Assembly (NCBI RefSeq): GCF_000688455.1
Contig: NZ_JIAL01000001.1
Coordinates: 775,001-839,000 of the forward strand
Length of the DNA: 64,000 nucleotides
Reading direction: 5' to 3'
Source of the DNA: Pseudacidobacterium ailaaui
GTDB taxonomy: Bacteria; Acidobacteriota; Terriglobia; Terriglobales; Acidobacteriaceae
In this document: positions 1 to 64,000 of the stretch, piece by piece
Layout: every line of letters begins with the position of its first letter
How positions within the stretch are numbered: the first letter of the stretch is position 1
Notes under the pieces: generated by a model
What the model was told of the DNA's origin: nothing
The model's input: the letters and a program-made list of their open reading frames with translations, nothing else
Database searches by the model: none
Program-made: the position numbers and the translations under genes

Positions 1-87
1 GCATCCGGAAACGAAGCCCCGGAAGCAGAATGTTTCCCTCAGTTGAGAAACCTGCGCTATAAAGAAGCATCCGGAGACCCCATTACG

Positions 88-411
88 ATGGGAAATTCAC
101 TCAAGGCATTGGAAGACCAATACATCCTGCTGACGCAGCAGCTTTCCCTGCTGCTGGCCGCCTGCTCCTCTCAACAGGAGCGCGACCAGCTGATGACGCT
201 TTACGTCACATGCCGGCGGAACTACTGGAACAGCATCAATAAAATCTTCCATGATGACGACCCACGCATCACGGCCCTGATCGGTCAAATGCGCGAGGAG
301 CAGCAAAAGGTCCAGCATTGTATGCAGCAACTGGACCAGATAGCGCACGTTCTGGACATTCTGACAGAGGCCGTCAACATGGGAACGCAGCTGGCGTCAC
401 TCGCCGGTTAA
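88..411 (+). CDS. Small helical protein of unknown function
   Basis: A 107-residue protein, starting at ATG 88; an in-frame TTG at 43 is possible but has no better ribosome site. I do not recognise the family. The composition (many Gln, Glu and Leu, no signal peptide, no membrane segment) suggests a soluble, mostly alpha-helical or coiled-coil protein. Small proteins of this kind sometimes accompany two-component proteins, and its stop overlaps by four bases the stop of the convergent sensor kinase on the other strand. There is no partner gene on the same strand inside the window, so upstream context is unknown. That it is a real gene is inferred from codon pattern and the tight convergent packing. 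Confidence 0.55.
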   Translation: MGNSLKALEDQYILLTQQLSLLLAACSSQQERDQLMTLYVTCRRNYWNSINKIFHDDDPRITALIGQMREEQQKVQHCMQQLDQIAHVLDILTEAVNMGTQLASLAG

Positions 412-3400
412 TCTTCTCGCAGCATGGGGAAGAAGGCGGAAAATATCGTCCAGCTCCGCCCCGGTTCTGTAGAACTCCGTACGCGGAGTCGCCCTCCATG
501 CTTGGTCACAATGTCCTTGCATATCCAAAGCCCCAGCCCTGTGCCGACCTCCTCTTTCGTCGTAAAGAAGGGTTCAAAGATCCGGGTGCGGATTTCCGCA
601 GGAATCCCGGAGCCGGAATCAGCGACGGTGATTCGGACACCGCGCGGATGGCGGGCTTCCCTGATCCTGACCTGCACCGTACCTGGTCCCCGCATCGCAT
701 CGATGCTGTTTCCGATTAGGTTAATCAGAAGCTGCCGCACTTCTCCGGATACGGCCACCATCTCCGGGTCCTGGCGAACATCGGCGACGAGCTGAATGCG
801 CTTGTTCCGCGCCCGCGGCGTAAAGATGTGAATGACGGATTCCAGCAAGGCGCCGACCCGCATGGGAATGGCTGCGGTGGGCGCACGGGAGAAGCCCAGG
901 GTCTGGCGGGCCATCTCCGAGACGCGCGCCAGCTCCTCCTCGGCCCCGGCCAAATAATGCTCGACTTGCTGGTCTTCGGCCGTGTGCCTGGCCAGATAGA
1001 CGAGGTTGGTGGCTGCCTCCAGCGGGTTGTTGATCTCATGTGCGATGGTGGCTGCCAGCCGTCCCATGGAGGCCAGCCGCTCGCTGATCCGCAGGGCCTG
1101 CTCGGCCTTTTTCTTCTGTGTAATGTCCCGCAGGATCGTGGCGGCACCAATGATCTGTCCGGCCGCATTCCGGACTGGTGAAATGGTCAGGGACACATCG
1201 ACCCGCTCACCGGATTTGGCCAGCCGCACACTTTCAAATGTCTGGATACGCTGCCCTTGCCGCACCATGCTCATCAGCTGCAACTCCTGCCCATGCAGCT
1301 CGGGCGGAATCAGCTTGAAGACAGATTGCCCCAGGACCTCCTCTTCGGAATATCCGAAGATCCTTTCTGCCGCAGCATTCCAACTTGTGATGGTCCCATT
1401 CAGGTCTTTGCTGAGGATGGGATCTTCCGACCATTCGACAATGGCCGCCAGCGTGTTGCGCATCTGGGCCATATCGGCCTGCACCCGCATCTCACGCTCC
1501 CTGCTTTCGCGCCGCAGCCGGACCATGCGGAGATGGGTCCCTACACGAGCCAGCAGTTCCCGCGCAGTGAATGGCTTCACCAGGTAGTCGTCGGCGCCAG
1601 CATCAAGGCCCTCGACCCGCGCATCTTCTCCGGCGCGTGCGGAAAGCAGGATGACCGGCGTGCCCTCAAGCGATGGATCGCTGCGGATGGCCTTCAACAC
1701 ACCCAGTCCATCAAGTTTCGGCATCATGATGTCGGTGAGCACCAGCGCGGGACGCAATCGGGCAGCAGCTTCTACGGCCTGCTCTCCATCGGCAACGGTG
1801 TAGACATGGTATTTGTCCTGGAGCAGGCGGGTGATGTATTCGCGCATGTCGGCGTTATCATCGGCCAGAAGGACCAGTTCCCGTCCGTCCTCAGGGACCT
1901 CTTTGTCTTCACCGGTCCCCAGGATTTGCTTGCTCTCTGCAGGGGAGAAACTCTTTTCCGACGGACCGTCCAGCCAGCGGACTGCCTCTTCGACAAAGCC
2001 CTGGCTGAGAGCTTTAGCAGCAGCCTTCGCATTTCCCCGCCCCAAGTGCTGCCCCGACAGGTGCTCTTTGCCCTTTGGCAGAGACACAGTAAATGTGCTG
2101 CCCTGTCCTGGCGCGCTCTGCACATGAATTGCGCCTCCATGCAGCTTGACCAGTTCGCGCACCAAGGCAAGTCCGATGCCGGTGCCTTCATAGCTGCGCC
2201 CTTCTGCCCCGATGATGCGATGAAAGCGCTCAAAAATTTTGGGCAGCTCATCTTGTGGAATACCGACGCCGGTATCACGAACGGTGAGCTCCACCCTTTC
2301 TCCAGCATCGCGGAGGGCGACCTCTACCTCACCAGAATGTGTAAATTTGAACGCATTGGAGATGAGGTTCAGGACAACCTTTTCCCACATCTCGCGATCC
2401 ACATACGTTGCCCCCACAATCTCCTCACAAGAAACGCGGAAGCGCAGTCCGGCCTTTTCCATCGCCGAACGAAAGACGCTGGCAATGTCTTGGGTCAGAG
2501 CACACAAGTCTACAGGCTCGAAAACGGCCTGCATCCGGTTGGCCTCAATTTTTGAGAAGTCCAGCAGAGCATTGACCAGCTTCAGCAAGCGCAGTGCATT
2601 GCGTCGGGCAATTGTCAACCGTTCCACATCCTGGGGTAACAATCTCTGCTGTGCCTCATGGAGCATCTCTTCGATCGGGCCCAGCATCAGGGTCAGGGGT
2701 GTCCGGAACTCATGGCTGACATTGCTGAAAAAGTCTGTTTTGGCGCGGTCCAGTTCGGCCAGTGCCTCAGCCCTCTGCCGCTCTTTTTCATAAGCCTCGG
2801 CATTCGCAATGCCGGCGGAAATTTGCCCGGCCAGCAGCTTAAGAAAACCGCGATAACTCTCATCTACCCGGCGGAATGGGTTCAATCCCACTACCAGGAC
2901 CCCTGCGCGACCGGCGGGGCCGGAGGGCAGGATGGGTATGAGCGCGGCCCTCTCCGGTGCGCGGTCCCAGGCGCCGCAAGGCAGATCCCATGCCCGCGTG
3001 CGCAGATCCTCCAGCAGGCAGAACTCCTGTGAGTTCATGACTTCTCCTACCGGCCATACCGTCGTGTCTCTGGGCGAGATCTCTTCCGGAGCAAACGGGC
3101 TTCCCGGACGCACCTCGCTGGTAGAAGCAGCCAGCACGGCCTTGCCCTGTTCAAGCACATAGATCAAGGCAAAGCAGATGTCCTTGGCATTGGAGGAAAG
3201 GCCCTGGACAGCAATGCGGCAGGCATCCTGCCAGGTGCGCGCCTCAGCCATGCGTGCGGCAAGCTCTCCTAGAAGACCAATCTGCCGCTCACCAATGATG
3301 CGCTGCGTATCATCGGTGTTCGCACAGAGAATGCCGCCCACCCGCCCCTGTTCATCGGGAACAGGACTGTAAGAAAAGGTGTAGTAGGTCTCTTCCGGAT

Positions 3401-3812
3401 ATCCGTAGCGCTCCATGATGAGCATCAGGGCCTCATCATAGGTACCCTGATTGGAGTGCAGCGCCGATTCCGCCCGGGACTTGATCTGGTCCCAGATTTC
3501 ACGCCAGACGACAGAGGCAGGCAGCCCGAGCGCCCAAGGATGTTTTCCTCCCAGGATGCTGCGGTAAGCATCGTTGTACAGGTTGATCAGATGCTCTCCC
3601 CACCATACAAACATGGGCTGACGTGAGGTGAGCACAATCCGGATTGTGGTCTTCAGGTTCTGCGGCCAAGCCGTTACCGGACCAAGCGGAGTAGCCGCCC
3701 AGTCCTTTTGCTGCATCAGTGCGCCTAGTTCCCCGCCACCTGCAAACAGACCTGCTTCGTTGTCTGACCACTGCACTGGTTGGTCTACGGTCTTTTGGGC
3801 ACTTGCCTCCAT
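408..3812 (-). CDS. Hybrid sensor histidine kinase with two kinase modules
   Basis: A cytoplasmic multidomain signalling kinase of about 1134 residues. Visible domains in order: an N-terminal PAS-like sensor (about 20-170), a GAF-like domain (about 185-340), a HisKA dimerisation helix with phosphoacceptor H367 in SHEFRTPL, an HATPase domain (about 470-590), a receiver domain with phosphoacceptor D694 in DIMMPKLDG, a PAS domain (about 775-890), a second HisKA with H925 in AHEINNP, and a second HATPase ending at the C-terminus. No transmembrane segment is evident, so the signal is probably intracellular. I chose ATG 3812 because AAAGGAAG lies just upstream; an ATG at 3857 would add 15 residues but has no ribosome site. 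The double kinase layout implies internal phosphorelay. No output regulator is adjacent, so the target is unknown. Confidence 0.9.
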   Translation of the reverse strand: MEASAQKTVDQPVQWSDNEAGLFAGGGELGALMQQKDWAATPLGPVTAWPQNLKTTIRIVLTSRQPMFVWWGEHLINLYNDAYRSILGGKHPWALGLPASVVWREIWDQIKSRAESALHSNQGTYDEALMLIMERYGYPEETYYTFSYSPVPDEQGRVGGILCANTDDTQRIIGERQIGLLGELAARMAEARTWQDACRIAVQGLSSNAKDICFALIYVLEQGKAVLAASTSEVRPGSPFAPEEISPRDTTVWPVGEVMNSQEFCLLEDLRTRAWDLPCGAWDRAPERAALIPILPSGPAGRAGVLVVGLNPFRRVDESYRGFLKLLAGQISAGIANAEAYEKERQRAEALAELDRAKTDFFSNVSHEFRTPLTLMLGPIEEMLHEAQQRLLPQDVERLTIARRNALRLLKLVNALLDFSKIEANRMQAVFEPVDLCALTQDIASVFRSAMEKAGLRFRVSCEEIVGATYVDREMWEKVVLNLISNAFKFTHSGEVEVALRDAGERVELTVRDTGVGIPQDELPKIFERFHRIIGAEGRSYEGTGIGLALVRELVKLHGGAIHVQSAPGQGSTFTVSLPKGKEHLSGQHLGRGNAKAAAKALSQGFVEEAVRWLDGPSEKSFSPAESKQILGTGEDKEVPEDGRELVLLADDNADMREYITRLLQDKYHVYTVADGEQAVEAAARLRPALVLTDIMMPKLDGLGVLKAIRSDPSLEGTPVILLSARAGEDARVEGLDAGADDYLVKPFTARELLARVGTHLRMVRLRRESREREMRVQADMAQMRNTLAAIVEWSEDPILSKDLNGTITSWNAAAERIFGYSEEEVLGQSVFKLIPPELHGQELQLMSMVRQGQRIQTFESVRLAKSGERVDVSLTISPVRNAAGQIIGAATILRDITQKKKAEQALRISERLASMGRLAATIAHEINNPLEAATNLVYLARHTAEDQQVEHYLAGAEEELARVSEMARQTLGFSRAPTAAIPMRVGALLESVIHIFTPRARNKRIQLVADVRQDPEMVAVSGEVRQLLINLIGNSIDAMRGPGTVQVRIREARHPRGVRITVADSGSGIPAEIRTRIFEPFFTTKEEVGTGLGLWICKDIVTKHGGRLRVRSSTEPGRSWTIFSAFFPMLRED

Positions 3813-4038
3813 GGAGCTTGCTTCCTTTACGTACCCGGGTCCGGGGTCTGCATCCATACAACGATGAGTAGAAACATGTTAGATGCGGATGCCTGGTTTC
3901 GTGCCGTTCTTTTTCGGGCTGCTCCTCGTGGTCTTTTTTATCCCTTATCATGAATGAAAATGAATTGGGATCATGGGGGTTCCCCCTTGCGGGTTTCCAC
4001 CTTTGCAACGCCCGGGCGATCCATGCCTGCACCGATAG

Positions 4039-4722
4039 CTACGGCTGCTGCGGCTGCGCACTCTGCTGCGTGCTTGGATTGTTGTTCGACGTAGCAGATG
4101 CCTTCTTTTTGTGCCGCACCGTAGCCTTTGCTGGTCCATTGTCTACGACCACGGTCTTGGGAGGCGCAGCCTGGGCTGCTGCCTTCTGAACGGCCGCCTG
4201 CAAGGAGGCCAGCCTGCTCTCGGTATTTTTTGATGTGGCAAGAATTGTCTCGGCCAGATGCGTACGCCCGTTTTCCAGATGCTCCAGTGCGGAAGACAAC
4301 CGGGATACTTCGGTTGCGGGAGCACTTGTGCTGGCAGTCTGCGTGATGCGCAGCAGCACATCGTAAAGCGCGTCGATATTGCGGTAGACGGGAAAAACGG
4401 CCGCCACAGAAGAGGGAGCATGATCGGCCTGCGCCAGCAGTCCGGGTAGCGTCGCACTCAGGTCTTTTTGAATGGAATCCACATTCTGTTGTGTGGCAAC
4501 CTTCACCTCGCCGGAGGCCCTCCAATGGGAGGGATTGATGGATGCGACGGCCTGGCCTACTTCCTCAAGCGGTCCCCGAAGCAGCTCCGAGGCCTTGGGC
4601 ACGGGCGGAAAAGATTCTCCAGATTCGGCCAGAGGGGCCTGGGCCCAGGCGGGGGAAATCAGCATCAGAGCGCAGCAAAAATACAGGGCCCTGCTCTTCC
4701 ATTTTAGTTCTATACGGACCAT
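4039..4722 (-). CDS. Secreted protein of unknown function with basic C-terminus
   Basis: A 227-residue protein starting at ATG 4722 (a TTG at 4761 is in frame but less likely). Residues 1-28 form a signal peptide: basic start, hydrophobic core, then SPAWAQA as a likely cleavage site. The mature part is rich in Ala, Ser and Gln and mostly helical, followed by a Lys-rich stretch (RHKKKAS) and a low-complexity Ser/Asn/Gln tail. I recognise no catalytic motif. It lies upstream of the sensor kinase gene on the same strand, 226 bases away, so a link to it is possible but not shown. The IS256 element ends only 53 bases before this start codon, so its native promoter may be cut or replaced. Confidence 0.65.
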   Translation of the reverse strand: MVRIELKWKSRALYFCCALMLISPAWAQAPLAESGESFPPVPKASELLRGPLEEVGQAVASINPSHWRASGEVKVATQQNVDSIQKDLSATLPGLLAQADHAPSSVAAVFPVYRNIDALYDVLLRITQTASTSAPATEVSRLSSALEHLENGRTHLAETILATSKNTESRLASLQAAVQKAAAQAAPPKTVVVDNGPAKATVRHKKKASATSNNNPSTQQSAQPQQP

Positions 4723-4766
4723 ACCACTCCGGATGCCCGGAACCCCCTCCTGGTTGTTCAAGATAC

Positions 4767-4775
4767 TGCAATGCA
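4767..4775. repeat. Left target-site duplication of the IS256 element
   Basis: TGCAATGCA, repeated exactly at 6065-6073 on the other side of the element. The sequence is itself palindromic apart from the central base, which may reflect a preferred target. Confidence 0.9.
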
Positions 4776-6064
4776 GGTGACGTAACTTCGATTGTGTAAA
4801 AGGCAGGAGGGTGTAAGGTGGCTTTGGCCTGACGAGCTAAAGCCGAACTTGAAAAGGAGCCTTACACCCATGGCGAAGATTGTATCGATCACCGAGCATT
4901 TTCAGCACTTCTTGACCAACCTGAAGGAGAGCTTCTGGGGCGACCTGGAGCAGAAGACGCAGGTGGCCTGGAAGCGATTTCTGGAAGCGGAATCGGAGCG
5001 GTTGCGCGATCAGTATGCAGTTTGGGACAGCTACGAACGGGGAACGCGCAAGCCGGGACAGTACCGTAACGGCTATTACGAGAGGGATTTTGTGACCCGC
5101 TTCGGCACCATCCGGCTGCGCGTGGCGCGGGCCCGCGGCAAGAGCTTTCTTCCCCGGGCGATGGAGAAGTTCCAACGCCGGGCGCCGGAGCTGGCCATAC
5201 TCATCCGGGAGGCGTTTCTGCGCGGCATCTCTACCCGCCAGGTGGGTCGGCTGGTGGCCACTTTGACGGGCGAGACGATCAGTGCCCAGACCGTCTCGCG
5301 GCTGACGCGTGATCTGGATCAGGCGGTGCGGGAGTTTCATCGAGCCGCCCTGCAGGACGAATGGGCTTACCTGTTTCTGGATGGCGTGGCGTTGAAGGTG
5401 CGCCGGCCGGCGGGACGGCAGCATGTGCAGATGCTGGTGGCCTACGGCGTGCGCCGGGACGGCACCCGGCAACTGCTCGGCTTTCTGCGCACCCAGGGTG
5501 AGGGTCAGGCTCACTGGGAGGCGTTGCTTGAGGATCTCTACCGGCGCGGTCTGAAGGGCGACAAGCTGCTGCTGATCGTCACCGACGGCTGCCCCGGATT
5601 GGCTGCCGCCATCCAGACCGTCTATCCCCGCGTAGCCCATCAACGCTGCTGGGTGCACAAGATGCGCAATATCCTCGACAAGGTGCGCAAGCGCGACCAT
5701 GATGCCGTCAAGCTGGATGCCCAGGCCATCTATCTGGCCGATAGCCGCCGTCAGGCCGAGGCTGCCGCGCGCGCCTTCAGCCGCCGCTGGCGCCGGGAAT
5801 ATCCCACCATGGTGCGGCAACTGGAACGCGATCTGCCCGACCTGCTGGTCTTCTACCATTTTCCCAAGCACCTGTGGCGCAAGCTGCGCACCACCAACAT
5901 CATTGAACGCTGCTTCGTCGAAGTGCGTCGAAGAACCAGGCCCATGGTTTGCTTCGTCAACGTGCAGTCCGTGGACCGAATCATCTACTCCATCTTCCAG
6001 AGATTCAATCTGGAATGGAAAAACCGCACCCTCCGCGTATTTACACAAGCAGCTTGACGTCACC
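4776..6064 (+). mobile_element. IS256-family insertion sequence, complete
   Basis: A 1289-bp element with all expected parts. Its ends match as inverted repeats: both begin GGTGACGT and about 27 of the first 38 positions agree between the left end and the reverse complement of the right end. Directly outside each end is the same 9-bp sequence TGCAATGCA (4767-4775 and 6065-6073), which I read as the target-site duplication; 8-9 bp duplications are normal for IS256 relatives. The single open reading frame is intact and its stop lies inside the right inverted repeat. Exact duplication plus intact transposase argues for a recent insertion. Confidence 0.95.
4870..6057 (+). CDS. IS256-family transposase
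   Basis: A 395-residue DDE transposase (Transposase_mut family), which cuts and moves the surrounding element. The start ATG 4870 has AAGGAG about ten bases before it; an upstream in-frame start at 4792 would run through the inverted repeat and is unlikely. The catalytic acidic residues are visible in family context: the first Asp in LFLDGVALKV, the second in LLIVTDGCPG and the Glu in NIIERCFVEVRRRTRPM near the C-terminus. The conserved HQRCWVHKMRN block typical of the family is also present. The gene is full length with no frameshift, so the element is probably able to transpose. Confidence 0.95.
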   Translation: MAKIVSITEHFQHFLTNLKESFWGDLEQKTQVAWKRFLEAESERLRDQYAVWDSYERGTRKPGQYRNGYYERDFVTRFGTIRLRVARARGKSFLPRAMEKFQRRAPELAILIREAFLRGISTRQVGRLVATLTGETISAQTVSRLTRDLDQAVREFHRAALQDEWAYLFLDGVALKVRRPAGRQHVQMLVAYGVRRDGTRQLLGFLRTQGEGQAHWEALLEDLYRRGLKGDKLLLIVTDGCPGLAAAIQTVYPRVAHQRCWVHKMRNILDKVRKRDHDAVKLDAQAIYLADSRRQAEAAARAFSRRWRREYPTMVRQLERDLPDLLVFYHFPKHLWRKLRTTNIIERCFVEVRRRTRPMVCFVNVQSVDRIIYSIFQRFNLEWKNRTLRVFTQAA

Positions 6065-6073
6065 TGCAATGCA
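6065..6073. repeat. Right target-site duplication of the IS256 element
   Basis: TGCAATGCA, the second copy of the 9-bp duplication found at 4767-4775. Confidence 0.9.
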
Positions 6074-6130
6074 AACCAGTTTGACGAAAAGTCTTTTGTC
6101 AAAGAAAATGATAGAAGACCTTCCGCATGT

Positions 6131-6206
6131 GGGCCTGTGGCGCAGCTGGGAGCGCGCTTCCATGGCATGGAAGAGGTCGTCGGTTCGATCCCGACCAGGT
6201 CCACCA
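6131..6206 (+). tRNA. tRNA-Ala (anticodon GGC)
   Basis: A 76-base cloverleaf with encoded CCA. The acceptor stem pairs GGGCCTG with CAGGTCC and keeps the G3-U70 wobble pair that is the alanine identity element. The anticodon stem CTTCC/GGAAG encloses loop ATGGCAT with anticodon GGC. The T arm carries GGTTCGATCC. It lies 57 bases beyond the right duplication of the IS256 element. Confidence 0.97.
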
Positions 6207-6290
6207 AAAGCTACAGCCAGACCAAAAGCACGGTTTACGATGTCGCTTTACCGACGCCGAGAAATACTCTGGGATTTGTCGTCCCTGAGT

Positions 6291-6335
6291 GCTGAAATTT
6301 TGTTTATTTTTTATAAAAAATAAAAATATTTCAGC
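6291..6335 (+). terminator. Long A+T-rich hairpin after tRNA-Ala
   Basis: GCTGAAAT on the left pairs with ATTTCAGC on the right, and the inner T-rich and A-rich arms extend the stem to about 20 base pairs with few mismatches. A short T-rich run follows on the + strand (TATCTTTTT). It lies about 85 bases downstream of the tRNA, so it most likely ends that transcript; the near-symmetric A/T arms could act in both directions. Confidence 0.6.
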
Positions 6336-6425
6336 TATCTTTTTCCCTGTTCGTGCTATCAAAGAACCAGGATGCTATAAAAGCTGTCTACCCGAGCATC
6401 CGAATCCTCAGGCGCGATTACTCCT

Positions 6426-6836
6426 TTGAATACAAAGAGCAAAACACGAGGCGCTTTTCCCCGAGTCACGTTATTTCTGTTTGGGCTTGCCTTCTGTGTT
6501 TTTACCTGGGGTCTGCAATACAAACTTTCTCTGTATCACGCTCCCCATACCGTCGAGAGTACTTTGCCCAAGGCAAAGCTCATCTCGAAGGACGAACAGA
6601 ATCCTGCCACGCAGAACGTCCTGGTCACCAACCATGAACCTTCGTCTAAGAGCGTAAAAGCTCTGCTTCTGGGTTCATTTTTCTCTTTTCTGCTGGCGTG
6701 GCAAATCTTGTCCAGTCTGCGATCGCTTTTCGGCGCCCGTTCCAGGTCCTGGATGCGATGCTTTTCCCTCAAGCGTCTTCCGGACTGGGTAAGTCTGACC
6801 GCGTTTTCTTTCCGCCCTCCCCCAATCGCCGCCTGA
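6426..6836 (+). CDS. Small membrane protein of unknown function
   Basis: A 136-residue protein with two predicted membrane helices, at about residues 14-33 and 76-96, separated by a polar loop of roughly 40 residues and followed by a basic, Ser/Arg-rich tail that is probably cytoplasmic. The only suitable start is TTG 6426; no strong ribosome site is seen, which lowers confidence. I do not recognise the family. It lies between the tRNA-Ala terminator and the efflux operon on the same strand; the 128-base gap to the next gene and the lack of overlap suggest it is a separate transcript. Confidence 0.5.
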   Translation: MNTKSKTRGAFPRVTLFLFGLAFCVFTWGLQYKLSLYHAPHTVESTLPKAKLISKDEQNPATQNVLVTNHEPSSKSVKALLLGSFFSFLLAWQILSSLRSLFGARSRSWMRCFSLKRLPDWVSLTAFSFRPPPIAA

Positions 6837-6964
6837 CCGGCAATTTTTCTATGCATTCTTGATGCTGTAGTGTAACGCGGATAGATTGAGGCCGCGGAAA
6901 CTCTACAGGGGTATCTCCCATCAGGAACGACTCCGCACAAACCATTTGTTTAAAGGGCCACTCC

Positions 6965-8239
6965 ATGTTGAAAAGGTGTGTTTCTGATATGCGAAAGCAT
7001 ACTGTTTCGATCCTCGCCGCAGGGCTCTCTCTGTCTGCCGCTTTCAGTCTCACGGCATGTAGCTCCAAGGCCAAGAGCACGGAAGCGAAGGCCGCGGAGA
7101 TCCCCTCGGCCAGTGTCACGACTGTGACGCGCGGGACCATCACCCACACACTCAATCTGGCAGGACAGTTCCAGCCCTATCAGGTTGTGGACGTTCACGC
7201 CAAGGTTTCCGGATATATCAAGCACATTTATGTAGATATTGGCGACAAGGTAAGACAGGGTCAGGTCCTCGCCATACTTGAGGTCCCCGAGCTTGACGCA
7301 CAATACCAGGGGACTGTGGCAGAAGTTGCCCATAGTCAGGATGAAATTACGCGTGCCCAGCACGAGGTCTCCCGCGCGGAGGCCGAGCACGCAGCCTTGC
7401 ACGCTGACTACCAGCGGCTTAAGCAGGCGGCAGCGGCACAGCCTGGACTGATCGCGCAACAGGAACTGGATGACGCGCAATCCAAAGACCTCGCATCAGA
7501 GGCCCGGGTAGATGCAGCCAAGGCCGCCCTGGCGGCGGCCAAACAGCAATCTGCTGTTGCTGCGGCCAATCACGAGAGGGTCAGCGACCTGGTGGCCTAT
7601 ACCAAAGTCACCGCCCCGCTGAATGGCGTCATCATCTGGCGCTATGCAGATACGGGCGCTTTGATTCAGGCCGGAACGTCCTCCGACGTCCAGTCCCTGC
7701 CCATCGTCAAGCTCTCGCAAAGCGACCTTCTCCGCCTCCGCCTGCCTGTACCGGAAGATGCAGTGCAATTCATCCATGAGGGTGCACTCGTCAACGTACG
7801 GGTGGACGCGGTCAATCGTACTCTGGTGGGAAAAGTGGTCCGCTTTACGCGGAATGTAAGCCTTGCTACCCGGACCATGGAAACAGAAATCGATGTCGAA
7901 AATAAAGACCTGTCTCTCTCTCCTGGCATGTATGCGAATGCCACGCTTGAACTGGAACGCAGAGAGAATGTGCTGACCGTTCCGTTACAGGCTGTCATCA
8001 AAAACGGAAACCAGAACAGCGTGCTGGTTGTTAATCGTCAGAACCGCGTGGAATCCCGCAATGTTCAGCTTGGACTACAGGGCTCTCTACTGGCCGAGGT
8101 GAAGAGCGGCCTTTCCGAAGGCGACCGCGTCATCACTGGCGGTCAGTCGAAGTATCAGATTGGCGAGGAGGTGCAGCCGCAATTCCAGCCTGAGCCAACC
8201 ATGGACACCAATGCTGAGCAGGGAGATGGAGGGCAATAA
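6965..8239 (+). CDS. RND efflux periplasmic adaptor (membrane fusion lipoprotein)
   Basis: The adaptor of a tripartite efflux pump, joining the inner-membrane RND pump to the outer-membrane channel. The 424-residue protein has an N-terminal signal with lipobox-like LTAC (mature Cys near residue 32, if the first ATG is used), so it is probably lipid-anchored in the periplasm. A barrel-sandwich half (YQVVDVHAKVSGYIKHIYVDIGDKVRQGQVLA) is followed by a long Ala/Gln-rich coiled-coil hairpin (about residues 105-200) and then beta-barrel and membrane-proximal domains (SPGMYANATL, EGDRVITGG). An in-frame ATG at 6989 is an alternative start. Its stop TAA overlaps by one base the ATG of the first pump gene, showing tight translational coupling. 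Confidence 0.92.
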   Translation: MLKRCVSDMRKHTVSILAAGLSLSAAFSLTACSSKAKSTEAKAAEIPSASVTTVTRGTITHTLNLAGQFQPYQVVDVHAKVSGYIKHIYVDIGDKVRQGQVLAILEVPELDAQYQGTVAEVAHSQDEITRAQHEVSRAEAEHAALHADYQRLKQAAAAQPGLIAQQELDDAQSKDLASEARVDAAKAALAAAKQQSAVAAANHERVSDLVAYTKVTAPLNGVIIWRYADTGALIQAGTSSDVQSLPIVKLSQSDLLRLRLPVPEDAVQFIHEGALVNVRVDAVNRTLVGKVVRFTRNVSLATRTMETEIDVENKDLSLSPGMYANATLELERRENVLTVPLQAVIKNGNQNSVLVVNRQNRVESRNVQLGLQGSLLAEVKSGLSEGDRVITGGQSKYQIGEEVQPQFQPEPTMDTNAEQGDGGQ

Positions 8240-11200
8240 TGCCCAAATTTGCTCTGCAGTATCCATACTTCATCATCATGGTGTGCATGGTGATCGTCGT
8301 AGTCGGCGTCACCAGCATCGTGGGAATGCCTGTGGACCTCTTTCCGCAGATCGACATTCCTGTGGTTGTGGTGGCCACCTTCTACTCCGGAATGCCTCCG
8401 CAACAGATTGAAGCCGACATCACTGACACCTTTGAGCGCTTCTTCACTCTCGGCAGCAACATTGACCACATCGAGTCGCGCTCACTGACCGGCGTCAGCC
8501 TCATCAAAATTTACTTCAAACCTGGAACGGACCGGAACGCCGCACTCAGCAACATCGCCAACCTGGCCATGGCCGACCTGCGACGATTACCGCCTGGAAC
8601 CCTGCCGCCTGTGGTGCTGGGCATGGATGCCTCCAGCCAGCCTGTCTGCCTGGTCACCCTCAAGGGCAGGGGCCTGAATGAGACCGACCTCAAAGACCTG
8701 GCCCAGTTCCAGGTCAGAAACCAGATTGCCAACGTCCCTGGCGCTTCCGTCCCCCAACCCTTCGGCGGCCGCTATCGCCAGATCATGGTCTATGTAGACC
8801 CGGTCAAACTCCAGGCCTACAACATGAGCCTCATGGACGTGGTCCATGCCGTCAACCAGTCCAACCTCATCCTTCCTGCTGGCGACGTCCGCATCGGCAC
8901 CAAAGACTACAACATCTACGCCAACAGCCAGGTGCCCAATGTTCAGGAGCTGAATGACTTACCCCTCAAATCCGTTGGCAACGCATCCGTGCTGGTGCGG
9001 GACATTGGCAGGGCCGAGGATTCCGGCACCATCCAGACCAACATCGTCCGCATTGACGGACAGAAGTCCGTCTACATTCCCATTCTGAAGCAGGGCGGCG
9101 ACAGCAACACAATCACCATTGTGAATGGTATGAAGGCGGCCATCAAAAACCTGGTGGACATTCCCGCCACGCTCAAGACGGCCGTCGTCTTTGACCAGTC
9201 GGTCTTCGTAAAGTCCGCGCTCAGAAACCTGGGGAATGAAGGCGGCATTGGCCTAATACTCACCGCCCTGATGATTCTACTTTTTCTGGGGAGCATCCGG
9301 GCCACCTTTGCCGTACTGTTGTCGATTCCACTATCGGCACTGGCGGCCTTTATCTGCATCAAGATTGGTGGCGGCTCCATCAACACCATGGTGCTGGCCG
9401 GACTCGCGCTGGCCTTCTCCCGCCTGATTGATAACTCAGTCGTTGTGCTAGAAAACATCTTCCGCCACATGGAAATGGGCGAGCCTCCTGAGGTGGCGGC
9501 TGAGGCAGGCGGCAGAGAGGTACAGCTGGCGGTGCTGGCAGCTACCTTCACGACGGCGATCGTGTTCTTCCCGGTGGCCCTGCTTTATGGCGTGAGCAAG
9601 TATTTGTTCACGGCCCTGGCTCTCACCGTGGTCCTGGCCTTGTTTGCGTCCTACATGGTGGCCATGACGGTCGTGCCGCTTTATTGCGCGCATTTCATCA
9701 ATGCATCCGAGGTGTCCCACGAACACTCTGCGGACGGGCAAAAAGGGTCCATCTTTAAGCGCATTGTTCATGGCTTCAACTACTGGTTCCAGCGGATGCT
9801 GGACAAGTATGTGATTACGGTCAACCGCTCTATCCTGCGCCCTCTGGCAACCACGTTCTATATTCTCGGCGGCGTATTGCTTAGTTTCGCTTTGTTTCCC
9901 TTCCTAGGACGGGCCTATTTCCCGCGCACGGACCCCGGGCAGTTTGTCATCAACATCAAGTGCCCCAGCGGGACCCGGATTGAGCTGAGTGACAAGTACA
10001 TTGCGCGGGTGGAACAGGAAATCCGGGATGTAGTTTCTCCGCACGATCTGGACATGATCGTCTCCAACATCGGCATTACGCCAGACCTCTCGGCCATCTA
10101 CACCAGCAACTCCGCCATGGACACCGCATTTGTCCAGGTGAGTCTTAAAGAAGGGCACAAAACCGGCAGTTACGAATACATGGACCGCCTGCGCGAGCGG
10201 CTTTCCAAAGACATGCCGGAGCTGACGACCTATTTCCAGACTGGCGGTCTGGTGGATTCGGTCGTGAACCAGGGGCTGCCCGCTCCGATTGATGTGCAGG
10301 TGAGCGGCAACGATCTGGACCAGACTTTTGCCATCGCGCAGCAGATTGCCAGCCAAGCAAAGAAGCTCAAGAATGTCAGCGACGTCCTGATTCCGCAAGA
10401 CCTGAAGTACCCAGGTCTGGAGCTGAACATCGACCGTGAACGTGCAAGCCTGATCGGACTTTCTCCAAAAGATGTGGTGGACAACGTCATCACGGCGCTG
10501 ACCTCCAACGGCATGATCGCCCCCAGCTACTGGATTGATCCCAATACCGGCAACAACTACATGCTCACTGTGCAGTACTTTGACCAGAAGATCGCCAGCA
10601 TGACCATGGACGACTTCAAGCAGATCCCGCTGCGCGCCAGTGACATTACCAACTACACCCCGCTCCAGTCCGTGGCCGACATCAAGGAGATCAACACCCC
10701 GACAGAAGTAGACCACTATCAGATCCGCCGCGTCATTGATGTCTACATCATGCCTTCCACCGAGGCCTTACAGAGGGTGGATGCGCAGGTGAACCACCTG
10801 ATTGCCCAAATCAAGGCCCCGGAAAATGTTCGCATCACGGTGCGCGGGACCGTGGTGAGCATGAATGAGTCGTTCAAGAGTTTTGGCGTGGGCCTCGTCC
10901 TTTCTGTTCTGCTGGTCTACCTGATTCTCATGGCGCAGCTCACCTCTTTTGTAGACCCGTTCATCATCCTCATGGCCATCCCGCCCGGACTGTCCGGTGT
11001 GCTTCTGATTCTGCTGGTGACCGGCAGCACACTGAACATCATGTCGCTGATGGGAGTCATCATGATGACAGGGATCGTCGTCTCCAACAGCATCCTGATC
11101 GTCGAGTTTGCCGGACATCTGCACGAAACTGGCCTCTCGCTGGCGCAGGCCGTGGTCGAATCCTGCCGCATTCGTCTGCGCCCGATTCTGATGACTTCGC

Positions 11201-11433
11201 TGGCCACGCTGCTGGGCATGATCCCGATGGCCCTTGGCTTGGAGGCCGGCAGCGAACAATATGCTCCTTTGGCCCGCGCCATTATCGGCGGCTTGGGCGT
11301 TTCCGTCGTGGCAACGGTCTTTCTGGTGCCCGCTGTCTACCTCGTGGTCCACAGCAGGCGCGAGAAGAAGACGTCTCCTCCTTCATCTCCTGAAAATCAT
11401 GCTCTGGTGCCATCGCACCCGGAGGAAGCCTGA
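8239..11433 (+). CDS. RND efflux pump, inner-membrane subunit 1 (proton-relay Asn variant)
   Basis: A 1064-residue AcrB/MdtB-like transporter with the usual twelve-helix plan and two large periplasmic porter loops. In TM4 the family has a pair of Asp that carries protons (D407/D408 in AcrB); here the motif reads SRLIDNSVVVLEN, so D398 is kept and the next residue is N399. The second pump 3 kb downstream has both Asp at the same position. The TM10 Lys of AcrB (K940) is Ser in both copies (GIVVSNSILIVEF). The TM11 region LRPILMTSLATLLGMIP is well kept. The ATG overlaps the adaptor stop. Long DNA stretches are identical to the second pump. Substrates cannot be told from sequence. Confidence 0.93.
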   Translation: MPKFALQYPYFIIMVCMVIVVVGVTSIVGMPVDLFPQIDIPVVVVATFYSGMPPQQIEADITDTFERFFTLGSNIDHIESRSLTGVSLIKIYFKPGTDRNAALSNIANLAMADLRRLPPGTLPPVVLGMDASSQPVCLVTLKGRGLNETDLKDLAQFQVRNQIANVPGASVPQPFGGRYRQIMVYVDPVKLQAYNMSLMDVVHAVNQSNLILPAGDVRIGTKDYNIYANSQVPNVQELNDLPLKSVGNASVLVRDIGRAEDSGTIQTNIVRIDGQKSVYIPILKQGGDSNTITIVNGMKAAIKNLVDIPATLKTAVVFDQSVFVKSALRNLGNEGGIGLILTALMILLFLGSIRATFAVLLSIPLSALAAFICIKIGGGSINTMVLAGLALAFSRLIDNSVVVLENIFRHMEMGEPPEVAAEAGGREVQLAVLAATFTTAIVFFPVALLYGVSKYLFTALALTVVLALFASYMVAMTVVPLYCAHFINASEVSHEHSADGQKGSIFKRIVHGFNYWFQRMLDKYVITVNRSILRPLATTFYILGGVLLSFALFPFLGRAYFPRTDPGQFVINIKCPSGTRIELSDKYIARVEQEIRDVVSPHDLDMIVSNIGITPDLSAIYTSNSAMDTAFVQVSLKEGHKTGSYEYMDRLRERLSKDMPELTTYFQTGGLVDSVVNQGLPAPIDVQVSGNDLDQTFAIAQQIASQAKKLKNVSDVLIPQDLKYPGLELNIDRERASLIGLSPKDVVDNVITALTSNGMIAPSYWIDPNTGNNYMLTVQYFDQKIASMTMDDFKQIPLRASDITNYTPLQSVADIKEINTPTEVDHYQIRRVIDVYIMPSTEALQRVDAQVNHLIAQIKAPENVRITVRGTVVSMNESFKSFGVGLVLSVLLVYLILMAQLTSFVDPFIILMAIPPGLSGVLLILLVTGSTLNIMSLMGVIMMTGIVVSNSILIVEFAGHLHETGLSLAQAVVESCRIRLRPILMTSLATLLGMIPMALGLEAGSEQYAPLARAIIGGLGVSVVATVFLVPAVYLVVHSRREKKTSPPSSPENHALVPSHPEEA
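8590..8938 (+). repeat. 349-bp block identical to 11868-12216
   Basis: By eye every base matches between the two tandem pump genes over this block (offset 3278), which encodes part of the first periplasmic porter loop. Divergence resumes abruptly at both ends, so recent gene conversion is more likely than uniform slow divergence. Confidence 0.85.
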
Positions 11434-11434
11434 G

Positions 11435-11524
11435 ATGCAATTTGCAGTATTGGAAAAACAACTGAACCCTAAGCCTTGGAACGGCAATCCCGCCGGAACA
11501 GAGTGGAGCAGATTCAATGCCTAA
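11435..11524 (+). CDS. Possible 29-residue coupling peptide between the two pump genes
   Basis: A short frame whose ATG is one base after the stop of the first pump gene and whose stop overlaps the start region of the second pump by eight bases. It contains no membrane segment. It exactly fills the gap between the two pump genes, so one plausible role is to carry ribosomes across the gap and couple translation of the second pump. It could also be chance; the second pump has its own GGAG eight bases before its ATG. Confidence 0.3.
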   Translation: MQFAVLEKQLNPKPWNGNPAGTEWSRFNA

Positions 11525-14500
11525 ATTCGCCTTGAGATATCCCTACTTCATCATCATGGCGTGCATGGTGATTCTGGTGGTGGGCGTCACCAACGTGGTC
11601 CGGATGCCCGTGGATCTCTTTCCGAAAATCGACATTCCCGTGGTTGTGGTGGCCACCTTCTACTCCGGAATGCCTCCGCAACAGATTGAAGCCGACATCA
11701 CCGACACCTTTGAGCGCTTCTTCACCCTCGGCAGCAACATTGACCACATCGAGTCGCGCTCGCTGACCGGCGTCAGCCTCATCAAAATTTACTTCAAGCC
11801 TGGAACGGACCCCAATGCGGCCCTGAGCAACATCGCCAACCTGGCCATGGCCGACCTGCGACGATTGCCGCCTGGAACCCTGCCGCCTGTGGTGCTGGGC
11901 ATGGATGCCTCCAGCCAGCCTGTCTGCCTGGTCACCCTCAAGGGCAGGGGCCTGAATGAGACCGACCTCAAAGACCTGGCCCAGTTCCAGGTCAGAAACC
12001 AGATTGCCAACGTCCCTGGCGCTTCCGTCCCCCAACCCTTCGGCGGCCGCTATCGCCAGATCATGGTCTATGTAGACCCGGTCAAACTCCAGGCCTACAA
12101 CATGAGCCTCATGGACGTGGTCCATGCCGTCAACCAGTCCAACCTCATCCTTCCTGCTGGCGACGTCCGCATCGGCACCAAAGACTACAACATCTACGCC
12201 AACAGCCAGGTGCCCACGCCTGAAGAAATTAACCAGCTGCCGTTAAAATCTGTCGGCAACGCTTCCGTTCTGGTAGGCGACATTGGAAAGGCGGAAGACT
12301 CCGGGACCATCCAGACCAACATCGTCCGCATTGATGGACAGCGCTCCGTCTATATCCCCGTTCTGAAGCAGGGCGGCGGCAGCAACACGATCACCATTGT
12401 GGACGGTATGAAGGCGGCCATCAAAAACCTGGTGGACATTCCCTCCACGCTCAGGACGGCCGTCGTCTTTGACCAGTCGATCTTCGTAAAAGGCGCCATC
12501 AAGAACCTTATCAAGGAAGCCACGATTGGCCTGGTGCTGACCGGCATCATGATCCTCGTCTTTCTGGGCAGTCCTCGGGCTACCTTTGCTGTGCTGCTCT
12601 CCATCCCGCTCTCGGCGCTGGTATGCCTGCTCATCATGAACATGATGGGCGGCTCCATCAACACCATGCTCCTGGGCGGACTGGCGCTGGCCTTTTCCCG
12701 CCTGATCGATGACTCAGTCGTTGTGCTGGAAAACATCTTCCGCTACATGGAAATGGGTGAGGCCCCGGTTGTTGCGGCGGAAAAGGGCGGCATGGAAGTC
12801 TCCCTTGCTGTTTTGGCGGCGACTTCAACCACATCGATTGTGTTCTTCCCGGTCACGTTCTTTGCTGGCGTCAGCAAATACATCTTTACTGACCTAGCCC
12901 TCGGCGTCGTCTTGTCGATCTTCGCGTCCTATGTTTTTGCCATGACCGTGGTGCCGCTGTATTGCTCCCGGTTTATCCGCATCTCTCACGAAGAGATCCA
13001 CGAAGGGACCCGGCCGCCTTCATTTTTCCGGCGCTTCGAGACCAGATTCAACGAATACTTCCACCGGATGCTGGACTTTTATGAAGTCCAGGTGACCCGC
13101 GCCATGAAGCGTCCGGGAGTGACGGCGGTTGCCATCTTCGCAGGGGTGGCGGTTGTTCTTTTCGGGCTGTTTCCTTTTCTGGGGCGGGCCTATTTCCCGC
13201 GCACGGACCCCGGGCAGTTTGTCATCAACATCAAGTGCCCCAGCGGGACCCGGATTGAGCTGAGCAACCAATACATTGCTCAGGTGGAGAATGAAATCCG
13301 TCAGGTGATTCCGCCCAGCGATCTGGACATGATCGTCTCCAACATCGGCATTACGCCAGACCTCTCGGCCATCTACACCAGCAACTCCGCCATGGACACC
13401 GCCTTTGTCCAGGTGAGTCTTAAGGAAGACCATAAAGTGGGCAGTTATGCCTATATGGAAAAGGTCCGTCGGAAGCTCGCTGCTGACATGCCGGAGCTGA
13501 CGACCTACTTTCAGGCCGGCGGTCTGGTGGATTCGGTCATCAACCAGGGACTGCCCGCGCCCATTGATATTCAGGTGAGCGGAAACGATCTGGACCAGTC
13601 TTTTGCCATCGCTCTCGACATCGCGCGCAAGATCAAGCCGCTCAAAAGCGTCAGCGACGTGTTGATTCCGCAAGACCTGCGTTATCCCGGCCTGGAGCTG
13701 AACATCAACCGTGAACGTGCAAGCCTGATCAACATCACGCCGAAGCAGGTCGTGGACAACGTCATCACGGCGCTGACCTCCAACGGCATGATCGCCCCCA
13801 GCTACTGGATTGATCCCAATACTGGCAACAACTACATGCTCACCGTGCAGTACTTTGACCAGAAGATCGCCAGCATGACTATGGACGACTTCAAGCAGAT
13901 CCCGCTGCGCGCCAGTGACATTACCAACTACACCCCGCTCCAGTCCGTGGCCGACATCAAGGAGATCAACACCCCGACGGAAGTAGACCACTACCAGATC
14001 CGCCGCGTCATTGATGTCTACGTCATGCCTTCCACCGAAACGCTGGTCAAGGCCAACCGCGACGTCACCCGGGTCATTGACGGGATCAAAAAGCCGGCCA
14101 ATGTCCGCATTTCCGTTCGCGGTGCAGTGGTCAACATGAACCAGTCGTTCCGCAACTTCGCTATTGGCCTGATGCTCTCCATAGCTCTGGTCTATCTGAT
14201 TCTGATGGCGCAGTTCACTTCCTTCGTAGACCCATTCATCATCCTGATGGCCATCCCCCCCGGACTGGCTGGAGTTGTACTGATTCTGCTGGTAACCGGC
14301 AGCACACTGAACATCATGTCGCTGATGGGAGTCATCATGATGACAGGAATCGTCGTCTCCAACAGCATCCTGATCGTCGAGTTTGCGACCATCCTCCATG
14401 AAGAGCAGGGGCGTCCGTTGCTGGAAGCCGTCGTGCAGTCCTGCAAGATCCGTTTGCGCCCGATTCTGATGACTTCACTGGCCACTCTGCTGGGCATGAT

Positions 14501-14672
14501 CCCGATGGCCCTTGGCTTGGAGGCCGGCAGCGAACAATATGCTCCTTTGGCCCGCGCCATTATCGGCGGTCTGGGTGTTTCCGTCGTGGTTACGGTCTTT
14601 CTGGTTCCAGCCGTCTACCTGCTGGTCCATGGCCGGCAGGAAAGAAAACTGGCACTTCCGGGAGAGATATAG
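11517..14672 (+). CDS. RND efflux pump, inner-membrane subunit 2 (Asp-Asp proton relay)
   Basis: A 1051-residue paralogue of the preceding gene. Start ATG 11517 has GGAG eight bases upstream. The TM4 proton-relay pair is complete (D398 and D399 in SRLIDDSVVVLEN), unlike the upstream copy. The two proteins are close to identical in the first porter segment (about residues 40-230), in the residues after TM7 and in the middle of the second porter loop, but diverge in the transmembrane helices and around residues 330-560. One adaptor gene followed by two pump genes matches the mdtABC arrangement of enterobacteria, in which MdtB and MdtC form a mixed trimer. The stop is followed after two bases by the outer-membrane channel gene. 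Confidence 0.94.
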   Translation: MPKFALRYPYFIIMACMVILVVGVTNVVRMPVDLFPKIDIPVVVVATFYSGMPPQQIEADITDTFERFFTLGSNIDHIESRSLTGVSLIKIYFKPGTDPNAALSNIANLAMADLRRLPPGTLPPVVLGMDASSQPVCLVTLKGRGLNETDLKDLAQFQVRNQIANVPGASVPQPFGGRYRQIMVYVDPVKLQAYNMSLMDVVHAVNQSNLILPAGDVRIGTKDYNIYANSQVPTPEEINQLPLKSVGNASVLVGDIGKAEDSGTIQTNIVRIDGQRSVYIPVLKQGGGSNTITIVDGMKAAIKNLVDIPSTLRTAVVFDQSIFVKGAIKNLIKEATIGLVLTGIMILVFLGSPRATFAVLLSIPLSALVCLLIMNMMGGSINTMLLGGLALAFSRLIDDSVVVLENIFRYMEMGEAPVVAAEKGGMEVSLAVLAATSTTSIVFFPVTFFAGVSKYIFTDLALGVVLSIFASYVFAMTVVPLYCSRFIRISHEEIHEGTRPPSFFRRFETRFNEYFHRMLDFYEVQVTRAMKRPGVTAVAIFAGVAVVLFGLFPFLGRAYFPRTDPGQFVINIKCPSGTRIELSNQYIAQVENEIRQVIPPSDLDMIVSNIGITPDLSAIYTSNSAMDTAFVQVSLKEDHKVGSYAYMEKVRRKLAADMPELTTYFQAGGLVDSVINQGLPAPIDIQVSGNDLDQSFAIALDIARKIKPLKSVSDVLIPQDLRYPGLELNINRERASLINITPKQVVDNVITALTSNGMIAPSYWIDPNTGNNYMLTVQYFDQKIASMTMDDFKQIPLRASDITNYTPLQSVADIKEINTPTEVDHYQIRRVIDVYVMPSTETLVKANRDVTRVIDGIKKPANVRISVRGAVVNMNQSFRNFAIGLMLSIALVYLILMAQFTSFVDPFIILMAIPPGLAGVVLILLVTGSTLNIMSLMGVIMMTGIVVSNSILIVEFATILHEEQGRPLLEAVVQSCKIRLRPILMTSLATLLGMIPMALGLEAGSEQYAPLARAIIGGLGVSVVVTVFLVPAVYLLVHGRQERKLALPGEI
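11868..12216 (+). repeat. 349-bp block identical to 8590-8938
   Basis: Second copy of the homogenised block in the downstream pump gene; further near-identical patches occur around 13186-13420 and 13758-14023 (matching 9908-10142 and 10480-10745). Confidence 0.85.
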
Positions 14673-14674
14673 GA

Positions 14675-16114
14675 ATGAGAACAACTCTGATGACAAAGAA
14701 GATGACCCGTTTTTCTCTTACAGTGTCGACTGTCTTTCTGAGTGTTGCCGGCCTGTCCGCGCAAACGCATCCGGCTTCTCCTCTGCCTGATGCTCCGCCG
14801 GTAGAGGTTGCACTCAATACCAGCGCTGCGGTTTCTCTCGCACAAAGTGTTCCTCCGTCCTCGGGAACTCCGACCTCTGCCGGCCAGCATCCAAGACTGA
14901 CCCGACAGGAAGCTGAGCAGATGGCCATTAAGAACAATCCTCGGATCAGTGTGGGGCGCCTGCTTGCGTTGGCCCAGCACCAGGTTGTACGGGAAGCGCG
15001 GTCAGCTGAGCTGCCGACACTGAATGGAAGCATGACAGCAATGACCGGAGAAGAGGCGAGCCGTATCTCCGCCGGGACCCTGACTTCTTCACGGATCCTG
15101 CCGCACGCCGGCGCGGGCGCCGACTTTATGCAACTGGTCACAGATTTTGGCCGGACCACCAACCTTGTGGCCTCTGCCAAGCTACAGGAAAAGGCACAAA
15201 ATGCAAGTGCGCTGGCCACCACCGAAGACATTGTGCTGGCTACGGACCAGGCCTTTTACAACGCGCTCCAGGCGCAGGCCCTGCTAAAGGTAGCGCAGCA
15301 GAATGTGACGACGCGGCAGACCACCGACACCCAGGTAAATCAGCTTACAAAAAACAACCTCAAGTCGACGCTTGATCTGAGCTTTGCTGATGTCAACCTG
15401 TCACAGGCAAAACTACTGCTGCTCGATGCGCAGAACAATGCAGATTCCACAATGGCCGCGCTCGATGCGGTGCTGGGTCTGGACCATCAGGTCACCTACG
15501 AGCTTGTCGATGAGAGTTCTCCCCTGCAGCCGCCGCCGCCCGACGTAGACCGGCTGATACAACTCGGCTGGCAGCAGCGCCCGGACCTGCAGTCCCTGAA
15601 TTTCAGCCAGCAGTCGGCGGTGAAATTCAGCCATGCGCAGCGGGACCAGATGTTTCCTACGATCAGCATCGAGGGTACGGCCGGAAGTGTTCCGATCCGC
15701 ACCGACCAGTACTACACCGCCAACTGGTGGGGAGGAATTGGCGTAAACATGAACATCCCCATCTTCAACGGCTTCCTTTATTCGGCCCAGGCGAAGGAGG
15801 CCTCTATTCGCGCACAGGCAGCCTCTGAGCAAGCCAGGAACCTCCGCGACCAGATCGCGCGCGATGTCCGCACCGCATGGCTGGCGGCGAACACGGCTTA
15901 TCAGCGCGTCGCCGTTTCCGAGCAGATGCTCAAGCAAGCCAACATGGCCCTGTCGCTGGCGCAGACCCGCTATCAGATGGGACTTAGCTCCATTGTGGAG
16001 CTGAGCCAGGCCGAGTACCAGCAGACGGATGCAGCCATCGGCAACACCAATGCGCAATATCAGTACAAGCTGGCACTGGCTGCTCTCAACTACCAGATCG
16101 GGGCCACGCCATGA
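14675..16114 (+). CDS. TolC-like outer-membrane efflux protein
   Basis: The outer-membrane channel of the efflux system, 479 residues, OEP family. A signal peptide covers about residues 1-30 (hydrophobic core then GLSAQ). A Pro/Ala/Ser-rich linker follows, then two tandem OEP repeats of long helices: the first around residues 80-270 and the second around 290-475, ending with the typical SLAQTRYQMGLSSIVELSQAEYQ block. No lipobox Cys is present, unlike OprM-type channels. GGGAGAG lies about eight bases before the chosen ATG. The last four bases overlap the start of the LysR gene (ATGA), so channel and regulator are translated from one message. Confidence 0.92.
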   Translation: MRTTLMTKKMTRFSLTVSTVFLSVAGLSAQTHPASPLPDAPPVEVALNTSAAVSLAQSVPPSSGTPTSAGQHPRLTRQEAEQMAIKNNPRISVGRLLALAQHQVVREARSAELPTLNGSMTAMTGEEASRISAGTLTSSRILPHAGAGADFMQLVTDFGRTTNLVASAKLQEKAQNASALATTEDIVLATDQAFYNALQAQALLKVAQQNVTTRQTTDTQVNQLTKNNLKSTLDLSFADVNLSQAKLLLLDAQNNADSTMAALDAVLGLDHQVTYELVDESSPLQPPPPDVDRLIQLGWQQRPDLQSLNFSQQSAVKFSHAQRDQMFPTISIEGTAGSVPIRTDQYYTANWWGGIGVNMNIPIFNGFLYSAQAKEASIRAQAASEQARNLRDQIARDVRTAWLAANTAYQRVAVSEQMLKQANMALSLAQTRYQMGLSSIVELSQAEYQQTDAAIGNTNAQYQYKLALAALNYQIGATP

Positions 16115-17115
16115 TTGAGAACTTCAAGCTCAAGGTCTTCCGGGTCGTGGCCGACTCTCTTAATTTCCGCCGGGCAGCCGACGAACTTCACCTCACGCAG
16201 CCGGCGGTGACGGCGCAGATCAAATCTCTGGAAGAGAGTCTGGGAATCGCCCTGTTTGATCGCATCGGACGGGACATTAAATTGACCCCGGCCGGAGAAA
16301 CGCTGCAACAGTATGTGCGGCAGATCGAAGCCATCACCAATGAGGCCGTGGCCGCGTTGTCTTCCTTCGGCGGTCAGGAAGATGCTGAGCTTTGCATTGG
16401 CGCTTCCCACACCATTGCTGTTTATCTGCTGCCCCGGCTGCTCCCTCAACTTCTCTCCGACTGGCCAAAGCTGCGCATCCATGTCACCGGTGGCAGCACC
16501 AATGAGGTCCTCCACGCACTCATGATGCACCAGGTCAGCGTGGGTTTCATCGAGGCCCCTGCTTACCGTCCAGACCTTAAGATTGAAGAATTTGGCCAGG
16601 ACGAACTGGCGCTCATCGTGCGTCCGGACCATCGCTGGACAAAAAAGCCCAGAATCAAGGCCGCGGAGCTGATCCAGGAACCCCTTCTGCTGCGGGAGGC
16701 CGGATCGGGCATGCGGCACTTCGTTGAAGAATATCTGGAACGCAACGGCGTCCTGCGCCAGCAACTCCGCACAGCCATCGATATGAACTCGACCGAAGGC
16801 ATCATCGCTGCCGTGGAGGCGGGCCTGGGAGTCGGCTTTGTTCCCTACCTTGCGCTTGGCAATGCCCTGCAGCTTGGCAGCGTGAAGATCGTTCCGCTGG
16901 AAAATGGCCCCATCCGCCGCCAGTTGAGCATCGCGCTGCTGAACGGGCCTGAGCCGCGGGGACCTGCCGGACAACTGGTCCAGATCTTCCGACAGAGCAA
17001 TCCGGACCATTTGTCCTCAGGGCACTTCCCTTTTCCGGGAGCAAAAGAAAGACGTCTTGCCGTTGCCAATGGCAAAACAAACGGACAGCAGGAGCACATG
17101 AAGAAATGGCCCTGA
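16111..17115 (+). CDS. LysR-family transcriptional regulator of the efflux operon
   Basis: A 334-residue LysR-type regulator. Residues 1-60 form the winged helix-turn-helix (FRVVADSLNFRRAADELHLTQPAVTAQIKSLE), followed by the effector-binding domain (about 90-295; a substrate-binding-protein fold that binds a small inducer). LysR regulators usually sit divergent to their targets; here the gene is the last of the operon, overlapping the channel gene by four bases, which implies feedback on its own message. The C-terminal 35 residues are polar and extend past the usual family end. Control of the efflux operon is inferred from position. Confidence 0.92.
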   Translation: MIENFKLKVFRVVADSLNFRRAADELHLTQPAVTAQIKSLEESLGIALFDRIGRDIKLTPAGETLQQYVRQIEAITNEAVAALSSFGGQEDAELCIGASHTIAVYLLPRLLPQLLSDWPKLRIHVTGGSTNEVLHALMMHQVSVGFIEAPAYRPDLKIEEFGQDELALIVRPDHRWTKKPRIKAAELIQEPLLLREAGSGMRHFVEEYLERNGVLRQQLRTAIDMNSTEGIIAAVEAGLGVGFVPYLALGNALQLGSVKIVPLENGPIRRQLSIALLNGPEPRGPAGQLVQIFRQSNPDHLSSGHFPFPGAKERRLAVANGKTNGQQEHMKKWP

Positions 17116-17223
17116 ACCCTTGCGCTTCAACACCTGCCCTTCTGCGGCCTGGCGTTCTGCTGCCCTCCCCTGGTGCTGTGCCGCGCCTGGAACAAGGTGA
17201 ATTTGAACTACGGAGACAGATTT

Positions 17224-18111
17224 GTGCCAGTGATTGACGAAATACCCGGATTCAATGTGAACGCCTTCATTTATGCCACAGATTTCTCTCTTGGCTCACA
17301 GAATGCTGGTCTCTATGCGCAGATGCTGGCCCGATACTTCTCTTGTCGTCTCGCCGTAGCGCATGCATTTACGCTGTCCCAGGCGGCGCTGGAGGTGGAA
17401 GTCGACCGCAGGCTCGTCAGCCAGCAACGCAAGGACCTGCAACTTCTGCTTGCACAGAAGGCGGACCAATTGAAGGACGGCCCGCTGGAGGTCGTCCCCT
17501 CACTTCTCGACGGGGACCCTAAGAACAAAATCCCAGCTCTGGCCGACCAGATGGCCCCTTCCATCCTCGTGTTAGGCACGCACGGCGGGGGCTGGGTGGA
17601 ACGGGACCTGGTTGGATCCACGGCTGAACAGATTCTGCGCTCAACACGCTGGCCATCGCTGACCGTCGGCCCCCAGGTGGCGCCGCCTTCGCGCGAAAGC
17701 TTTCCCTTCCGGAAAATCCTGTATGCTACGGACCTGACACCGGCTGCGGCCCATGCAGCTGCTTATGCTGTCTCCTTTGCCCAGACCTTTGGAGCAGAGA
17801 TCAATGTACTCAATGTAGTCCATCAGGGCGCAATTGATCATCCTGACCGTCTTACCGAAATCAAGCAGAAGTTTTACAGCGCCCTCGACCATACGATTCC
17901 GCGATACGCAAGCGATTTCTGCGCCCCTCGAACGTTTGTTGAGGTCGGCAATGCCCGCGAGCAGATCTTGCGGCATCTTCGTGAACACGCTGTCCATCTT
18001 CTTGTGCTGGGCATCCGCAAAAGCTCGCATCTGGGTCTGGAAATGCGGACCTCAGGGGCCTTTGAACTGATCGTTCATGCTCCCTGTCCGGTCTTGACCA
18101 TTGTGGGGTGA
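17224..18111 (+). CDS. Tandem universal stress protein (UspA-type)
   Basis: A 295-residue cytoplasmic protein made of two Usp domains (about residues 10-150 and 155-295). The first domain keeps the ATP-binding signature of the family, GTHGGG followed nine residues on by GST, and a typical first strand (NAFIYATDFS). The second domain has the strand FRKILYATDLT but its nucleotide loop reads GIRKSSHLG and lacks the full glycine pattern, so it may not bind ATP. I chose GTG 17224 because CGGAG lies eight bases before it; a GTG at 17173 would add 17 residues. Its stop lies beside the next gene, suggesting co-transcription. Confidence 0.85.
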   Translation: MPVIDEIPGFNVNAFIYATDFSLGSQNAGLYAQMLARYFSCRLAVAHAFTLSQAALEVEVDRRLVSQQRKDLQLLLAQKADQLKDGPLEVVPSLLDGDPKNKIPALADQMAPSILVLGTHGGGWVERDLVGSTAEQILRSTRWPSLTVGPQVAPPSRESFPFRKILYATDLTPAAAHAAAYAVSFAQTFGAEINVLNVVHQGAIDHPDRLTEIKQKFYSALDHTIPRYASDFCAPRTFVEVGNAREQILRHLREHAVHLLVLGIRKSSHLGLEMRTSGAFELIVHAPCPVLTIVG

Positions 18112-18140
18112 GAAGCAGTGTATCTACCCGGGATGGAAGC

Positions 18141-18533
18141 ATGAAAAGGAAACCCAGAAAAGACGGCCACAACACAACGACGATAGCGGTCATCGTAGCT
18201 GCTATGGTCGCCTTTTGTGCCATTCAGGGTGCTGAAATTATTTATGACAACATGCGGATTCCCGGAGTGCCAGGCGCCCATGACATCCCGCTGTGGCGGG
18301 TGCACATGATTTCAGCCTGCGCAGGAAGCATCTCCTTCGTGCTGACCCTTTTCTTTCTGGAGAGCCTGGGGAAAAAATCCCGGGCCAGCGCCCTCCGCTC
18401 CATCTTTCCCTGGATCCCTCTTGTGGCACTGACCGCCATTGCTGCTGTGGTCCACATCCCTCTTCTACTGGTAGTGCTTCTGGGCGCGCTTTACTGTCCG
18501 TGGGCCTATGCAAGGACCCATGCCGCCCGCTGA
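18141..18533 (+). CDS. Small integral membrane protein of unknown function
   Basis: A 130-residue protein with a basic N-terminus (MKRKPRKDG) and about four hydrophobic segments: residues 14-31, 63-84, 98-113 and 110-125 (the last two probably one re-entrant or paired hairpin). ATG 18141 is preferred; a GTG at 18108 overlapping the previous stop would add eleven residues. I do not recognise a family or any polar functional motif. It follows the universal stress protein gene by 29 bases on the same strand, so the two may be co-expressed under stress, but this is inference. Confidence 0.65.
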   Translation: MKRKPRKDGHNTTTIAVIVAAMVAFCAIQGAEIIYDNMRIPGVPGAHDIPLWRVHMISACAGSISFVLTLFFLESLGKKSRASALRSIFPWIPLVALTAIAAVVHIPLLLVVLLGALYCPWAYARTHAAR

Positions 18534-18600
18534 AATCATGCTCCTTCGATCCGCCCCGGGCCGCTGCCTGTTCCTCCATCCGGAGACCCATCCGGGGGCC

Positions 18601-19428
18601 TTAAAACGCCTGTTGCAGAAGCACGGCATACCACAGCACTGGAGCAGCCAACAGCAGCGCATCAATCCGGTCGAGAATGCCTCCGTGTCCCGGCAGCAGC
18701 GTCCCGGAGTCCTTGACGCCTGCGCCTCGCTTGATTGCAGATTCAATCAGGTCTCCTACCTGGGCTGCAACATTCAAGAGCACGGCCAGGCCCACCCAGC
18801 GGAGAACAGGCCCCGGATACGAAAGCCAGTCGAACCCATGCTGTTCCAGCTTTTGTGCAAGAAGACAGAGCACAATCGCAATCAATATGCTGCCGCCGAT
18901 CGAGCCTGCGCTCCCCTCCCAGGTCTTTCCCGGACTGATGGAAGGCGCCAGCTTCCGCCTGCCGAAGGCCTTGCCCGTATAAAGAGCCAGGATGTCCCCG
19001 GTCCACACCACAAAGAACAAAAATACGAGCAGAGAAGGCCCATTTTCCCTCGCGCTCAGCAGCGGGACCGTGGTCAGCGACAGTCCGGTATACAGCAGCG
19101 CGAAAACCGAATACGCCGTATCCGGCAGGACACGCTGCATCGGAGAGCGGAAGGCACAAAAGATGAACAAAACAAAAGTCAGGCAGCCCAGGGCCGGGGC
19201 CATATACTCGGGACGCTCAAAGTTGAGCGCAAACAGCAGCCCGATGCAAACCAGAACAAGCACCCGGGGCGTTTTTGCGCCAGAAGCATCGGCCAGCGCC
19301 AGCAATTCCCATGCTGCCAGCAGCGCCACTACGGCCGCCGCGCAGCTAATGCTCAGCAGGTTGTTCCAAAAAACCAGCAACAAAACCAGGGGGACCAGGA
19401 CGATGGCTGTCAAAACACGTTTCATCAT
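18601..19428 (-). CDS. cdsA: Phosphatidate cytidylyltransferase
   Basis: CdsA makes CDP-diacylglycerol from phosphatidate and CTP, the branch point for membrane phospholipid synthesis, at the inner membrane. The 275-residue length and multiple hydrophobic helices fit the family. The family signature is complete near the C-terminus: SAIKRGAGVKDSG followed by LLPGHGGILDR, including the Lys, Asp and His-Gly-Gly positions that hold metal and CTP. The mid-protein block SISPGKTWEGSAG also matches. In many bacteria cdsA lies in a cluster with uppS, dxr and rseP; here none of these is adjacent, so the gene stands alone, converging with the small membrane protein gene. Confidence 0.95.
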   Translation of the reverse strand: MMKRVLTAIVLVPLVLLLVFWNNLLSISCAAAVVALLAAWELLALADASGAKTPRVLVLVCIGLLFALNFERPEYMAPALGCLTFVLFIFCAFRSPMQRVLPDTAYSVFALLYTGLSLTTVPLLSARENGPSLLVFLFFVVWTGDILALYTGKAFGRRKLAPSISPGKTWEGSAGSIGGSILIAIVLCLLAQKLEQHGFDWLSYPGPVLRWVGLAVLLNVAAQVGDLIESAIKRGAGVKDSGTLLPGHGGILDRIDALLLAAPVLWYAVLLQQAF

Positions 19429-19511
19429 TCGTAAAAGGCAGAATACACGTTCCCTGTCTCTGTGCGCCGCAGAATATGCGGCCAGCGTCTAACCATAAGG
19501 AGAAAGATCCG

Positions 19512-20435
19512 ATGCGGCCCAGTTTTTCACTTTTGCTATTTCTCGCTTGCGCCCTTCCGTTGTCAGCGCAGTCCAGCGGAGACCAAACGCCGGTAAGCAC
19601 CGTTGTTACGGTCATGCCCAAATCAGGGGAAGCGGCCCCGTTACGACGCCAGAACATCAAGGTAACTGCGGACAGAAAGCCCGTTGAGGTCTCCACATGG
19701 AGACCCTTCCAGGGCCAGAATGCGCGACTGGAATTTGTCGTTCTCGTCGACGATTCGGCCCGGCAGAGCATCGGACTACAATTCAACGACCTGGCGAATT
19801 TTCTACAGTCCCTTCCCCCCACGGCCTATGTCGGGGTCGCCTACATGCAGAATGGTCGCGCGGCGTTTGTTCAGCCCCTCACAACCGACCATGCTCAGGC
19901 TGCTCGGTCTCTGCGTCAGCCGCTTGGGATTCCTGGCGGCAATGCCAGCCCCTATTTCTGCCTCTCTGACCTCGCCAAGCACTGGCCTTCCCAGGACCCA
20001 AGAAACAGGCGTGAGGTCCTCATGGTCACCAATGGCTTCGACCCCTACTATCCGCGCTACGATCCAGAAGACCCCTACCTTCAGGCCGCCATCACCGATG
20101 CCCAGCGCGCCGGAATCATCGTCTATGGGATTTATTACCGCGATACGGGGCGCTTCAGCAGCTCCATGTATGTCACCGATGCCGGGCAGAACCTGCTGGC
20201 GCAGCTTACCGATGCCACCGGCGGCAAACTATACTGGCAGGGGCTTTCCAACCCGGTTTCCTTCCGGCCCTTTCTTCAGGACCTGGACCTGCGGCTGCAA
20301 AACCAGTACGAGCTTGGCTTTGCTGTTCCGGCCCGCCCTAAAGCTGAACTGGTGGACCTGAAGGTCAAAGCTGACGTCGGCCATGTCAGCATCAGCGCCC
20401 CGCAGCGGATTGAAGCAGGAGGTGCTGCGCAATAG
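19512..20435 (+). CDS. Secreted VWFA-related domain protein
   Basis: A 307-residue exported protein with a signal peptide (hydrophobic core SLLLFLACALPLSAQ). The mature part is a von Willebrand factor A-like domain of the VWFA-related type that is abundant in Acidobacteria: strand LEFVVLVDDSAR, then FLQSLPPTAYVGVAYM, and later REVLMVTNGFD. The metal-binding site is changed: the family DxSxS reads DDSAR, so cation binding may be weak or lost. ATG 19512 has AAGGAGA about ten bases upstream; an in-frame ATG at 19476 would place twelve polar residues before the signal peptide. Its stop abuts the stop of the convergent oxidoreductase gene with no gap. Confidence 0.85.
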   Translation: MRPSFSLLLFLACALPLSAQSSGDQTPVSTVVTVMPKSGEAAPLRRQNIKVTADRKPVEVSTWRPFQGQNARLEFVVLVDDSARQSIGLQFNDLANFLQSLPPTAYVGVAYMQNGRAAFVQPLTTDHAQAARSLRQPLGIPGGNASPYFCLSDLAKHWPSQDPRNRREVLMVTNGFDPYYPRYDPEDPYLQAAITDAQRAGIIVYGIYYRDTGRFSSSMYVTDAGQNLLAQLTDATGGKLYWQGLSNPVSFRPFLQDLDLRLQNQYELGFAVPARPKAELVDLKVKADVGHVSISAPQRIEAGGAAQ

Positions 20436-21491
20436 CTAGGGCTGGCCGCTGAAGTCCACGGGGAGCACACGGCCTTCCGCGCTGCTTTGGCGCGCCAGTT
20501 CCATCAGCCGGGCCGTCCGCCATCCATCTTCCGCGGTGACGGCCAGCTGGCCATCGCCCAGCAGAGCGTCCCGCACATTGGCATAGTAGCCGCGGTAGTC
20601 TCCTACTTCGGTTTCGACCCGATGCGCGTCCGCACCTTCCAGGTACAGAGTGCCCCAGGCTTTCTCCGCATCGCGCCCAAAGCCCGCATCGCTGAAGCTG
20701 GCACCATTTTTGAGCGCCTCCTCCTGCGGGTCCAGTCCAAATTTAACAAAGCTTCCCTGTGTTCCGTGCAATGTAAACCGCGCCCCCGCGGCCAGCGCAA
20801 GATTTGTGGCCCGCAAATAGGCCGTCATCTCTGCATAGAACAGCGTAATGTCAAAGGCATCGTCCACCACCGCACCTGCACGCTCACTCCGCACGGTGGC
20901 AAAGATGCGTTCCGGCTTCCCAAAGAGGACCAGCGCCTGGTCAATCAGGTGCGACCCAAGGTCATACAACGTCCCGCCGCCTGCTGCTCCGCTTTCGCGC
21001 CATACCTCATGGCGCGGACGGGGCCGAAAACGGTCAAAATGCGATTCAAAGCTGACAAGCCGTCCCAGCCGACCACTGGCCAGGAGTTTCTGGACCGTTT
21101 TGAAATCACCATCCCAGCGGCGGTTCTGGTAGACAGAAATCAATCGCCCGCGCTCCCGCGAAAGCCGCGCCAGCTTTGCTGCTTCCTCTGAGGTCAGGGT
21201 AAAGGGCTTGTCCACAACCACATCGCGGTCCGCCAGCAAACACTGTTCTGCTACCTGATAATGCGTCCCGCTCGGCGTAGCCACAACCACGAGCCGGATA
21301 CTGGGGTCGGACAGCAGCTCCTCAATCGAGCGGTAGAGCCTGATGCCGGGATGGGCCTTCAGTGCATCGTCGCCCTTCCGCTGGACCACCGCCGCAAGCT
21401 CCAGCCCCGGTGTTGCCTCAATGACAGCAGTATGAAAAATCCGTCCAGCCAACCCATAACCAATCACCCCAGCGCGGACCACTTCCTTCAC
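20436..21491 (-). CDS. Gfo/Idh/MocA-family NAD(P)-dependent oxidoreductase
   Basis: A 351-residue cytoplasmic oxidoreductase. The N-terminal Rossmann fold shows GVIGYGLAGRIFH and later VVVATPSGTHY and the conserved DKPFTLTSEEA, in which Lys is the usual cofactor and catalytic residue. The C-terminal alpha/beta domain contains GGGTLYDLGSHLIDQAL, in which His and Asp are the typical substrate-site residues. The start is GTG 21491, with GAGG about ten bases upstream; an ATG four codons earlier is out of frame. Family members act on sugars, inositols or related polyols, and the exact substrate cannot be assigned. It is transcribed away from the suf operon and shares a TAGCTAG double stop with the convergent VWFA gene. 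Confidence 0.9.
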   Translation of the reverse strand: MKEVVRAGVIGYGLAGRIFHTAVIEATPGLELAAVVQRKGDDALKAHPGIRLYRSIEELLSDPSIRLVVVATPSGTHYQVAEQCLLADRDVVVDKPFTLTSEEAAKLARLSRERGRLISVYQNRRWDGDFKTVQKLLASGRLGRLVSFESHFDRFRPRPRHEVWRESGAAGGGTLYDLGSHLIDQALVLFGKPERIFATVRSERAGAVVDDAFDITLFYAEMTAYLRATNLALAAGARFTLHGTQGSFVKFGLDPQEEALKNGASFSDAGFGRDAEKAWGTLYLEGADAHRVETEVGDYRGYYANVRDALLGDGQLAVTAEDGWRTARLMELARQSSAEGRVLPVDFSGQP

Positions 21492-21584
21492 CGTTCATGC
21501 CCTCGTTCCATTAAGATTCCAAACCTTTTCCAGTTTGCCATCATACTGAATCCATGGGAGCAGAAGGATCATCTACCAAAATAA

Positions 21585-21597
21585 GACTACTTAAGTC
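21585..21597. promoter_or_regulatory. Candidate Rrf2/IscR-type operator upstream of sufB
   Basis: GACTACTTAAGTC is an inverted repeat GACT-N5-AGTC, the same core geometry as the known type 1 IscR site. It is followed 14 bases later by CATAAT (21612-21617), a fair -10 box, so the palindrome overlaps where the -35 box should lie. A Rrf2-family repressor with an iron-sulfur cluster would explain control of the suf genes, but no such regulator is encoded in the window. Confidence 0.4.
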
Positions 21598-21649
21598 GCA
21601 CATAGGTGGCGCATAATAGAGACAGCACCTCGCCCCTGGAGGAAGCATC

Positions 21650-23107
21650 ATGGCTTCAACGGTGAATGAAATCCGTGACCTCAGCCAGCAGGAATACAAG
21701 TGGGGCTTTGTCACAAACATTGAGGCAGAGCAGTTTCCGCGCGGGCTGAACGAGGAGATCATTCGCATGATCTCCGCCAGAAAGCGCGAACCTGAGTTCA
21801 TGCTGGAATGGCGTCTGCGCGCCTACCGTCACTGGGCCTCCCTGGAAAGCTCACAGGCTGAGCCGAAATGGGCCAATATCCGCTATGGACCGATCGATTA
21901 CCAGAACATCATCTATTACTCTGCCCCCAAACAGAAACCGGGCCTGAAAAGCCTCGACGAGCTAGACCCGGAAATTCTGCGCACTTATGAGAAGCTCGGC
22001 ATCTCGCTTGCCGAACAGCAGCGTCTGGCGGGCGTGGCGGTAGATGCGGTCTTTGACAGCGTTTCGGTTGCGACCACATTCAAGGAAAAGCTGGCTGAAG
22101 CGGGGGTCATCTTCTGCTCATTTTCTGAGGCAGTCGAAAAACACCCTGATCTGGTCCAGAAATATCTGGGCACCGTTGTACCTTACACAGACAATTTCTT
22201 TGCCGCGCTCAATTCGGCCGTCTTCAGCGATGGTTCTTTCGTTTATGTTCCGAAAGGCGTTCGCTGCCCCATGGAGCTTTCCACCTACTTCCGCATCAAT
22301 GCAGCAGAGACTGGGCAGTTTGAGCGCACGCTGATTATCGCCGATGAAGGCGCTTACGTCAGTTATCTGGAAGGGTGCACTGCGCCAATCCGGGATGAAA
22401 ACCAATTGCACGCCGCAGTGGTTGAGCTGGTTGCGCTGGACAATGCTGAGATCAAATATTCGACCGTACAGAACTGGTATCCGGGAGACAAGCAGGGCCG
22501 CGGCGGAATCTATAATTTCGTCACCAAGCGCGGCAAATGCGCCGGCGTGAATTCAAAAATCTCCTGGACGCAGGTGGAAACTGGCTCTGCAATTACCTGG
22601 AAGTATCCAAGCTGCATTCTGCAAGGTGACAACTCAGTAGGAGAGTTTTACTCCGTCGCCCTGACCAATCACTATCAGCAGGCGGACACTGGCACAAAGA
22701 TGATCCACATTGGCAAAAACACGCGCAGCACAATCGTGTCCAAGGGCATCTCTGCCGGCCACGGGCAAAACACCTACCGCGGCATGGTGCGCATCCAGAA
22801 GGGGGCAACAGGAGCACGCAACTACACACAATGCGACTCGCTGCTGATTGGCGACCAGTGCGGTGCGCATACCTTTCCTTACATCGAAGTGAAGAATGCG
22901 ACCGCGCACATGGAGCACGAGGCCTCCACCTCGAAGATTGGTGAAGACCAGCTCTTTTACCTGCAACAGCGCGGTCTGAACCGCGAGGATGCTGTCTCCA
23001 TGATCGTGAATGGGTTTTGCAAACAGGTCTTCCGCGAACTGCCAATGGAATTTGCCGTGGAAGCACAGAAGCTGCTGGGTGTAAGCCTGGAAGGCAGCGT
23101 GGGTTGA
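21650..23107 (+). CDS. sufB: Fe-S cluster assembly scaffold protein SufB
   Basis: SufB is the scaffold of the SufBCD complex, on which iron-sulfur clusters are built in the cytoplasm. The 485-residue protein has the long right-handed beta-helix core of the SufB/SufD family, with the typical blocks [17 protein letters not shown] and [12 protein letters not shown], and the C-terminal helical part ([22 protein letters not shown]). Cys in [21 protein letters not shown] matches the region essential for cluster formation in E. coli. It is the first gene of the operon, with GGAGG nine bases before the ATG, and follows the candidate Rrf2-type operator. Confidence 0.97.
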
Positions 23108-23116
23108 GGAGAGACG

Positions 23117-23878
23117 ATGAGTTTGCTGGAAATCCGTAATTTGCATGTCGCCGTGGATGGACACGAGATCCTGAAGGGGATCAACCTGACCGTTGGTCCG
23201 GGCGAGGTCCATTCCATCATGGGGCCGAATGGATCGGGAAAAAGCACGCTGGCCCAGGTACTCTCACGCCGGGAAGCTTACGAAGTCACCGCAGGGGAAG
23301 TCCTCTTCCAGGGAAAAGACCTGCTGGCCATGAAGCCGGAAGAGGCCGCCTGCGAAGGCGTCTTTCTCGCATTCCAATATCCGGTGGAAATTCCTGGCAT
23401 CAGCAACGCCTACTTTCTCCGTAGCGCCCTCAATGCGGTACGCAAATATCGCGGTCTGGACGAAATGGACGCAATGGATTTTCTTCCCTTCTATCGTGAG
23501 CGGCTCAAGCTGCTTGAGATGGACGAAAAACTGATGAACCGCTCCGTAAATGAGGGGTTCTCAGGCGGTGAGAAAAAGCGGAATGAAATTCTGCAGATGG
23601 CAGTGCTGGAGCCGAAGCTCGCGATCCTCGACGAAACCGACTCCGGACTCGACATTGACGCGCTGCGCATTGTGGCCCAGGGGGTGAATGCACTGCGCAG
23701 CCCGGAACGCTCCATGCTGGTCATCACGCACTATCAGCGGCTGTTGAATTACATTGTGCCGGATTTTGTCCACGTGCTGGTGGACGGGCGCATCGTGCGC
23801 TCGGGCGGCGCCGAGCTTGCGCTGGAGCTGGAAGAAAAAGGCTACGGCTGGATCGAAACAGAAGCGGTCTCCGCATAA
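23117..23878 (+). CDS. sufC: Fe-S assembly ATPase SufC
   Basis: SufC is the ABC-type ATPase that drives conformational change of the SufBCD scaffold; it is soluble, not a transporter. The 253 residues show Walker A GPNGSGKST, the signature GFSGGEKKRNE, Walker B KLAILDETDSGLD and the His switch VITHYQR. The sequence ETDSGLD is the form typical of SufC, distinguishing it from transport ATPases. It begins nine bases after the sufB stop with a GAGGAGAG ribosome site, and is followed by sufD after eleven bases. Confidence 0.97.
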   Translation: MSLLEIRNLHVAVDGHEILKGINLTVGPGEVHSIMGPNGSGKSTLAQVLSRREAYEVTAGEVLFQGKDLLAMKPEEAACEGVFLAFQYPVEIPGISNAYFLRSALNAVRKYRGLDEMDAMDFLPFYRERLKLLEMDEKLMNRSVNEGFSGGEKKRNEILQMAVLEPKLAILDETDSGLDIDALRIVAQGVNALRSPERSMLVITHYQRLLNYIVPDFVHVLVDGRIVRSGGAELALELEEKGYGWIETEAVSA

Positions 23879-23889
23879 GAGGAAGAACC

Positions 23890-25278
23890 ATGGCAGTACA
23901 AGTGGCCCAGCTCGAAAGCTATCTTGAAGCATTCACTGATTTCACACGGCAGAGGCCATCGGAAACTCCGGCATGGCTGCGTGATCTGCGCGAATCTGCC
24001 TTTGCCCGCTTTTGCGAGACTGGCTTTCCTACCACGCGCAATGAAGACTGGCGCTTTACCAACCTCGCCTCGCTTGTCCGGACCCCATTTCGCCTGCCGA
24101 GAGAAGAAGAGACAACCCCTCTTCAGCAGAAGCACACAGCAGCCTGGCAGATTTCCGGCGCTGCTGCCCGACTCATCTTCATCAATGGCCACTATCACCC
24201 AGGTCTTTCCACGCTGGAAAGACTGCCTGCGGGCATCAAGCTCTGTGGCCTGCGCCAGGCCATTCGCGATGCAGAGCCGGTGCTCTCCCGGCACCTTGGA
24301 CGTTACGTCAACATCACACGCGATCCATTCTGCGCCCTGAACACGGCCTTCATGGAGGACGGTGCTTTCCTGCTCCTGCCTCGCAACACGGTTGCGGATG
24401 CTCCCATCCATCTGCTCTTTGTCTCGACCGCATCTGAGGTCCCGCTCATGACGCATCCGCGAAATCTCATCATCGTCGAAGAGCAGGCCCAGATTTCGAT
24501 TGTGGAAGAGTATGTTTCATTTGGAGAAGAAGTCCCGGCCTTCTCGAACGCGGTCACAGAGCTTGTCGCAGGTGAAAACGCAACTGTGATCCATACTCTT
24601 ATCGAACACGAACACGGACAGGCCTTCAATTTTTCCACCTTACGCATCGAGCAGGCGCGCAGCGCGAACGTCGCTTCGCATTCACTGCTGCTGGGCGGCG
24701 GCCTGGTGCGCAACAATGTGCATCCCGTACTTGCCGGCGAAGGCGGCGAGTGCCTCATCAATGGGCTCTTTATCGGCAGCGGCCACCAGCACCTGGACAA
24801 CTATATGCAGGTCGAACACGCCAAGCCACACTGCGCCAGCCGCCAGTTCTATAACGGCATTCTTGACGGGCAGTCGCATGGAGTCTTTCATGGGCGCATT
24901 ATCGTACACAAGGATGCCCAGAAGACCGACGCCAAACAGACCAACCGCAATCTTCTGCTCTCGGATGCGGCACAGATTGACACCAAGCCTCAACTCGAAA
25001 TCTACGCAGACGACGTGAAATGCACCCACGGCGCCACCATCGGGCAGATTGAAGAAAATGCCCTCTTCTACCTGCAATCACGCGGCATTGCAGAACCAGA
25101 AGCGCGTCGACTCCTGCTGGGGGCCTTTGCCGGGGAATGCCTGGAGCGCATCGCCGAGGGCCCATTACGCGCTTACGCTGAGGCTGCACTCGAACAACGC
25201 CTGACCACGCTTGCCGGCAACAGTCGCACCAGCGGGTCCGGCAATTTTGCCAGCCGCAACTGGGAGGAATTGGGATGA
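23890..25278 (+). CDS. sufD: Fe-S assembly scaffold protein SufD
   Basis: SufD pairs with SufB to form the scaffold heterodimer bound to SufC and helps bring iron to it. The 462-residue protein has an N-terminal helical part (about 1-95; NEDWRFTNLASLV is a family block), the beta-helix core, and the C-terminal part DDVKCTHGATIGQIEENALFYLQSRGI, which is a hallmark of SufD. The conserved His of the beta-helix is in this C-terminal region. A GGAAG site precedes the ATG. Its stop overlaps the start of sufS by four bases (ATGA). Confidence 0.96.
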   Translation: MAVQVAQLESYLEAFTDFTRQRPSETPAWLRDLRESAFARFCETGFPTTRNEDWRFTNLASLVRTPFRLPREEETTPLQQKHTAAWQISGAAARLIFINGHYHPGLSTLERLPAGIKLCGLRQAIRDAEPVLSRHLGRYVNITRDPFCALNTAFMEDGAFLLLPRNTVADAPIHLLFVSTASEVPLMTHPRNLIIVEEQAQISIVEEYVSFGEEVPAFSNAVTELVAGENATVIHTLIEHEHGQAFNFSTLRIEQARSANVASHSLLLGGGLVRNNVHPVLAGEGGECLINGLFIGSGHQHLDNYMQVEHAKPHCASRQFYNGILDGQSHGVFHGRIIVHKDAQKTDAKQTNRNLLLSDAAQIDTKPQLEIYADDVKCTHGATIGQIEENALFYLQSRGIAEPEARRLLLGAFAGECLERIAEGPLRAYAEAALEQRLTTLAGNSRTSGSGNFASRNWEELG

Positions 25279-26525
25279 GTGCCACTGCCGGAGTCGCCAC
25301 TACCGCCGCCTATGATGTGGAAGCCATCCGGGCCGACTTCCCGATTCTGCGCGAACAGGTCTACGGGCGACCTCTCGTGTATCTGGACAATGCTGCGACC
25401 ACCCAGAAACCCACTGCGGTCATCGATGCGCTGGTGCGCTACTACCATCACAGCAACGCAAATATCCATCGCGGTGTGCATCTGCTCTCAGAACGCGCGA
25501 CAGAGGACTATGAAGCAGCGCGGGCCACAGTGCAATCGTTTCTCCACGCCCGGGAGGCACGCGAGATTGTCTTCACCCGTGGTGCGACAGAGGGCATCAA
25601 CCTCGTTGCCCAGACCTATGGCCGTAGCAAGGTCGGCCCGGGAGACGAGGTCCTGATCACCGCCATGGAGCACCACTCCAATATTGTTCCCTGGCAAATG
25701 CTGTGCCAGGAAAAGGAAGCACACCTGCGCGTTGTGCCCATTAACGACTTCGGCGAACTTGATTTGGATGAGTTCCGCAGATTGCTCACCCCGCGGACAA
25801 AAATCGTGGCCGCAGCGCACGTCTCCAATGCGCTCGGGACCATCAATCCCGTGCGGGAGATCATTTCGATGGCCCACGCTGCGGGCGCCTGCGTGCTGCT
25901 CGATGGCGCACAGGCCGTGCCCCATCTTCCGGTCCATGTGCAAGAGCTGGACTGCGATTTTTATGCTTTTTCCGGACACAAGGTCTATGGGCCAACCGGC
26001 ATCGGCGCGCTTTATGGCAAGGCCGAGCTGCTGGAATCCATGCCCCCTTACCAGGGTGGCGGGGACATGATCAGCTCCGTTACTTTTGAAAAGACCCTCT
26101 ACAACAAAATTCCTTATAAATTTGAAGCGGGCACCCCGGACATTGCCGGGGCCATTGGTCTCGGCGCCGCGCTGGACTATGTGCTTCAACTGGGTCTCAA
26201 AAAAATCGGAGTGCACGAACACCAGCTTCTGCAATACGCCGCAAGTCAGATTGCGGCCGTCCCAGGCGTTCGCATTGTAGGCACCGCGCGCGAGAAAGCC
26301 GGCGTGCTCTCTTTTGTGATGGAAGGCGTCCACCCGCACGATATCGGCACGATCCTTGATCGCGAAGGCGTCGCCGTACGTACAGGACACCACTGTGCGC
26401 AACCCGTGATGGAGATCTTCCATGTCCCAGCCACTGTGCGCGCCTCGTTTGCTCTTTACAACACCAAGCAGGAAATAGACGTTCTGCTACAAAGCATCGA
26501 AAAGGTAAAGGAGATCCTGGGCTGA
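25275..26525 (+). CDS. sufS: Cysteine desulfurase SufS
   Basis: A PLP-dependent group II cysteine desulfurase that takes sulfur from cysteine for cluster assembly. The 416-residue protein has the PLP Lys in FYAFSGHKVYGPTGIGALY, the cofactor-binding EHHSN and LDGAQAVPH blocks, and the persulfide Cys in RTGHHCAQPVM. The short loop around that Cys is typical of SufS rather than IscS, and such enzymes need an activator; the next gene encodes SufU, the usual partner. It overlaps sufD by four bases and shares one base with the start of sufU. Confidence 0.97.
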   Translation: MSATAGVATTAAYDVEAIRADFPILREQVYGRPLVYLDNAATTQKPTAVIDALVRYYHHSNANIHRGVHLLSERATEDYEAARATVQSFLHAREAREIVFTRGATEGINLVAQTYGRSKVGPGDEVLITAMEHHSNIVPWQMLCQEKEAHLRVVPINDFGELDLDEFRRLLTPRTKIVAAAHVSNALGTINPVREIISMAHAAGACVLLDGAQAVPHLPVHVQELDCDFYAFSGHKVYGPTGIGALYGKAELLESMPPYQGGGDMISSVTFEKTLYNKIPYKFEAGTPDIAGAIGLGAALDYVLQLGLKKIGVHEHQLLQYAASQIAAVPGVRIVGTAREKAGVLSFVMEGVHPHDIGTILDREGVAVRTGHHCAQPVMEIFHVPATVRASFALYNTKQEIDVLLQSIEKVKEILG

Positions 26526-26971
26526 TGGGCGAGCTCCGCGACTTATATCAAGAAGTGATTCTTGAGCACTCCAAAGCGCCGCGTAATTATCGCGAGCTGG
26601 CCTCGCCCTCGGCCCGAGCCGAAGGCTTCAATCCGCTTTGCGGCGACCGCTGCGCCGTCTACCTTTCGCTGAAAGACGATGTCATTGAGGACATTGCCTT
26701 TCAGGGGTCCGGCTGCGCCATTTCCCGTGCATCGGCTTCCATGATGACGCAGAGCCTCAAAGGCAAAACGACACGCGAAGCAAAACAACTCTACGAACAG
26801 TTCCACGCTATGGTCACCGGCGAAAATACCGCCGGTTCAGACCAGATCGGCAAGCTTGCCGTGTTTGCGGGGGTCTCCGAGTTTCCTGCCCGCGTCAAGT
26901 GCGCCACACTGGCCTGGCACACTTTCATGGCCGCGCTGCACGGCGAGCAGCAGCCTGTCACTACCGAGTAG
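26525..26971 (+). CDS. sufU: Fe-S assembly sulfur-acceptor protein SufU
   Basis: SufU is a zinc protein that accepts sulfur from SufS and passes it to the SufBCD scaffold. The 148 residues carry the three zinc-ligand Cys and the Asp in the expected blocks: NPLCGDRC, GSGCAISRAS and RVKCATLAW. In the first block a second Cys replaces the more usual hydrophobic residue, which is harmless as far as can be seen. The presence of SufU rather than SufE or SufA-type helpers resembles the Gram-positive type of suf operon. It overlaps the sufS stop by one base. Confidence 0.95.
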   Translation: MGELRDLYQEVILEHSKAPRNYRELASPSARAEGFNPLCGDRCAVYLSLKDDVIEDIAFQGSGCAISRASASMMTQSLKGKTTREAKQLYEQFHAMVTGENTAGSDQIGKLAVFAGVSEFPARVKCATLAWHTFMAALHGEQQPVTTE

Positions 26972-26982
26972 AGAGACCAGCC

Positions 26983-27564
26983 ATGATGGACCACATCCAG
27001 CTCAACCGCGATTGCGCTGTCATCGCTGTTCCCAGCGGCCAGCGCGAAACCCTGCCCGCAGGCACTGCTGTACGCATCATGCAGTCGCGCGGCGGCAGCT
27101 TTACCGTTACAACGGAACGTTATGCCGTATACCGCATCGACGGCGCCGACGCCGATGCTCTTGGCCTTGCGCCTCCCGGCGGCATGGCGGCACAACCACA
27201 TCCACAAGGGCCTCTCACTGAGGAGATGGTTTGGGAAACGCTGAAGACTGTCTATGACCCGGAAATTCCCGTAAACGTGGTCGACCTCGGTCTGATCTAC
27301 TCTTGCCAGATCCGACCACACGAAGAGGGCGGCAAGACCATAGCGGTGCGCATGGGATTGACCTCACCCACCTGCGGTATGAGCAATGTGTTGAAGGCCG
27401 ATGTGGAAACCCGGCTTCTGCGTCTTCCTGAAGTGAAGGAAGCGCAGGTCGAAGTGGCCTTTGACCCACCCTGGGACCGTAGCCGCATGTCAGAAGCTGC
27501 TCGGCTCCAGCTCGGACTTGACCTGGACGACACCCGGCGACCAGGCTATGTCCGTATCTCCTGA
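26983..27564 (+). CDS. sufT: Putative Fe-S cluster assembly factor SufT
   Basis: SufT is a PaaD/MIP18-like protein (DUF59 family) that matures iron-sulfur proteins. The 193-residue form has the N-terminal extension usual for SufT and then the DUF59 domain from about residue 80 (TEEMVWETLKTVYDPEIPVNVVDLGLIYS), with the key Cys in GLTSPTCGMSN and a C-terminal VAFDPPWD block. GAGAG lies about seven bases before ATG 26983; an in-frame ATG at 26899 would lie inside sufU and is rejected. It is the last gene of the suf operon, 33 bases from the convergent glycosidase gene. No convincing terminator is seen in that gap. Confidence 0.93.
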   Translation: MMDHIQLNRDCAVIAVPSGQRETLPAGTAVRIMQSRGGSFTVTTERYAVYRIDGADADALGLAPPGGMAAQPHPQGPLTEEMVWETLKTVYDPEIPVNVVDLGLIYSCQIRPHEEGGKTIAVRMGLTSPTCGMSNVLKADVETRLLRLPEVKEAQVEVAFDPPWDRSRMSEAARLQLGLDLDDTRRPGYVRIS

Positions 27565-27597
27565 AGATTTTTCGGTGTCATGTTTTGTCACCAGAAA

Positions 27598-29658
27598 CTA
27601 CCCGAGTTCTGGGAAAGCTGTGATGCGTAATTTGGCCGCAGCATAAGGGACGAGCGTAATCTGCTGCTCCGGCTCGGTGCTTTTTACAGGGCTTTCCGGG
27701 ACCGGATTGGCGACGTTGTCTTCGCCTACCCATGAGGGCACCTGCCGGGCCTTGACCTGCAACCTGACCGGCGCTCCGTCTTTGCGAAACGGAGAGCTGG
27801 TGACATTGCCCTCCACCGTAGCGACGGATCCGGAAATATTTTCGGGGTTAATTGCGAGAGCATAGTTCCACTCTGAGGTGGGATAGACCTGCCAGTCCGC
27901 AGTCATGCCACGTGTGCGCAGTTTGAGCCAGTCCTCACCAATGCTGTAGGAAAAGACCAGCGGCCCGCGCTCCAGACTCACCGAGTTGTGATATCCGCGA
28001 GACGCGCGCGTGGTCATGGGGAAAAGGACTTCCACCTGGTCTCCCTTGCTCCAGGTCCGTTCAATCCGGGCAAAGGTTCCCGGCCGCGGGTTGCCGTCCA
28101 CGGGCCTTCCATTCACTTGAATGCTCGTATTCTCTGCCCAGGATGGAATGCGCAGCAACAGCGGAAATGCGAGCGGTGATGCCGGATGAATGATCAGGCG
28201 CACCGTCTCGCGGAATGGATACTCGGTCTGCTGCTGCACATGAACAGGCGTGTTCCGGATGATCGTGTGAACTTCACAGGGAGCATACGCGGTGGCTGCA
28301 AGTCCATCGTCATTAGAGAGCATGAAGAGGCTCGCCGTAAATTTTGGCCATCCTTGACCAAAATTTGCGGTGCAGCAGCCGAAATTCGGGTCCAACCCGT
28401 AGAGGTTTGACTCCGGGCCGTCCGTGGTCCAGGGTTCTTTTTGCAGGCTTACGGTAATCTGATTGGGCTGCTGATTGTATTGGTGTGCCCACATATCATC
28501 GGTAAAGGCGCCAGGAAGTGCATTGAATGCTATCTTTTCCAGACGGTCTCCAAGCGATGCTTCTCCAGTAATCGCAAGAGACTGCTCCAGAGAAAACATG
28601 GCTTCAACGACGGTGCACAGCTCGGTGCCCTGAGACGGATTGCGTCCGGCCAGGTGCTCGTCGGCGGAAAAGATGCCGTTGGGCAAGCCATGATAACGGT
28701 CCAGCTCTTGGAGCATGTGAAAGATGGCGCTCCGGTCGGTCGGGTCCTGCGAGAGGAGCCATCGGACAGGCGACATTTTGATGGCCATTGCAACGTTGAC
28801 GCCATGTGTCTGCATCGCCCGGTCGGTGAGCGGAGAGTTTGGCGTCAGACCGATGGCCTCCGGCGTAGTGCGCTGCGTATATTTGAAGTCTGCAAACTCT
28901 GCCTGCCAGTCAAAGCCCTGTTGCTGTAGCAGTCGAAAGAGATGAAGCAGTTTGGCATCTCCGGTGCGGTTGTAGAGCCAGATGACAGCAAGCGCTTCAT
29001 CATGCCAGCGATACTTCCCCCAGTCGCGGAGCGGGCGCGAAGGCATGGTCTCGCTCTGGTAGGCAAAGTATCTTGATAACACCGGAACCACCCGCGGATC
29101 GCCGGAGGCTTCCTGGTATTGAGTAAGGACCTTTGCCATCACCATACGCGGCCACCAATCATTGTTGGACTTTGGCCCAATCATCCCGTCAGATGCAGTA
29201 TTTTCGAGTGTCCAGTCCAGAAACTTTTGTGCCTTCGCTTTGAGCCGCGTGTCCTCCAGCAGGTAAGCGAGCGGCACAAGTCCATCCAGATAGTAAGGGC
29301 CGCGCTCCCAGGATTCTCCTGTTCCGCCGAGCCAACCGCTGTTGGGGCCAACATCGGGCCACGTTTCGTCAAGATGGCCTGCGAGTCCGTGGGCTTGGAC
29401 CAAAAGCTGATCACGCAGCCATCCTGCAGGACGAATGGACCCGAGCGGCAAGGCGTAAAAAGCATTCTGCGCCAGGGGCGCACGGTTCTTGAGCGGCGCA
29501 GTGCTGTTCCAGGCCCTCTGCCCTTCAATCCGGGTGCCGGCCCCAAAAGTGTTCTTTGAAATCGAGGCCATACCTGCTGCCCCAAGAAAAGCGAGAAAAC
29601 GGCGGCGGGAAAAATGGGAAGACCCAGGAAAAGACATAGGTTGCATCGATCTCCGCAA
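27598..29658 (-). CDS. Tat-exported GH127-type beta-L-arabinofuranosidase-like enzyme
   Basis: A 686-residue glycosidase of the DUF1680 family (GH127 or the related GH146), whose known members release beta-L-arabinofuranose from plant glycans. The N-terminus carries a Tat signal, SRRRFLAFLGAAG at about residues 17-29, so the folded enzyme is exported to the periplasm or beyond. The zinc-thiolate site known from HypBA1 (Glu-Cys3) is complete: E346 and C348 in GTELCTVVEAM, and C428-C429 in NFGCCTANFGQGWPKF; C429 corresponds to the nucleophile. Other family blocks include RPAGWLRDQL near residue 76 and ERGPYYLDGLVPLA. The (alpha/alpha)6 barrel is followed by beta domains after about residue 470. 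A shared 19-bp motif lies 37 bases upstream. Confidence 0.88.
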   Translation of the reverse strand: MRRSMQPMSFPGSSHFSRRRFLAFLGAAGMASISKNTFGAGTRIEGQRAWNSTAPLKNRAPLAQNAFYALPLGSIRPAGWLRDQLLVQAHGLAGHLDETWPDVGPNSGWLGGTGESWERGPYYLDGLVPLAYLLEDTRLKAKAQKFLDWTLENTASDGMIGPKSNNDWWPRMVMAKVLTQYQEASGDPRVVPVLSRYFAYQSETMPSRPLRDWGKYRWHDEALAVIWLYNRTGDAKLLHLFRLLQQQGFDWQAEFADFKYTQRTTPEAIGLTPNSPLTDRAMQTHGVNVAMAIKMSPVRWLLSQDPTDRSAIFHMLQELDRYHGLPNGIFSADEHLAGRNPSQGTELCTVVEAMFSLEQSLAITGEASLGDRLEKIAFNALPGAFTDDMWAHQYNQQPNQITVSLQKEPWTTDGPESNLYGLDPNFGCCTANFGQGWPKFTASLFMLSNDDGLAATAYAPCEVHTIIRNTPVHVQQQTEYPFRETVRLIIHPASPLAFPLLLRIPSWAENTSIQVNGRPVDGNPRPGTFARIERTWSKGDQVEVLFPMTTRASRGYHNSVSLERGPLVFSYSIGEDWLKLRTRGMTADWQVYPTSEWNYALAINPENISGSVATVEGNVTSSPFRKDGAPVRLQVKARQVPSWVGEDNVANPVPESPVKSTEPEQQITLVPYAAAKLRITAFPELG

Positions 29659-29694
29659 AAACTCGTTTTATCTTAATCATTTCACCCGCGGCGT

Positions 29695-29713
29695 GCATGG
29701 TATGAATGGTCTA
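29695..29713. promoter_or_regulatory. Shared 19-bp motif, copy C, upstream of the GH127-type gene
   Basis: GCATGGTATGAATGGTCTA on the + strand matches 15 of 19 bases of copy B (35843-35861). It lies 37 bases before the leftward GH127-type start. It is the weakest of the three copies, but the core TATGAATGG is exact. Confidence 0.5.
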
Positions 29714-29821
29714 TGTGTCCGTAGGCATTTGCGAAGACAGGTAGATCTTCTGCAAAGGTCCTTCCTTCCCTTCATTCAAAGCAGCATTCACTGGATTTGC
29801 ATCTCTGTATCGAGGGCATGT

Positions 29822-32800
29822 TTAAAACTCCACTCTTGCTCCGACCTGTCCCTGACGAGGAATCTGTGTACTGGTAGATGTCCCGAATACAGATCCACTG
29901 GCAGCATCAGAATTGACGCCATTGAGATTGACGCGATTGAACAAGTTGAATAAGTCTACACGCAGGTCTAGTTTTACTTTTTCAGTAATATTAGTGATTT
30001 TCTTGAAGGTGGCGTCTACTTGAGCAAAACCGGGGTTACGGAATTGGTTCAGCTGCTCATTTCCTTCCTGCCCTATTTGAGGAAATGAGAATGGGCCACA
30101 TCCATCAAGGTTTGTCCCGGAGCAGTGCGGAAAGACACCCTGTATATAGCTTTTGCGGCTCGTAGAGATGTGATACGAAGTGACATTCGGGAAGTCCCCA
30201 TTATCACCATCTGCATTAAAGTCTCCTGAATCAGGCTGATAAATGAGGTTGCCGCTTGCGTCCTTAGCAACATCCAGAGGAGCACTTGAGAATACACTGA
30301 AGGGCTCTCCCGATTGCAGCACGGTAAGCGAAGATATCTCCCATCCTGAGGCCACCCTTCCCAGGAGTCCATGCCCACCATGCAAGGATGGCAACTGATA
30401 GCTCCATCCCAGCGAAAACCGGTTGGGTACATCCCAGGGAGATGGGCCATAAAACCTGTCCAACGAATACTCAATTGGATAGTTTTCGGAATTGTCCTTG
30501 GAAACAGAACGGGTATATGACGCGGTTACAAATCCTCTCTGCGCGAAACGTCCTTTGAGCGCAAGAATCAGACCAGAGTAGTTGGACCACGGTCCGTTAA
30601 AGGTATAGTTAATCGCGCCAAAGCTGGAATTCAACCTTGTTTGCGTGCCAACACAAGTTGCCTGTTGCCCATTCGGTGGAGAAACTGGAGTACAGGTAAG
30701 GTGCTGCAGCAAATCGCCTTGATAGACGTTAACGTCTCCGGAGAAAGCATTGCCGAACGAATTGCCGCCGCCGTATTGCAAATCGCCGGAATGCTGCCCA
30801 ACATACCGCACACCAGCCACCATGTTGTTTGTGATCTGACGTTCCACCCCCACAGACCAGGTTTCAGTGTAGGGAGATTTCAGGTTACCGTCTACGCCGC
30901 CAACAGCAATCTGTTGCCCTGGGATACCCCCTTTGGCATCGAGTGGAGTGCCCTGAAATGCGGGATAGGGAAATCCAAAGGGATAAGTGTTTGATGTACC
31001 GTATCCAAAGATGGGGGGAGCCGTTGAGCCGTTATTAAAGAATGTAGGCAGAACAAATCCAGGCGGATTCCCTTTCAGGTTATTTTCCGCATTGCCGAGT
31101 GTGACCCAATCACGATAAATACCAAATCCTCCGCGCACTACCCATTTGCCGCTGCCGGTAGGGTCCCATGCCACGCCTGCACGAGGGCTGAAGATCCAGT
31201 TCATGTCCTGGTTATAGACATGGTTCTGCTGGCGGTTGACCCCATTGGCCACGCGCTCCGCCATAGTTGAGCCAGAGCCCAAATGGAAATTGGCAAGAGG
31301 CGTACCAGCCGTTGGATAAGGATTTCCATAATTGTCGTACCGAAGGCCATAGTTGATTGTGAGACGGTGAGTTACGCGCCAGGTGTCCTGAGCAAAAATG
31401 CCAAAGGTGCTTTGGGCATACTCATATTGACCAGGCATCGGCTTGCCTGTAACCGGATTGTAGGAAAGACTGCTCTCGGAATAAGGGTGGTCATTGATCA
31501 GGTCAATCATGCTGTTGTACTGAAAATTTGGCTGAGCATAGGCCGGAGCAAAGAGGGCCAAATCATCTCCGTGCCAGCCTTCCACTCCCACACTGATGGC
31601 ATGTTCTCCCTGAACCCGTGTGAGAACATCGCGCCAGTGATAATTGTGTTCAGCATATTGGGAATCGGCAAAACCAACTCCCCAACCAACGCCAAGATTG
31701 TTCACATTCACAACTGGAACAGAAAACAAACCTTTTTGCGCATTCGTGGATTGCAGATAGTTATAGCCAAAAAATGCCTGGTTCAGCGTGTTTGCTGAGA
31801 ATGTGTGCGTTTCGCTGCCCTGTAGAGCGATTACCGATGAAGGGCTTGATGTATTAAACGCTGGACGGACTGAAGGGCCGCCCGAAGTACTCGTATCGCG
31901 AAAGAGTGTTCCGTAAATCCGGTCTTTGCTGAAGTATTTATCTATGCGGATGTTGTACTGTTTTGCATTCTCATAGCTCGAAGAATTGAAGACACCATTG
32001 TCAAAGACAGGCAAGGAGCAGGGAATGTTGTCCGTACTAGATGTACCGCATCCGGTATTATTGGCCAGGTTTTGTGGGCCGAACGCGTCCTGCGCGGTAG
32101 CGGCCACGCCCGTTGTTGTTGCAGCGCTTGGAGGATACTTTGCCATTAGCTGCACCTCGGGAGACTTCGGACGTACCTGCTGCGCAAAAGAGACAAAGGC
32201 CGGGTCTTCGTAGGTAAGCACACTGTTTCCGTTGGAAGTAAGGGCCAGATATGGCTCAATCGAGAAGAAGAAAAAGAACTGCTTTTTAGGAATGACTGGG
32301 CCGCCAATTCCAAATGACATGTTCGTGGTGTGGAAGGGCTGGATCTTAACACCTGCGGGGAAAAATTCGCCTTTGGCGTTTAACCCCTGATAGGTATAGT
32401 AGACGCTGCCAAAGCCATGATATTGGTCGGTACCGGATTTAGTGGTCATCACCGTCTGCATAGAGCTTGTCTTGTTAAAGTCCACAGTGTACGTGTTGGT
32501 CTGGACGCTGATTTCAGAAAGCGCATCTGCGTTAGGGACCAGTGTCAGCACGCCCGGATTCACATCAATGTTGATGTCCAAGCCATCAAGAATGTACTGG
32601 TTGCCATTGTCTCCACGACCGTTCGCGCTGTAGTCAGCATTTTCTGTAAAGAAATTGTTATAGCCTGCAGCACCAAGCCCGGTAACACCCGGAGTGAGAG
32701 TAATGAGCGAGGTGGGATTCCTTGCGGCCAATGGCAGCGACTGGATCGCCTGTGTATCAATTGTCAGTTGGTTCCGGCTGTCTGAAGTATCCAGCAACGG

Positions 32801-33160
32801 TGCTTGCGCAGTCACTGAAACCGTAGAGGCAACTTGTCCAACGGCAAGCGTCAGCGAGATCTCGCGGTTCTCCGCAGTTTCTAGTGTAAAGTCCACTTTG
32901 GATGTTGTGAATCCAGATGCTGAAGCAGAGATTTCATAATGCCCTGGAGCGATACTCAAAAAGCGATATGCACCTGTATCATCGGACAACTTTACCGCAG
33001 TCACCTGCGTATCAACGTTGATTAATGTAACTGTTGCCTTTGGAATCGCAGCGCCTTTTGAATCCAGCACATTCCCTTGTACGCTTGAAGAGAATTGTGC
33101 AAACGCTTGCATGGCTGCCAACAAAATGCATGAAATTAGCAGACCTGAAAATTTACGCAT
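29822..33160 (-). CDS. Oar-like TonB-dependent outer-membrane receptor
   Basis: A 1112-residue outer-membrane receptor of the type that Acidobacteria have in many copies, probably importing glycan fragments with TonB energy. ATG 33160 has AGGAGG nine bases before it; a frame extension to 33220 is rejected. A signal peptide (about 1-22) precedes a carboxypeptidase-regulatory beta-sandwich (about 25-110, QGNVLDSKGAAIPKATV). The plug domain follows (about 120-230) and then the large beta-barrel, which ends in the outer-membrane C-terminal signature RVEF with terminal Phe. It lies between two glycosidase genes transcribed the same way, and a shared motif sits 121 bases upstream. The ligand is inferred from the neighbours. 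Confidence 0.9.
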   Translation of the reverse strand: MRKFSGLLISCILLAAMQAFAQFSSSVQGNVLDSKGAAIPKATVTLINVDTQVTAVKLSDDTGAYRFLSIAPGHYEISASASGFTTSKVDFTLETAENREISLTLAVGQVASTVSVTAQAPLLDTSDSRNQLTIDTQAIQSLPLAARNPTSLITLTPGVTGLGAAGYNNFFTENADYSANGRGDNGNQYILDGLDINIDVNPGVLTLVPNADALSEISVQTNTYTVDFNKTSSMQTVMTTKSGTDQYHGFGSVYYTYQGLNAKGEFFPAGVKIQPFHTTNMSFGIGGPVIPKKQFFFFFSIEPYLALTSNGNSVLTYEDPAFVSFAQQVRPKSPEVQLMAKYPPSAATTTGVAATAQDAFGPQNLANNTGCGTSSTDNIPCSLPVFDNGVFNSSSYENAKQYNIRIDKYFSKDRIYGTLFRDTSTSGGPSVRPAFNTSSPSSVIALQGSETHTFSANTLNQAFFGYNYLQSTNAQKGLFSVPVVNVNNLGVGWGVGFADSQYAEHNYHWRDVLTRVQGEHAISVGVEGWHGDDLALFAPAYAQPNFQYNSMIDLINDHPYSESSLSYNPVTGKPMPGQYEYAQSTFGIFAQDTWRVTHRLTINYGLRYDNYGNPYPTAGTPLANFHLGSGSTMAERVANGVNRQQNHVYNQDMNWIFSPRAGVAWDPTGSGKWVVRGGFGIYRDWVTLGNAENNLKGNPPGFVLPTFFNNGSTAPPIFGYGTSNTYPFGFPYPAFQGTPLDAKGGIPGQQIAVGGVDGNLKSPYTETWSVGVERQITNNMVAGVRYVGQHSGDLQYGGGNSFGNAFSGDVNVYQGDLLQHLTCTPVSPPNGQQATCVGTQTRLNSSFGAINYTFNGPWSNYSGLILALKGRFAQRGFVTASYTRSVSKDNSENYPIEYSLDRFYGPSPWDVPNRFSLGWSYQLPSLHGGHGLLGRVASGWEISSLTVLQSGEPFSVFSSAPLDVAKDASGNLIYQPDSGDFNADGDNGDFPNVTSYHISTSRKSYIQGVFPHCSGTNLDGCGPFSFPQIGQEGNEQLNQFRNPGFAQVDATFKKITNITEKVKLDLRVDLFNLFNRVNLNGVNSDAASGSVFGTSTSTQIPRQGQVGARVEF

Positions 33161-33280
33161 GGTCCGGGCCTCCTGAAAAGGGCAGCAGAGAAATTCGTGA
33201 TTCACTTGCCTCTCTGCCATGAATTTAGCGAAGGTAACTATTCATCCATATACCTTGCATGAACAAGTCCAACCCCTGCC

Positions 33281-33299
33281 GTATAGTACAAATGGACTG
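33281..33299. promoter_or_regulatory. Shared 19-bp motif, copy A, upstream of the TonB receptor gene
   Basis: GTATAGTACAAATGGACTG, 17 of 19 bases as in copy B. It lies 121 bases before the receptor start and just after the stop of the upstream glycosidase gene, so it probably marks a separate promoter for the receptor. Confidence 0.6.
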
Positions 33300-33301
33300 G
33301 C

Positions 33302-35725
33302 CTAAGAAAGCCTGGAAAAGCCCCCGAGCTTAACCTTGTATCGGGTATAGTTCCTGGCCTTAAACCGCCACCGTCCATTCTCCTTTTCTACCGGCTGCGG
33401 CCGTCCATCTATTTCCACAACAGAAAGAACACTGGTCCCCTGGGGCAGTTCGATTTCTGCGCATAGATCATGACCGTGTACAAATTTGAATTGAATGCTG
33501 ATCCACTGCCGGGCATATGGCAAGCGCGAGATTCCGTACTCCTTTCCGCTTGCGGCAAGCAGCGGGCTAAACCCGGGGTTGAGAATCACCTGATCCACTG
33601 CATCGGTTTCACGAAAACCAATCAAATTGCGAATGATATGGGCAGGCATCACTGCTCCCCAGCCATACACCTCTCCACCAAAAGCACCATGCCCACCCCA
33701 GATTTCGCAGCTGGTTCCCGGCCACCCAAGACGCGGATTGTTGCCGCCTGTTTGAAGCACACGACGGTCCATACTTGTGTAAATACGCTCGCAGATATTT
33801 TCCACTGTTTGGGATGCAAGTTGGCTGTCCCCGGAAGACCACGCGGACTCTAGAAACGGCAGAACAAAGGATGACCAATTCAGCGCGTTGTCGGCTGACG
33901 ATTCCGGGATTTGTACTTGTGCCAGCATGTCTTCGTACATTTTGCGAAGTGTAGGCAAAAGAAGCTTTTTCTGGTTGTCTGTGGCGATGCCGCAAAATGC
34001 GGGGGCAGCCTGTGAGGGGTCGCGTTCCGGACCATTCACCAACTTCATCGAACGGGTGTCGAAGTCATGAAACCAGTCACCTTGCCATAACTGTTGTGTC
34101 TTTTCTGCGAAATCTTGCTGGATTTGCCGCCATTCCGGAATGCTCTTCTGATCGGAGACGAGTTTCGCAAAACGGGCCAGAATGGCGCCGGCCTGGGATG
34201 CGGCTGCCTGCAGTTCCACCAAGCGTAGGAACTCCACTAATTCAGCTCCGGTAGGCTGCTGGATCTGAAAGCGTTTGGAAGTATCCATGCCCGTTTCCCA
34301 ACTGCACTTACCAACAATGAAGCCGCCGAAATCCGTCCGATGTTTAAGCGTCCAGCGCAGAAGAGCACTTAATTTTGGATAAAGTTGGCGTAGCCACGCG
34401 AGATCGCGCGTACGGTTATAGATGGATTCCGCACAGAAGAATGGAAAGCACCACGAAATGGACGTGCCACATTCGGAGCCATCAGCCGCCACCATGTTCA
34501 TCACACCGTCTTCGCGCATGCAAGGAATGTTGTCCTCGACGGCGTCAAGAAATTGCCCTAGAAAGACCTCTTTTGCTATGGCCGGATTGGCATAGCTCAA
34601 GGCCCACATATCTATCGAAGTTTCGGCCAGCACATTGCGCGGTGCCTGAATCTGCATCGCATCCCACGGATGCTTGTAGACCCCGATAGGCCGCCGCACC
34701 ATGGTCCGCAGTGTTTCAAAATCATAGACCCATCCATGCTGCCAGTGCTTGGGCCAGTCTCCAGTCAATTTTGGCGCGCCACTCCAGAAAGATGCGTCTT
34801 CTGCGAGCCTTTCGCGCATTACTGTTTTCGATTGCGGTAGCGAAGCATGCACATGCTCTAGCACGGCTGAAAGGTTTGCGCCGCGTGCCATTAGAACAAA
34901 GAATTCTTTCTTTTCATTTGGCCCCAGAGAAAGCTCATAGCAGATGCCGCCAAACAGTGGCTGGGTAGAATAGGCAAGTTTTTCCCCGTTTTTAGGGGTA
35001 GGACCCAACCATGTTCTGCGGTCGGTTTTATTCGCGGAAAAGAAATGCCCTGTGTTGCGAATATTTGCAGTGATGGCAAAAACTGTCCCAGCGGCGAACG
35101 ACCGCGTCCAAAGCGTATCTTTTTCTTGCTCGAAACCTCCAGCGATGCCATCTCCACCCCACCACTGGCTTCCTCCCAGCTGGCAGGCGTGCATGGCGAG
35201 CACCCCAACTGATTTTGCATGACCCGATTGCTCAGTTATTTTTACGTGCGATGCAAGGACATCTTCATTCACAAGAAAGAACCGGCTCTCCACTGCAACA
35301 CGATCTTCTTCAAAGCGGTACTGAAGAACATTCTTGCTATGGTGAGGGGAGGTCAGTTGCCCTTGACGAAAATCGTCTCCATCCATCAATACTCGGTCAC
35401 CAATTCTGAAGCCCAGCGCTAGTTCTGCAACATAGACCCCATTCCGGTGATAGTCGAAGTATCCTCCTGGACCAGCCGGATAATACAGACCAAATCCAAT
35501 TCCTGACAACGAGCGCAGAATACCGCTTTGGTGCATGTCCCATGTGTGCCACGGATTGTCCAAGTATCCAAAAGGCGTGTAATCGCTGAGAGGAAAGCCA
35601 TCGCCTGCACTGCGCGATGCAATACTTGTTATATCTGGCGACGGAATATCTGCAGAGAAAGCCTGAGTTTTAAGTGCGGCTGATGCAGCGGCAAGCACAG
35701 AAACAAATTCGCGACGGTTCAGCAT
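33302..35725 (-). CDS. Tat-exported six-hairpin glycosidase-like protein, family unclear
   Basis: An 807-residue protein with a Tat-like signal (LNRREFVSVLAAASAAL, residues 2-18). After an N-terminal beta-sandwich (about 40-300), the C-terminal half looks like an (alpha/alpha)6 barrel. SWETGMDTSKRF (residues 475-486) resembles the ESGMDNS block of clan GH-G enzymes (GH37, GH63), whose Asp, here D481, is the catalytic acid; CEIWGGHGAFGGEVYGWGA near the C-terminus may supply the base. I cannot place it in a named CAZy family, so substrate is unknown; gene context with the GH127-type enzyme suggests an arabinose-containing glycan. A shared motif lies 118 bases upstream, nearly the same spacing as for the receptor gene. 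Confidence 0.72.
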   Translation of the reverse strand: MLNRREFVSVLAAASAALKTQAFSADIPSPDITSIASRSAGDGFPLSDYTPFGYLDNPWHTWDMHQSGILRSLSGIGFGLYYPAGPGGYFDYHRNGVYVAELALGFRIGDRVLMDGDDFRQGQLTSPHHSKNVLQYRFEEDRVAVESRFFLVNEDVLASHVKITEQSGHAKSVGVLAMHACQLGGSQWWGGDGIAGGFEQEKDTLWTRSFAAGTVFAITANIRNTGHFFSANKTDRRTWLGPTPKNGEKLAYSTQPLFGGICYELSLGPNEKKEFFVLMARGANLSAVLEHVHASLPQSKTVMRERLAEDASFWSGAPKLTGDWPKHWQHGWVYDFETLRTMVRRPIGVYKHPWDAMQIQAPRNVLAETSIDMWALSYANPAIAKEVFLGQFLDAVEDNIPCMREDGVMNMVAADGSECGTSISWCFPFFCAESIYNRTRDLAWLRQLYPKLSALLRWTLKHRTDFGGFIVGKCSWETGMDTSKRFQIQQPTGAELVEFLRLVELQAAASQAGAILARFAKLVSDQKSIPEWRQIQQDFAEKTQQLWQGDWFHDFDTRSMKLVNGPERDPSQAAPAFCGIATDNQKKLLLPTLRKMYEDMLAQVQIPESSADNALNWSSFVLPFLESAWSSGDSQLASQTVENICERIYTSMDRRVLQTGGNNPRLGWPGTSCEIWGGHGAFGGEVYGWGAVMPAHIIRNLIGFRETDAVDQVILNPGFSPLLAASGKEYGISRLPYARQWISIQFKFVHGHDLCAEIELPQGTSVLSVVEIDGRPQPVEKENGRWRFKARNYTRYKVKLGGFSRLS

Positions 35726-35842
35726 TCAGAGAGAACTCCTTTGGGCAGGCGTATATGACGAGGATCATTCTTGCAAAATGATAGACAAGGTGACGATATG
35801 TGCAGGTGAATCAAGAACGCCTGGGCCAGTCAGACCAAAGTT

Positions 35843-35861
35843 GTATAGTATGAATGGACTG
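35843..35861. promoter_or_regulatory. Shared 19-bp motif, copy B, between the divergent operons
   Basis: GTATAGTATGAATGGACTG. It lies 118 bases before the leftward glycosidase start and 36 bases before the rightward binding-protein start, so a factor bound here could control both directions and thus its own operon. Confidence 0.6.
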
Positions 35862-35896
35862 TTCAAGCTTGCCATGTAAAGTAGATCCTGAATGTG

Positions 35897-36847
35897 ATGG
35901 CAATGGCCTGTGCGCGCAGAATTTCTGCTGCTCTATTTCTGCTTCTTGTGATTGGCTGCCGGTCTGGCCCTCCCGTCATTGCAGTGATTCCCCGCACAAC
36001 GGGCATGTCATTGTGGGAGCCAGAACACGCCGGCGCGGAAGCTGCAGCCAGCGCACTCGGCATGAAAATTTACTGGAACGCTCCTACACGCGAAGATGAT
36101 GTGCAAGGCCAGATTGCGTTGGTAGAAAAAATTATTGATGAAAAGTATGCAGGCCTGATTCTCGCGCCGGACCAATCGCTCGCCTTAATGACTCCGGTGC
36201 GGCGCGCTATTTCCAGAGGCATTCCTACTGTGGTGATTGGTTCTGCGCTTCCGTTAGAACCAAGTGGCAGGCTGTCATACATCGTCAGCGATGATGAAGT
36301 GGCCGGACGCATGGCTGCATCGCGCATCGGCACGATTCTGCATGGCCAGGGGACCGTGGCTATCATTGGCATCAATCCGGATATCGCGGGAGTGCTGGAC
36401 CGCGTCGGCGCATTTGAAGCAACACTGGCAGAGCAATTCCCCGGGATACATGTGGCCGAAAAACGACTGGGATCATTCAATGTTCCTTATGAGCAGCAAA
36501 TCACGGAAGAAGTGCTCGTGGCGAATCCCAACCTGAACGCCATTCTTGCCGTGACTGCGGATGCAACCCGGGGGGCGTATTCCGCGTTGAGCGAATTGCA
36601 CCAGACCAATACTGTAAAACTCGTGGGCTGCGACCAGGATTTGCTTGCACCACTTGTGACAGGAGAGATGGATTCTGTCATTGCGGAAAATACTTATGAA
36701 ATGGGCCGCCGCGCAGTGGAATGGATTGCTCTTGAGCGGCAGGGTAAACCAGTGCCAAGATTTCAGAAAATTGCTCCTCATCTGGTGACGAAAGACAATT
36801 TGAATTCCACAGATGTCCGTCGGATATTAGGACTTATTACGCAATGA
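35897..36847 (+). CDS. Periplasmic sugar-binding lipoprotein (LacI/ribose-binding fold)
   Basis: A 316-residue periplasmic binding protein of the ribose/galactose-binding type (Peripla_BP_4). A signal peptide with lipobox VIGC gives a lipid-anchored mature form. Family blocks are clear: VIAVIPRTTGMSLWEPEHAG, YAGLILAPDQ, TVVIGSAL, the YIVSDDEVAGRMAAS hinge and LVGCDQD. Such proteins normally feed an ABC importer, but no permease or ATPase gene is near; the next gene, overlapping by four bases (ATGA), encodes a sensor kinase. I therefore infer it works as the sugar-sensing subunit of that kinase. GTG 35894, ATG 35897 and ATG 35903 are all possible starts; none has a strong ribosome site. Confidence 0.88.
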   Translation: MAMACARRISAALFLLLVIGCRSGPPVIAVIPRTTGMSLWEPEHAGAEAAASALGMKIYWNAPTREDDVQGQIALVEKIIDEKYAGLILAPDQSLALMTPVRRAISRGIPTVVIGSALPLEPSGRLSYIVSDDEVAGRMAASRIGTILHGQGTVAIIGINPDIAGVLDRVGAFEATLAEQFPGIHVAEKRLGSFNVPYEQQITEEVLVANPNLNAILAVTADATRGAYSALSELHQTNTVKLVGCDQDLLAPLVTGEMDSVIAENTYEMGRRAVEWIALERQGKPVPRFQKIAPHLVTKDNLNSTDVRRILGLITQ

Positions 36848-38982
36848 AACGTCGTTCGCAAGTATGGAAATGGCTGGCAATCTCTTTGTCTAGCCTTGCC
36901 GTGCTTGCCGGGACCGTCTTTCTTTTCCTCCTTTACCTGCATAGCCCGAAACATGGACTCCCCTATCACGATTCTTTTGCTGAGGGGAAGGCCGACGAGT
37001 GGGAAGCATTTGGCGGCACATGGGCAGTCTATGACAAGGGCATACGCAACGACTCAGACGAGCGTGGCGCCAAACTGATGACAGGTTCTCCTTACTGGAA
37101 TGACTATCTTCTGGAAGCTGACGTGATGTTGCTTGGCGAGGACGGCGATGCGGGACTCATCATCCGTGCGAGCGATGAGGAGCTGGGGGTGGATTCCTAT
37201 AGCGGCTATTATGCCGGACTGCGCACGCGGGACAACATGTTAACGCTGGGTCGCGCAAGTCACGGCTGGCTTGAATATCAGAATGTGCCAATACCTGGTG
37301 GTGTGCAGGCGTTCCGCTGGTATCACCTGAAATTACTTGCTTACGGATGCCGGATTGTTGCTTCAGCCACATTCCCGGTGGGCGGCGGTGAGGTAACAAC
37401 GGCCGCAATGAGTGAAAAAAACTGTCTTATGTCCGGGCGTATTGGCCTGCGGTCTTATTCTGCCGGAGGGATCTGGCGTAATGTCTATGTGCGGCTGGCT
37501 ACGGAGGAGGACCTCCTCTCCATGCTAGGGACGCTGGCTGGCCACCCGTCTTCCAGCGAACGTGCAGCGGGAAATGGAATCACGATCTTCGGTTCTGGTT
37601 CTCTCCCTTCGCATGTCTACCAGCAGGCACGACCAGCCAGGAATGTTCAGTCCATCAGTAGTCTACGTCTGGTATCAAGCCCACAACCGATGACCTCTAC
37701 CATTCGCGGCGTAGTCTCGCTTACAGCACCGTTATATATACAGGATTCAACTGGCGGCATTGCTGTAGAGGCAGCATCAAGCCCTCCACTAAAAGTCGGC
37801 GATGAGATCGAGGCCACTGGGACTGTGCGGTCTGGAGCATTTCATTCCACACTGGAAAATGCAAGGGTACAGCTTCTATGGGCGCGGACACCGGTGCAGC
37901 CTGTTTCTGTCACAGTTTCGCAAGCCGCCACTGGAGCATTTGCTGCAATGTTCATTGAAGTGGAAGCGCACTTGCGCAGTAAAAGGCGGGATGCTCAAGA
38001 TACTCTGATTCTGGACCTTGAAGACGGCCAGCAGTCTTTTCGAGCGGTCGTCAATGGAGGGCGCGGAGATTTACTCTTCAATAAACTGAAACAGGGCAGT
38101 CTTGTGCGCTTGCGTGGAGTGTGTGTTGTGGATTCTGAATATACGCACAATCTCACTCCCTTTGTTCTCTTGCTGCGTTCCACAGATGACATTGGTATTG
38201 TGGCAGGACCGCCCTGGTGGAATACAAAACATGTTATAGCCATCGGATTCGTTCTTTTTCTGTTGCTGTTCATTAGTTACTTTATCTACAGCCGGATCCA
38301 GCAATGGCGATTACACGCCATCCTTGAAGAAAGGGAAATGCTGGCCCACGAAATGCACGACACTCTGGCGCAGAGTTTCGCTGGACTAGGTTTTCAGCTC
38401 CAGGCAATACGTAACCGTATGCCGGAAGACATGCCTGCCATCCACAAGCAGCTTGATCTTGCCTGTGATTTAGTGCGACACAGTCACGAAGAGGCACGGC
38501 GCGACATTATGATGCTGCACAGCGAATCTTTCAAACAGATGGAACTGACCCATATGCTAGAGCAATGTGCAAAGAAAATGCTGGAGGGCGGACCGGTTGA
38601 GATCAAGATATTACAGTCCGGAGACCCCCGCCCCGTTCCGTTGCGTATCAATGACACTTTGTTCCGCATCGGACAAGAAGCATTGGCCAATGCCGTACGT
38701 CACGCCATGCCAACATGCATCTCCATTGTTACGGTTTATGCCAGAGACTCCGTTCAAATGATTATTGAAGACGATGGTACTGGGTATGTTGCAGACAATG
38801 AAAAACGGGGCTTTGGGGTACGCGGAATGAAAAGAAGGGCCGCAGCCATTTCTGCTGCGATTGAAATTGTTGCTTTGCCTGATAAAGGAACACGGGTTTG
38901 TGTAACCGCCCCGTTGCCTGCACGCATGGCTTTCCATGTACCAATGCTTCTTAAAGGAAACCGCTCTCATGAACAAACCTGA
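36844..38982 (+). CDS. Membrane histidine kinase with LamG-like and OB-like sensor regions
   Basis: A 712-residue sensor kinase of the HisKA_3 (NarX/LytS-like) type. An N-terminal membrane helix (about 8-32) is followed by a large extracytoplasmic part: a concanavalin/LamG-like domain (about 40-220; DSFAEGKADEWEAFGGTW and the DVMLLGEDGDAGLIIR strand pattern), then two regions with OB-fold character (about 285-355, SLTAPLYIQDSTGGIAVE; and about 370-440). A second membrane helix lies at about 462-482. The cytoplasmic kinase has its phosphoacceptor H505 in LAHEMHDTLAQ and a C-terminal HATPase with EDDGTGY and RGFGVRGM. It overlaps the binding-protein gene by four bases and the regulator gene by fourteen, so all three are made together. 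Confidence 0.9.
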   Translation: MKRRSQVWKWLAISLSSLAVLAGTVFLFLLYLHSPKHGLPYHDSFAEGKADEWEAFGGTWAVYDKGIRNDSDERGAKLMTGSPYWNDYLLEADVMLLGEDGDAGLIIRASDEELGVDSYSGYYAGLRTRDNMLTLGRASHGWLEYQNVPIPGGVQAFRWYHLKLLAYGCRIVASATFPVGGGEVTTAAMSEKNCLMSGRIGLRSYSAGGIWRNVYVRLATEEDLLSMLGTLAGHPSSSERAAGNGITIFGSGSLPSHVYQQARPARNVQSISSLRLVSSPQPMTSTIRGVVSLTAPLYIQDSTGGIAVEAASSPPLKVGDEIEATGTVRSGAFHSTLENARVQLLWARTPVQPVSVTVSQAATGAFAAMFIEVEAHLRSKRRDAQDTLILDLEDGQQSFRAVVNGGRGDLLFNKLKQGSLVRLRGVCVVDSEYTHNLTPFVLLLRSTDDIGIVAGPPWWNTKHVIAIGFVLFLLLFISYFIYSRIQQWRLHAILEEREMLAHEMHDTLAQSFAGLGFQLQAIRNRMPEDMPAIHKQLDLACDLVRHSHEEARRDIMMLHSESFKQMELTHMLEQCAKKMLEGGPVEIKILQSGDPRPVPLRINDTLFRIGQEALANAVRHAMPTCISIVTVYARDSVQMIIEDDGTGYVADNEKRGFGVRGMKRRAAAISAAIEIVALPDKGTRVCVTAPLPARMAFHVPMLLKGNRSHEQT

Positions 38983-39610
38983 AAACAAGGCCATCCATAT
39001 CCTGATTGTTGATGACCATCCCGTAGTCCAGGCTGGCCTGGCAAGTATGCTTGCCACACATAAGGGCATTGAAGTAATCGGCTCGGCATCCAGCGGCGAA
39101 GAAGCATTGGCCATGGTGCAGCAGAATGTGCCCGACATCATTTTGCTTGACCTTCGCATGCCAGGAATGAGCGGGATTGATACTCTCTGTGCACTGAAGA
39201 AAATCAAGACAACGGCACGGACGATTATTCTCACCAGTTTTGAGACAGACGAGAACATTTACCGTGCAATTCAGGCCGGGGCTTGCGGATATCTGCTTAA
39301 AGACACATCGCAAAACCAGATGTTGGAAGCAATCGCCACCGTTCACGCGGGGAAAAAATATATTCCACGGCCCATTGCCGCCCGCCTTGCGGAACGGATG
39401 CTGCGCTCAGACCTGACGGCCCGCGAGCTGGAGATCCTGGAAATGCTCGCCAAAGGGCTGACGAACAAGCAGATTGGTCATGTCCTCGTCATCAGCGAAA
39501 ACACCGTCCGCAATCATGTAAACAGCATCATGGAAAAGCTGGAAGTCTCTGACCGAACAGAGGCAGTTGCTGTAGCAATCCAGCAGGGAATCATCCAAAT
39601 TGTCAGTTGA
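38969..39610 (+). CDS. NarL/LuxR-type response regulator
   Basis: A 213-residue DNA-binding response regulator, partner of the preceding kinase. The receiver domain (about 8-125) has the acidic pair VDDH, phosphoacceptor D61 in LLDLRMPGMSG and the Lys in GYLLKD. The C-terminal LuxR-type helix-turn-helix is LTARELEILEMLAKGLTNKQIGHVLVISENTVRNHV. I chose ATG 38969, which has AAAGGA about eleven bases upstream; ATG 38936 is also in frame. The start lies inside the kinase gene, a sign of strict coupling. The most likely targets are the three genes carrying the shared motif plus its own operon; this is inferred. Confidence 0.94.
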   Translation: MNKPENKAIHILIVDDHPVVQAGLASMLATHKGIEVIGSASSGEEALAMVQQNVPDIILLDLRMPGMSGIDTLCALKKIKTTARTIILTSFETDENIYRAIQAGACGYLLKDTSQNQMLEAIATVHAGKKYIPRPIAARLAERMLRSDLTARELEILEMLAKGLTNKQIGHVLVISENTVRNHVNSIMEKLEVSDRTEAVAVAIQQGIIQIVS

Positions 39611-39679
39611 TTGAAAGACAACGTTGTGGTGCAGGCTGCCTGGAAAATTTCCCCGATTGGCGCCAATTACGGGACGAAA

Positions 39680-39857
39680 CGGCGTGCCGAGATCGACGTA
39701 TTGCTTCCGGCATACGTACGCCACGCTTCGCTTGCAGGAAGGTGTAGACGTGTACTTCCTTGCCGAACAGATGGGAACTTCGATCCATATGATCGAGGAA
39801 CACTATGGGCCTGTGAACACCATCGCCCACGCCGACCGTGTACGCAGGGCATGGCGG
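39680..39857 (+). pseudogene. Remnant of a tyrosine recombinase (integrase C-terminus)
   Basis: In the frame through 39693, about 58 residues match the end of a phage-type integrase: STYCFRHTYATL (catalytic Arg and His), LQEGVDVYFLAEQMG and IEEHYGPVNT with the likely nucleophile Tyr. No N-terminal or core-binding part is present upstream, where the response regulator ends at 39610. It is therefore a fragment and marks one side of a decayed mobile island. Confidence 0.75.
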
Positions 39858-40281
39858 GATGGGAGTTGCCGCACCCGGAAGTGGACGTTACCAGGGCCAA
39901 AGCATCGAAGGCGGCGGAGATGCACGATAAATCCAAGCGAGGTCAGCACCGCAGGGCAGGCTGACCGCGAATCTCCCGAAGCCGTCTTTGGCCGGATCCG
40001 CTGGCGGAGGCTGGCGCAGGGAGGTAATCATTTCCATGTCCGATCTAGACGCTACTCATATATTGGTTCTGATTTACCGCTGCCCCCCGGGGCGTTCTTA
40101 GCGGCAAATCTCCGCGCAGGAGCCGCCACTGGCGGCTGTTCTTCGTGCGCTTTGTGCTTGCTGGATGGCAGATAATCCGCACGCCGTAAGGAAATGAGTG
40201 TTCAATTCTCTTTGCCTGCACCAAACTTCCTTCGGCTTGGCTTACGTCCAACTAACTTGCGCTTACCGCGCTTTGCTTGAA
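39858..40281. other. Gene-poor stretch in the mobile island
   Basis: I see no convincing gene here. On the - strand, bases 40210-40281 could encode a Lys/Arg-rich continuation of the small gene that ends at 40282, but in another frame. The rest looks like decayed sequence with no clear RNA gene or terminator. Confidence 0.4.
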
Positions 40282-40374
40282 CTAAACAGAGCCAGCCACG
40301 CTACGGACCGTCTTGCTCATGCTTGTCCTGAGCAACTTGCTGGCCTTGCTAGCATCTCTTTTTGATGTAGCCAT
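40282..40374 (-). CDS. Very small basic protein, possibly truncated by a frameshift
   Basis: A 30-residue Ser/Lys-rich peptide beginning MATSKRDASKASKLL. Its ATG has AAAGGAGG eight bases before it, one of the best ribosome sites in the window, so translation is likely. At GTTTAGTT the frame meets a TAG; adding one T would join it to a basic stretch VQAKRGKRKLVGRKPS that runs to a stop near 40211. The longer version is thus probably the ancestral protein and the gene a frameshifted one. I do not know its function. It lies downstream of the Cys-rich small protein, with a hairpin between them. Confidence 0.5.
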   Translation of the reverse strand: MATSKRDASKASKLLRTSMSKTVRSVAGSV

Positions 40375-40398
40375 TCGCTTCGCCTCCTTTTGTAAGAT

Positions 40399-40425
40399 GG
40401 TCCGCAGAGTTCACCCCTGCGGACC
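40399..40425. terminator. Perfect 9-bp hairpin between two small genes
   Basis: GGTCCGCAG and CTGCGGACC pair exactly around a nine-base loop. It begins three bases after the stop of the 71-residue gene on the - strand. No T tract follows on that strand; instead AAAGGAGG comes next. It may be a weak terminator, an mRNA-stabilising end, or a structure that controls access to the next ribosome site. Confidence 0.45.
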
Positions 40426-40427
40426 TA

Positions 40428-40643
40428 TTAATACTTAAAGCTTTCGTGACTTTCGATGTGTATAGCCTTGTATTTCAGCTTGAAACGAACGTTGCGGCCA
40501 CAGTGGTTACAGGGCGGGAACGGCTTACCATATACACACGTTACTTCGTGCGTTTGCCGATGCTGCGAGTCGTGAATAACGGTATAGATGCCAGAGGCGT
40601 CACACTTCTCCCCCGGCTTAAAAACTTCTCCTACGTCTGCCAT
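40428..40643 (-). CDS. Small Cys-containing zinc-ribbon-like protein
   Basis: A 71-residue protein with Cys at FKPGEKCDASGIYTVIHD and at TCVYGKPFPPCNHCGR, suggesting a small metal-binding fold (two single Cys plus a CxxC). The FKPGE opening and GIYTVIHD strand are reminiscent of YjzC-like small proteins found in many bacteria, whose function is unknown to me. The composition is balanced and the frame is closed, so it looks like a live gene inside an otherwise decayed island. It may be co-transcribed with the NACHT gene 372 bases upstream, or independent. Confidence 0.65.
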   Translation of the reverse strand: MADVGEVFKPGEKCDASGIYTVIHDSQHRQTHEVTCVYGKPFPPCNHCGRNVRFKLKYKAIHIESHESFKY

Positions 40644-40825
40644 TAATCGGCCTCCATATTGCCCTTCTGGCCGGAATCATGGAAGAATCGCATTGCACGG
40701 GCGGCTCTTCCATGAGCGGCTTCGGTGCGGTTAGTCCAGCAAAACGCCGTCCTGGTGTTGAGTTGAGTGCCAGCCGCTTGCTCCGGGGCGTGCGGCTGGC
40801 AAGCCTTAATAAGCTGCCGCGAGGC

Positions 40826-40954
40826 AAGCGGTATAAACTGCAGCAGGTAGTGAATCTGCTTCGTCAGATTGAAGTGGCTGTGGCGAACTGCAAGTCTACC
40901 TTGTACGCAGCTCGATATGTCAAAGTCGGACTGGAGTGGCGCCGAGTGAGCTGG
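40826..40954 (+). pseudogene. Remnant of an IS3-family OrfA transposase
   Basis: Translation of this frame gives KRYKLQQVVNLLRQIEV followed by AVANCKSTLYAARYVKVG and WRR. This matches the helix-turn-helix opening of IS3-type OrfA proteins (pattern Y-x-x-x-x-I-x-x-L-R-x-x-E with a downstream A-N-G-K-S-T and Y-x-x-W-R). No ATG with a ribosome site, no OrfB and no inverted repeats are seen, so it is a fragment. The rest of 40644-41015 shows nothing else that I can support. Confidence 0.6.
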
Positions 40955-41015
40955 CTTCGCATCAGCGAACACGAGCAGGTCTGGGGCACTCGGCCATATC
41001 ACTCGCGACCAGGAC

Positions 41016-43391
41016 TTATTCGTGCTCTGTGATCTTCCGTTCCAGCGCTTCGTAGGCCGTTCTAAGCGGCCCCGTGAAGACGTTATTCGCCGCATAGAAC
41101 TTCACAGCTTCCACCGCGTTTTCGCGGATGTGGTAGCCCGACCCTACTCCGGAGATCTCGTGCTCTTCAAATATCTTCGATTTTAGTGCGCTTATCACGT
41201 CGTCTCGGTGCCGCGAGGTTGCAATTGTGCCCCGAGTGAGGTGCCTCTCTGCAACCGACTTAAGTCCGAGACCGCCCTTTATGACAAACTTGTCTATCAC
41301 AGAGCTAATATCCCTTCGCAGATCTTCCGCGGAATAGCGTTTCTTGCCTTCCCGGGTCTTGACAACGCTGAACATTGTGTCCGCATCTGGGTCAAGGCTG
41401 CAGTTTTCCAGTCTCGCACTCCCCATGCCCTCACACTGGTTCTGTGCGTTTCCGCCGATAAATTCGCACTGCACAAACGCCGATTGGGCAGTAAACTTGC
41501 AATTCACCCAGGTAACTCGCTCAAAGCGACAATTACGGAACTCAGTGCCACTGAAATCGTAGTGCGCGATCACGCCAGTAAACGTGATCCCAAAGATTGT
41601 AGCTCCGCCCCCAAGCTTCCGAAGCAATTCTGTTCGCTCTGTTCTCGGGCTTCCTGCCCGAACCGTACGGTCTACCGCCCCAAGGACGATCAGCCCGGCC
41701 AATCTGCTGCCTTCTCCCCAAATTCTGCCGACGAGACCTCCCCTCTCAGACATTGCCGAGATCAACAAGCCAAGCCGATCGAGTGGGATCTGGCTGGCAG
41801 CCTCCACTTCAGCCAGCTGAACGATCATCTCCGCAACGTCTTGCATAGCTCCTGGGGAGAGATGAACCTTCGCGACAAAATCCCTAATATTGCTGCCCGG
41901 TAAGTGGACGATATAGTCAGCAAGGAGGAGTGTCCATATTTGCATTTGCCTAAAGGACCACGATTCGGATGCGCGCTCTCTACTGAGCAATGGGTGACTC
42001 ACGAGTTTGTCGATTGTTCCTTTCATCAAGGCGCTGCTGAGCGCCGGCTTGACGTAGGAAAGAATCAGCGAGAGTAGTTCTGTAGTGGGCTCGATCCCCA
42101 AGGCGATTTCGCAAGCGAATTGACGGAGCACCTCTAATTGCTCTTTTGCGGTAAAGGGCAGATCCTGTCGGACCTCCTCTCGCTGACACAATGCTTCCAA
42201 GAGCCATAACATCGCGCGTGCGGAGTCGTATCCTGGATGGGGGCTACTACCTCCGTGCATCGCTAGATCGGCGATGAGACTCAAGACAAAGCCACGGCCA
42301 ATCAGGTCGTTGTCACTCTGCCGCAAAACGTCGTATATCTGTAACGCCTTTTCGCACTGGGTTTCTTCGGCGATCCGTTGGTCGAAGTAGTTTTTCGCGT
42401 TTTCTCGATTGAAAGGGAGAATGGAGAAAACAAATGCGCCACGTTCTCGGACGAAATCCTCGACCTCGGCTAGGGGAAGATTTGAGTGCCAGAACGAAGT
42501 TCTAGATGTAATCACAATGCGGGTTCCTGTCGTTGCCGCGAGGTCTGCGAGGACCTCTAGAACGTCAAGAGGGGAAACCGAGCCTCGATTGTGAAGGATG
42601 TATTCGTCGAACCCGTCAAAGATGATCCGGAATATGTCTGCTTTTAACGTGGACCGAAGGAAGAGATCCTCATGTCCATCGAGCCAACCTATGGCCGCAC
42701 CAAAGTGCCTGAAGGAATGGGCAATCGTTTTTGGCAGGGAGCGTTGATCCTCTACCGATAAGCCCTGCCACTGGGACGAGTCGACCATGAGAGGAACTAC
42801 GCCGTGATTGCCTGTTGCCAGTTGCGAGACTAAATAGGTACTCATGTAGGTCTTGCCCTGCCCCGGCTCGGCCAGCACGATCCCGAGCCTCCCCGAACTC
42901 TCGACTGTTGACGGATCGACGAGAAAAGATAGGACGGGATTAGGCAGCCGAACCTGGAAGCCGGAGGGCGTTTCAATCCGGGGATTGATGTAGTCGACCG
43001 GCCGGAGGCTCTTCAGTCTATTTAGGTATGTGTCGATTTCTTCCCTGATAAAGGAAAGAATGTAATCTTTGGTGGTCCACATCGACGCCGCGCGGTCACG
43101 GAGGCGCAATTCCTCGACATTGTTCTGAATAAGGCGCTGTAATGAAGGTGGATAGACAATGTGGACGGGCTCTTCTGCTTGGGTATCCCGAAGCCCCGCG
43201 CGGATATCCTCCAGTGTGGCAGAGGACTGGAAATAAAGTACTCTAAATGGATATTGGGAGGTGTGGACCAGATGGACTCCGGGGTACATTGCCCATCGCC
43301 CCTCCTTCGCCTTAGTAGGCTTCATCTCTAGCCGAGTGGTCCTGCTTTGATTCACTAGCTCTGCGACATCCCGAAAGTCAATTATTGGCAT
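41016..43391 (-). CDS. NACHT-type STAND NTPase with pentapeptide-like repeats
   Basis: A 791-residue signal-transducing NTPase. Residues 1-145 are a domain I do not recognise (possible effector). The NTPase core has Walker A AEPGQGKTYM (174-183), Walker B IIFDGFDEY (256-264) with the NACHT-type D-G-x-D-E, and sensor I RIVITSRTSF (291-300), followed by a helical region to about 560. Residues 600-665 contain pentapeptide-like repeats (FSGTEFRNCRFERVTWVNCKF), and 690-791 look like a winged-helix or helical tail. Bacterial NACHT proteins often defend against phages by sensing infection and triggering the N-terminal effector. The gene is full length among broken mobile genes, which suggests selection to keep it. 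Membrane segments are absent. Confidence 0.82.
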   Translation of the reverse strand: MPIIDFRDVAELVNQSRTTRLEMKPTKAKEGRWAMYPGVHLVHTSQYPFRVLYFQSSATLEDIRAGLRDTQAEEPVHIVYPPSLQRLIQNNVEELRLRDRAASMWTTKDYILSFIREEIDTYLNRLKSLRPVDYINPRIETPSGFQVRLPNPVLSFLVDPSTVESSGRLGIVLAEPGQGKTYMSTYLVSQLATGNHGVVPLMVDSSQWQGLSVEDQRSLPKTIAHSFRHFGAAIGWLDGHEDLFLRSTLKADIFRIIFDGFDEYILHNRGSVSPLDVLEVLADLAATTGTRIVITSRTSFWHSNLPLAEVEDFVRERGAFVFSILPFNRENAKNYFDQRIAEETQCEKALQIYDVLRQSDNDLIGRGFVLSLIADLAMHGGSSPHPGYDSARAMLWLLEALCQREEVRQDLPFTAKEQLEVLRQFACEIALGIEPTTELLSLILSYVKPALSSALMKGTIDKLVSHPLLSRERASESWSFRQMQIWTLLLADYIVHLPGSNIRDFVAKVHLSPGAMQDVAEMIVQLAEVEAASQIPLDRLGLLISAMSERGGLVGRIWGEGSRLAGLIVLGAVDRTVRAGSPRTERTELLRKLGGGATIFGITFTGVIAHYDFSGTEFRNCRFERVTWVNCKFTAQSAFVQCEFIGGNAQNQCEGMGSARLENCSLDPDADTMFSVVKTREGKKRYSAEDLRRDISSVIDKFVIKGGLGLKSVAERHLTRGTIATSRHRDDVISALKSKIFEEHEISGVGSGYHIRENAVEAVKFYAANNVFTGPLRTAYEALERKITEHE

Positions 43392-43671
43392 GGCTCTTCG
43401 CGTCCCAACAGAGTCTGATTGTTTAGCTGAATCAATCTTCTATTTAACACCAAAGTCGTCGTGATCTGCACGCCTGAATCCTCCGGAACGCGCGAGAAAT
43501 TCCCATCTAGTACAAGGCACTGGCAGGAGCAGGCATCCGGGGCGCAGATCATCGCTGCGTGGAACAAGGTTGAGGCTGGACGTACGGTGAATTCCAATGA
43601 AGACGTTTAAAGAATCCTCGGTCTCTCCGTGACAGAGTTGCCGCGCCGAATCACAGGACTAGAATCTCTCC
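43392..43671. other. Intergenic stretch upstream of the NACHT gene
   Basis: 280 bases between the NACHT start and the relaxase remnant. It must hold the NACHT promoter, but I cannot single out convincing -35 and -10 boxes. A 71-residue open frame on the - strand (43382-43597) has no ribosome site and an odd composition, so I do not call it. Confidence 0.4.
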
Positions 43672-45038
43672 ATGCTGACGCGATCTCCAAGCCGCTGTCA
43701 GCTTCGCAGGTACGCACGTACCATGAGCGGGAGTTTGCGTCGGAGCGGCAGAACTAGGCAGAACTATTGGAGCCGCGATCAGCAGGGGCATAGCGAGTGG
43801 CAGGGCTAGCTGGCCGAGCAGTGGGGTTTGTCAGGTCCGGTCGGCAATGAGCACTTCGCCCGTCTGACCGAAGGCCAGCATCCGCACACCGAAGCGCAGC
43901 TTGTTCGTCATCAGGTTTCCAAGACCTATGAGGGAAAATTCGGTAAGGAAGTAACCAGCGTGGAGCATCGCGCCGCTTGGGATGCGACGTTCTCCGCGCC
44001 GAAGTCGGTTTCACATACTGCCCTTGTCGGCGGCGACGAGCGCGTAAGAGAGGCGCATCGAGAGAGCGTCCGCGTGGCGCTTAACGAGTTGGAGAAGTAC
44101 ACGCAGGCCCGCATCGGCAACGTCCACGCGCCGGAGACGACCGGCAAATTTGTTGCAGCCACCTTTGAGCATGATACCGCCCGGCCTGTGGACGGCTACA
44201 CCGCGCCGCAGCTCCATACTCATGCTGTGATCTTCAACGACAACGGACAGACGCGGGCCTTGCAGCCGCAAGAGCTATTCGCTTCGCAACGCTATGCCAC
44301 CAGCCTTTACCGTTCTGAGTTGTCGATGCGGTTACGGGGGTTGGGTTACGAGTTGGAGCGCGGCAAGCATGGGCAGCCGGAGATCAAGGGCTATACGAAA
44401 GAGTATCTGGAGGCCAGCAGCCATAAAGCGCGGCGAATACGCGCGGGTCAAGAGCGTTGACGCTGACAAGAACCTGCTAACCGTGGTTCGGGCCGATGGC
44501 TCCGAGCTGACCTATGATCCTCGGCGGCAGCAAGGCGTCTCTGTCTATCGGGAGGAACCATGCAGCTTTGCCGTGGGCGACCGCATTCAGTTCACCGCGC
44601 CAGCGAATGACTTGAAAATTGCCAACCGCGAACTAGGAACCATCGAGAGTATCCATGATGGAAAACTGAGTCTGAAAATGGATGGAGGCCGCAATGTGCG
44701 ATTCGATCCACGCATCCGCATCTCGATCACGGCTATGCGTTGACGAGCCATTCCAGCCAAGGCAGACCGCAGAGCGCGTATTGAATCACGTCGATACCGA
44801 GTTGGCCGCGAAAGATCTGCTCAACAGCCGCATGGCATATGTCGCCGTCTCGCGCGGAGTTGAAGACGCGCAGCTTTACACCAACGACCGCGCGAAACTG
44901 CCGGAAGCGTTAGGGCACGATGTGCACCACGAGAGCGCCCACACGCCAGCGATAAAGCCAGAGCAAGCCATCACGCCGCCACAGCCAGAAATCGCGCCGG
45001 TCATCGAATACGGCTTCGGCATGGGGCATAGCCTATAG
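43672..45038 (+). pseudogene. MobF-family conjugative relaxase, decayed
   Basis: Pieces of a TrwC/TraI-like relaxase appear in several frames. The start MLT is followed by a two-base insertion before ISKPLSASQVRTYHEREFASERQNY. A tandem copy of GGCAGAACTA at 43748-43768 breaks the frame again. A TAG then interrupts SEWQG-LAEQWGL. The metal-binding part APQLHTHAVIFN is intact in the frame from 43828. After GYTKEYLEASSHKA (44430) the frame shifts and the text jumps to the C-terminal KRGEYARVKSVDADKNLLTVV, so the helicase core is deleted. The end QGQTAERVLNHVDTELAAKDLLNSRMAYVAVSRG is in a third frame. Such relaxases come from plasmids or integrative elements; this one cannot work. Confidence 0.88.
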
Positions 45039-45330
45039 CAGAATCCGATTGATCCGAGCCTTTTCATGCATGATGATGTCTTTTATCACGCCTCCAAATT
45101 GGGGACGGCAGTATGGTTGGTCGAGACGGACATAGTCACTGACACAGGGTCTTCCAAGCAAACTAAAATCGTCTGCTCAGAGTTGCGTCTCGCGCTCAAA
45201 ATATGCAATATGCACAGAAATCGAGAAATTGCCTGCACAGTTCCTACATAGCCCAAAATAGCCTATTTATCTCTCGATAAATCAGAAGTTTCTGAAATCA
45301 ATCTCACTTGCCCAGAATGACATGCTTGGC
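45039..45330. other. Junction between the mobile island and tRNA-Leu
   Basis: 292 bases with no gene I can support. A short palindrome TCAGAAGTTTCTGA lies at about 45281-45294. This segment adjoins the 3' end of tRNA-Leu, where an attachment site would be expected, but I found no direct repeat of the tRNA end elsewhere in the island. Confidence 0.4.
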
Positions 45331-45418
45331 TGGTGCCGGGAGGGGGGGTCGAACCCCCATGACCGCAAGGGTCGGCGGATTTTGAGTCCGCTGCGTCTGC
45401 CAGTTCCGCCATCCCGGC
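45331..45418 (-). tRNA. tRNA-Leu (anticodon CAA)
   Basis: An 88-base class II tRNA with encoded CCA. Acceptor stem GCCGGGA pairs with TCCCGGC. The anticodon stem GCGGA/TCCGC holds loop CTCAAAA with anticodon CAA. A long variable arm (GACCCTTGCGGTC) identifies leucine, and the T arm contains GGTTCGACCCC. Its 3' end points toward the mobile island at lower coordinates, the usual orientation for integration at a tRNA. Confidence 0.97.
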
Positions 45419-45494
45419 CCTCAGAAAGGACCGCAGCCTAATCAGGCCGCCTTGTTCAGTATGACACAAGCCCGGGTCGCCTTGCGCCTCTCCG

Positions 45495-46271
45495 TCATGG
45501 ATGCCCCTTAACCACCGGTACCGGCGGGACGAGGTCCTTCACCGGACGGTCATAGACACCCGTCAGGGCATTCCAGCGGATGAAGACCAGTTCCTCCAGC
45601 ATTTTCAAACCATCTTTCAGATAACTGATCCGCGTCCGTTCGTCGTGCCCCCAGCTGACCGGGACTTCGCAAATCCTGTATCCGCGCTTGAGTGCGATAA
45701 AGAGGATCTCCGGGTCAAAGCCCCAGCGTTCAATCCGCTGCAACTGGAAAACCGTCTGCGCTGCCTGTCTGCGGAAGGCCTTGAAGCCGCACTGCGTATC
45801 CGCAAAAGGCAGGCCCATGATCAGCCGTGTGACCGCATTAAAACAACGGCCAAAAAAGCGCCGGTATAAGGGCTGTTGCACCGTCTGCCGGCCGCGCTCC
45901 AGCCAGCGTGACCCGATTGCAATGTCTGCCCCGTTGCGGACCGCTTCAAAGAGCCGCTCCGCCTCATCCATCGGAGCAGACAGGTCTGCATCCGTAAACA
46001 TAACAATGTCTCCCGATGCATGAAGGATGCCATTACGCACACTAAATCCTTTGCCTCGGTTTCCGGGGTTCTGAATCAGCTTTACGATCGGGTCCTGGAG
46101 GGAAAAGGCCTTCACGATTGCCGCGGTATCATCCCGCGATCCATCATCGACAACGAGCACTTCGGCATTCCAGCCGTGCTTGTGCACACATGCAAGCACC
46201 TGGGTCAGGGCATTTCCGATTCGGGCACTTTCGTTATATGCCGGAATGACGATACTGTATTCGGGAACCAC
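45495..46271 (-). CDS. GT2 glycosyltransferase, dolichyl-phosphate glucosyltransferase-like
   Basis: A 258-residue family 2 glycosyltransferase that probably moves a sugar from a nucleotide sugar to a lipid phosphate carrier at the cytoplasmic face of the membrane. The nucleotide-binding start YSIVIPAYNESARIG, the DDGSRDDT block and the metal-binding FTDADLSAP (DxD) are intact. GSRWLERGRQTVQQPLYRR and CGFKAFRR fit the eukaryote-like dolichyl-phosphate beta-glucosyltransferase subgroup. There is no membrane helix at the C-terminus. The start is GTG 46271, with GGAAGG somewhat far upstream. It is a single gene here, with tRNA-Leu downstream. Confidence 0.88.
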   Translation of the reverse strand: MVPEYSIVIPAYNESARIGNALTQVLACVHKHGWNAEVLVVDDGSRDDTAAIVKAFSLQDPIVKLIQNPGNRGKGFSVRNGILHASGDIVMFTDADLSAPMDEAERLFEAVRNGADIAIGSRWLERGRQTVQQPLYRRFFGRCFNAVTRLIMGLPFADTQCGFKAFRRQAAQTVFQLQRIERWGFDPEILFIALKRGYRICEVPVSWGHDERTRISYLKDGLKMLEELVFIRWNALTGVYDRPVKDLVPPVPVVKGHP

Positions 46272-46383
46272 AGAAAATCGCGCAGCCTTCCTTCGTAATC
46301 ATACTTCGGATTTACAGAGTTTTCATAGAAGACCGCACTTCTCTCATGGTTACGCAACCGTAAGCAGGGGCCATTGCCGGGCC

Positions 46384-46923
46384 TTATTTCACTCCGTTCT
46401 CGGGGTCCCACGAACCCTGCTCTTTCCGCACGTAAATCATCTGTCCAATATGGTATGCATGATGCGCGCTGATCTTCTCAATTGTGGGGGCCCACTCTGC
46501 CAGCTTCTGCTCATCGGCGGTCTCAATCGCCTTTTCCCACTCTGTCAGGACCTCATCCAGCCGATGCACGATCTCGTTCCATTTCTTACTGTCAAAGTCC
46601 TCGAAAGTCTCATCATTGTTTCCGCTGAATTTGGTCTGCGGTACACCCTTGAATTTCTCCAGACTGCGTGAGTCCCAGTAGACCAGGTGATACGCAAGCT
46701 GGCCTACGGAATGGTTTCCTTTGCCGTCCTTCCAGTTGGCCTGCTCAGCGGTCAGTCCGGCCACAGCAACATTGGCGGGTACAAACCATTCTTTTTTGTT
46801 GTGCGTTTCCTGCATCTGTTCGAGCAAGATACTACGCAAGGTCGACCGGGGAGCCGAGACAGACTGCGCAGATGCAACACTTGTCAGCAGCAGGACCGCT
46901 AAAAACAAGAGGGCATTTTTCAT
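46384..46923 (-). CDS. Secreted DinB-like protein
   Basis: A 179-residue protein with a signal peptide (about 1-19, SVASAQ cleavage) and then a DinB/YfiT four-helix bundle. The family metal site is three His: here H82 in LAYHLVYW and two in the helix ISAHHAYHIGQMIYVRKEQG are good candidates. DinB-fold proteins include thiol transferases and metal-dependent hydrolases, so the reaction is not known. Export of a DinB-like protein is common in Acidobacteria and suggests a periplasmic role. It lies downstream of hemW on the same strand after a 127-base gap. Confidence 0.82.
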   Translation of the reverse strand: MKNALLFLAVLLLTSVASAQSVSAPRSTLRSILLEQMQETHNKKEWFVPANVAVAGLTAEQANWKDGKGNHSVGQLAYHLVYWDSRSLEKFKGVPQTKFSGNNDETFEDFDSKKWNEIVHRLDEVLTEWEKAIETADEQKLAEWAPTIEKISAHHAYHIGQMIYVRKEQGSWDPENGVK

Positions 46924-47050
46924 GCAGCTTTCACCTTGATTTTTTCTGGTTCCTTCTGGCGTAGGCTACTCCTGCTCGCACTCTGTTGTCAGCACCTTTT
47001 CAAGGAAACACACAGAAGTGGCTGCCCATCTTGTCCTCAAAGACCGGCAG

Positions 47051-48214
47051 CTATGCTGGCGCCGAAACCAGAAAGCGTGCGAAGACATCGTTGGAAAGCA
47101 GCCGCCCTCTCTGGGTCAGCCGCACGCACTCGCCTGATTTTTCCAGCAGACCTTCCTCGACCAGATCCTCGATGATGCAGAGACAGTCGGAAAGAGCTTC
47201 GGCACCGAACTCTGCTTTGAGCTTTCTTAAATCAACGCCCGCATTCAAGCGCAGGCCAAGAAACCACGCCTCTTCGAGCTCTTCCTGCCGTGTCAGCCGT
47301 TGGCGCTGCTCCCATCCGGGGGCCTTGAGATACTCTTCCAGGCCCTCATGGGCAGCAAAGCGGAGACACCCGCCATCTTCCGTCCGCAACATCGAATGTG
47401 CATCGACACCCAGACCCAAATATGGCTTTCGCAGCCAATATTTCTTGTTGTGCTCGGATTCGGCCCCGCAACGGGCAAAGTTGGAAATCTCGTATTGCTC
47501 CAGTCCTCGTCTCGCCAGCGTCTCAATGGCGGTCAGATACATGCCTGCAATTGCGTCGTCTGATGGAACCTCTGGAGCAGAATAACGTGCTCCGCCGTTC
47601 AACACTTCCCTTCCCAGGCGCGAATCGTCATCCACCTCAAGCATGTAAATGCTCGTGTGGTCTGCGCCTGTTTCCGCCAGCACATCCAGCGATTCCTGCC
47701 AAGAAGCCTGTGTCTGGTAGGGAAGCCCGGCAATCAGGTCCACATTCACACGCGACACGCCCTTTTGTCGCACGCGGCAAATGTCTTCCCATGCAATGGC
47801 CCGGGTATGCAGCCGACCAGCAGCTCTGGCCTCCTGGTCCATAAAGGACTGCACCCCAAAGCTGATGCGATTCACACCGCACTCCAGCATGGCGTCTAGT
47901 GTTTCCTCCGCCAACTGGCCCGGCGCGCACTCCACTGTGATCTCCGCATGACCCAAAACATTCCATTGCCGTCTGATCGCGCGGAACAGTTCCCTGAAAT
48001 ACTGCGGAGAAAGGAGGCTCGGCGTTCCGCCGCCCCAATAGATCGAGTCCACACTCTCTGCGGAAACAAACTGCTTTGCCGACAGCATGTCCTCACACAA
48101 TCTCTGGACATAGCGCCCCATGAAGCTGGCCGGATAGACACCGGAGGCAAAATTGCAATAAGTGCACTTTGAGCGGCAAAAGGGGACGGAAAGATACAGG
48201 CCAATGGGGTCCAT
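47051..48214 (-). CDS. hemW: Radical SAM heme chaperone HemW
   Basis: A 387-residue radical SAM protein of the HemW/HemN group. The cluster-binding motif is CRSKCTYCNF near residue 13, followed by YWGGGTPSLL and the ISFGVQSF and LIAGLPYQT blocks. The C-terminal HemN-like domain (RGLEQYEISNFARCGAESEHNKKYW) is present. It lacks the N-terminal extension of true HemN coproporphyrinogen dehydrogenases, so it is better called HemW, a heme-trafficking chaperone. The start ATG has no clear ribosome site. The gene is not in a heme cluster here. Confidence 0.92.
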   Translation of the reverse strand: MDPIGLYLSVPFCRSKCTYCNFASGVYPASFMGRYVQRLCEDMLSAKQFVSAESVDSIYWGGGTPSLLSPQYFRELFRAIRRQWNVLGHAEITVECAPGQLAEETLDAMLECGVNRISFGVQSFMDQEARAAGRLHTRAIAWEDICRVRQKGVSRVNVDLIAGLPYQTQASWQESLDVLAETGADHTSIYMLEVDDDSRLGREVLNGGARYSAPEVPSDDAIAGMYLTAIETLARRGLEQYEISNFARCGAESEHNKKYWLRKPYLGLGVDAHSMLRTEDGGCLRFAAHEGLEEYLKAPGWEQRQRLTRQEELEEAWFLGLRLNAGVDLRKLKAEFGAEALSDCLCIIEDLVEEGLLEKSGECVRLTQRGRLLSNDVFARFLVSAPA

Positions 48215-48309
48215 ACGACCGTCTTTATTGTCTCATCCACGAACAAAAAAATGCAGCAGCACAAGGCGCCCATACATCACTATCTGGATAAGGACACGAA
48301 GGAGATGGC

Positions 48310-48807
48310 ATGAAAGTTGAGCGGCGCACGGTCGACCTCTCACAGTATCCGGACCTGGTTGTCATCTATCTGGGAATGCGGGTCAACCGTCTAACCGGCA
48401 TTAAGACCCTTTTCGGCTTCGGCCCGAAGATCTCTCAATCGGTGGCCGCCAGACCGGATGGATTGCTGCTGCATGAAAATTTCATCTTTTCGCTCTTTCC
48501 TCCCCATATCGGGATGCGTCAGTACTGGCGGAACATGGACTCGCTGCTGCAATGGTCCCGCTCTGAACCGCATCGCACCTGGTGGAAGAGCTTTCTCCGC
48601 AACTCTGGTGGCACGGGCTTTTGGCATGAAACCTATCTGATGAAGGGCGGCATGGAAGCCATCTATGACGATATCCGCGATCCCATAGGCTTTCTGCGTT
48701 TTGCTCCCATCACAGCCGCTCGGGGCGCAATGTTTGGAGCAGCCAACCGTGCCGCCCGAGAATATCCGGACGAGCCGGTAATCAGCGAAACCGAGCTGTA
48801 TGGATGA
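48310..48807 (+). CDS. DUF4188-like (monooxygenase-type) protein
   Basis: A 165-residue protein matching my memory of DUF4188, a group annotated as monooxygenase or ferredoxin-like barrel proteins related to antibiotic-biosynthesis monooxygenases. Visible blocks are VVIYLGMRVNR near residue 18, WRNMDSLLQWSRSEPHRTWWKSF and GFWHETYLMKGGMEAIYDD. In related proteins the second conserved His (here in FWHET) is close to the active site. The ATG follows an AAGGAG site by about eight bases. It is followed at once by the ABC exporter gene; a possible earlier start of that gene would overlap this stop by four bases, suggesting an operon. Confidence 0.75.
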   Translation: MKVERRTVDLSQYPDLVVIYLGMRVNRLTGIKTLFGFGPKISQSVAARPDGLLLHENFIFSLFPPHIGMRQYWRNMDSLLQWSRSEPHRTWWKSFLRNSGGTGFWHETYLMKGGMEAIYDDIRDPIGFLRFAPITAARGAMFGAANRAAREYPDEPVISETELYG

Positions 48808-48857
48808 GCAGGCGGCTGCACCAGGACCAGTCTTTATACAATAAAAAAAGCGCACCT

Positions 48858-50813
48858 ATGGCCGAGCAGGAAAAGCCGAAACAATCTCAAATGCAGGAAG
48901 ACGATGTCGTCGGCAAAGCCTATGACAGCCGGCTGATGCGGCGGCTCATCCGCTATCTTTATCCCTACAAATGGGCGGCTCTCACTTCGCTGGCCGCCGT
49001 GCTGATCAAGGCCGCCCTCGATGTGCTGGGACCGTATCTGACCAAGGTGGCCGTAGACCGCTATATGACGGCGCAGCCTCCGCCGAAGCAGTCCTGGCTG
49101 GCGCTCCATCTCAGCCCCCATGCCGTCACGGGAATCACACAACTGGCCACGCTCTATCTTGGCGCGCTAGTCATCAGCTACTTTCTTGAATTCGTGCAGA
49201 CCTACCTGATGCAGTGGACGGGCCAGAAGGTCATGTTTGACATGCGCAGCCAGATCTTCCGGCACCTCCAGTACATGCATGTCGGCTTCTTTGACCGCAA
49301 TCCTGTAGGGCGTCTGGTGACCCGTCTGACCAGCGACGTGGATGCCTTGAATGAAATGTTCACCTCCGGCGTCTTCGCCATCTTCGAGGACATCTTTGTG
49401 CTGGCCGGGATCGTCATCGTGATGCTGCGCATGAGCTGGTGGCTGGCCCTTCTGGCCTTCGCCGTGCTGCCGTTGATTCTGATTGTGACCCGCATCTTCC
49501 GCAAGCATGTGCGCGATTCCTACCGGCGCATCCGTACCGCCATTGCGAAAATCAACTCCTATACCCAGGAACACATCAGCGGAATGACCGTGGTCCAGCT
49601 CTTTAATCGGCAGAAACGGTCCTTCGAGCAATTTGAGAAGGTCAACCGCCAGCACATGGACGCTTTCAAAGACGCCATCCTGGCCTATGCGCTCTATTAT
49701 CCGGCGGTCGAACTGCTCAGCACCATTGCCATCGCCATCGTCATCTGGCGCGGCGGCTATGGGGTGTTGCACGCTACAGTCTCCCTCGGCGTGCTGGTCG
49801 CCTTCATGCAGTACGCGCAGCGCTTTTTCCGTCCTATCCAGGACCTGAGCGAAAAGTACAACATTCTGCAGGCAGCGATGGCGGCCAGCGAGCGTATTTT
49901 TCGTCTGCTGGACACCCAGCCGGAAATCGTCCCTCCCGCTCATCCAAGAGAAGGCAATGGCTCTGGAAGCATCGAATTCCGCAATGTCTGGTTTACTTAC
50001 CAGAAGCTGACAGACGAGCAGAAATCACGCATTGCAGGCGCCAGCAGCACCGAGCTTGCTGCGATGGAAGAGATCGAATGGGTCCTGCGCGGCGTCTCTT
50101 TTGTGATTGAGCCGGACCAGACGGCGGCCATCGTCGGCCATACCGGAGCGGGCAAGACGACCATCATCAGCCTGATGATGCGTTTTTATGACATCCAGCA
50201 CGGCAGCATTCTGATTGATGGCCTCGATGTGCGCGAACACGACCTGAAGCGGCTACGCCAGCGCTTTGGCGTTGTGCTGCAGGACCCTTTCCTGTTTACC
50301 GGAACGATTGCGGAAAACATTCGTCTCGGCTCCCACTGGATCACTGACCAACGGCTGGAGGAGGCCGCCGATGAGGTCAATGTCCGCGACTTTATTCATT
50401 CACTGCCAGGTGGCTTTGCCGAACCTCTGCACGAACGAGGCAACGGTCTTTCCACTGGACAGAAACAGCTCATTAACTTTGCCCGCGCCCTTGCCCATGA
50501 TCCCCGCATCCTGATTCTCGACGAAGCCACTTCCAGCGTAGATACCGATACGGAGATGCGCGTCCGCCTCGCCCTTGAACGCATGGTAGAAGGCCGCACC
50601 TCGGTCATTATCGCGCACCGTCTTTCCACCGTGCAGCGCGCCGATGTGATTCTCGTGATGCACAAAGGCAGTTTGCGCGAGATGGGCACACATCAGGAAC
50701 TGTTGTCCCAACGCGGACTCTACTGGAAACTTTACCAGCTTCAGTACAAAGACCAGGAGCTGCCCGAGCCCGTGCCTGCGCTGCCTTCCGGCCTTGCCGT
50801 GGGAACAGATTAG
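48858..50813 (+). CDS. ABC exporter, fused permease and ATPase (MsbA/MdlB-like)
   Basis: A half-transporter with six membrane helices (about residues 30-315) fused to an ATPase (about 355-625). ATPase motifs: Walker A VGHTGAGKTT, signature LSTGQKQ, Walker B ILILDEATSSVD with catalytic Glu, and the switch IIAHRLSTV. The signature has Thr in place of the more common Gly, as in MdlB-like exporters. An insert between the first strand and Walker A (KLTDEQKSRIAGASSTELAAMEE) is unusual. It sits 183 bases before lpxB, so a role in lipid A or phospholipid export is possible, but multidrug export is equally open. I chose ATG 48858; ATG 48804 would overlap the previous stop. Confidence 0.9.
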   Translation: MAEQEKPKQSQMQEDDVVGKAYDSRLMRRLIRYLYPYKWAALTSLAAVLIKAALDVLGPYLTKVAVDRYMTAQPPPKQSWLALHLSPHAVTGITQLATLYLGALVISYFLEFVQTYLMQWTGQKVMFDMRSQIFRHLQYMHVGFFDRNPVGRLVTRLTSDVDALNEMFTSGVFAIFEDIFVLAGIVIVMLRMSWWLALLAFAVLPLILIVTRIFRKHVRDSYRRIRTAIAKINSYTQEHISGMTVVQLFNRQKRSFEQFEKVNRQHMDAFKDAILAYALYYPAVELLSTIAIAIVIWRGGYGVLHATVSLGVLVAFMQYAQRFFRPIQDLSEKYNILQAAMAASERIFRLLDTQPEIVPPAHPREGNGSGSIEFRNVWFTYQKLTDEQKSRIAGASSTELAAMEEIEWVLRGVSFVIEPDQTAAIVGHTGAGKTTIISLMMRFYDIQHGSILIDGLDVREHDLKRLRQRFGVVLQDPFLFTGTIAENIRLGSHWITDQRLEEAADEVNVRDFIHSLPGGFAEPLHERGNGLSTGQKQLINFARALAHDPRILILDEATSSVDTDTEMRVRLALERMVEGRTSVIIAHRLSTVQRADVILVMHKGSLREMGTHQELLSQRGLYWKLYQLQYKDQELPEPVPALPSGLAVGTD

Positions 50814-50831
50814 CTAAGGTATATTGAATGT

Positions 50832-50942
50832 ATGAATGTGGTGGACGATGTTCGCAAGGGGCTGCAGGACTCCCTCGCACCGGAACTGCGCGCAATTTTC
50901 GTCCGTCCGGATGCAGCAGAATCGTGTCCGGGGCACCGCTAA
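50832..50942 (+). CDS. Short reading frame, possible truncated coiled-coil gene
   Basis: A 36-residue frame beginning MNVVDDVRKGLQDSLAPELR. The opening resembles that of small coiled-coil proteins I associate with bacteria of this type (pattern LQDFLAPELR), but here the text becomes unlike them and stops within 20 residues. It fits a decayed remnant or a very small live peptide. It lies between the ABC exporter stop and lpxB. Confidence 0.35.
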   Translation: MNVVDDVRKGLQDSLAPELRAIFVRPDAAESCPGHR

Positions 50943-50996
50943 CCTACCAGGGGCATTTTTCTTGCGGACAATCCGGCAAATCGAACCCTCTGCCCC

Positions 50997-52145
50997 ATGA
51001 ACAACGGTCCTAAAATCTTTGTCTCCACCGGAGAGGCCAGTGGCGAGAACTACGCCGCGCAGTTGATTCCCGCCATTCGCCGTCTCGCTCCTCAGGCCAC
51101 TTTCTTTGGCCTGGGCGGCCAGCGCATGGAGGCGCTCGGCTTTCGCCGGATTGTCCGCGCCGAAGATGTCGCTGTGATGGGCATTACCGAGATCATCCGG
51201 CACATTCCCCGCATCTATTCTGAATACCGAAGGCTCCGGGCCAGCATTGCCGCCGAGCGGCCGGACGCCGCCATCCTGATTGATTTTCCCGATGTCAATC
51301 TTTCGCTGGCACGGACGCTTCATCGGCTCCGGGTCCCGGTGATCTACTTTGTCAGCCCTCAGCTCTGGGCCTGGAAGAAATACCGCATCCGAAAGGTACA
51401 ACGCTATGTAGACCAGATGCTGGTCATCTTCCCGTTCGAGGAAGGCTTCTACAGACAGCACGGCGTGGAGGCGCGGTTTGTAGGTCATCCATTGGCCGAG
51501 GTCCCCCTGCCTTCCATCCCACGAAACAGCTTTGCTGCCCAACAGGGACTCGACCCGTCCAAACACTGGATAGGACTGCTCCCGGGCAGTCGTTTCAAGG
51601 AGATCCGTCTCAACCTCCCGGAGATGCTCAAGGCCGCGCGACAGCTCGATGGCACCTATGAATTTCTGCTGCCGCTTGCTCCCACCCTCACTGCGGAGCA
51701 GATTGCGCACGTGCGCTCCATGCTTCCGAAAAAGTCCCCTCGCATCACCGTGGTGGACGATGCCCGGGCCGTCCTGTACCATTCGCGCGCCAGCATGGTG
51801 GCCAGCGGAACAGCCACGGTCGAGGCGGCCCTGATTGGCAATCCGTTCATTGTGGTCTACCGCGTCTCCGGATTGACGTATGCTGTTGCCAAGCGGGTCG
51901 TGAAGGTCCCGCACGTGGCCATGGTCAATCTGATTGCCGGACGCGAAGTGGTCCCCGAGCTCATCCAGGACAACTTTTCTGCTACGAATGCCGTCTCCCA
52001 TCTGCGGCCTTTGCTTGAAGATGAGAAGGCACGGGACCGGATGAAACAGGAGCTTGCCTGTGTGGCGGCTGCGCTGCACACAGAAAAAAGCCCGATTGAG
52101 CAAGTGGCGCGCATCACAATAGAGTTGGCGAGTTCAGCACGATGA
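50997..52145 (+). CDS. lpxB: Lipid-A-disaccharide synthase
   Basis: LpxB joins UDP-2,3-diacylglucosamine to lipid X to form the lipid A disaccharide, at the inner membrane. The 382-residue protein is a GT19 enzyme: FVSTGEASGENYAAQL at the N-terminus, then FFGLGGQRM, AILIDFPDVNL, the YFVSPQLWAWK block and LPGSRFKEI for donor binding, and ASGTATVEAAL near the C-terminus. All are typical of active LpxB. It proves an outer membrane with lipid A. Its stop overlaps by four bases the start of the next gene (ATGA). Other lpx genes are not in the window. Confidence 0.96.
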   Translation: MNNGPKIFVSTGEASGENYAAQLIPAIRRLAPQATFFGLGGQRMEALGFRRIVRAEDVAVMGITEIIRHIPRIYSEYRRLRASIAAERPDAAILIDFPDVNLSLARTLHRLRVPVIYFVSPQLWAWKKYRIRKVQRYVDQMLVIFPFEEGFYRQHGVEARFVGHPLAEVPLPSIPRNSFAAQQGLDPSKHWIGLLPGSRFKEIRLNLPEMLKAARQLDGTYEFLLPLAPTLTAEQIAHVRSMLPKKSPRITVVDDARAVLYHSRASMVASGTATVEAALIGNPFIVVYRVSGLTYAVAKRVVKVPHVAMVNLIAGREVVPELIQDNFSATNAVSHLRPLLEDEKARDRMKQELACVAAALHTEKSPIEQVARITIELASSAR

Positions 52146-54154
52146 AGATACCGATATCGGATTACTGCCGCGACCTTCGTTTTCTCTCCTTTCGCGTCTC
52201 CGGGCTGCGCGGCGCGAAACTATGGAAACGGTCCATCCTGCCCCTGCTCTTTTTTCTCGCCGCTCCGCTCGTCGCCCAGCAAAAACCGCTTGTGGAGATC
52301 TCCGGGTACACCATTGATGCGCAGCTTTCTCCAGCGGACCACAAGCTGTCGGCCACGGCCAGCGTCACCTTTACAGTGCTCGACAACTCTGACAACGCCA
52401 TCTTTGAGCTTCATGGCGCATTAAAGGTCGAAAAAGTCACTGACACCACAGGCAAGGCCCTGACCGGCGAACGCGGCCCAAACGCAACCGTCATCGTCAC
52501 CCCGGCTTCGCCCCTCGTCAAAGGGCAGCAGTATACCTGGGTCTTTACTTATGACGGCGCGCTCCAGGATGAAACAGGAAGCCCGGTCGAGGGGCTGAAA
52601 CTGGCCTATGTAGGCGACCCCATCAGCTACCTGCTCTATCCCGGACGCTGGTTTCCCATGTCTGGCTTCCTCACTGACCGCTTTACCGCTGACATTCACG
52701 TGAAGGTCCCAGCCGGATACCGCGTCATCGGCAGCGGCGCAACCACTTCTACCAGCGGCGAGTACGACTTTCATTGGGCCAAATCCGGATTCCCCGGCAC
52801 CATCATTGCCGGCAAGTTTGCCCCACCAGTGGCGGCCGCGCCAAACATCCATATCTATACAACTGAGGCGCACAAACAGTTCGCGCAGGATTACGGTCAG
52901 GCCGCGCTCCGCGAATTTGCCTACTTCACCAGCACCTTCGGCGTGCCTGATTCCACGCAACTGAATGTCGTTGAGCTTCCAGACGATACCGTCCATGTAT
53001 GGTGGGCGCCAGAGATTGCCGCCGTTGCCGGCTCCTACATCGGCAGCAACATCAATAGCTATCGCCTGCTGGCGAACACGATTGCGCATCAGTGGTGGGG
53101 GTGCCAGGTCAGCCCGGCCACGCTCAACGATGAGTGGCTGGAAAACGGCATGTCTCGCTACGCCGAACTGATGTATCTCGAAGACCAGGCCGGACGCAAC
53201 GCCATGAACACCGCCATTCAGGACGTCTCCGCCAGCGCGCTGGCCTATGACACCATCCCGCTCACCAGCGCCGGACGCCTTGCGCCCTTCTCGCCGCAGT
53301 TCCAGGCCATGACCCTGGACAAGGGAGCCATGGTCTTCCACATGCTTCGCTGGGAAGTTGGCCAGGACAGCTTCCTGAAAATTCTGCGTGCGGTGCTCAC
53401 GCAGTACAAAGACCAGTCTGTGAAGACCAGCGACTTTGAGAAGCTGGCCGAGGCCCAGTCCCAGCAGCAGCTCACCCCGTTCTTCGCACAGTGGCTCGAC
53501 GGTACCGGAGCTCCACAATTCACCAACAAATATGCGGTCTACCGTCTGGGCAACAACAAAGGCTTCCGCACGATCGGAGAGATCCAGCAGGACCTCGACC
53601 TCTTCAATATGCCCGTCGAGCTACGCATTGAAACTGATGGCAAAACGGAGGAGCGTCGTGTGGACGTGGTCGGTTCAGACTCGCAATTTGTCGTGGACAC
53701 CTTCGGCCGTCCGCGCCATATCACAATTGATCCTGACAACTGGATCCTCAAAAACTCCACCGACATGCAGGTGCGGGTCCATATTCTGAAAGGCCAGAAC
53801 CTGGTTGCAGCCGGAGACCTTACCGGGGCGCTGGCCGAATACCAGCAGGCCCTCAAGGTCAACCCGAACAGCTCGCTGGCCAGCTACCGCATCGGCGAAG
53901 TCCTCTTTACCATGCGCAACTATCAGGCTTCGATCAATGCTTACCGCGACGCCCTGCGTGGCGATGACGATCCAAAGTGGACCGAGGTCTGGAGCCACAT
54001 CCAGATTGGCAAAATCTTTGATGTGACCGGACAGCGCGACCGCGCCATCCCTGAATACCGTCAGGCATTGCAGACCAATGACAACACCGGCGGCGCGCTG
54101 AATGAGGCGAGAAGGTATCTGCAGACGCCATACAAGCGCCCGGACAATGAGTAA
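52142..54154 (+). CDS. M1-peptidase-like protein without zinc site, with TPR tail
   Basis: A 670-residue exported protein with a signal peptide after a 25-residue polar lead (core ILPLLFFLAAPLVAQ). The middle looks like a gluzincin (M1 aminopeptidase) fold: RWFPMSGFLTDRF, then AHQWWG and NDEWLENGMSRYAEL. In active M1 enzymes this is HExxHQWWG and WLNEG. Here the positions read N312-T313-x-x-H316 and E334-N335, so the first His, the catalytic Glu and the third zinc ligand are all lost. A TPR-like region follows (about 560-660; LTGALAEYQQALKVNPNSS). It is probably a binding or scaffold protein, not a peptidase. The start overlaps lpxB. Confidence 0.85.
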   Translation: MKIPISDYCRDLRFLSFRVSGLRGAKLWKRSILPLLFFLAAPLVAQQKPLVEISGYTIDAQLSPADHKLSATASVTFTVLDNSDNAIFELHGALKVEKVTDTTGKALTGERGPNATVIVTPASPLVKGQQYTWVFTYDGALQDETGSPVEGLKLAYVGDPISYLLYPGRWFPMSGFLTDRFTADIHVKVPAGYRVIGSGATTSTSGEYDFHWAKSGFPGTIIAGKFAPPVAAAPNIHIYTTEAHKQFAQDYGQAALREFAYFTSTFGVPDSTQLNVVELPDDTVHVWWAPEIAAVAGSYIGSNINSYRLLANTIAHQWWGCQVSPATLNDEWLENGMSRYAELMYLEDQAGRNAMNTAIQDVSASALAYDTIPLTSAGRLAPFSPQFQAMTLDKGAMVFHMLRWEVGQDSFLKILRAVLTQYKDQSVKTSDFEKLAEAQSQQQLTPFFAQWLDGTGAPQFTNKYAVYRLGNNKGFRTIGEIQQDLDLFNMPVELRIETDGKTEERRVDVVGSDSQFVVDTFGRPRHITIDPDNWILKNSTDMQVRVHILKGQNLVAAGDLTGALAEYQQALKVNPNSSLASYRIGEVLFTMRNYQASINAYRDALRGDDDPKWTEVWSHIQIGKIFDVTGQRDRAIPEYRQALQTNDNTGGALNEARRYLQTPYKRPDNE

Positions 54155-54188
54155 AGCATCCTAGCGGTCCTTCGAACCGAACCACGGT

Positions 54189-56588
54189 CTAGGGCAACTG
54201 CAACACCTGCGCTCCCCCATGTAACGGATACCTGGTGCCCTTCCACACCAGGTCACCGGTCATCCCGGCAGGCAATGCCACATGTGCCGACCACTGCCTG
54301 CCGTTTAGCTCATACTCCACGTGAATTTCCCCGCCTTCATGGGGCATGGCCGCGTCCAGATGCGTCAGCCTGCCCAGATGCGGCTCCATCCGCACGGTCT
54401 TGAATCCCGGGGAAGCCGGATGGATGCCCGCCACTACCGTCAGCAAATCATAGTTGGGACTTGCGCTCCAGGCGTGACAATCCGAGCGCGTCGGCTCCGG
54501 CTGTTCGGCCCAGGTGCTCAGCCCCAATTGCAGCATCTGGCGCCACGGTGCCAGCTCCTCCAGATAGCGGTCTGCCAGGTCGGCCGCTTCAAGGGCACGC
54601 GCCAGATAAAAGCGGAAGTAATAGCTCATCGCGGACATCGGAGGTACGGTGCTTCCTTCTATCTGCACCCCTTGTCCTTCCCGGGATGCCAGCACGCGCT
54701 CCAGAACCTTCTTCTGCAGCGCGCGCGGAGCTACGTTCTGCCATACAGCCAGAACATTCGCTTGCTGGCTGTAGCTGTTCTTCGCCGGAGTATCTGCATA
54801 CACCCCGTAGCGCGCGTCCCAGCAGAGCCGGTTGAGTGCATCCGTGGACTTCTCGATCATCGCCTGATAAGCGGCGGCCCGCTCCTGGCTGCCGAAATGC
54901 CTCTCCATCTCCGCTGCATCATGCAGGGCCTCGATAAACTGTAGGGTGAGAAAGGCGGACCCGCCATCGGCCTCCTGCGGTGGAACACCATCCGGGTACC
55001 CACTCGTCCAGTCAGCAAACTCCCACCAGCGGACCCTGCCCATCAGACCGTCAGGACGCAGATGCGATGCATACCAGTCCATGACGCCGCGTGTGTGCGG
55101 TAGCACCTCGCGCACCAACGCCTCGTCATCCACATACATCCAGTAGTCGTGCAGCATGTCCACCCAGAGCAGCGAAAACGTAGGAATAAACTGCGGCAGC
55201 CGCGAGGGGTATCGGCTCTGTGTCAGCCCTTCGGGCACCAAAGAAGCCTCTATGTTCGTGATGGCCTGCCGTGCCAACCGGCTGTCCCCAGTCATGGCAT
55301 AGGAAATCAGCGCCTGGATGCGTGTATCGCCTACGTATTGCAACTGCTCCCAGTATGGAGCATCCATGTACGTCTCATGCGCGCACAGTCGTGCAGTACG
55401 CCATCCCGTCTCCCAGAGTTTCTTCAGGTCCGGAATGTCTGCCTCGATGCTCGCCTTTTCCTCAAAGGGATAAGCATTGAACCATCCGCGAAGATTGTCC
55501 AGCCGCAGCGGCTCATCTTTCGTCGTCACCTCGATTTGCAGATACCGCCAGGTCCGCCACCAGAGAGGTTGATACGAGCGGTGCTCTCCGCCATCGCTCA
55601 TGAAGGTATCATCCATGCCTTCGATATGCCGGCCGGCAATCTCATTGCGATTGCCTTTCTGCCCGTGCTCATCATAGAGCGCCTCAGCATAGGTCAGGCG
55701 CACCTCAGCGTCGCGTCCTCCGCTCATCGTCAGCTCAGGATAGGCCGTTTCCAGCACCCCGTTGTCCAGCAGGAGAACCACATGCGTATGCGCAGGTACC
55801 TTCAGTGGCTGCGCGGGAAATTCCGGCACCGCATCCAGCCCATCCACGCGCACTGGTTTTCCGGCATCCACCAGCCGGTGTTCCATTGGCGGCAGCGGGT
55901 CCTGGACCAGCTCCCAGTTATTGTCCGCATCCTGGGCCTCGCGCGTGGCGGCGCGGCCAATCACGATAGCATGATGCCACTGGTCTGCATCCGGCACCTG
56001 CTCAGCATCCCAGCTCCATATCGTCAGCCGTCCATCGACGCGCTCCGGCGGACCCGCGGCGTAATATCCCTTCACGTGATTCGTTGCAGCCAGGCCGCGG
56101 CCTGTGTCCTGCCTCACCAACCAGGAGCCGTCTGTGTTTGCGATCTCCTCGGCTGCTGTGTCTCCCTGCAGCAGAAAGCCAGTGCGGTTGCTCATCTGCG
56201 CCACCGGAGCGCGCGTGCCAAAGTTCCACACCGTCGCCGCAATGACGTTCTTTCCGGAATGGAGCAAAGGGGCCAGATCCAGCGTCTCAAACCTCCAGTG
56301 GAACAGATCGCCCCGCGCCGGGCCTTCCCCCGCGTATTGTCCATTCACGTGCAGCAGGAAGCGGTTGTCCGCGCTCACATGCACCCAGAAGTGTTCCGGC
56401 TTTGCCGGCAGTGTGATCTCTCTTCGGAAGCGATAGACCCCCTCGTCCCTCTGCGGAGCATCCGGACAGGCAATCCAGGCCGCATGCCATTTCGCGGCTA
56501 CCAGGGCCGGATTCAACGGCTTCTCTTCCTGCGCAAGTAAGGAATAGGAGAAAAAATACAGCAGGGCAAACACGAGCGGGCGCATCAT
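54189..56588 (-). CDS. Secreted alpha-L-rhamnosidase-like glycosidase (GH78)
   Basis: A 799-residue protein with a signal peptide (about 1-19). Beta-sandwich domains at the N-terminus (including FRREITLPAKPEHFWVHVSADNRF) precede an (alpha/alpha)6 barrel. DAPYWEQLQYVGDTR near residue 415 corresponds to the GH78 block that holds the general acid, and SDCHAWSASPNYDLL near residue 700 is a well-kept GH78 signature. A C-terminal beta domain follows. Such enzymes remove rhamnose from plant polysaccharides or glycosides. It is separate from the glycan locus at 27.6-39.6 kb and lacks the 19-bp motif. It converges with the M1-like gene. Confidence 0.88.
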   Translation of the reverse strand: MMRPLVFALLYFFSYSLLAQEEKPLNPALVAAKWHAAWIACPDAPQRDEGVYRFRREITLPAKPEHFWVHVSADNRFLLHVNGQYAGEGPARGDLFHWRFETLDLAPLLHSGKNVIAATVWNFGTRAPVAQMSNRTGFLLQGDTAAEEIANTDGSWLVRQDTGRGLAATNHVKGYYAAGPPERVDGRLTIWSWDAEQVPDADQWHHAIVIGRAATREAQDADNNWELVQDPLPPMEHRLVDAGKPVRVDGLDAVPEFPAQPLKVPAHTHVVLLLDNGVLETAYPELTMSGGRDAEVRLTYAEALYDEHGQKGNRNEIAGRHIEGMDDTFMSDGGEHRSYQPLWWRTWRYLQIEVTTKDEPLRLDNLRGWFNAYPFEEKASIEADIPDLKKLWETGWRTARLCAHETYMDAPYWEQLQYVGDTRIQALISYAMTGDSRLARQAITNIEASLVPEGLTQSRYPSRLPQFIPTFSLLWVDMLHDYWMYVDDEALVREVLPHTRGVMDWYASHLRPDGLMGRVRWWEFADWTSGYPDGVPPQEADGGSAFLTLQFIEALHDAAEMERHFGSQERAAAYQAMIEKSTDALNRLCWDARYGVYADTPAKNSYSQQANVLAVWQNVAPRALQKKVLERVLASREGQGVQIEGSTVPPMSAMSYYFRFYLARALEAADLADRYLEELAPWRQMLQLGLSTWAEQPEPTRSDCHAWSASPNYDLLTVVAGIHPASPGFKTVRMEPHLGRLTHLDAAMPHEGGEIHVEYELNGRQWSAHVALPAGMTGDLVWKGTRYPLHGGAQVLQLP

Positions 56589-56647
56589 GTGGCCCAGAGT
56601 ATCAGATAGGCATCGAGGGGGAGAATGTATTGCCTCCCCCGCCTCGA

Positions 56648-57205
56648 CTAAGCGACTTCGGCGCGCTCGATCGAAGGCTTGCGATAGCCTTCCGTGGCCA
56701 GATGTTTTCCCATCGCGGCATACAGGCCCTCCTCGCGCGGCTGCCAGGTGCCCAGTCCATCTACATAGCGGTTGTACATGCAGAAGGCAGCGGCAATCAG
56801 CACGGTGTCGTGGATCTCCAGGTCTGTCGCACCTTCTCGCCGCGCTGCTTCCACATCTTCGGCCGTGACATGCTTTCCGCCCTTCTGCACTTTGCTGGCG
56901 ATCACCAGCAGCGCCTTCAGCTTCTCTGAGATCGCAGCATGGCGGAAGTCCGCCTTCACCCGCTTCACCAGCTCTTCATCGCCCAGATGGGCCGCCGCTG
57001 CTGCGCCATGACTCGTCTGGCAGAAGTAACAGTCATTTAAGTAGGAGACATACGTCGCAATCAGCTCGCGCTCTCCCCCGGTCAGCGTGTTTGGCTCATG
57101 CAGCAGCACATGGGCCAGCTCACGCATTGGCCTTGCTGTCTCCGGGCGGAAGGCAAAGCCGGCGCTGATTCCAGGAAGTCCGTCAGGCAATGCAATATGA
57201 GGCAT
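56648..57205 (-). CDS. AhpD-like carboxymuconolactone decarboxylase-family protein, copy 2
   Basis: A 185-residue all-helical protein of the AhpD/CMD family, peroxidase-related subgroup. The redox CxxC is in NDCYFCQTSHGAAA with the nearby His that completes the proton relay, so alkylhydroperoxidase-type activity is likely. It starts eleven bases after the stop of copy 1. A 249-base segment coding for its middle and C-terminal part is almost identical to the same part of copy 1, while the N-terminal and extreme C-terminal parts differ. The extra N-terminal piece (FRPETARPMRELAHVLLHE) is usual for this subgroup. Confidence 0.88.
   Translation of the reverse strand: MPHIALPDGLPGISAGFAFRPETARPMRELAHVLLHEPNTLTGGERELIATYVSYLNDCYFCQTSHGAAAAAHLGDEELVKRVKADFRHAAISEKLKALLVIASKVQKGGKHVTAEDVEAARREGATDLEIHDTVLIAAAFCMYNRYVDGLGTWQPREEGLYAAMGKHLATEGYRKPSIERAEVA
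56733..56981. repeat. 249-bp block nearly identical to 57329-57577
   Basis: Only two differences by eye (positions 56759 and 56900) against the copy in the upstream paralogue, at offset 596. The flanks differ strongly, which points to recent gene conversion between the two AhpD-like genes. Confidence 0.85.
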
Positions 57206-57216
57206 GTTGGTTCTCC

Positions 57217-57804
57217 TTAATCTTGAAAAGAGGATGGGGTCGCAGCTTCTATCGGCAGATACTCCTTGCTCACCGTCACATATCCGTCTCGGGCGATCCG
57301 TTTTCCGCGTTCGCGATACATGGCTTCATCGCGCGGCTGCCAGGTGCCCAGTCCGTCTACATAGCGGTTGTACATGCAGAAGGCAGCGGCAATCAGCACG
57401 GTGTCGTGGATCTCCAGGTCTGTCGCACCTTCTCGCCGCGCTGCTTCCACATCTTCGGCCGTGACATGCTTTCCGCCCTTCTGCACTTTGCTGGCAATCA
57501 CCAGCAGCGCCTTCAGCTTCTCTGAGATCGCAGCATGGCGGAAGTCCGCCTTCACCCGCTTCACCAGCTCTTCATCGTCATGCAGGCTTGCTGCGGCAAT
57601 TGCTCCGTGGATGGTCTGGCAGTAATAGCAGTCATTCAAGTAGGAAACATACGTTGCAATCAGCTCGCGTTCTCCGGCCGTCAGCGTGTGTGGCTGATGC
57701 AGGAGGACTTCCACCAGATCATTCAGAGGTTTCGCTGTTTCCGGACGGAACGCCATGGCTCCGCGGATCCCTGGCAGATCTTCCGGCAGATGAATATAGG
57801 GCAT
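57217..57804 (-). CDS. AhpD-like carboxymuconolactone decarboxylase-family protein, copy 1
   Basis: A 195-residue paralogue of the following gene, with CxxC in NDCYYCQTIHGAIAAA. It is the first of the pair, with AAGGAG about eight bases before the ATG. The two proteins share the same plan; the region after SLHDDEELVKRVKADFRH is nearly identical to copy 2. Two AhpD-like proteins made together could form a mixed oligomer, as these proteins are usually trimers or hexamers. The APC transporter gene lies 14 bases upstream on the same strand, so all three may be one operon. Confidence 0.88.
   Translation of the reverse strand: MPYIHLPEDLPGIRGAMAFRPETAKPLNDLVEVLLHQPHTLTAGERELIATYVSYLNDCYYCQTIHGAIAAASLHDDEELVKRVKADFRHAAISEKLKALLVIASKVQKGGKHVTAEDVEAARREGATDLEIHDTVLIAAAFCMYNRYVDGLGTWQPRDEAMYRERGKRIARDGYVTVSKEYLPIEAATPSSFQD
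57329..57577. repeat. 249-bp block nearly identical to 56733-56981
   Basis: Second copy of the homogenised AhpD-like segment, in the gene at 57217-57804. Confidence 0.85.
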
Positions 57805-57818
57805 GGTTACGACTCCTT

Positions 57819-59141
57819 TCAGGAAAGACTAGGTTCTGCGGCCTCCGCCGACGCTAGATTCGCAGGCGTAAACCATCGCCGCAGCAGGCCGCCACTTAGC
57901 ACCACGGCCACACCTACCAACGCAGGCAATGGATTGTGTAGTAATACCAGCAGCGCAATGACTCCGCTACCAGTAAGAAAAACTACCGGCGCCGCGGGAT
58001 ACCACCAGCGATCTACCGGCCTCTTTAGCCGGAAAAGCGAGGCCGCTGACAACGCTAAAAAGCACACAGCGGAAAAAATGACGTATGCCAGGATCCGGTC
58101 AAAGGCCCCAAAGCAGAGCGCCAGCATCGCCATGGCCGTCTGGAGCAGGACCGCGTTGGCGGGTGTGCCAAAACGCGGATGGATCCTTCCAAACACAGGA
58201 AAGAAAGCGCCGTCTCTCGCCATGGCAAAGTAGACCCGCGGCGCCGCCATCGTCATGGCCATCAGGCCACCGGCGACGGAAAGCAGCACACAGCCGGAAA
58301 GCACTTTACCGCCGGCTGGTCCAAAAAGCACGGACCCGAACTGCGCCACAAACGCTGTGTTGGACACAATGCGCTCCATCGGAACAACGCACAGAAACGC
58401 AAAGCTCACCGCAAGGTAAACGCTCGTCACCACCAGGACTCCGCCGACAAACGCCACCGGCAGCGTGCGCCTCGGCTCCCGCACCTCGCCTGCCAGCTTG
58501 CCTGCCTCCCACCAGCCGCCGAAGCTAAAGAAAGCATTCACGGTCGCTCCGGCAATGGCGGCAAACCATGCCTCCGATCCAGGACGCCGCGACGCCAGAG
58601 GCAGCAGGTTCCCCATAGATGCGTGGCCTGAGACAAAGGCCCATCCCACCAGAGCAAACAGCACAGCAATCTTCAGCAGGTTGGCGGTGGCCATTACTCG
58701 GCTGCTCAGCCGCGTCCCGATATAGTTGAGGAGGCCAAGGCAGAGAAGAAACAGGGCGGGAAGAAAACGGGCCGCATGCGAAGAAAGGCCCTCTAGCGAT
58801 TGCACATACGGCACCGCTCCCACCGCGAGCGCCGCGGCCACACCGGGGTCCATCACCGCGGCCGACATCCAGCCATACAGGAAAGCCACCCGGCCGCCAT
58901 AGCCCTCTCGCAGATACACATATTCTCCGCCTGCATGGGGAAAGCGCACCGCAAGTTCTGCATAGCACAGGGCACCGCACAGCGCGACCACCGCCATCCC
59001 GCACCACACGGCAGCCAACAGCAGCGGCGAGCCCAGGGACTTCGCCATCGTGGCCGGGGTCAGAAAAATCCCCAGTGCGATGGATTCTCCAGTGACCACG
59101 GCCATCGTCGCGGCCACACCCATTTGTCTGCGGGGCTCCAT
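57819..59141 (-). CDS. APC-family amino acid permease
   Basis: A 440-residue inner-membrane transporter with about twelve helices. The first helix contains the broken GESIALGIFLTPATMAKSLGS typical of APC carriers, and GEYVYLREGYG marks the loop after helix 2. The FFSFGGWWEAGKLAGEVREPRRTLP block in helix 6 and the following loop is a family hallmark (pattern EE/KxPxRxxP). Closest types move neutral or basic amino acids in exchange or with protons; the exact substrate cannot be told. It lies upstream of the two AhpD-like genes and may share their transcript. Confidence 0.9.
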   Translation of the reverse strand: MEPRRQMGVAATMAVVTGESIALGIFLTPATMAKSLGSPLLLAAVWCGMAVVALCGALCYAELAVRFPHAGGEYVYLREGYGGRVAFLYGWMSAAVMDPGVAAALAVGAVPYVQSLEGLSSHAARFLPALFLLCLGLLNYIGTRLSSRVMATANLLKIAVLFALVGWAFVSGHASMGNLLPLASRRPGSEAWFAAIAGATVNAFFSFGGWWEAGKLAGEVREPRRTLPVAFVGGVLVVTSVYLAVSFAFLCVVPMERIVSNTAFVAQFGSVLFGPAGGKVLSGCVLLSVAGGLMAMTMAAPRVYFAMARDGAFFPVFGRIHPRFGTPANAVLLQTAMAMLALCFGAFDRILAYVIFSAVCFLALSAASLFRLKRPVDRWWYPAAPVVFLTGSGVIALLVLLHNPLPALVGVAVVLSGGLLRRWFTPANLASAEAAEPSLS

Positions 59142-59202
59142 GCCGGAACCATCCTACCTGCCCCGTTGGGGAGAAACATCCATCAAAAGGTTGAATTACT
59201 GG

Positions 59203-60441
59203 TCATTCGTAGCGGAGCGCCTCTATCGGATTCAGGTTCGCCGCCCGCATGGCCGGGACCATGCCGCTTATCAGTCCGACGACAATCAGGATCCCTGTCG
59301 CCACCAGAACAATCGTGGGGGAAATCAGCAGGTAGATGTCTGCGGCCTCCGCATGGCTGGCCAGTGCGCTGTAAAAGGTGATGCGCCCCACGGCGATGGA
59401 AACCGCATAAGCCAGCGCAATGCCAATGGCCCCTCCGGTTGCGGTAATCACCAGGGCTTCGGCCAGAAACTGGACCAGAATATGCCGCTTCTGCGCACCC
59501 AGCGCCTTTTCTACACCGATTTCCCGCGTACGCTGCTGCACCGCAACCAGCATGATGTTCATTAGCCCGATTCCGGCAATGCCCAGCGTGAGCGCACCAA
59601 TAAACAAGAGCAGCGCCTGCAATGCGATGGTGATGATCCGAAACTGGTGCAGTTGTTCCATCAGGTTGGCGACAAAGATGGCGTTGCGGTCCGAAGGCCG
59701 GAAGTTATGCGCCGCAGCCAGCGTTTTGCGGATGGCCTGCTCCACCGCCATGTGGTCGCCTGTGTAATTCATCCATATCCCATCCAGATACTTCATGTCC
59801 TTGATGTCTCCCATGGTGCTGAAAGGGACATAAATCTGGCGGTTCACATCGTCATCGCCCTCCTGCATTTTGGGCTTGAGCACGCCAATTACGGTAAAGC
59901 TGATGCCGTTGATCCGGATCCTCTGGCCAATCGCATATTGCCCGGAAAAGAGCTTGCTCTTGGCCTCGGAAGCAATCACCGCCACATGCTCCCTTTGCTG
60001 GTCATCCAGGTCCGTGAAAAAGCGTCCAGAGTCGATGTCCAGCCGCATGATTTCCTGGATCTCCGGGCGATATCCGTTGACCCACCACGTATAGCTATGC
60101 AGATCATTCGCAACAGAAACCTGCTTGGAAAGCATGGGAGAGATATGCTGCAGGTTCGGAACCGTGTTCCATAGACGGTCGACATCGTCCTGCGTAAAAC
60201 GCACCTGCACTCCGGCCTTGGTGCCTCCGGCCTGTTCGCTGGTCGTTCCAGGAAAAACGCCAATCAGTTGGGTTCCCCATTGCTCAAAAATGGCCTCGAT
60301 GGCGCGGCTGAAGCCGGCGCCATAAGCCAGCAACAACACCACCGTTGCAATGCCCCAGGCCATGCCTGCTATCGTGATGGCGGTCCGGCGGCGGTTATAC
60401 AGCATGGCATCCCAGGCCTGTCCCCAAAGATCGCGCAACAT
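59203..60441 (-). CDS. MacB-like ABC transporter permease, copy 2
   Basis: A 412-residue permease of the MacB/FtsX type: one membrane helix at the N-terminus (about 20-42), a large periplasmic MacB core domain (about 45-260) and three helices at the C-terminus. The FtsX domain has IAGIGLMNIMLVAVQQRTREIGVEKALGAQKRHI, a hallmark of MacB. There is no ATPase domain in the protein. It follows its paralogue by eight bases on the same strand. Substrates of such transporters include peptides, lipoproteins or macrolides, and the transport is mechanical, across the periplasm. The two may pair as a heterodimer. Confidence 0.92.
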   Translation of the reverse strand: MLRDLWGQAWDAMLYNRRRTAITIAGMAWGIATVVLLLAYGAGFSRAIEAIFEQWGTQLIGVFPGTTSEQAGGTKAGVQVRFTQDDVDRLWNTVPNLQHISPMLSKQVSVANDLHSYTWWVNGYRPEIQEIMRLDIDSGRFFTDLDDQQREHVAVIASEAKSKLFSGQYAIGQRIRINGISFTVIGVLKPKMQEGDDDVNRQIYVPFSTMGDIKDMKYLDGIWMNYTGDHMAVEQAIRKTLAAAHNFRPSDRNAIFVANLMEQLHQFRIITIALQALLLFIGALTLGIAGIGLMNIMLVAVQQRTREIGVEKALGAQKRHILVQFLAEALVITATGGAIGIALAYAVSIAVGRITFYSALASHAEAADIYLLISPTIVLVATGILIVVGLISGMVPAMRAANLNPIEALRYE

Positions 60442-60449
60442 CGTATCTC

Positions 60450-61739
60450 CTATTCCCGGCGCAGGGCCTCTACCGGATCCAGGTCCGCAGCCTTCCCTGC
60501 CGGATATACTCCAGCGGCCATTCCGCTCATACTCAGGGCGCCCAGCGCCAGCACCACCGACCAGGGAGCCATATGCGGAGGATCAAAGCCCTGCATATTG
60601 TTTCCCATCGCCGCCTGAAGCGCAGACATCAGCCCTGCCGCCCCCGCAATCCCGGCCAGTCCACTCACCCCGGTCAGCAGCAGGCCCTCCAGAAAGAACT
60701 GCGTCATGATGTTCCGTCGCGTCGCCCCCAGGGCCTTCCGCAGGCCAATCTCGCTCGTGCGCTCGCTTACGGAAACCAGCATAATGTTGATGATCCCCAC
60801 CGCACCCAGCGCCAGGGTCACAATCCCTACCCCACCCAGAAAAACATCCATTGCTGTCCAGATCTTGCCGACCATCTCCTCCGTCTTGATGGTGTCCCAC
60901 TCATTGAAGGCGTCCTCCACATCAGGATCAAAGTTGTGCCTGCGGGCGATGATCTCATGCACCTGCCGCTTGGCTTCTGCATTCTCCCCGCGCACTCTCG
61001 GCTGGTATTGGATCGAAGTGACCGAATCGGCCGGAATGTTCTCACCCTTCACTGGAAACATCTCCAACATGGTGCTCAGCGGGATATAGATTTTCTGATT
61101 TTCATTGTCATTGTTCCCACGTCCGGTCTTATCGGCGACCCCGATTACCTGAAAGTCTGCCCCATTCAGCAGTACCGTCTCACCCAGCGCAGGACGTCCA
61201 GGAAAGAGCAGCTTTGCGCTCTTTTCCCCCAGGACCACCACGCGGTTTCTGCCGCTCATGTCCGCCGCGCTGAGAAACCGCCCCTGTCGCAAAGGGAGAA
61301 AGCGGACGCTGCTATAGTTCGGCTCGGCCCCGATCACCTGTCCGCCCGCGCTTTCATACTGGCTCTGCTGCTTGATGTCGTTGCGGCTGATGAAGGCCGT
61401 CGCGTCACGGACCTCCGGCGCCTCGTTGCGAATGGCTTCCGCGTCCGCCAGTGTCAGGTTGTAAGGCCGCATTCCCGTATGCTGGTTCGGTACTGCCGGA
61501 ATCGTACCTCCCCACATCATGATCAGGTCATTCCCCAGCGTGGCCAGGGAACGCCTTTGACCAGACCGGAAACCCTCGCCCACGCCAATCAGCAAGAGCA
61601 TGGACCCCACACCCCAGGCAATGCCAAACATGGTCAGAAATGAGCGCAGCTTGTTTGCCCAGATGGCCCGGAAGACCTGCCCGAAAGTATCGCCAACACC
61701 TTGCAGCATCTTCCTGAAGTACGGATTTTCCGCGTTCAT
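60450..61739 (-). CDS. MacB-like ABC transporter permease, copy 1
   Basis: A 429-residue permease with the same plan as the next gene: N-terminal helix (LRSFLTMFGIAWGVGSMLLLIGVGEG), periplasmic MacB core domain and a C-terminal FtsX domain with VGIINIMLVSVSERTSEIGLRKALGATRRNI. I chose ATG 61739; the frame is open to 61814 but that part has no family similarity. The presence of two permease genes with no ATPase gene on either side means the ATPase must be encoded elsewhere, or the system has lost it. No adaptor gene is adjacent. Confidence 0.92.
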   Translation of the reverse strand: MNAENPYFRKMLQGVGDTFGQVFRAIWANKLRSFLTMFGIAWGVGSMLLLIGVGEGFRSGQRRSLATLGNDLIMMWGGTIPAVPNQHTGMRPYNLTLADAEAIRNEAPEVRDATAFISRNDIKQQSQYESAGGQVIGAEPNYSSVRFLPLRQGRFLSAADMSGRNRVVVLGEKSAKLLFPGRPALGETVLLNGADFQVIGVADKTGRGNNDNENQKIYIPLSTMLEMFPVKGENIPADSVTSIQYQPRVRGENAEAKRQVHEIIARRHNFDPDVEDAFNEWDTIKTEEMVGKIWTAMDVFLGGVGIVTLALGAVGIINIMLVSVSERTSEIGLRKALGATRRNIMTQFFLEGLLLTGVSGLAGIAGAAGLMSALQAAMGNNMQGFDPPHMAPWSVVLALGALSMSGMAAGVYPAGKAADLDPVEALRRE

Positions 61740-62064
61740 GGTTCCCGGATGGAGGAAGGCACGAGAGATATCGGCCGACCCAGAGGGAAAAGGACAGCAA
61801 GCCGGGAACGGCAATACCGGTGGGTCCTGGCTAAGTCCAAAACGTGTTCTTCAACCGCACTTCATTTCACTATTGTTGCAAGCTATTATCTTTCAAACTA
61901 TCTTCAACGGCCTCTTCACATGCCATTTACATTTGTCAATAAGTGATGACCATGTTTAAACTAAGCCTGTTCGCTGTATCTGTGGATTTTGGCCAGGAAG
62001 CTACCCATACTTTTCTTGCCCATAAGATAGTCCTCACCTAGACCGCAGCCGATTGGAGGAAAGA
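61740..62064. other. Intergenic region between divergent genes
   Basis: 325 bases between the MacB-like permease operon and the small gene starting at 62065. It must hold promoters for both directions. Bases 61860-61960 are A+T-rich compared with the surroundings, as expected for a promoter region, but I cannot pick out a clear pair of boxes. No RNA gene is evident. Confidence 0.4.
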
Positions 62065-62274
62065 GTGGAGGTAAAAAAGATTCTAGCGGCGCTGGATACT
62101 GAAATCGAGCGCCTGAAGGAGGCCCGCACTTTGCTTGCGGGAAATAGTTCCGGCCACACTCCGGGCCGTGCACGCGGCACAAAGATGAGCGCTGCGGCCC
62201 GTAACAGAATTTCTGCCGCCATGAAAAAACGCTGGGCAGAACGCCGGAAGCAGACAAAACAAAAATCATCCTGA
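62065..62274 (+). CDS. Small basic protein of unknown function
   Basis: A 69-residue protein with an N-terminal coiled helix (VKKILAALDTEIERLKEARTLL) and a strongly basic C-terminus (AAARNRISAAMKKRWAERRKQ). The second part resembles the short NUMOD-like or helix-turn-helix-like block seen in small Acidobacteria proteins and could bind nucleic acid. GTG 62065 has GGAGG five bases before it; TTG 62053 is also in frame. I recall similar small proteins in related genomes but no known function. Confidence 0.65.
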   Translation: MEVKKILAALDTEIERLKEARTLLAGNSSGHTPGRARGTKMSAAARNRISAAMKKRWAERRKQTKQKSS

Positions 62275-62470
62275 ACTTTGCTGCTTGGTTCCGTTACTGT
62301 CTGTCCGGCTTCTGCGCCGGACAGAGGCGTGCCTTCCCAGCCGGTATGTCCCAACAGCACACTTCTCAGTACCCGTTTCCCTGCCCTCCGGCCTTGACAT
62401 TGAAACCACAGAGATCAGCGCCTAAGATAGACAAATACCATCATGCCTTCTCTGAGGCGCGGATTAAGGA

Positions 62471-63499
62471 ATGCCGGAAAACTATAAGATTGCGATCGTG
62501 GGCGCTGCCTCTCTGCGTGGAAAAGAACTGAACGAGACCCTGAACGACTCTGTCTTCAGCAGCGCCGAATTTCTGCTGATGGATGACGAGTCGGCCCTTG
62601 GCCAGCTTGAGACCGTTGGCGATGAAGTCACCTTCATCCAGCGCATCGAGCCTGACGCCTTCCGTGGCGTGGACTTCGTCTTCTTCGCCTCTGATGAAGA
62701 GATCACGCGCAAGCACTGGCAGAGTGCGCAGAAGGCAGGCGCCAGCATCATCGACATGAGTTACGCCCTTGAAAGCACACCGGGCGTCCTGCTGCGCGCG
62801 CCCTGGGTACAGGATTGGAATGCCGCGCCGGACCTGAAAACCACGACTGTTTCTCCCGCGCATCCGGCCGCTTTCGTTCTCGCCCTGCTGCTTAAGCGTG
62901 CGCAGACGGTGGCATCTGTGGTCTCCGCCGCCGCCACAGTGATGGAGCCGGCCTCTGAATATGGCCGCTCCGCCCTCGATGAGCTGCATCAGCAGACCGT
63001 GGGCCTGCTCAGCTTCCAGTCGCTTCCCAAACAGATGTACGATGCCCAGGTGGCCTTCAACGTCGTCCCCAGCCTTGGTGAAGCGGCCAGAGTCAGTCTC
63101 ATGGCCAGCGAGGCGCGCATCCGCCGCCACTACGCCCATCTCGCCGAAGCGATGCTTCCTGATGCCATGATCCAGCTGCTGCATGTTCCTGTCTTTCATG
63201 GATACGGCATCTCTCTGGCCATTTCCTTCGACGAGCCGGTCACGCTCGACCACCTCGAAACCGCCCTCGGGGGTGAACATGTTGAGGTGGTGCTCAGCGA
63301 CTCCGATGCACCCAGCAATCTCAGCTCCGCTGGACAGAGCGACGTCCTGGTCCGCGTGCGCACTGCTGACGGGACCGAACTCGCAACCAAGCACTTCTGG
63401 GTCTGGATGGTGGCCGACAATCTCAAGCTCGCCGCCTTAAACGCGCTGGCCTGCGCCCAGGAACTGCGCTTCCTCCGTCCCCAGGGAAAAGTCCAGTAG
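62471..63499 (+). CDS. Aspartate-semialdehyde-dehydrogenase-like protein lacking the catalytic Cys
   Basis: A 342-residue protein of the semialdehyde dehydrogenase family. The N-terminal Rossmann fold is clear (YKIAIVGAASLRGKEL; later VFFASDEE and IIDMSYAL). In true Asd the middle holds N-C-S/T with the nucleophile Cys; here the aligned segment reads TTTVSPAHPAAFVLALLL and has no Cys. Also the His of the active site falls in HVPVFHGYGISLAISF. This pattern recalls USG-1-like Asd relatives that are thought not to be dehydrogenases. No lysine or threonine pathway gene is near. Function is therefore uncertain. Confidence 0.8.
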   Translation: MPENYKIAIVGAASLRGKELNETLNDSVFSSAEFLLMDDESALGQLETVGDEVTFIQRIEPDAFRGVDFVFFASDEEITRKHWQSAQKAGASIIDMSYALESTPGVLLRAPWVQDWNAAPDLKTTTVSPAHPAAFVLALLLKRAQTVASVVSAAATVMEPASEYGRSALDELHQQTVGLLSFQSLPKQMYDAQVAFNVVPSLGEAARVSLMASEARIRRHYAHLAEAMLPDAMIQLLHVPVFHGYGISLAISFDEPVTLDHLETALGGEHVEVVLSDSDAPSNLSSAGQSDVLVRVRTADGTELATKHFWVWMVADNLKLAALNALACAQELRFLRPQGKVQ

Positions 63500-63550
63500 G
63501 TGGGCTTTTCCCGGTTGAACATTTTCTCTGCAGACGTTACAAAGGCTGGT

Positions 63551-64000
63551 ATGCCGAAAACGAAGTCTCATGCCAGAAAGGAAAAAAGTCCCTTCCTCCC
63601 TGGCCGGCCGATCAGCCTCAGGGTACTGGGCGATTACCTTGATCTGTCGCCTGCGACGATCTCTCTGGTCCTCAACAACGCGCCCGGTGTGCGCTCCATC
63701 CCTCAGGAAACACGCGACCGCGTCCTGGCGGCGGCAAAGAAGTTCGATTACCGCCCCAGCTTCTATGCACGCTCTCTGCGCCGTAAACAGACCTTTTCCG
63801 TCGGCGTCCTGGTCCCAGAACTCAGCGATGGTTACTCCGTCCTGATCATGGATGGCATCGAGCAGGTCCTCATCGAAGAGGGCTACTTCTATTTCACTGC
63901 CAGTCATCGCCGCAAGGCCGACCTCATCGAAGAATACCCGCGCCTGCTCATGGACCGCGCCGTCGAAGGCTTTGTTGCCATTGATACTGCCCTTCAACAT
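63551..64000 (+). CDS. LacI-family transcriptional regulator, 3' end cut by the window
   Basis: The first 150 codons are visible and no stop is reached. After a basic lead (MPKTKSHARKEK) comes the helix-turn-helix of LacI regulators (RVLGDYLDLSPATISLVLNN with the hinge helix VLAAAKKFDYRPSFYARSL), then the start of the sugar-binding domain (FSVGVLVPELSDGYSVLIMDGIEQ). Its likely effector is a sugar or sugar phosphate. Targets are not known; possible targets lie beyond the window. An open frame on the other strand over the same bases is a shadow of this gene. Confidence 0.92.
   Translation, partial: MPKTKSHARKEKSPFLPGRPISLRVLGDYLDLSPATISLVLNNAPGVRSIPQETRDRVLAAAKKFDYRPSFYARSLRRKQTFSVGVLVPELSDGYSVLIMDGIEQVLIEEGYFYFTASHRRKADLIEEYPRLLMDRAVEGFVAIDTALQH

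Follow-up and report, generated by a model that had tools for sequence, protein, structure and literature searches.

Gene content of the locus

The analysed window is a stretch of 64,000 nucleotides from the Pseudacidobacterium ailaaui genome. The original prediction placed six genes in its middle part, and their positions were borne out, as were their types by Pfam. Together with three putative operator sites they are arranged as follows:

27598-29658, minus strand: GH127-like glycosidase, TAT-exported (PF07944, 43 bits; PF20736, 79 bits)
29698-29713, no strand assigned: putative operator O1, TGGTATGAATGGTCTA, upstream of the GH127 gene
29822-33220, minus strand: Oar-like TonB-dependent receptor (PF25183, 378 bits; CarboxypepD_reg, 62 bits)
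33284-33299, no strand assigned: putative operator O2, TAGTACAAATGGACTG, upstream of the Oar gene
33302-35725, minus strand: MGH1-like glycosidase, TAT-exported (PF22422, 43 bits)
35846-35861, no strand assigned: putative operator O3, TAGTATGAATGGACTG, between the MGH1-like gene and the sensor operon that diverges from it
35894-36847, plus strand: sugar-type solute-binding lipoprotein (SBP; Peripla_BP_4, by Pfam)
36844-38982, plus strand: histidine kinase (HisKA_3/HATPase, by Pfam)
38936-39610, plus strand: NarL/LuxR-family response regulator (receiver PF00072 and GerE helix-turn-helix PF00196)

The GH127-type reading frame opens with a TTG codon, and its likely ATG start is at position 29646. 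The GH127 catalytic Pfam model is matched over its C-terminal two thirds only, and the closest solved chains are the GH127 structures 4qjy and 5mqo. Residues E346-x-C348 and C428-C429, which align with these two chains and are unchanged across 19 sequences, form the Glu-x-Cys and Cys-Cys pairs that we take to be the zinc and nucleophile positions of GH127. The likely start of the Oar-like receptor is at 33160, where a signal peptide follows (MRKFSGLLISCILLAAMQAFAQ). Its PF25183 barrel match is strong, the Plug domain scores 20.1 bits, below the cut-off of 23.9, and the nearest named matches among plasmids come from Granulicella and Acidisarcina. Orthologues of the MGH1-like gene were found at locus L039 (72%) and at loci L114 and L119 (48-50%).

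The sensor operon, coding for the SBP, the kinase and the regulator, runs divergently from the enzyme genes. No ABC transporter genes adjoin the SBP gene. The SBP is encoded together with a kinase and a regulator and without an ABC transporter of its own, as expected of an SBP-kinase-regulator three-component system. Its solved relatives include XylFII (5xsd, E 9e-18) and the sensor-protein chain 2x7x. The kinase consists of a transmembrane segment, a 3keto-disac_hyd-like (laminin-G type) domain, an OB-like domain, a second transmembrane segment and the HisKA_3/HATPase module, with AHEMHDTLAQ as H-box, and the 3keto-disac_hyd domain is present in all 12 kinase homologues inspected. The recognition helix of the regulator reads ISENTVRNHVNSIMEKL. 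Genes for an inner-membrane sugar transporter, a sugar kinase or intracellular catabolism were not found within the locus. The earlier description of the locus as self-contained is therefore too strong, and import by Oar is itself an inferred step.

Downstream of the regulator, the frames at 39611-40175 encode what looks like the C-terminus of a tyrosine recombinase (TYCFRHTYATLRLQEGVDVYFLAEQMG), probably as a remnant; in the congener this place is taken by a TPR gene. Just past these integrase-like remnants, at 41016-43391, lies a gene for a protein with a NACHT domain that matches the antiphage protein EruA weakly and in part.

A conserved dyad at the promoters

The shared motif had been described as a 19-bp element, with copies at 33281, 35843 and 29695. 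The copies have the sequence that was noted, with matches of 17/19 and 15/19, but the element itself has to be corrected to a 16-bp dyad (29698-29713, 33284-33299 and 35846-35861). When the divergent promoters of orthologous loci in other family members were read, the operator proved to be an inverted repeat, TAGTYCA-NN-TGRACTA, of which the sites in the window are an asymmetric and weaker form, degraded to TRGTAYRAATGGWCTR. Scanning the genome with the 19-mer alone missed the third site, and this search was replaced by one with the dyad: with 3 mismatches allowed, only two matches to the 19-mer exist in the window, where 0.01 would be expected, and only two in the whole genome, the third copy having 4 mismatches. 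The 16-mer TRGTAYRAATGGWCTR, which covers all three copies, gave exactly 3 matches at up to 1 mismatch in the 3.69-Mb genome, all of them here. In the congener genome there were again exactly 3 matches at this threshold, located at the orthologous promoters, and the counterpart of O1 reads TAGTCCGAATGGTCTA. When a matrix was built from other genomes only, the window sites ranked second, fourth and fifth in the 64 kb, and they were the sole intergenic sites among its top ten.

In the defining set of nine loci, 18 sites were found at up to 2 mismatches, compared to 0.5 per shuffle. Over 11 genomes the consensus occurred at 15 places with up to 1 mismatch, 11 of which are within these loci. That the motif might be missing upstream of orthologues, or be placed at random, was examined with a held-out set of 20 further loci from a wider search, 19 of which were counted (330 kb). 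At up to 2 mismatches these contained 31 sites. A Markov model gave 0.95, the reversed pattern 2 and shuffled palindromes 2.2; 10 of the 31 dyads were exact, as opposed to none with the reversed pattern. The dyads are positioned before the SBP and receptor genes and before an enzyme gene, and in 16 of the 19 held-out loci a dyad is no more than 400 nt away from the SBP or receptor gene. This outcome speaks against both possibilities and supports the earlier reading. As to the three exceptions, L115 carries TAGGTCATATGACCCA at this place, and L114 and L119, both with an MGH1-like gene, have the O2 form of the window (TAGTACAAATG) before their Oar genes. The O3-type site before the SBP gene is kept in relatives. 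A promoter scan recognised no sigma-70 promoter near O3, therefore activation is not backed by spacing.

Co-occurrence of operator and sensor cassette

The kinase is present in 61 of 398 family genomes (E<=1e-130), and in a phylum-wide sample matches at E<=1e-80 were confined to this family. A scan of the genome for related loci returned distant kinases only. An Oar gene is found at most 5 kb away from 60 of the 68 SBP cassettes, in 39 of these divergent from and adjacent to the SBP gene, and GH127 or GH51 genes are near 41 of the 68. Other cassettes adjoin GH32, sulfatases or MR_MLE enzymes. Because the loci were found via the kinase, conservation of the cassette is partly selected; the operator and the neighbours lie outside this selection.

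GH127 orthologues linked to the sensor have the site in 18 of 18 cases. It is also present, about 93 nt upstream, before both of the unlinked orthologues in genomes that encode the sensor of this clade (G039 and G118), which are few cases, and in genomes without the kinase it was found before none of 11 GH127 orthologues. Genome G070, in which the only such system has a diverged regulator (locus L162), shows a 2-mismatch site before GH127, and this was counted against the association. All 68 loci were then considered, with helix groups set by eye and clade and a few residues mixed. Where the regulator helix is canonical, the generic dyad TRGTNCANNTGNACYA precedes SBP or Oar in 53 of 61 loci; where it is diverged, in 0 of 7. 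For the two main helix types, the generic site lies less than 400 nt before SBP or Oar in 44 of 48 loci, compared to a mean of 3.2 (maximum 8) for control palindromes. These associations, including those with unlinked targets, and the loss of the site with a diverged helix lend support to the regulon that had been predicted, as far as sequence comparison can do so.

Several further observations concern these loci. The diverged-helix cassettes (L048, L052, L054, L058, L143, L144 and L147) lack T-V-x-N-H and a recognisable operator, and several of their regulators have a longer C-terminus; one of these cassettes, L054, belongs to the same genome as the window. Kinase paralogues without an SBP, some of which adjoin GH92, are found beside Oar genes with GTCA-NN-TGAC dyads of their own (L066:12712-12751, L070:2758), L066 having two of these close together. 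An exact dyad, TAGTTCATTTGAACTA, lies about 190 nt before an unlinked and distantly related Oar-like gene (L076:1501-1516, G019:C8:482533), and genome G019 carries a sensor cassette without an adjacent Oar gene. Many loci, L041 (11130-13685) and L044 (15893-18460) among others, encode an exported protein of about 848 amino acids without a Pfam match, often directly behind the operator, which is possibly an undescribed glycosidase family. In 32 of the 68 loci, secreted TPR proteins of about 500 amino acids are encoded near the Oar gene (L051:10884-12392, L053:10424-11971 and others); it is conceivable that they are a functional stand-in for the TPR-rich SusD.

We consider it likely that the SBP, the kinase and the NarL-type regulator act together as a three-component system, and that this system controls the Oar-like receptor and the TAT-exported glycosidases via the dyad. 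Computed were the gene content, the operator, its conservation and position, and its co-occurrence with the sensor; regulator binding, activation rather than repression, the ligand and import by Oar are what we infer. In this mechanism, the membrane-anchored SBP would bind a small sugar, the likeliest candidate being an arabinose-type compound released by GH127, and present it to the periplasmic region of the kinase, which would then phosphorylate the regulator. A dimer of the latter is predicted to bind the 16-bp inverted repeat before the Oar gene, before the GH127 gene and in the divergent glycosidase/sensor promoter, and would thereby switch on uptake, degradation and its own sensor operon. 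An arabinose-type signal is our best guess because the GH127 zinc-site residues are unchanged in the 19 sequences. Going by the enzyme families alone, the substrate may be arabinan or arabinogalactan.

A rival reading is that the dyad belongs to a different regulator, such as a repressor of the LacI or GntR type whose gene lies elsewhere, and that the sensor cassette merely travels with the enzymes. Imperfect palindromes indeed fit many dimeric regulators, but when the neighbours of the loci were clustered, no second family of regulators turned up repeatedly, the sites vanish both with a diverged NarL helix and without the kinase, and related dyads go with related regulators, including the TAGGTCA-NN-TGACCTA sites of kinase loci that lack an SBP. 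Moreover, the base at position 5 of the dyad tracks one residue of the recognition helix (25/1 versus 3/15, strict residues), an association that is a lead only, since it amounts to about three independent contrasts. Taken together, this makes another regulator unlikely. That the repeats arose by chance, or are a common promoter element without a regulatory role, could be argued from there being just three copies in the window that differ by 2-4 bases, but this is contradicted by the held-out conservation, the genome-wide uniqueness and the dyad symmetry, and it is hardly credible.

Another reading leaves the dyad in place and changes the signal: the SBP, kinase and regulator would respond to a non-glycan cue such as the state of the envelope, and the receptor would import a non-glycan ligand. 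In its favour, an established part in glycan use is lacking here for Oar-like proteins, and a few paralogous cassettes adjoin sulfatases or MR_MLE enzymes. This has to be set against the GH127 or GH51 genes beside so many of the cassettes, the conserved operator before GH127 and an SBP of the sugar type, and we regard a non-glycan cue as improbable. On the preferred reading of a three-component glycan sensor, a gene set that recurs in one acidobacterial family of soil bacteria probably senses a plant sugar.

Significance and comparison with known systems

Acidobacteria are abundant in soil, and how they detect plant polymers and switch on their use is, to our knowledge, poorly described. Our search of a collection of open-access papers for acidobacterial polysaccharide utilization loci (PULs), Oar receptors and three-component systems found no matching system. 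A conserved operator that is tied to a sensor cassette makes regulons, and hence likely substrates, readable from sequence. It also opens a SusD-free counterpart of PULs to direct tests, and gives functional context to a protein family that is operator-controlled and without a Pfam match. A wider proposal, which we hold with about even confidence, is that these loci represent a class of acidobacterial glycan-use loci, parallel to PULs, under a single family of SBP-kinase-NarL cassettes, each with its own TRGTNCANNTGNACYA variant, and that operator position 5 can be predicted from one helix residue. If true, this code could be read to assign regulons and substrates.

The locus had been likened to a PUL without SusD and with a binding-protein/kinase sensor. 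This agrees with our finding that SusD, as covered by the model PF07980, is absent from 11 genomes, a Bacteroides control being positive. Since SusD is absent and the receptor is Oar-like, the locus is not a PUL by membership. The CUT loci of Xanthomonas also combine a TonB receptor and glycosidases without SusD, and have one-component regulators and inner-membrane transporters; we know of no SBP-kinase-NarL-type sensor cassette in them.

Like the PULs of Bacteroidetes (PMC3243724), the locus combines a TonB-type receptor in the outer membrane with exported glycosidases and a sensor-regulator that is linked and dedicated to it, but an Oar-type receptor takes the place of SusC, there is no SusD, and a short dyad operator is recognisable across genomes. 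Most hybrid sensors of Bacteroidetes have large beta-propeller periplasmic domains, and BT1754 senses fructose by a periplasmic-binding-protein fold (PMC3243724). In contrast to these hybrid two-component systems, the sensor described here is split over three proteins, with a separate NarL-type regulator and with laminin-G/OB-like sensor domains between the membrane helices of the kinase. Similar in layout are XylFII of Clostridium, which works with the kinase LytS (PMC6321045), and CuaDSR of Ruminiclostridium, a characterised three-component sugar sensor (PMC10384115), both of which, as here, combine an SBP, a kinase and a regulator, although the sensor domains of the kinase and the regulator family differ. 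In its Gram-positive host, CuaDSR regulates an ABC transporter together with a cytosolic phosphorylase (PMC10384115), whereas the predicted targets here are an outer-membrane receptor and exported enzymes. The sensor-operator locus may thus fill the role that PULs have in gut Bacteroides, with different parts.
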